This document shows, piece by piece, positions 1 through 18,303 of a stretch of DNA of 18,303 nucleotides. The position numbers and the translations under genes were made by a program. The DNA is taken from positions 1 to 18,303 of the forward strand of contig JAFQII010000205.1 in assembly GCA_017397605.1 (NCBI GenBank), in the 5' to 3' direction. Each line of letters begins with the position of its first letter. Positions within the stretch are counted from its first letter, which is position 1. This DNA comes from Clostridia bacterium (GTDB lineage: Bacteria > Bacillota > Clostridia > Oscillospirales > CAG-382). The notes beneath the pieces are model-generated. The model saw nothing but the letters and a program-made list of their open reading frames with translations, had not been told where the DNA came from and searched no databases.

Positions 1-107
1 ATCGAAAGCGCGCGCAGGTCTACGTTATGGCTTGCAAGCTCGCTGGTCACTTCCGCCAGCGCGCCCTGCCTGTTTTCTACAAATACGGTAAGCTGTCTGA
101 TAGACAT
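1..107 (-). CDS. ACT-domain protein, N-terminal part (cut by window edge)
   Basis: Only the first 35 or so codons are in the window; they read MSIRQLTVFVENRQGALAEV and continue TSELASHNVDLRALS. This is the beta-strand/helix opening of an ACT domain, with the usual 'N-x-x-G-x-L' ligand-loop arrangement. ACT domains bind amino acids or related small molecules and regulate enzymes or transcription. The start is fixed by an excellent AGGAGG site at about 115-120, with good spacing to the ATG at 107. It lies 14 bases downstream of paaK and is the last visible member of the iorA-iorB-paaK series. Small stand-alone ACT proteins are commonly found next to paaK and iorAB in anaerobes, so a sensor role for aromatic amino acids is plausible but is inference. 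Confidence 0.8.
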   Translation of the reverse strand, partial: MSIRQLTVFVENRQGALAEVTSELASHNVDLRALS

Positions 108-121
108 ATAAATTTCCTCCT

Positions 122-1429
122 TTAGTGAAGTTTGCGTTTGTCGATCACGCGCACGGCTTTGCCTTCGCTGCGTGCGATCGTCTTGGGGGAAACGAGATGT
201 ACCTTGGGCTTGACGCCGACCATCGTTTTGATCGCCTCGGCGAGTGCGTTTTCTCTCGCGGAGAACTTGCCGACGGTGTCCTCAAACTGGTCTGCGGTCA
301 GCTCGACGAATACGTCCAGCGTATCGGAATTGTTGACGCGGTCGACCTCGATGAGGTAGTTGGGCGGGTAGCCTTCCTTGAGCAGAACCGTCTCGATCTG
401 GCTGGGGAATACGTTGACGCCGCGGATGATCATCATATCGTCGCTTCTGCCCATCGGCTTGGACATCTTGACATGCGTTCTGCCGCAGGAACAAGGCTTG
501 CGGGACAGTACGCAGATGTCGCGCGTGCGGTAACGCAACAGCGGGAACGCTTCTTTGTCGAGAGAGGTGAACACCAACTCGCCCTTGCTTCCCTCGGGCA
601 GCACCTCGCCCGTGTCGGGGTCGATGATCTCGGCGAGGAAGTGGTCCTCGTTGATGTGCATGCCCGTCTGCTCCTCGCATTCAAAGGAGACGCCGGGGCC
701 GGAGGTTTCGGTGAGTCCGTAAATATCGTATGCTTTGATACCCAATGATTCCTGAATGTCGCGGCGCATTTCTTCCGTCCACGGTTCTGCACCGAAGATG
801 CCCGCCTTGAGGCAGTTGTCCTCGGGCTTATAGCCCGCGTCTTTGAGCGACTCGCCGATGTAAGCCGCATAAGAGGGTGTACAGCAGAGAATGGTCGCTT
901 TCAGATCCATCATAAACTGGATCTGTCTCTCGGTGTTGCCCGAGGACATCGGCAGTGTCAGACAGCCGACCTTGTGCGAGCCGCCGTTGAGGCCGGGACC
1001 GCCCGTAAACAGACCGTAGCCGTAGCAGACCTGGCAAACGTCCTCATTTGTACCGCCGACCGCAACGATCGCACGTGCACAGCAGTCTTCCCACAGCTCG
1101 ATGTCTTTTTGCGTGTAGAACGCGACGACGCGCTTGCCCGTCGTGCCCGAGGTGGACTGGATACGCACGCAGTCCGAAAGCGGAACGGCAAGCAGACCGT
1201 AGGGATACGCGTCACGCAGATCGGCTTTGGACAGGAAGGGAAGCTTGGCGAGGTCTTCCAGCTCCTTGACATCGTCGGGGGTGACGCCCAGCTCGTCCAT
1301 TTTTGCGCGGTAATACGGCACATGGTCGTATACGTGACGCACCTGCTTGAGCAGTTTTTCTTTTTGCAATGCCTTTAACTCGTCGAGCGGCATGGTCTCG
1401 ATTTCTTTTTGGTAATAGCGTTTTTCCAT
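122..1429 (-). CDS. paaK: Phenylacetate-CoA ligase family protein (AMP-forming)
   Basis: This is a 435-residue member of the PaaK branch of adenylate-forming enzymes, which activate phenylacetate or other aryl acids with ATP and CoA. Using the ATG at 1429, the P-loop-like motif TSGTTGK lies at about residues 93-99. The YGLTETSGPG adenine-binding motif, RYRTRDI and the PMGRSDDMMIIRGVNVFP hinge region follow in order, and the CSCGR segment typical of PaaK is present. Length is normal for the family. The ATG at 1441, giving four more residues, overlaps the iorB stop but has AGGA too close to it. The ATG at 1429 matches where relatives begin (MEKRYYQKEIETMP), so it is preferred. The gene directly follows iorB, which supports a role in handling aryl-acetyl-CoA made by IorAB, either forming the thioester or releasing the acid with ATP gain. 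Substrate is not readable from sequence. Confidence 0.93.
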   Translation of the reverse strand: MEKRYYQKEIETMPLDELKALQKEKLLKQVRHVYDHVPYYRAKMDELGVTPDDVKELEDLAKLPFLSKADLRDAYPYGLLAVPLSDCVRIQSTSGTTGKRVVAFYTQKDIELWEDCCARAIVAVGGTNEDVCQVCYGYGLFTGGPGLNGGSHKVGCLTLPMSSGNTERQIQFMMDLKATILCCTPSYAAYIGESLKDAGYKPEDNCLKAGIFGAEPWTEEMRRDIQESLGIKAYDIYGLTETSGPGVSFECEEQTGMHINEDHFLAEIIDPDTGEVLPEGSKGELVFTSLDKEAFPLLRYRTRDICVLSRKPCSCGRTHVKMSKPMGRSDDMMIIRGVNVFPSQIETVLLKEGYPPNYLIEVDRVNNSDTLDVFVELTADQFEDTVGKFSARENALAEAIKTMVGVKPKVHLVSPKTIARSEGKAVRVIDKRKLH

Positions 1430-1430
1430 A

Positions 1431-2000
1431 TTAGTTTCCATATCCTAAAGCAAATGCTTTTTTATTCATTTCCACAAATTTGGGTGCGACCGTGTTTTCG
1501 ATCGCGGCAAGCCATGTTTCGGCAGGAATGTCCAGCGATTTTGCCAGCACGCCCATCAAAACGATGTTGACCGCTTTGGCACTGCCCGCTTCCTTTGCAA
1601 GCGAAAGCGCGTCCAGCGCGGTGATCTGCACGCCCTTGGCGGTCAGCTCGTTCAGCACAGCTTCGGGATAGGTTGCCGCACCCGTGATGACGGGCATCGG
1701 GTCGATCTGCTGGGTGTTGGTGATGATTGTTCCGCCTTCCTTGAGACAGCCCGCCCAGCGTGCGGCTTCCAGTTTTTCAAACGAGACGATAAAATCCGCC
1801 TCGCCCTCTCCGATCACGGGGGAATAGACCTTGTCGCCGTAGCGCACGTAGGTCACGACGCTTCCGCCGCGCTGGCTCATGCCGTGCACCTCGGAAACCT
1901 TGACGTCATATCCTTCGTCCGTCAGCAGTCTGCCGAGCAGCTTGGAAGCAAGCAGGCTTCCTTGTCCGCCGACGCCGACGATCATAATACTTGTAGTCAT
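1431..2000 (-). CDS. iorB: Indolepyruvate:ferredoxin oxidoreductase, beta subunit
   Basis: This 189-residue protein matches the gamma-domain subunit of 2-oxoacid:ferredoxin oxidoreductases. It begins MTTSIMIVGVGGQGSLLASK, where GVGGQG is the family's glycine-rich nucleotide-binding signature, and has the conserved EVHGMSQRGGSV segment at about residues 37-48. Together with IorA it converts indolepyruvate and other arylpyruvates, the transamination products of aromatic amino acids, to aryl-acetyl-CoA, CO2 and reduced ferredoxin in the cytoplasm. The frame is open further upstream to 2069, but the ATG at 2000 has a GGAG site seven bases away and begins exactly at the conserved N-terminus. The stop lies just before the paaK start, suggesting coupled translation. 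Upstream lies a cluster of three hairpins separating it from iorA. Confidence 0.94.
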   Translation of the reverse strand: MTTSIMIVGVGGQGSLLASKLLGRLLTDEGYDVKVSEVHGMSQRGGSVVTYVRYGDKVYSPVIGEGEADFIVSFEKLEAARWAGCLKEGGTIITNTQQIDPMPVITGAATYPEAVLNELTAKGVQITALDALSLAKEAGSAKAVNIVLMGVLAKSLDIPAETWLAAIENTVAPKFVEMNKKAFALGYGN

Positions 2001-2018
2001 ATTTTTTCTCCATTCGTA

Positions 2019-2098
2019 GCCCGCGAGAGCGGGCGGTCTATATGTGATTGACGCGTTTGCGGCAATCACCGGTGTAAAAAACGATCCGTTTTTTACAC
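2019..2098. repeat. Three consecutive hairpins between iorA and iorB
   Basis: Three separate inverted repeats stand side by side. The first is GCCCGC-GAGA-GCGGGC at 2019-2034. The second has GTGATTG at 2044-2050 pairing with CAATCAC at 2063-2069, with an inner CGC-GTTT-GCG. The third has a 12-base stem, 2072-2083 with 2087-2098, around a three-base loop. The third overlaps the iorA stop codon, and the first ends about eight bases before the iorB ribosome binding site (read on the minus strand). None has a following T-tract on the minus strand, so they do not look like simple terminators. RNA processing, mRNA stabilisation or tuning of the IorA:IorB ratio is possible, but that is inference. 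Confidence 0.7.
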
Positions 2099-3838
2099 AT
2101 TGCCTCCAACAAATGCATCAAACGCGCAAAGCTGTTTGCAAACACCGCAACCGACGCAAAGCGTTGCGTCCACGACGGCTTTTCCGCCCTTAAAGCTGAT
2201 GGCGGGGCAACCCAGCGTCATGCAGCGGCGGCAGGAACGGCACTTGTCGGGATCGACTTCCAGCGCGGGCTTTGCCTTGACCGTTTTGAGCAATACGCAG
2301 GGACGGCGCGAAATGATGACGGACGGCTCGTCTGCCGCGAGCTCTTCCGTAACGGCAACGTCGCACGCTTTTAAGTCGTACGGGTCGACGACGCGGACGC
2401 GTTTAATACCGATGGAACGGCAGAGGGATTCGAGATCGACCGCAAGCGCGGGATCGCCTTTGATGTTATAACCCGTCGTGGGGTTGTGCTGATGTCCCGT
2501 CATGCCCGTGATGGAGTTGTCCAGAATGATTACGGTCGAGTTGGACGCGTTGTAAGCGATGTTGATCAGTCCCGTCACGCCCGAATGCATAAAGGTGGAG
2601 TCGCCGATGACCGCCACGGTCTTGCCCTCGCTGTTTTCGCCCAGCAAGCGGTTAAAGCCGTGCACGCCCGAGACGGACGCGCCCATGCAAAGCGTGGAGT
2701 CCACCGCGCAAAGCGGAGGAACGGCGCCCAGCGTGTAGCAACCGATGTCGCCCAATACGGTGACGCGCTTTTTGGCAAGCGTGTAGTACATGCCGCGGTG
2801 CGGACAGCCTGCGCACATCATCGGGGGACGCGGGGGAATCGCGCTGTCGGGCAGCTTGCCGAGCGCGGTTTCTTTGCCAAACGCTGCCGCGATCGTGTTC
2901 TGCGAGAACTCGCCGATAATCGAGAACAGCTCCTTGCCCACGCAGTCGATGCCCATCGCCTTGACTGCCGTTTCGATCACGGGATCAAGCTCTTCGATGA
3001 CATACAGCTTTTCGACCTTGGATGCAAAGGTGCGGATGAGGTTTTGGGGAAGGGGGTGCGGCATGCCGATCTTGAGCACCGCTACGCTGTCGCCCAGCGC
3101 CTCGCGCACGTACTGGTAAGAGGTACCCGACGTAATGATACCGATTTTGCCGTCGCCGGTGTATTCCGCACGGTTAAACGGACAGGTCTCGGCATATTCC
3201 GCCAGTTTTTGCATGCGTGCTTCTACGACGGGGTGGCGTTTTTTGGCGTTGCCGGGCATCATAATGTATTTTTCGGGGGTCTTGACATAAGGCTTGCGCT
3301 CGACCTGCATGCGCTCGCCGATTTCCACAATGGACTGCGAGTGCGCGATGCGGGTGCACATGCGAAGCAGAACGGGCGTGTCAAACTGCTCGGACAGTTC
3401 AAACGCCGCTTTTGCAAAGGCATAAGACTCTGCGGAATCCGCAGGCTCCAGCATCGGGAGCTTTGCCGCGATTGCATAATGTCTGCTGTCCTGCTCGTTC
3501 TGCGAAGAATGCATTGCGGGGTCATCCGCCACACAGATAACCAAGCCGCCGTTGACACCCGTGTAGGAGAGGGTAAACAGCGGGTCTGCCGCGACGTTGA
3601 GACCGACGTGCTTCATACAGCAGACCGCACGTCCGCCTGCAAGAGAAGCGCCGAACGCGACTTCCATCGCGACCTTTTCGTTGGGTGCCCACTCGCTCTT
3701 GATTTCGTTTTCGTCGTATTTGGCGAGGAATTCGGTGATTTCGGTCGAGGGCGTACCGGGGTAGCTGGAAACCAGATCCGCACCGCCTTCATAAAGACCG
3801 CGCGCCACCGCCTCGTTGCCGATGAGTAATTTTTTCAT
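2093..3838 (-). CDS. iorA: Indolepyruvate:ferredoxin oxidoreductase, alpha subunit
   Basis: This is the 581-residue catalytic subunit that oxidatively decarboxylates arylpyruvates using thiamine diphosphate (TPP) and iron-sulfur clusters. The N-terminal pyrimidine-binding domain starts MKKLLIGNEAVARGLYEGGA and contains SSYPGTPSTEI, a family hallmark. The TPP-binding domain carries MCAGCPHRG (341-349), GDIGCYTLG, and GDS (412-414) with N441 in ILDNSITGMTGHQ, the TPP/metal motif. The C-terminus is a two-cluster ferredoxin module: C533, C536, C539 and C544, then C561, C564, C567 and C571. The four-residue gap before C544 is usual for IorA. The ATG at 3838 has an AAGGAT site; an in-frame upstream extension to 3892 runs into repeats and is rejected. 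Its mRNA leader follows the hairpin-array cassette, so it is probably read through from the acyl-CoA synthetase promoter, as no promoter is evident directly in front. Confidence 0.96.
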   Translation of the reverse strand: MKKLLIGNEAVARGLYEGGADLVSSYPGTPSTEITEFLAKYDENEIKSEWAPNEKVAMEVAFGASLAGGRAVCCMKHVGLNVAADPLFTLSYTGVNGGLVICVADDPAMHSSQNEQDSRHYAIAAKLPMLEPADSAESYAFAKAAFELSEQFDTPVLLRMCTRIAHSQSIVEIGERMQVERKPYVKTPEKYIMMPGNAKKRHPVVEARMQKLAEYAETCPFNRAEYTGDGKIGIITSGTSYQYVREALGDSVAVLKIGMPHPLPQNLIRTFASKVEKLYVIEELDPVIETAVKAMGIDCVGKELFSIIGEFSQNTIAAAFGKETALGKLPDSAIPPRPPMMCAGCPHRGMYYTLAKKRVTVLGDIGCYTLGAVPPLCAVDSTLCMGASVSGVHGFNRLLGENSEGKTVAVIGDSTFMHSGVTGLINIAYNASNSTVIILDNSITGMTGHQHNPTTGYNIKGDPALAVDLESLCRSIGIKRVRVVDPYDLKACDVAVTEELAADEPSVIISRRPCVLLKTVKAKPALEVDPDKCRSCRRCMTLGCPAISFKGGKAVVDATLCVGCGVCKQLCAFDAFVGGNV

Positions 3839-3875
3839 ATTGTATATCCTTGTTGTTTTATTTCTTTGTTGTAAT

Positions 3876-3979
3876 GCATTGTGCTTGCACAATGCAATTC
3901 ATGCAACTGCGAAGCAGACGCAATTCATGACGGACATTGTCTGTCAATTCATGCAAACGGCTTGCCGTTTGCAATTCAT
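3876..3979. repeat. Left hairpin array with AATTCAT spacers (four units)
   Basis: Four short hairpins are each followed by the heptamer AATTCAT. The hairpins are at 3876-3895 (GCATTGTG/CACAATGC), 3903-3921 (imperfect, core CTGC-GAA-GCAG), 3929-3945 (seven pairs including one G-U, three-base loop) and 3953-3972 (GCAAACGGC/GCCGTTTGC). The heptamers are at 3896-3902, 3922-3928, 3946-3952 and 3973-3979, spaced 24 to 27 bases apart, with a slightly longer consensus CAATTCATG. The hairpin stems differ in sequence while the spacers do not, so structure and spacer appear to be what is conserved. The last heptamer touches the stop codon of the four-helix-bundle gene. The array lies in the 5' region of iorA and mirrors the right array at 4400-4503. 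Confidence 0.9.
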
Positions 3980-4342
3980 TCACTCATTGCAAGCTGTTCC
4001 TTTTGCCGTATTGATGGATGAGATCAAAAGTTTGCGAATCTTACTGCATTTTTCAAACATAACATCGTATTCGCCGGCGGAAATCATCGCGGTATCTTTG
4101 AAAATTGCAAGCCAGTAATCCGTCTCATAGCACTCTTTTAGCGCGATTTGGAATTTGTTGATAAAATCAGCTCTGCTTGCAGCGTAGTTCGCTTCATGGA
4201 TGTTCGCACCTATGCTTGTGCCGCAACGCAAGAGTTGATTTAAAAGCGCATTGCCTTGCTTGCGCTCCTTGATTGCAGTACAAAGTTTCACAGTATCGAC
4301 CGCAAAAGCCCGAGACAGATCGACCAAAAGGTTTTCTTTCAT
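3980..4342 (-). CDS. Four-helix-bundle protein, 23S-rRNA intervening-sequence (S23/IVS) family
   Basis: This is a 120-residue, all-helical protein. It shows the family's recognisable SIGANIHEA segment at about residues 43-51 and the helix ALKECYETDYWL at 67-78, with no membrane segment or signal peptide. Relatives were first described as the ORF inside intervening sequences of Leptospira 23S rRNA and are now found as stand-alone genes; their biochemical role is not established. The ATG at 4342 has an AAGGAT element about ten bases upstream and matches the usual length. The frame stays open upstream to 4498 across the hairpin array, but that extension (with CTACGAIHP) looks like translated repeat. 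The gene is visibly AT-richer than its neighbours and is bracketed by oppositely oriented hairpin arrays. That suggests a cassette acquired into the operon rather than a metabolic partner of iorA. Confidence 0.85.
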   Translation of the reverse strand: MKENLLVDLSRAFAVDTVKLCTAIKERKQGNALLNQLLRCGTSIGANIHEANYAASRADFINKFQIALKECYETDYWLAIFKDTAMISAGEYDVMFEKCSKIRKLLISSINTAKGTACNE

Positions 4343-4399
4343 GCTGATTACATCCTTCGTTAAAACGGCTTTAATCAAAGTTATTCTATCTTTTAGAGG

Positions 4400-4503
4400 A
4401 TGAATTGCACCGCAGGCGGTGCATGAATTGACGCTGCGCATCATGAATTCTCGCAAACGCGCCGCGCTTTGCTCCATGAATTGAATTGCCGCGGGCAATT
4501 CAT
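4400..4503. repeat. Right hairpin array with ATGAATT spacers (inverted relative to left array)
   Basis: ATGAATT, the reverse complement of the left-array heptamer, occurs at 4400-4406, 4423-4429, 4443-4449 and 4476-4482. One AATTCAT lies at 4497-4503. Between the spacers are hairpins at 4407-4422 (GCACCGC-AG-GCGGTGC), 4430-4442 (short, one mismatch), 4450-4475 (GCAAA/TTTGC and CGCG/CGCG with a bulge) and 4483-4501 (GAATTGCC-GCG-GGCAATTC). The array ends four bases before the stop codon of the acyl-CoA synthetase. With the left array it forms two arms in opposite orientation around the four-helix-bundle gene, so the heptamers of one arm could pair with those of the other in RNA or single-stranded DNA. 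Confidence 0.9.
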
Positions 4504-4507
4504 GCGA

Positions 4508-6142
4508 CTATGTCATTTGTCCCGCGATCAAACCTTCGGCGCCGTATTTCTTGCGCAGGGCGGGTTTTTCGATCTTGCCCGTCGCGTTGCGCGGAACAGG
4601 TGCGAAGATGATCTTGCGCGGGCGTTTGTAACGCGGCATGGATTTGCAGAACTCGTTGATCTCGTCCTCGGTGCATTCCACGCCTGGCAGCAGCTCAATG
4701 ATCGCCGCGGCGATTTCGCCGAGACGCGGCTCGGGCAAGCCGATGACCGCGACGTCCTTGATCTTGGGATGCGCCGCCAAAAAGTCCTCGATCTGTACGG
4801 GGTAGTGGTTTTCACCGCCCGTGATGATGACGTCTTTTTTGCGGTCGACAAGGTAGATAAATCCGTCCTCATCCTGCATCGCCATATCGCCCGTAAACAG
4901 CCAGCCGTCCTTGATGGTGTCTGCCGTGGCTTTTTCGTCGCGGTAGTAGCAGGTCATCACCGCAGGTCCGCGCAGGCAGAGCTCGCCGACGTCGCCGCGT
5001 GCGACTTCCGTGCCGTCGGGATTTGCGATCTTGACTTCCCAGCCGTACCCGGGCACGCCGATCGCACCGACCTTGTGAATGTTCTCCACGCCCAAATGCA
5101 CCGCACCCGGACCTGCCGACTCCGAAAGGCCGTAGTTGGTATCGTAATCATGATCGGGGAAATACTCTTTCCATCTGCGGATCAAGCTTTGCGGAACGGG
5201 CTGTGCGCCGATGTGCATCAATCTCCATTGCGAGAGGTTAAAATCTTCTTTCTTGAGCTCGCCGCTGTCCAGCGCTGCCAGGATGTCCTGCGCCCACGGA
5301 ACCAACAGCCAGACGATCGTACATTTTTCCTCGCTCGCCGCATCCAGAATAAACTTGGGCTTGGTGCCCTTGAGAATGACCGCCTTGGAGCCCGAAAGAA
5401 GCGAGCCGAACCAGTGCATTTTGGCACCCGTGTGGTACAGCGGGGGGATGCAGAGGAATACGTCGTCCTTGGTCTGCGAGTGGTGGTTTTGCTCGACGAT
5501 GCACGCGTGCATCAAACTGCGGTGCTTGTGCAAAATCGCTTTGGGGAAGCCCGTCGTACCCGACGAGAAATAGATCGCCGCGTCGTCGTCCTCCGTCAGT
5601 CCCCTGTCCTCAAACACGCTCGCGCAGTTTTGCGCCAGATCGTTGTAGTCGTCCGCAAAGGTCGGGCAGTTGGCACCGCAGTAGATCAGCAGTCTGCCGA
5701 CCGAAACTTTTTCCGCAATCTCTTCCATACGGCCGATAAACTCGGGACCGAACACCAAAGCGTCCGCCTCGGCGAGATTCAGGCAATACTCGATCTCGTC
5801 CGACGAGTAACGGAAATTGAGCGGAACGGCGAGCGCGCCTGTCTTGAGAATGCCGAAATAGATCGGCAGCCACTCCAGGCAGTTCATCATCAGAATGGCA
5901 ACCTTGTCGCCCTTGCCGATGCCGAGGGAGATCAGCGCGTTGGCAAAACGGTTTGCCTTTTCGTCAAAAACGCCCCAAGTGATCTCGCGGCGGTAGCAGC
6001 GCGGCTTGTGTGCCGGCTCGACCAGATCGTAATCACGCCATGTCAAACGGCGGTTTTCCTGCTGTTCGGGGTTCAACTCCACCAGCGCTACGTCACCTGT
6101 ATATTCTCTCGCGTTTCGCGCGAGCACGTCTACAATTGTCAT
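4508..6142 (-). CDS. AMP-forming acyl-CoA synthetase (class I adenylate-forming enzyme)
   Basis: This 544-residue ligase activates a carboxylic acid as acyl-AMP and transfers it to CoA. Visible motifs in order: YFSSGTTGFPKAILHKHRSL (P-loop, 191-210), NYGLSESAGPGA (336-347, the usual T of YGxTE replaced by S), GWLFTGDM (413-420), VDRKKDVIITGGENHYP (432-448) and the C-terminal catalytic lysine in NATGKIEK (K523). The N-terminal part has a longer than usual lead-in, LTWRDYDLVEPAHKPRCYRREITW, before the FDEKANRFANAL motif. The ATG at 6142 has a GAGGTGG site; the open frame reaching 6508 crosses the promoter and is not translated. Being upstream of iorAB and paaK on the same strand, it probably activates an aryl or branched-chain acid or recovers ATP from the thioester. 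Exact substrate unknown. Confidence 0.9.
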   Translation of the reverse strand: MTIVDVLARNAREYTGDVALVELNPEQQENRRLTWRDYDLVEPAHKPRCYRREITWGVFDEKANRFANALISLGIGKGDKVAILMMNCLEWLPIYFGILKTGALAVPLNFRYSSDEIEYCLNLAEADALVFGPEFIGRMEEIAEKVSVGRLLIYCGANCPTFADDYNDLAQNCASVFEDRGLTEDDDAAIYFSSGTTGFPKAILHKHRSLMHACIVEQNHHSQTKDDVFLCIPPLYHTGAKMHWFGSLLSGSKAVILKGTKPKFILDAASEEKCTIVWLLVPWAQDILAALDSGELKKEDFNLSQWRLMHIGAQPVPQSLIRRWKEYFPDHDYDTNYGLSESAGPGAVHLGVENIHKVGAIGVPGYGWEVKIANPDGTEVARGDVGELCLRGPAVMTCYYRDEKATADTIKDGWLFTGDMAMQDEDGFIYLVDRKKDVIITGGENHYPVQIEDFLAAHPKIKDVAVIGLPEPRLGEIAAAIIELLPGVECTEDEINEFCKSMPRYKRPRKIIFAPVPRNATGKIEKPALRKKYGAEGLIAGQMT

Positions 6143-6184
6143 GTCCACCTCAAAATATAAAAGTTTTTGATCTATAATGCAGAC

Positions 6185-6214
6185 ATTATACCACAAGCAA
6201 ATACGTTTTGTCAA
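6185..6214 (-). promoter_or_regulatory. Consensus sigma-A promoter for the acyl-CoA synthetase/ior block
   Basis: On the minus strand the -35 box TTGACA (6209-6214) and -10 box TATAAT (6185-6190) are both perfect matches. They are separated by 18 bases, and an extended -10 TGG stands just before the -10. Transcription would start near 6178, about 35 bases before the ATG at 6142. An 18-base perfect palindrome at 6173-6190 covers the -10 box and the likely start site, so a repressor may act here. Confidence 0.85.
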
Positions 6215-6249
6215 TAGCTTTCGCAAAATGGCAAAAAGTTTTGTCCCCC

Positions 6250-6297
6250 AAAAACGAGCGAGACCCCTGCAAAAGCGATTGGCTCTTGCAGAGGTCT
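6250..6297 (-). terminator. Rho-independent terminator of the DUF2752-DUF4234 pair
   Basis: On the minus strand, a 16-pair stem (6282-6297 with 6261-6276, two G-U pairs) encloses a five-base loop. After six further bases comes a run of five T (complement of 6250-6254). It begins ten bases after the stop codon of the DUF4234 gene and insulates it from the strong promoter downstream. Confidence 0.8.
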
Positions 6298-6306
6298 TGT
6301 TGCAGA

Positions 6307-6714
6307 TTATACGCCGAAGCCACGTTCGTTGTATGCGGTAGCGAGGGTGTTTGCGTTTTCGATGACCTGATACATCGCAACATACAGCAGAGGCGCAAAG
6401 CAGAAGAAGCCGAGCAGCATCCACAGCAGAACGGACGAGCCCTTGTTGGGAACCGGTACGTTGTAACGGGAGCCGTTGAGGTACATGCGGTCTGCGATCG
6501 AGATCCACCAGTAGATGCCGTAGATGCCGCAGGTGACCAAGGTCAGCAGGAACATTTTGAGCAGCCCCGCAGTCTTTTTGCCGTCGCCCTCACACATGAT
6601 GTTGACGTCTTTTGCAAGGTCGTAGATGAACCACAAGCTGTAGATGCCGCAGGTGATCAGCGTCAGCAGAATGTACTTGAGAATGCCGCGGTCGGTCTTG
6701 ATGTGTGCAACCAT
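6307..6714 (-). CDS. DUF4234-like small membrane protein with an internal repeat
   Basis: This 135-residue membrane protein has three hydrophobic stretches: about 11-31, 51-72 and 94-116. The first two are copies of one another. LLTLITCGIYSLWFIYDLA (about 16-34) and LLTLVTCGIYGIYWWISIA (about 56-74) are exactly 40 residues apart, and the DNA retains an identical 17-base stretch at 6520-6536 and 6640-6656. The pattern of a hydrophobic helix ending in GIYxxYW fits the DUF4234 family, of unknown function. The C-terminal part, QVIENANTLATAYNERG, is the polar tail usual in this family. The start has AAGGAG with good spacing. It follows the DUF2752-like gene by 25 bases on the same strand, and the pair ends at a strong terminator. 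No biochemical role can be assigned. Confidence 0.8.
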   Translation of the reverse strand: MVAHIKTDRGILKYILLTLITCGIYSLWFIYDLAKDVNIMCEGDGKKTAGLLKMFLLTLVTCGIYGIYWWISIADRMYLNGSRYNVPVPNKGSSVLLWMLLGFFCFAPLLYVAMYQVIENANTLATAYNERGFGV

Positions 6715-6739
6715 TGAAAATCTCCTTGAATTTATATTT

Positions 6740-7165
6740 TTAATTTTTTAGCAGGGATAGGATGTGTTCCGCCGCGCGTACGAGCGCACCGTCTTGGGGC
6801 GCAAACACGACGACGGTGTCCGACGGGTCCGCCATGCGCACGGCATAAACGGCGATTGCGATGCCAACGATCGAATAAAATGCGATGCGGCACACACGCG
6901 AGCGTTTTTCCAGCGCGAGCAGAACCAGCGCGACCGGCACGAGCCAGAACAGCGGATGGTACGAAAACGCGTCCGCAAAACGCAGGCACAGCGCAGAAAC
7001 GCATGCGCGCGTCAGTCCGCACCCGGGGCAGGAAACGCCCGTGAGAAATTTGATCGGGCAGGTGATGCCCAGCGCAAACATCAAAAGGTACGCGCCGAAA
7101 ACGCCGCACAGAAACAAAAGGATACGCCGTCGGGCGCAAAGCCATGATCGGATTCGGGACAGCAT
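6740..7165 (-). CDS. DUF2752-like small membrane protein
   Basis: This 141-residue membrane protein carries the family signature SCPGCGLTRA at about residues 45-54 (C46, C49, R53), followed by a YHPLFW segment at 69-74. Hydrophobic segments lie at about 15-35, 72-86 and 96-110. DUF2752 proteins are widespread in bacteria and have no settled function; the CPGCG pair suggests metal binding or a redox-active site, which is inference. The ATG at 7165 is chosen because GAGG stands five bases upstream, while the frame extending to 7300 has no binding site and crosses the promoter region. It pairs with the DUF4234-like gene downstream in a two-gene unit. Confidence 0.8.
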   Translation of the reverse strand: MLSRIRSWLCARRRILLFLCGVFGAYLLMFALGITCPIKFLTGVSCPGCGLTRACVSALCLRFADAFSYHPLFWLVPVALVLLALEKRSRVCRIAFYSIVGIAIAVYAVRMADPSDTVVVFAPQDGALVRAAEHILSLLKN

Positions 7166-7205
7166 ATGCGCCTCGTTAAGCAAAAATGTAAATTCTTTGT
7201 GAACC

Positions 7206-7211
7206 ATTATA
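7206..7211 (-). promoter_or_regulatory. Possible -10 box for the DUF2752-DUF4234 unit
   Basis: A perfect TATAAT on the minus strand lies about 40 bases upstream of the chosen ATG at 7165. No good -35 box stands at 16-18 bases, so it would need an activator or be a weak promoter. The 192-base divergent region 7166-7357 otherwise holds only the hydrolase promoter. Confidence 0.3.
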
Positions 7212-7294
7212 AATGTAACATGTGAACACGGTATGAACAAACGGCAGGAAAACCATTCTTTTTGCACTTTTCGGAGGGAAATTGTCGTGATGTC

Positions 7295-7323
7295 TTGCAA
7301 AAAACGCGTTTGTGTGGTATTCT
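7295..7323 (+). promoter_or_regulatory. Promoter of the secreted hydrolase gene
   Basis: TTGCAA at 7295-7300 and TATTCT at 7318-7323 are separated by exactly 17 bases and lie about 35 bases before the ATG at 7358. Each box matches four of the six consensus positions, so a moderate sigma-A promoter is likely. Confidence 0.55.
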
Positions 7324-7357
7324 ATATAAAAATAGGAAGTAATAGGAGAACCGTGAT

Positions 7358-8341
7358 ATGAAAAAACTGTTTTGCATCCTGCTTGCGGCTGTTTTGCTTT
7401 GCATGCCGCTTTCGGTACTTGCGGGAGACATCAATACATCGGAGAAGCGCACGTACGAAAACGCGGACACCGTGTTGCCGTACCGTCTGATCTTGCCCGA
7501 AAACTACGACGAGACCAAAACGTATCCCATGCTGGTCTTTTTGCACGGTGCGGGCGAACGCGGCAACGACAATGAGCTGCAGTTTTTCCATTGCGTGCAG
7601 TATCTGCACGACAATATGCCCGAGTGCATCATCGTCGCGCCCCAGTGCCCCGCAAATCACCAGTGGGTGGATACCCCCTGGGCAAACGGCGCGTATTCCA
7701 TTGACGCCGTTCCCGAGTCCAACGAGTTAAAGGCTGTCGTGGAGCTGTTGCAATCGCTGGAAGAGGAGTTTTCCGTGGATTCCGCCCGCATTTACGCGGC
7801 GGGCATTTCGATGGGCGGATTCGGCACTTGGGATCTGATGATGCGCCACAACGATTATTTTGCGGCAGGCATTCCCGTTTGCGGCGGGGGTGACCCCTCG
7901 CAGGGTGAATCTCTCAAGGATACGCCCTTGTACGTCTTCCACGGAGACGCGGACACGGCTGTTCCGATCTCCGGCTCAACGCAGACCGTCGATGCGATCA
8001 AAGAGGCGGGCGGAACCAAGGTTGAGTATACGATCTACCAAGGCGCGGGTCACGGCATCTGGAACACTGCGTTCCAGATGGAAGGCCTTTTGGACAAGCT
8101 GTTGGCGCAAAAGCTCTCCGACCGTTATCCGACCGAGGAAAGCGTAGAGGAATCGAGCGAGGCGGAAAGCAGCGAAGAGGCTTCTTCCGAAACGCCCTCT
8201 GCCGAACCGGCTGTTTCCGAGACGGAGAGCGAATCCGAGGACGGCGAAAACGGCTTGCTGATTCCGATATTGCTTGCGGCGGCGGTCTTGATCGTTGTTG
8301 CGGTTGCGGCGGTTTTGGTCGTCAAAGCAAAAAAGCGCTAA
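7358..8341 (+). CDS. Secreted, membrane-anchored alpha/beta-hydrolase (esterase/dienelactone hydrolase-like)
   Basis: This is a 327-residue surface protein. It has a signal peptide (1-22, MKKLFCILLAAVLLCMPLSV then LAG) and an alpha/beta-hydrolase domain to about residue 255. A serine/glutamate-rich linker (about 259-297), one membrane helix (about 299-323) and a KAKKR cytoplasmic end follow. The catalytic serine is S151 in GISMGGFG, the acid is probably D199 in HGDADTAVP, and the histidine is H232 in GAGHGIW. LVFLHGAGERG (59-69) supplies the oxyanion-side motif. The arrangement resembles the PHB-depolymerase/feruloyl-esterase-like group, predicted to act on polysaccharide esters or other external esters. 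The linker-plus-helix anchor places the enzyme outside the cell, tethered to the membrane; no LPxTG is present. An AGGAG site precedes the start. It stands alone between a divergent pair and the rpmH operon. Confidence 0.85.
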   Translation: MKKLFCILLAAVLLCMPLSVLAGDINTSEKRTYENADTVLPYRLILPENYDETKTYPMLVFLHGAGERGNDNELQFFHCVQYLHDNMPECIIVAPQCPANHQWVDTPWANGAYSIDAVPESNELKAVVELLQSLEEEFSVDSARIYAAGISMGGFGTWDLMMRHNDYFAAGIPVCGGGDPSQGESLKDTPLYVFHGDADTAVPISGSTQTVDAIKEAGGTKVEYTIYQGAGHGIWNTAFQMEGLLDKLLAQKLSDRYPTEESVEESSEAESSEEASSETPSAEPAVSETESESEDGENGLLIPILLAAAVLIVVAVAAVLVVKAKKR

Positions 8342-8387
8342 AAACTGCCAAAAAACGCATTTTCTTCAAAAAAATTCGCATTTCTAC

Positions 8388-8416
8388 TTGACAAAAGGAT
8401 AAAACTGTGGTAATAA
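8388..8416 (+). promoter_or_regulatory. Promoter of the rpmH-rnpA-yidD-yidC-jag operon
   Basis: A perfect -35 TTGACA at 8388-8393 is followed after 17 bases by TAATAA at 8411-8416, with an extended -10 TGG immediately before it. It lies about 110 bases before rpmH, leaving a leader of about 100 bases. Confidence 0.75.
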
Positions 8417-8433
8417 TATTTATTGGCACTCCT

Positions 8434-8458
8434 ATGCCATTTCCTTTGAAATCGGCAT
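8434..8458 (+). promoter_or_regulatory. Hairpin in the rpmH leader
   Basis: Within the untranslated leader, ATGCC ATTTC (8434-8443) pairs with GAAAT and GGCAT (8448-8458) around a CTTT loop, with one bulged C. There are ten pairs in all. It has no T-tract, so it is not a terminator. A role in mRNA stability or autogenous control of L34 is possible but unproven. Confidence 0.5.
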
Positions 8459-8524
8459 GAGCAGCCATTTTGCGCCGACGGTGAGCGCGGATAGAAATTA
8501 CCGGACATGGAGGTGTAAATAAAC

Positions 8525-8659
8525 ATGAAACGTACGTACCAGCCCAAAAAGAGACACAGAATGAAGGAGCACGGCTTCCGCAAGAGAATGGCAACTGCAA
8601 ACGGCAGAAAGGTTCTCAAGAGAAGACGCGCAAAGGGCAGATATCAGCTGACCTATTGA
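8525..8659 (+). CDS. rpmH: Ribosomal protein L34 (bL34)
   Basis: This gene encodes 44 residues, the standard size, starting [20 protein letters not shown] and ending GRYQLTY. The high arginine/lysine content and the near-invariant MKRTYQP and HGFRKRM motifs make the assignment certain. L34 is a late-assembling protein of the large ribosomal subunit. The ATG at 8525 is preceded by GGAGGTG. It is the first gene of an operon with rnpA 39 bases downstream, the arrangement seen in nearly all bacteria. Confidence 0.98.
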
Positions 8660-8698
8660 GTTTTGGTCTGTATATTTCCGAGCAAGGCGGTTTGCGGC

Positions 8699-9058
8699 AT
8701 GAACGGCAAAAAGTACAAGCTGTACCCTCTGAAATTGAACCATTTGTTTACCCGCGCATATCGCAAGGGCAAGAGCTATGGTTCGTCGACGATGGTGCTG
8801 TATGTGTTGTCGGGTCGTGACAGAGACCGTACCTTGCTCGGTATTACTGTTTCCAAAAAACGCGGCAAGGCCGTGGTGCGCAACCGTGTCAAACGGCATT
8901 TGCGTGAGGCTTACCGCTACTACCTGCCGAATCTTAAGAACGGAAAACTGATCGTCATCGTTGCAAAGCAACCCGCGGTCGACGCAGATTTCACCGTGAT
9001 CCGCGACGAGCTTGGGTATTTATTGGGCAAGGCAACCCTTCTTGAGGATTCGAAATGA
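8699..9058 (+). CDS. rnpA: Ribonuclease P protein component
   Basis: This 119-residue basic protein binds the RNase P RNA and helps it trim the 5' leader of precursor tRNAs. The signature [13 protein letters not shown] at residues 61-73 is the conserved RNA-contacting helix, and [14 protein letters not shown] just before it is also typical. The ATG at 8699 has AAGGCGG eight bases upstream. The frame is open upstream to a TTG at 8663, but that extension is cysteine-containing and lacks family similarity. The last four bases overlap yidD (ATGA), indicating coupled translation. Confidence 0.97.
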
Positions 9059-9294
9059 AACGTATTTGTATAGGACTGATACGTTTTTACCAAAAGCATA
9101 TTTCTCCGGCATTACCGCCATGTTGCCGCTATGTGCCGACGTGTTCCCAGTATGCGATCGAAGCGATCGAAAAACGAGGGGTGTTCGTCGGCATTTTTTT
9201 GGCTGTCAGGCGGCTTTTGCGTTGCAATCCGCTGGGCGGATTTGGGTATGACCCCGTCCCCGAGCGGACACGGAAGAAACGTGCACCCAAATAA
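9055..9294 (+). CDS. yidD: Membrane protein insertion efficiency factor YidD
   Basis: This 79-residue protein shows the full YidD pattern. An amphipathic N-terminal helix ([19 protein letters not shown]) is followed by [16 protein letters not shown] at 23-38 and [14 protein letters not shown] at 56-69. YidD sits at the inner face of the membrane and aids YidC-dependent insertion. The start codon overlaps the rnpA stop by four bases, and the gene is followed by yidC after 21 bases, the usual order. Confidence 0.97.
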
Positions 9295-9315
9295 TGAGAG
9301 GTATCAAATTACAAC

Positions 9316-10713
9316 ATGAGTCTGATCTACCTGCCTTTCAGTTACATTATGAAGGCGTGTGTCTTCATTTCGGGCAACTCGTATCTGTTTGGTTTGTTTT
9401 TCTTTGCGTTGGCGTTTGAGTTGATTTTGTTTCCGCTTGCGATCAAGCAGCAAAAATCTTCTATCGCAATGGCAAAGATCCGCCCGAAGGAAAAAGCGAT
9501 CATGGACAAGTACGCGGGCAGAACCGACCGCGTCACTCAGCAAAAAATGCAGCAGGAACTGCAGGAAATGCGCCAGCAGGAGGGATACAATCCGTTTTCC
9601 GGCTGTTTGCCTTTGCTGATCCAGCTGCCGTTGATTTTTATCTTGTTTGCGATCGTCCGTTATCCCGTGCAGTATTCGTCCGACTTCTCCGACAGCGCGG
9701 TCACGCAGATCGAAACGACTGTCATCGAACAGCACGAGAATTACAATGAGGAAACTGCGTTCCACGAAATGTTTGCGCAGTACACCTTTGATTATGTTGA
9801 AAACATCCGCGAGCATCTTGTAAAAGATAACGAAGCCGCAAAAGAGGCAAACGACCTTTTGATCGAGAAGCTCACGCAGCTCGGTTATACCCAGCTCGAA
9901 AAAGACCAGAAGCGCGACACCTATGCCAACGGGTTTGAAAAATACACGATGGCAGAAAAGGCTGCGGGATACCGTGAGCTTGCTTCTGCCGATATCATCT
10001 GCAATTTCGGCGAGGATTACGTAGCGAGCCTCAAGGAGCAGGGTGCTCTGGACGCAGAGTACGATGCGGAGCTGTTTCCGCTTCATTCTACCGAAAACGG
10101 AGAGAAATTTGAGGATATGATCCCCAGCTTCTCGTTTTTGGGCATCAACCTGCTGGCAACGCCGTCCTTCTCGGACAACGATACCTGGCGCGACTGGATC
10201 CTTTTGCTGATCCCGCTTTTGGTCTTTTTGACCTCTTTCCTGAGCCACAAGCTGATGACCAGATTCCAGACCAACGTGCAGACGGATGCCAACGGCAACC
10301 CCGTCGGACAGGGCTTGTTTATGTCCGTCGGTATGCCTTTGATCTCCGCGGTGTTTACGTTGCAGTTCCCTGCGGCGATCGGTGCGTACTGGATCTGGCG
10401 TACGCTGATCTCCATGGCCAAGACGCCGATCGTCAACAAGCTCTGGCCTGTCCCCAAGCTGACCGAAGAGGAGATGGAAGCGGCAGTCCGCGAGCTCAAG
10501 AGCAAGGAAAAGACCAAAAAGAAAAAGGTCATCACCATCGAGGTGGACGAGGACGACGACAGCTATGCAGATCTTGAGGTGCAGGGCACAGGCGCCGCAC
10601 CGCGTATCGAAAGCGCGCGTCCCAAGGCGGACGGCAAAAAGAAGGCAGACCTGCCTTACCGCAAGCCGACCAAGATTGAGATGCTTTCCGCAGACGATGA
10701 TTCTGAAGAATGA
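9316..10713 (+). CDS. yidC: Membrane protein insertase YidC/Oxa1, long-insert form
   Basis: This 465-residue insertase integrates membrane proteins alone or with Sec. The core helices are readable. The first is at about 22-42 (ending FELILFPLAIKQQKS), followed by a cytoplasmic coiled-coil hairpin (MAKIRPKEKAIMDKYAGRTD and KMQQELQEMRQQEGYNP). Further helices lie at 96-117, 292-312 and two near 335-370. A hydrophilic segment of about 150 residues (about 119-270) separates the second and third core helices, far longer than in Bacillus SpoIIIJ. The C-terminal tail is charged: lysines near 395-404, then acidic. No cleavable lipoprotein signal is present, unlike Bacillus homologues. Residue 35 is glutamate where a positively charged residue is expected. 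The binding site AGAGG is rather far (about 14 bases) from the ATG at 9316. Confidence 0.93.
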   Translation: MSLIYLPFSYIMKACVFISGNSYLFGLFFFALAFELILFPLAIKQQKSSIAMAKIRPKEKAIMDKYAGRTDRVTQQKMQQELQEMRQQEGYNPFSGCLPLLIQLPLIFILFAIVRYPVQYSSDFSDSAVTQIETTVIEQHENYNEETAFHEMFAQYTFDYVENIREHLVKDNEAAKEANDLLIEKLTQLGYTQLEKDQKRDTYANGFEKYTMAEKAAGYRELASADIICNFGEDYVASLKEQGALDAEYDAELFPLHSTENGEKFEDMIPSFSFLGINLLATPSFSDNDTWRDWILLLIPLLVFLTSFLSHKLMTRFQTNVQTDANGNPVGQGLFMSVGMPLISAVFTLQFPAAIGAYWIWRTLISMAKTPIVNKLWPVPKLTEEEMEAAVRELKSKEKTKKKKVITIEVDEDDDSYADLEVQGTGAAPRIESARPKADGKKKADLPYRKPTKIEMLSADDDSEE

Positions 10714-10724
10714 GGAAAAAGAAT

Positions 10725-11351
10725 ATGTTAAGAGAAGTTATTGCGACCGGCAAGACCGTTGCTTTGGCAGTGGAAGCGGGCGCGGCTGAGCTTGGCAAGA
10801 CACCCGAGCAGGTTCAGCACGAGGTGCTTGACGAAGGCAAAAAGGGCTTGTTCGGCATCGGCGCAACCGAAGCAAAGGTTCGCGTGTTTGTGCCGGAGAC
10901 TCCCGCGATCCGTGCGGTAGAGTTTTTGGAGAAATTGATCGAAAATATGAGACTCAACGCGTCTGTAGAGGTCGTGTCCGAAACAGACGAGGAAGTCAGC
11001 CTCAACGTAGTCGGCGAGGGCTTGGGCGCTCTCATCGGCAGACGCGGCGACGTGCTGGATTCCGTTCAGTACCTTGCGACGCTGTCCGCAAACCTCGGCA
11101 GACCCGGTTATTACCGCGTGTCCGTCGATGCGCAGGGCTACCGCGCAAAACGTGCCGAGACGCTCAAGGGCATCGCGCACCGTATGGCGGAAAAGGTGCT
11201 TCGTTACCACCGCTCCTTTGCGCTTGATCCGATGTCCGCTTACGAGCGCCGCATCGTGCATGCCGCATGTCAGGAGATCGAGGGCGTGACCACCTATTCC
11301 GTAGGCGAGGGCGCAGACCGCAAGATCGTCATTTCTCTCGAAAAGAAATAA
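10725..11351 (+). CDS. jag: KH/R3H RNA-binding protein Jag (KhpB)
   Basis: This 208-residue cytoplasmic RNA-binding protein has three parts. The Jag N-terminal domain starts MLREVIATGKTVALAVEAGA and contains the GKKGLFGIG motif. A KH domain has GALIGRRG at about 101-108, and an R3H domain contains the R175-x3-H179 pair in YERRIVHAAC. KhpB works with KhpA on mRNA and cell-wall/cell-division control in Firmicutes. The ATG at 10710 overlaps the yidC stop (ATGA) but lacks a binding site. The in-frame ATG at 10725 has GAGG about nine bases upstream and gives the usual N-terminus, so it is preferred. It is the last gene of the rpmH operon, followed by a strong terminator. Confidence 0.95.
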   Translation: MLREVIATGKTVALAVEAGAAELGKTPEQVQHEVLDEGKKGLFGIGATEAKVRVFVPETPAIRAVEFLEKLIENMRLNASVEVVSETDEEVSLNVVGEGLGALIGRRGDVLDSVQYLATLSANLGRPGYYRVSVDAQGYRAKRAETLKGIAHRMAEKVLRYHRSFALDPMSAYERRIVHAACQEIEGVTTYSVGEGADRKIVISLEKK

Positions 11352-11359
11352 TCAAAAGC

Positions 11360-11394
11360 ACCACCCGAAAACGCGCGTTTTCGGGTGGTTTTTA
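11360..11394 (+). terminator. Rho-independent terminator after jag (probably bidirectional)
   Basis: A perfect 14-pair stem, ACCACCCGAAAACG pairing with CGTTTTCGGGTGGT (11360-11389) and only two bases between, is followed by TTTTT (11389-11393). On the other strand the same stem is followed by GCTTTTGA, so it may also stop transcription of the minus-strand deacetylase ending at 11438. Confidence 0.93.
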
Positions 11395-11395
11395 C

Positions 11396-11424
11396 TTGAC
11401 GAATGTCATATTTTGTGATAAAAT
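11396..11424 (+). promoter_or_regulatory. Promoter-like sequence directed into the 3' end of the deacetylase gene
   Basis: TTGACG (11396-11401), a 17-base spacer and TAAAAT (11419-11424) form a five-of-six plus five-of-six sigma-A match on the plus strand. No gene starts there on that strand; the nearest ATG (11428) opens only a 24-codon frame without a binding site. It would produce RNA antisense to the deacetylase gene, or may be the relic of a promoter for a lost gene. Confidence 0.5.
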
Positions 11425-11437
11425 AATATGATAGATT

Positions 11438-12841
11438 TTACATTGCCGCAAGCTCGGAGACGGTCACGAATTCGTAGCCGCGTGCGCGCAGGGCGGGAAT
11501 GAGCGTTTCCAGCGCCTTTGCGGTCGGGCTGACGCCTGCGACGTAGTCGTGAAATAGAATGACGTCGCCGTCGCGCACGTTGTCAAGCACGGTCTTTATG
11601 ACCGAGTCGACCGAAACGGAAGCCCAGTCGCGCGTATCCACGCGCCACGACCAAAGGACATAGCGATAGCCGAGTGCGTTGACAAGGCGCACCGCGCCCT
11701 CGCTGATGTCGCCGCCCGGCGGCCGAAAGACGGTCGGCGTGATACCGCATTGTTCTTTGAGCAGTGCCGCGGTTGCGTCGAGCTCCTCTGTGAGCCTGTC
11801 ATCGGTCAGCTTGGAAACTGCCGCATGCGTGTAGGTGTGGTTGCCGATCTCGTGCCCCGCCTGATGCACGCGCCGTGTGACGTCCGGATGCGCGGCAATG
11901 TTTTGCCCGATCGGAAAAAACGTTGCTTTGACGCCGTATTTTTGCAAAACGGCGAGAATCTCGTCCGTCTGCGTTTGGTGCGGACCGTCGTCAAAGGTGA
12001 GCGCGATGAACTTGCCCGCGTTTCTGTTTTCGCAAAAAACCAGACCTTGCTCCTTGAGATCGTCGATCTGCACGGATGCCGTCTCTGCAGGGAACTCGTC
12101 CAGCGTGCCGAAACGGTAGCCGCGATTCTTTGCTTCGGTTAAAAAATCGTCCAGAATCGCCGCATTGGTCGCGGAATTGGGGTGCAGTAACAGCACCTCG
12201 CCCGGATGCAGATTGGCAAGTAGTTTTTCGAACGCCTTGTCGGGGCTCATCTGATTGTTGTTGTCCCAATCGGCGTAGGCATACGACCAGAACACGGGCG
12301 TGTAGCCGAATTGCTTGCAAAACGCGAGCGTGTTTTCCGAAAAACTGCCCTCGGGCGGTCGAAAATACGGGGCAAGCTGTTTGCCCGTCAGCTCGGTGTA
12401 AGCGTTCTCGATCCCGCGCAGCTCTTTTTCAAACGCGGACGCATCGGTGATGTGCGACATGTTGCCGTGCGTGGTGCTGTGGTTGCAGACCAAATGCCCT
12501 TCGTCTGCCATACGCGTGACGATTTCGGGATTGTGCTTGATCAGCCCCGGCAGGATAAAAAACGCCGCTTTTGCGTCATGTTTTTGCAAAACGTCCAGCG
12601 TTTTTGCCACGTTGCCGTTTTCGTACCCCGCGTCAAACGTGAGATAGAGCACTTTTTCGCCCGATTCGTTCAGCGCGATCGCGCCGTACTCTTTCCAGAT
12701 ATTGTCTCCTCCGAGCAGTTCGGGTGTGTTGTTTCCGTTCGGCTTAAAAAACCAATTGTGCGTTTGCGCAAATGCGGGTATCGTGCATGTGCAAATGAGC
12801 AAAATAAACGCGATACCAATCGACAAAAAACGTTTTTGCAT
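11438..12841 (-). CDS. Secreted protein with two tandem polysaccharide deacetylase (NodB) domains
   Basis: This 467-residue protein has a signal peptide (about 1-26, ending AFAQ) followed by two NodB homology domains. Domain 1 (about 62-255) has LYLTFDAGYENG (D70; PdaA-like), HSTTH at 121-125, RPPEG at 161-165 and LLLH with H220. Domain 2 (about 276-465) has ALTFDDGPH (282-286 TFDDG), NHTYTH at 334-339, RPPGG at 373-377 and ILFHD with H431. Both keep the metal-binding Asp-His-His set. Such enzymes remove acetyl groups from N-acetylmuramic acid or N-acetylglucosamine in the cell wall. Domain 1 resembles the sporulation enzyme PdaA and domain 2 the PgdA/chitooligosaccharide type. Single-domain enzymes are the rule. 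The ATG at 12841 has AAGGAG ten bases upstream; a TTG just before it is unlikely. Confidence 0.93.
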   Translation of the reverse strand: MQKRFLSIGIAFILLICTCTIPAFAQTHNWFFKPNGNNTPELLGGDNIWKEYGAIALNESGEKVLYLTFDAGYENGNVAKTLDVLQKHDAKAAFFILPGLIKHNPEIVTRMADEGHLVCNHSTTHGNMSHITDASAFEKELRGIENAYTELTGKQLAPYFRPPEGSFSENTLAFCKQFGYTPVFWSYAYADWDNNNQMSPDKAFEKLLANLHPGEVLLLHPNSATNAAILDDFLTEAKNRGYRFGTLDEFPAETASVQIDDLKEQGLVFCENRNAGKFIALTFDDGPHQTQTDEILAVLQKYGVKATFFPIGQNIAAHPDVTRRVHQAGHEIGNHTYTHAAVSKLTDDRLTEELDATAALLKEQCGITPTVFRPPGGDISEGAVRLVNALGYRYVLWSWRVDTRDWASVSVDSVIKTVLDNVRDGDVILFHDYVAGVSPTAKALETLIPALRARGYEFVTVSELAAM

Positions 12842-12940
12842 CAAAAATCATCTCCTTGTTTACTTTGTTTATCGGTAGTGTCTGCAAAAACGGTTTGAAC
12901 CATAACAGAAAATTTTTGTAAATCAAGAAGGCATTTTTCC

Positions 12941-14095
12941 ATGAGTGACATCCGCAAAGAATCTCTCCAAAAGCATTATGAGTGGCAGGGCAAGATCGAG
13001 ATCGCGCCCCGTACCCATGCGCGCACGCGCGAGGAACTGGCGCTTGCTTATACGCCCGGCGTGGCAGAACCGTGCCTGGAGATTCAAAAAGACGTTCAAA
13101 AATCCTACGCCTTGACGCGCCGTCACAACACCGTTGCCGTGATTACGGACGGCAGCGCGGTGCTGGGCTTGGGAGACATCGGACCCGAGGCGGGCATGCC
13201 CGTCATGGAGGGCAAGTGCCTGTTGTTTAAAGAGTTTGGAAACGTGGATGCCATTCCGCTTTGTATCCGCTCCAAGGATACGGATGAGTTTGTCCGCACG
13301 GTAGAGCTGCTTCTGGGCTCGTTCGGCGGTGTCAATCTGGAGGATATTTCCGCACCGCGCTGCTTTGAGATCGAGCGCAGGCTCAAAGAGGTGTCGGATA
13401 TTCCGATTTTCCACGATGATCAGCACGGCACGGCGATCGTGGTCGCCGCAGGTGTTTTGAATGCGCTCAAGGTGGCAGGCAAAAAGATCGAGGACGTGAC
13501 CGTTACCGTCTGCGGTGCGGGTGCGGCAGGCATCGCCATCGGGCGTATGCTCATAAACCTCGGCGCACACGATGTCATATACTGTGATAAGCAGGGTATT
13601 TTGTATGAGGGCATGGAAGGCTTGGACGCCGAGCGTGCGCGCTTGGTCATCGGCACCAACCGTGCACACAAGCGCGGAGGCCTTGCGGAAGCGGTTGCGG
13701 GCGCAGACGTGTTTGTCGGCGTGTCCGCGGCAGGCGTGCTGAAGCCCGAAATGGTCAGCACCATGAACAGGGGTGCGATCGTGTTTGCGATGGCAAACCC
13801 CACGCCCGAGATTTTTCCCGACGAGGCAAAAGCCGCAGGCGCGCTGGTGGTCGGTACGGGCAGAAGCGATTTCCCCAACCAGGTCAACAACGTGCTGGCG
13901 TTCCCCGGCGTGTTCCGCGGCGCGCTGGACGCACGTGCAAAGCAAATTACCGAAGACATGAAGGTTGCCGCCGCGTATGCGCTGGCGGGCCTTGTAAGTG
14001 ACGAAGAATTGTGTGCGGAGTGCATTTTGCCCGACGCATTTGACGAGCGCGTCTGCGATGCGGTGGCAAAAGCCGTATCCGACGCATGCAGATAA
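12941..14095 (+). CDS. Malic enzyme (malate dehydrogenase, oxaloacetate-decarboxylating), probably NAD-dependent
   Basis: This 384-residue short-form malic enzyme converts malate to pyruvate and CO2 with reduction of NAD(P). YTPGVAEPC (37-45) contains the catalytic tyrosine Y37, MEGKCLLFKEFGNVDAIP holds the catalytic lysine K92, and FHDDQHGTAIV (157-167) gives metal-binding aspartates. GAGAAGIAIGRML (192-204) is the dinucleotide-binding turn. D216 at the end of the next strand (VIYCDKQG) favours NAD over NADP, which is inference. GAAGG stands nine bases before the ATG at 12941. In the 99-base gap upstream only a weak promoter is visible (TTGAAC at about 12893, poor -10). It lies 21 bases before the NlpC/P60 gene and may head that operon. 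Confidence 0.95.
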   Translation: MSDIRKESLQKHYEWQGKIEIAPRTHARTREELALAYTPGVAEPCLEIQKDVQKSYALTRRHNTVAVITDGSAVLGLGDIGPEAGMPVMEGKCLLFKEFGNVDAIPLCIRSKDTDEFVRTVELLLGSFGGVNLEDISAPRCFEIERRLKEVSDIPIFHDDQHGTAIVVAAGVLNALKVAGKKIEDVTVTVCGAGAAGIAIGRMLINLGAHDVIYCDKQGILYEGMEGLDAERARLVIGTNRAHKRGGLAEAVAGADVFVGVSAAGVLKPEMVSTMNRGAIVFAMANPTPEIFPDEAKAAGALVVGTGRSDFPNQVNNVLAFPGVFRGALDARAKQITEDMKVAAAYALAGLVSDEELCAECILPDAFDERVCDAVAKAVSDACR

Positions 14096-14116
14096 CTTAT
14101 TTTTTGGAGGCGACTT

Positions 14117-14884
14117 ATGACGTACATGGTTTGTTACCCCTTGGCTTCCGTATCAGCCGAGCCCGATCTGATGAGCGAGCAGGTCGATGAGGTGATCTAC
14201 GGAGACGAGTGTGAAATTTTGGAAGAGGTCGGCGCATACGCAAAGATCCGCACCGATTACGGCTACGAAGGCTACGTGGAGCGCCGTGCGCTGATCGAGC
14301 CCTTGCACGCGCCCAACCGCATCGTTTGCGTGCCGCAAGCCGATCTTTTGCCCGAGCCGCGCAACCATTTCCGTCCGATGATGGTCTTGCCGCGCGGTGC
14401 ACGCGTGGATGTGGGATACTCACATGAGATTCCGCGTTACGGCGTTGCGGTCTTGCCTTCCAAACGCGCGTGGTACGTTCACAAACAGCACGTGCGTCCC
14501 CTTCCGTCGGGTTTGGGCAGTGAGGAAGAATTGCGCGCAGGTCTGGTGCGCGAGGCGCTGGAATACCTCGGCACGCAGTACCGCTGGGGCGGCAGAACGC
14601 ACGCGGGCATCGACTGCTCGGGACTGGTGTTTATGGCATACCGTCTCAACGGACTGACGGTCTGGCGCGACGCGGATTTTGACAAAAACGATCACCTGCG
14701 CAAGATTTCCTTGGAAGAAGCAAAACCGGGCGACATGCTGTTTTTCCCGGGACATGTGGCAATGTACCTCGGCAACGGCGAGTTTGTACACGCAACCGCA
14801 GGCGTCGGCAAGGTCGTGCGCGACACGTTTGAAAACGCAAAAGAGTTGATGGGCAGATTAAGTTGTGTCGCCACGTATTTTTGA
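14117..14884 (+). CDS. NlpC/P60 (C40) cysteine peptidase with SH3-like N-terminal domain, no signal peptide
   Basis: This 255-residue protein has an SH3b-type N-terminal half (repeats around DECEILEEVGAYAKIRTDYG at 30-49 and again near 90-127) and an NlpC/P60 catalytic domain from about 138. The catalytic cysteine is C167 in GIDCSGLVF, the histidine H213 in PGHVAMYLG, and the third polar residue probably H225 in GEFVHAT. RWGGRTHAGIDCSG is the typical lead-in. This two-domain layout resembles gamma-D-glutamyl-L-diamino-acid peptidases such as YkfC, which cut muropeptide stems. The N-terminus MTYMVCYPLASVSAEPD lacks a signal sequence, pointing to cytoplasmic recycling of wall peptides or non-classical export. 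GGAGG precedes the ATG at 14117. The stop is three bases before miaB. Confidence 0.92.
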   Translation: MTYMVCYPLASVSAEPDLMSEQVDEVIYGDECEILEEVGAYAKIRTDYGYEGYVERRALIEPLHAPNRIVCVPQADLLPEPRNHFRPMMVLPRGARVDVGYSHEIPRYGVAVLPSKRAWYVHKQHVRPLPSGLGSEEELRAGLVREALEYLGTQYRWGGRTHAGIDCSGLVFMAYRLNGLTVWRDADFDKNDHLRKISLEEAKPGDMLFFPGHVAMYLGNGEFVHATAGVGKVVRDTFENAKELMGRLSCVATYF

Positions 14885-14887
14885 CGT

Positions 14888-16252
14888 ATGAATATTTCCA
14901 ACGAACAAATCTTTTTACAACAACACATCGCCGCATCCTTATGCGACACCCTTGCGGGCAAGAAAGCGCTGGTGCGCACCTTTGGCTGTCAGCAGAATGA
15001 AGCCGACGGCGAACGCATCATGGGCGCTTTGGTCGCGTGCGGCTACACACCGACGGACGAGCTGACCGAGGCGGACATCGTGATTCTCAATACCTGCGCG
15101 ATCCGCGAGCACGCGGAGCAACGTGTATTGGGCGTGATCGGCTCGATGAAAAAAGAAAAAGAAAAACGCCCGTCCATGCTGATCGGCATGTGCGGATGTA
15201 TGGCGCAGGAACAGCACCGTCAGGAGCTGTTGCAAAAAAGCTACCCGTTTGTGGACTTTTTGTTTGGCACGGATATGCATCACCGCGTGCCCGAGATCGT
15301 GCAAAATGCCTTGAACAGCCGCAAGCAAAAGCAGTATGTCACCGATGCACCGCACGGTGAGTTCGGCGTAATCACCGAGGGAACGCCCGTGTTCCGCGAC
15401 AGCGACTACAAAGCGCGTGTTTCGGTTATGTACGGATGCAACAACTTTTGCTCGTACTGCATCGTTCCGTATGTGCGCGGACACGAGAGAAGCCGCGCGT
15501 CGGCAGACGTGCTGGGGGAAATGCGCTCGCTGGTGGACGGCGGCTACAAGGACATCATGCTGTTGGGACAGAATGTCAACTCATACCGAGGGGACAAGAC
15601 GTTTCCCGAGCTGCTTTCGGCGTGCGCGTCGTTTGACGGCGAATATTGGGTGCGGTTTATGACTTCGCATCCCAAGGACGCATCGGCGGAGCTGGTGCAG
15701 GTCATGGCACAGCACCCGCGCGTGGCAAGGCATTTTCACTTGCCGTTCCAGTCGGGCAACGACCGCATTCTGCACGCGATGAACCGCAAGTATAACCGTG
15801 AGCAATACCTCGAAAAAGCCATGCGCATCAAGGAGATGCTCCCCGATGCGGCGATCACCTCGGACGTGATCGTGGGCTTTCCGACCGAGACGGAATCGGA
15901 ATTTCTGGACACCGTCGAGCTGGTCAAAACGGTCGGCTTTGACATGCTGTACACCTTTATTTATTCCCCGCGCAAGGGCACGGTCGCCGAAAAAATGGTC
16001 GGCAGGATTCCGCACGAGGAGCAGGTACGGCGTTTTCAGTATCTGTCCGACATCCAGGACGCGATTGCGCAGACCAAAAATGACGCGTACGTCGGCAAGA
16101 CCTTGCGTGTGCTGTCCGACGGAAATTTTGTCGGCAGAAGCTCGCAAAACAAGATTGTCGCGTTTGACGCAGACGTCCCCGCAGGCACGTTTATCAACGT
16201 AGAAATCAAATCCGCAAAACAATACAAATTAGTAGGAGAACTCAAGAAATGA
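14888..16252 (+). CDS. miaB: tRNA-2-methylthio-N6-dimethylallyladenosine synthase (MiaB)
   Basis: This 454-residue radical-SAM enzyme methylthiolates i6A37 in tRNAs that read codons beginning with U. The N-terminal methylthiotransferase domain has cluster cysteines C34 (FGCQQNEAD), C70 (NTCAIREHAEQR) and C104 (CGCMAQ). The radical-SAM cluster cysteines are C184, C188 and C191 in YGCNNFCSYCIVPYVRG. A TRAM-like RNA-binding domain ends the protein (TLRVLSDGNFVGRSSQNK). The QQN and HEHA-like motifs and the order before a YmcA-like gene identify MiaB rather than MtaB or RimO. The ATG at 14888 has no clear binding site and sits three bases after the upstream stop, so translation is probably coupled. 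The N-terminal extension of about 25 residues before the domain is normal. Confidence 0.96.
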   Translation: MNISNEQIFLQQHIAASLCDTLAGKKALVRTFGCQQNEADGERIMGALVACGYTPTDELTEADIVILNTCAIREHAEQRVLGVIGSMKKEKEKRPSMLIGMCGCMAQEQHRQELLQKSYPFVDFLFGTDMHHRVPEIVQNALNSRKQKQYVTDAPHGEFGVITEGTPVFRDSDYKARVSVMYGCNNFCSYCIVPYVRGHERSRASADVLGEMRSLVDGGYKDIMLLGQNVNSYRGDKTFPELLSACASFDGEYWVRFMTSHPKDASAELVQVMAQHPRVARHFHLPFQSGNDRILHAMNRKYNREQYLEKAMRIKEMLPDAAITSDVIVGFPTETESEFLDTVELVKTVGFDMLYTFIYSPRKGTVAEKMVGRIPHEEQVRRFQYLSDIQDAIAQTKNDAYVGKTLRVLSDGNFVGRSSQNKIVAFDADVPAGTFINVEIKSAKQYKLVGELKK

Positions 16253-16641
16253 ACGAAGAACTGAGAATTGCACTGGAAAACTTTTTGAACACCTTCCGCG
16301 ACAGCGAGCCCGTGACGCGTTACCTCAACGCAAAAGAAATGTATATGTCCGACGGCAGACTGGTCGCACTGATCAACAAATACAACGTAGAAGCACAGCT
16401 TTTGCGCGATGAGGGCGCAAAGGAAGAGCGCGACGATGCCTTGATCGGCGAGATCACCGTGAGACTCAAGGACCTCTACGACGAGATCATGCGCAACGAA
16501 AACATGATCGCCGTACAGAACGCCGAGCAAGAGATCAACATGATTCTTGACGGCATCAACCGCGGTCTGATGTCCGTTGTCCGTCCCGAGGACGCAGGCG
16601 GATGCTCGGGCAACTGCTCTTCCTGCAGCTCTTGCCACTGA
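16249..16641 (+). CDS. ymcA: YlbF/YmcA (RicA-like) family protein with a four-cysteine tail
   Basis: This 130-residue helical protein of the YlbF/YmcA family has a core (about 1-108) with typical DSEPVTRYLNAKEMYMSDGR and AVQNAEQEINMILDGINR helices. The tail carries C119, C123, C126 and C129 (CSGNCSSCSSC then H130). In Bacillus, YmcA, YlbF and YaaT form the Y-complex that steers RNase Y, and cysteines there bind iron-sulfur clusters. The four tail cysteines here could do the same or bind zinc. Its start overlaps the miaB stop (ATGA) and has AGGAG upstream. The order miaB-ymcA-mutS is also that of Bacillus (with cotE between ymcA and mutS there), which supports the assignment to YmcA rather than YlbF. 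Confidence 0.85.
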   Translation: MNEELRIALENFLNTFRDSEPVTRYLNAKEMYMSDGRLVALINKYNVEAQLLRDEGAKEERDDALIGEITVRLKDLYDEIMRNENMIAVQNAEQEINMILDGINRGLMSVVRPEDAGGCSGNCSSCSSCH

Positions 16642-16671
16642 TAAACAAAACTTTTTTGGGAGAAACACGCT

Positions 16672-18303
16672 ATGGCACTGTCACCGATGATGCAACAATA
16701 CAATGAATTCAAAGCACAACATCCCGATTGTATCGTGATGATGCGTCTCGGCGACTTTTACGAGATGTTTTTTGAGGACGCCAAGACGGCGTCGATGGAG
16801 TTGGAATTGGTGCTGACGGGCAAGGACTGCGGTCTGCCCGAACGCGCACCGATGTGCGGCGTTCCGCATCATGCACTCGATCAATACCTCGCGCGTCTGG
16901 TCGCCAAGGGCTACCGCGTTGCAATTGTCGAGCAACTGGAAGACCCCGCCACCGCCAAAGGGCTTGTCAAGCGCGGTGTTACGCGCATCGTGACGCCCGG
17001 CACGGTGTTTGAGGGCAACTTCCTGCGCGAAAAAGAAAACAACTACATCTGCTGTATACATACTTGCGCAACGGGCTTTGGGCTTGCGTTTGCGGACGTT
17101 TCGACGGGCGAGGTGCACGCGACCGAAATTCTGGGTGGCAGAGCAAAGGAATTGCTGGTCGCCGAGACGGCGGCGTTTGCGCCCCGCGAGATCGTGCACG
17201 CGCCGACGGCGGACATGCCGTTTTTGACCATGCTGTCCGACCGCTACATGGCGCTGTTGACCGAGCTTGCCGAAGCGGATTTTGAAAAAGAAAACGCCTA
17301 TGCGGCATACAAAGCGCTGTACGGCGAACCGAACGCGGACTACCCCTATGCGGATATCGCGGTGGGTGCGCTGTTGCGCTTGCTTCAGAACACCCAGCGC
17401 ACCGACTTGCATTATATGCAAAAACCGCAGTATTACGAGGCGGAGACGTTTTTGGGGATCGACAGCTTTTCCAGACGCAATCTGGAGCTGTGCGAGACGC
17501 TCAGAAGCGGCGAACGAAAGGGCAGTCTGCTCTGGGCGGTTGACCGCACCCGTACGGCGGCAGGCGCGAGATTGCTCAAAAAATGGCTGGAAAAACCGCT
17601 GACCAACTGCGTTGCGATCAAAACGCGTCAGGAGGCGGTGCAGGCGCTGTTTGACGACTCGATCGCAAGAGAAGAACTGATGTCGCTGTTGCGCTCTACC
17701 GTGGACATCGAGCGTCTTTCGACCAAGCTTGCTTACGGCACGGCGAATGCGCGCGATCTCAAAGCGCTGGAGCGTACGCTCAAGCTGATTCCGCAGATCC
17801 GCGAAAAGCTGATGTACTGCAAAGCAAAACGTCTCGTCGACCTGTTTGGCCGTATGGACGAGATGCAAGCGGTCGCCGACGCGATCGAAAAGACCATTTC
17901 CGAGGAGCCCGCACTTACCGTCAAAGAGGGCGGAATCATCAAGCCGGGCTGTAACGCCGCCGTGGACGAGCTTCGCATGATGCTGGACGACGGCAAGAGC
18001 TGGATCACCAAGATCGAAGAAACCGAGCGCGAGCGCACGGGCATCCGCACGCTCAAGATCGGATATAACCGCGTGTTCGGTTATTATATCGAGGTTTCCA
18101 AGTCCTTTATGAACCAAGTTCCCGAGGACTACATCCGCCGTCAGACGCTGACGACGGGCGAGCGATTTGTTACGCCCGAGCTCAAGGAGATGGAGTCCAA
18201 GGTCTTGGGCGCGAGGGAACGCGACTGCGCGCTGGAGTACGAGCTGTTTTGTGCTCTGCGCGACTTTGTGCTGGAGTCCTTGACCCCCTTGCAGGAGACG
18301 GCG
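16672..18303 (+). CDS. mutS: DNA mismatch repair protein MutS, N-terminal part (cut by window edge)
   Basis: The first 544 codons are present. The N-terminal mismatch-recognition domain carries LGDFYEMFFEDA with the Phe-x-Glu pair (F29, E31) that wedges into mispairs. GKDCGLPERAPMCGVPHHA and VAIVEQLEDP follow, then the connector (GFGLAFADVSTGEV) and the lever/core (SFSRRNLELCETLRSGERKGSLLWAVDRT). The start of the clamp region (GYNRVFGYYIEVSKS) and ELKEMESKVLGARE come last. This pattern is MutS1, not MutS2. The ATPase domain lies beyond the window. The start at 16672 has GGGAGA eight bases upstream and follows ymcA by 30 bases. It starts translation of the last visible gene in a probable malic enzyme-nlpC-miaB-ymcA-mutS operon. 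No defect is seen in the visible part. Confidence 0.97.
   Translation, partial: MALSPMMQQYNEFKAQHPDCIVMMRLGDFYEMFFEDAKTASMELELVLTGKDCGLPERAPMCGVPHHALDQYLARLVAKGYRVAIVEQLEDPATAKGLVKRGVTRIVTPGTVFEGNFLREKENNYICCIHTCATGFGLAFADVSTGEVHATEILGGRAKELLVAETAAFAPREIVHAPTADMPFLTMLSDRYMALLTELAEADFEKENAYAAYKALYGEPNADYPYADIAVGALLRLLQNTQRTDLHYMQKPQYYEAETFLGIDSFSRRNLELCETLRSGERKGSLLWAVDRTRTAAGARLLKKWLEKPLTNCVAIKTRQEAVQALFDDSIAREELMSLLRSTVDIERLSTKLAYGTANARDLKALERTLKLIPQIREKLMYCKAKRLVDLFGRMDEMQAVADAIEKTISEEPALTVKEGGIIKPGCNAAVDELRMMLDDGKSWITKIEETERERTGIRTLKIGYNRVFGYYIEVSKSFMNQVPEDYIRRQTLTTGERFVTPELKEMESKVLGARERDCALEYELFCALRDFVLESLTPLQETA

Follow-up and report, generated by a model that had tools for sequence, protein, structure and literature searches.

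The window, by which we mean the whole analysed stretch of 18,303 nucleotides, carries a small S23 gene between two structured repeat arrays. The gene (3980-4342, minus strand) encodes a four-helix-bundle protein of 120 amino acids with an Avd-like fold and scores far above cut-off with both TIGR02436 (95.3 bits, cut-off 24, 2.3e-27) and PF05635 (82.1, cut-off 33.8, 4.1e-23). It is flanked by iorA (TIGR03336, 2093-3838, minus strand) and a gene for an acyl-CoA ligase. On the left, an outermost hairpin (3876-3895, plus strand) precedes the first heptamer of the left array (3896-3979, plus strand), in which AATTCAT at 3896, 3922, 3946 and 3973 alternates with hairpins at 3903-3921 (loop GAA), 3929-3945 and 3953-3972. 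On the right, a leader (4343-4399, minus strand) separates the S23 start from the right array (4400-4482, minus strand), in which ATGAATT, that is, AATTCAT on the minus strand, stands at 4400, 4423, 4443 and 4476 with hairpins at 4407-4422, 4430-4442 and 4450-4475 in between. An outermost hairpin on the minus strand, GAATTGCC-GCG-GGCAATTC (4483-4503), runs into the last AATTCAT (4497-4503).

The original prediction, made from the letters alone, had described four AATTCAT and four ATGAATT units with hairpins around an S23/IVS gene, and all of them are where it had placed them. It was also right that the heptamers are the same and the hairpin stems differ, since the stems differ from one another throughout the window. 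The mirror image that it saw in the two arrays extends to the heptamers and their orientation but not to the hairpins, as those of the left and right sides are unrelated. The pattern AATTCAT-N15..35-AATTCAT occurs 12 times in the same genome, five of them in the window, as against none for the reversed pattern, and chance palindromes were ruled out by pattern counts in reversed, shuffled and genomic controls. A known RNA family was rejected as well, no Rfam match being found in the window at the gathering score.

In seven of 24 genomes of the genus (G002, G006, G009, G010, G015, G019, G020) the start of iorA and the end of the ligase gene lie some 20-45 bp apart and the cassette is absent. Since the two genes are adjacent without it in these relatives, the cassette of the window is an insertion, with an approximate extent of 3866-4506 as judged by eye against the seven empty sites. 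Syntenic iorA loci lacking the cassette, the comparison that the original prediction had proposed, thus exist in seven relatives, and together with the locus-level association described below they bear out its idea of a distinct cassette in which gene and arrays form one package. No second genome with the cassette at the iorA/ligase site was seen among the 24. Comparison by eye with the seven empty sites gave no clear target-site duplication at the window copy; repeats of a terminator arm were seen by eye at a few copies, not at that of the window. At L031, L048, L049 and C269:10399 an extra terminator-hairpin arm lies, again by eye, outside the first array or the element as a whole, and looks as if insertion had hit the terminator.

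The genome to which the window belongs (61% complete) has four detected S23 genes, each with its own arrays and, by eye, its own word: AATTCAT in the window, GTGAAAT/ATTTCAC on C126, GTGATAT/ATATCAC at C269:6688 and ACGAAGT/ACTTCAT types on C75. It also contains gene-less relatives of the window element, at C269:10399-10640 and on C195 and C201. The first of these has retained the inner ends of the window element on either side; they include a match of 41 nt at 98% (window 4390-4430) in which the distal part of the leader (CTTTTAGAGG) recurs. This copy looks as an internal-deletion derivative of the window element would. MITE-like derivatives are gene-less copies that keep the ends of an autonomous element, and this was the case in the one copy examined, C269:10399-10640. 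On contigs C31, C120, C212, C274 and C287 of the window's genome (G000), apart from its four detected S23 genes, 15 pattern matches to ACATCAT look hairpin-like.

Does the S23 gene keep such company elsewhere? We examined 207 distinct S23 genes, 111 from the family (including those of the window's genome), 79 from named genome contigs and 17 from viral contigs, for at least three hairpin-heptamer units within 500 nt upstream or 400 nt downstream, allowing one mismatch per heptamer and stems of at least 4. Such units are present near 123 of the 207 (70/111, 52/79 and 1/17, respectively), as against 4/414 shuffled sequences and 10/259 segments more than 1 kb from the S23 gene. The remaining 84 genes have fewer than three units, and 46 of them also fail the strict period-7 test given below. 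The array detector was revised three times, with shuffled controls for three versions, genomic controls for two and neither for one; with an earlier version, the 3/90 control segments that had at least two units were the window itself and two gene-less copies of its element. The detected heptamers per array, a lower bound, number two to four in 263/276 arrays and do not form a clean five.

The original prediction had named as its refutation arrays that are equally frequent in genomes without any S23 gene, and on this point the outcome is mixed. At the level of loci the association is overwhelming; among the 24 genus genomes, by contrast, co-occurrence is not significant (p = 0.26). Two of the five genus genomes in which no S23 gene was detected, G020 and G022, contain 43 and 26 matches to the patterns of four words, counts in which some matches are not hairpins. 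These are draft genomes whose contigs can end at repeats, as contig ends cut five of nine regions fetched from G003. ATTTAGC arrays occur in G044, G045 and G057, though no S23 locus analysed there was assigned this word; in the genus its 11 matches equal the 11 of the reversed control. Hairpin arrays with the word CGATATC or CTTCACC were also met at S23 genes on MAG contigs labelled Akkermansia (L235, L271, L272), through either horizontal transfer or mis-binning of the contigs.

The heptamer follows the S23 protein. On a tree of 119 S23 proteins, built quickly with a simple model after four of the 123 hairpin loci had been dropped, the word changes 36 times, as against a minimum of 82 and a mean of 89 in 200 shuffles, and the 17 loci with the window's word occupy one side of one branch. 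Difference between heptamers correlates with protein distance (Pearson 0.52; reached by 0/500 permutations). At protein distances of 0.1-0.2 the word is the same in 84% of pairs and hairpins are shared in 13%; at 0.2-0.3 the figures are 62% and 6%. As the word is kept while the adjacent DNA turns over, co-inheritance alone can hardly explain its conservation. Compensatory changes in the stems are common, with 48 of 115 two-difference pairs against 2.9 expected, a comparison biased by the fact that only folding sequences enter it.

Many S23 genes without hairpin arrays have plain tandem heptamers instead. Periods 4 to 12 were scored in 400-nt flanks with a strict threshold of 23/28, which was our choice. 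Period 7 was found at 61/135 S23 loci of the non-hairpin sets, comprising 15/22 from plasmids and phage records, 8/29 of a Bacillota sample (21/29 fail the strict test), 29/68 with fewer than three hairpin units and 9/16 likewise on viral contigs; the figure was 15/441 for control segments and 2/123 for loci with hairpin arrays. Any other period occurred at one locus per set at most. The 15 positive plasmid and phage-record loci are mostly from Cyanobacteria, with one each from Bacteroidota, Spirochaetota and Chloroflexota; 22 of the 23 loci of this set entered the test, the Monoglobus locus L295 having been missed by the gene finder. The S23 flanks of L327 (G077:C1:801550-801870) have period 11, not 7. 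With a looser threshold of 19/28, applied to up to 153 loci, 55 have arrays on both sides; their words are inverted in 49, direct in five and tied in one, and those of the two flanks agree within one mismatch in 69%, as against 4% when loci are mixed.

Seven S23 genes of this set lie inside 23S rRNA (L313, L321, L342, L344, L348, L354, L360), four of them (L313, L342, L348, L360) with period-7 arrays on both sides, in which the repeats are plain and stand at the ends of the insert; L342 and L348 are near-identical copies and both count among the 55. Identical S23 copies in G118, G178 and G243 gave no element ends, being copies within rRNA operons. Passages of a paper on Coxiella describe three tandem GACAGAT heptamers before the S23 ORF of its IVS, heptamer copy numbers that vary among strains, and cleavage of the IVS by RNase III, and they quote older ideas of the IVS as a mobile element (PMC4990558). 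The link to rRNA intervening sequences drawn in the original prediction holds in so far as inverted heptamer arrays accompany some of the S23 genes inside 23S rRNA. For its further suggestion of an IVS moved out of rRNA the evidence gives no direction. Like a 23S rRNA IVS, the window element has a protein of the same family encoded between complementary ends, its heptamers being inverted and the stem interrupted by hairpins; unlike an IVS, it lies outside any rRNA gene, and its heptamers are split by hairpins with DNA-type loops.

Arrays are also dispersed away from S23 genes, and many of both kinds lie 3' of tRNA genes. The pattern ATTTCAC-N8..30-ATTTCAC has 256 matches in the 24 genus genomes (69 in G003, 47 in G007 and 32 in G014), as against five for the reversed control. 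At 14 of 20 such places that were fetched, a detected tRNA gene lies 32 to 68 nt away with its 3' side facing the array; one of the 20, L380, sits at an S23 remnant below cut-off. The 500 nt upstream of the S23 gene contain the end of a tRNA gene in 89/181 cases, always on the same strand and with 15 isotypes represented, as against 2/186 downstream, where at least 450 nt of flank was required and 26 and 21 of the 207 genes, respectively, were left out. Where a hairpin locus has a tRNA gene, the first word lies 28 to 71 nt past it in 42 of 53 cases. The window's clade differs, with 0/16 loci near a tRNA gene among rows unfiltered for upstream length. On plasmids, S23 genes (L333, L338, L295, L297, L337) sit between cas2 and cas1, hsdS and hsdR, or DUF1156 and Swt1-HEPN genes. 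S23-less array pairs occur in tandem at L364, L369 and L381, two or three per stretch; L369 holds one pair and the start of a second, and some tandem pairs have a terminator-like hairpin between them.

The protein of the window has the fold of the solved members of the S23 family. Its solved relatives were deposited with five chains, so S23 is probably a pentamer too. Avd, the accessory protein of diversity-generating retroelements, binds nucleic acid as a pentamer. The fold of S23 is Avd-like, at 12% sequence identity and with a similarity only modestly above that of unrelated helical bundles, and no reverse transcriptase is named in the gene tables of the fetched plasmid loci.

We consider the cassette to belong to a widespread class of minimal mobile elements, in which the S23 protein binds a clade-specific word of 7 nt, a reading to which we assign a probability of about 0.6. 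The S23 helical-bundle ring would bind the heptamer of its clade, the copies of which form two inverted arrays. In the other phyla seen these arrays are mostly head-to-tail with period 7; in the lineage of the window the interposed hairpins would fold on single-stranded DNA and loop out, leaving the heptamers adjacent along the protein, where they might match the subunits of the pentamer. S23 may then hold both inverted arrays together as a nucleoprotein, and host replication or repair would copy the unit to a new site. Many members would insert 3' of tRNA genes, the classic IVS in helices of rRNA and the window's clade in gaps between genes, and gene-less copies would either move in trans or be decay products. 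Our verdict is that there is a general type of S23-heptamer element, represented in the window by a form with hairpins between the words and having rRNA IVSs among its settings.

The state in which the arrays would be read is suggested by the loops of 290 hairpins that could be oriented by their heptamers, unorientable ones being left out. On the heptamer strand, loops of the type GNA number 111 as against four TNC, and GNNA 66 as against no TNNC, and the closing pair is C-G in 241/290. The asymmetry is the same whichever way an array is oriented with respect to the gene. Hairpins of dispersed copies, counted apart and not wholly independent, have favoured as against mirror loops in 26 versus 0 of 33, background hairpins in 25 versus 21 of 320. 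The UNCG tetraloops of RNA were considered, as CTTCGG occurs, and set aside because the hairpins are by eye symmetric around 3-nt loops. The d(GCGAAGC) hairpin is known for its stability, and d(cGNNAg) and CNNG tetraloops of DNA were reportedly described by Nakano in 2002. Passages of PMC5815330 present the d(GNA) triloop with a C-G closing pair as a stable motif known from DNA and akin to the GNRA loops of RNA. Triloops dominate (173/290), and GNNA has C or T at its third position in 29/66; both features favour single-stranded DNA as the state that the loops would reflect, if not with certainty.

The same loops bear on an RNA-level explanation, in which a transcript runs through both arrays, these pair into a long branched stem that RNase III cuts, as in rRNA IVSs, and S23 binds the RNA, so that excision from any transcript lets the element persist. 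C-G-closed GNA-type loops are stable in DNA and RNA alike, and such a process would suit the S23 genes found within 23S rRNA, of which some have inverted heptamers, the fold that S23 shares with a chain of a reverse-transcriptase ribonucleoprotein, the tendency to lie 3' of tRNA genes on their sense strand and the positions of S23 between neighbouring genes; cleavage by RNase III is described for the Coxiella IVS in passages of PMC4990558. We nevertheless regard it as unlikely. The triloops and the pyrimidines at the third place of GNNA go against the GNRA rule of RNA, and, because the asymmetry tracks the heptamer strand in both orientations, the favoured loops would be present in just one of the two arrays of any single transcript. 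Moreover, promoter-like sites in the 90 nt before the S23 start (61/206, as against 12/206 in shuffled sequence and 13/202 downstream) would leave the upstream arrays outside the message.

A more improbable explanation is that a different enzyme spreads the arrays, which would be repeats of the REP kind, with S23 as a passenger or as a regulator of its own gene through the arrays. REP elements combine a short conserved tag with hairpins, inverted pairs and dispersed copies, all of which recur here, including the lack of a gene in dispersed copies; array units far outnumber S23 genes in some genomes (69 ATTTCAC units and three S23 genes in G003), and arrays occur in genomes without a detected S23 gene. 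Unlike in REP/BIME-RAYT systems, the 7-nt tag stands on both sides of each hairpin, and S23 is a helical bundle, not a Y1 transposase. Y1 (PF01797), the sole transposase family searched, was found in 5/24 genus genomes including that of the window, where it lies on contig C180, a contig with no array matching the four word patterns. It was not found in G004 and G006 (97-99% complete), both with S23 genes and arrays, nor in the array-rich G003, G006, G007 and G014 (72-99% complete). A tag of the GTAG/CGTC type, as named in the title of PMC3733652, was present in none of the 30 words examined out of 36. Membership of REP/RAYT was rejected, Y1 being mostly not found, and the likeness that the original prediction saw survives as an analogy only. 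In addition, the S23 tree is followed far more closely by the word than by the hairpins next to it, and the association of S23 with arrays holds in several phyla.

Tandem repeats expand by slippage. That heptamers simply expanded in this way near any small intergenic gene, with no recognition by S23, would accord with such expansion in general and with the copy-number variation among Coxiella strains in passages of PMC4990558 but is very improbable, as the period is almost only 7 and at S23 genes (15/441 in control segments), both flanks mostly carry one locus-specific word in inverted order, and simple slippage cannot make hairpin-separated words.

If S23 does bind its heptamers, it becomes a candidate binding protein for bacterial heptamer repeats. 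The repeats of Cyanobacteria (STRR), Beggiatoaceae (TAACTGA) and Xanthomonas (GGGAATC) resemble the present ones in their 7-nt period and mostly intergenic position; the cyanobacterial STRR heptamers are said to go back to work by Mazel in 1990. Parts of PMC4692102 state that heptamers are over-represented in many bacterial genomes and that detailed literature is lacking, and parts of PMC4679880 suggest an unknown repeat-binding protein as a possible mobile element, the candidate binders named there belonging to other families only (S1, Csp, Csr). The terms "S23" and "four helix" have no text matches in either paper. In searches of the open-licence PMC literature, heptamer repeats and IVSs were found described apart and joined only for the Coxiella IVS, and no paper that joins S23 to heptamer or hairpin arrays in general came up; being confined to that literature, this is weak evidence of novelty.

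The mechanism may be new altogether. In its fullest form, a new transposase-free class of mobile element would exist across phyla, in which the S23 ring reads heptamers of single-stranded DNA, one per subunit, pairs the inverted arrays and inserts through host machinery near tRNA genes, in rRNA or between genes of an operon; this we hold to be possible and, taken as a whole, rather doubtful. If it were true, rRNA IVSs and many unexplained bacterial heptamer repeats would be traces of one new class of element. The observations connect the intervening sequences of rRNA with elements at other genomic places and give a testable rule for a very large orphan family, with at least 7999 S23 relatives among 8000 scored candidates. 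Each S23 clade has its own word, which makes recognition addressable paralogue by paralogue. Two S23 matches, G299:C1:175017-175274 and G077:C1:47499-47753, fall within open frames of 1775 and 1753 amino acids.
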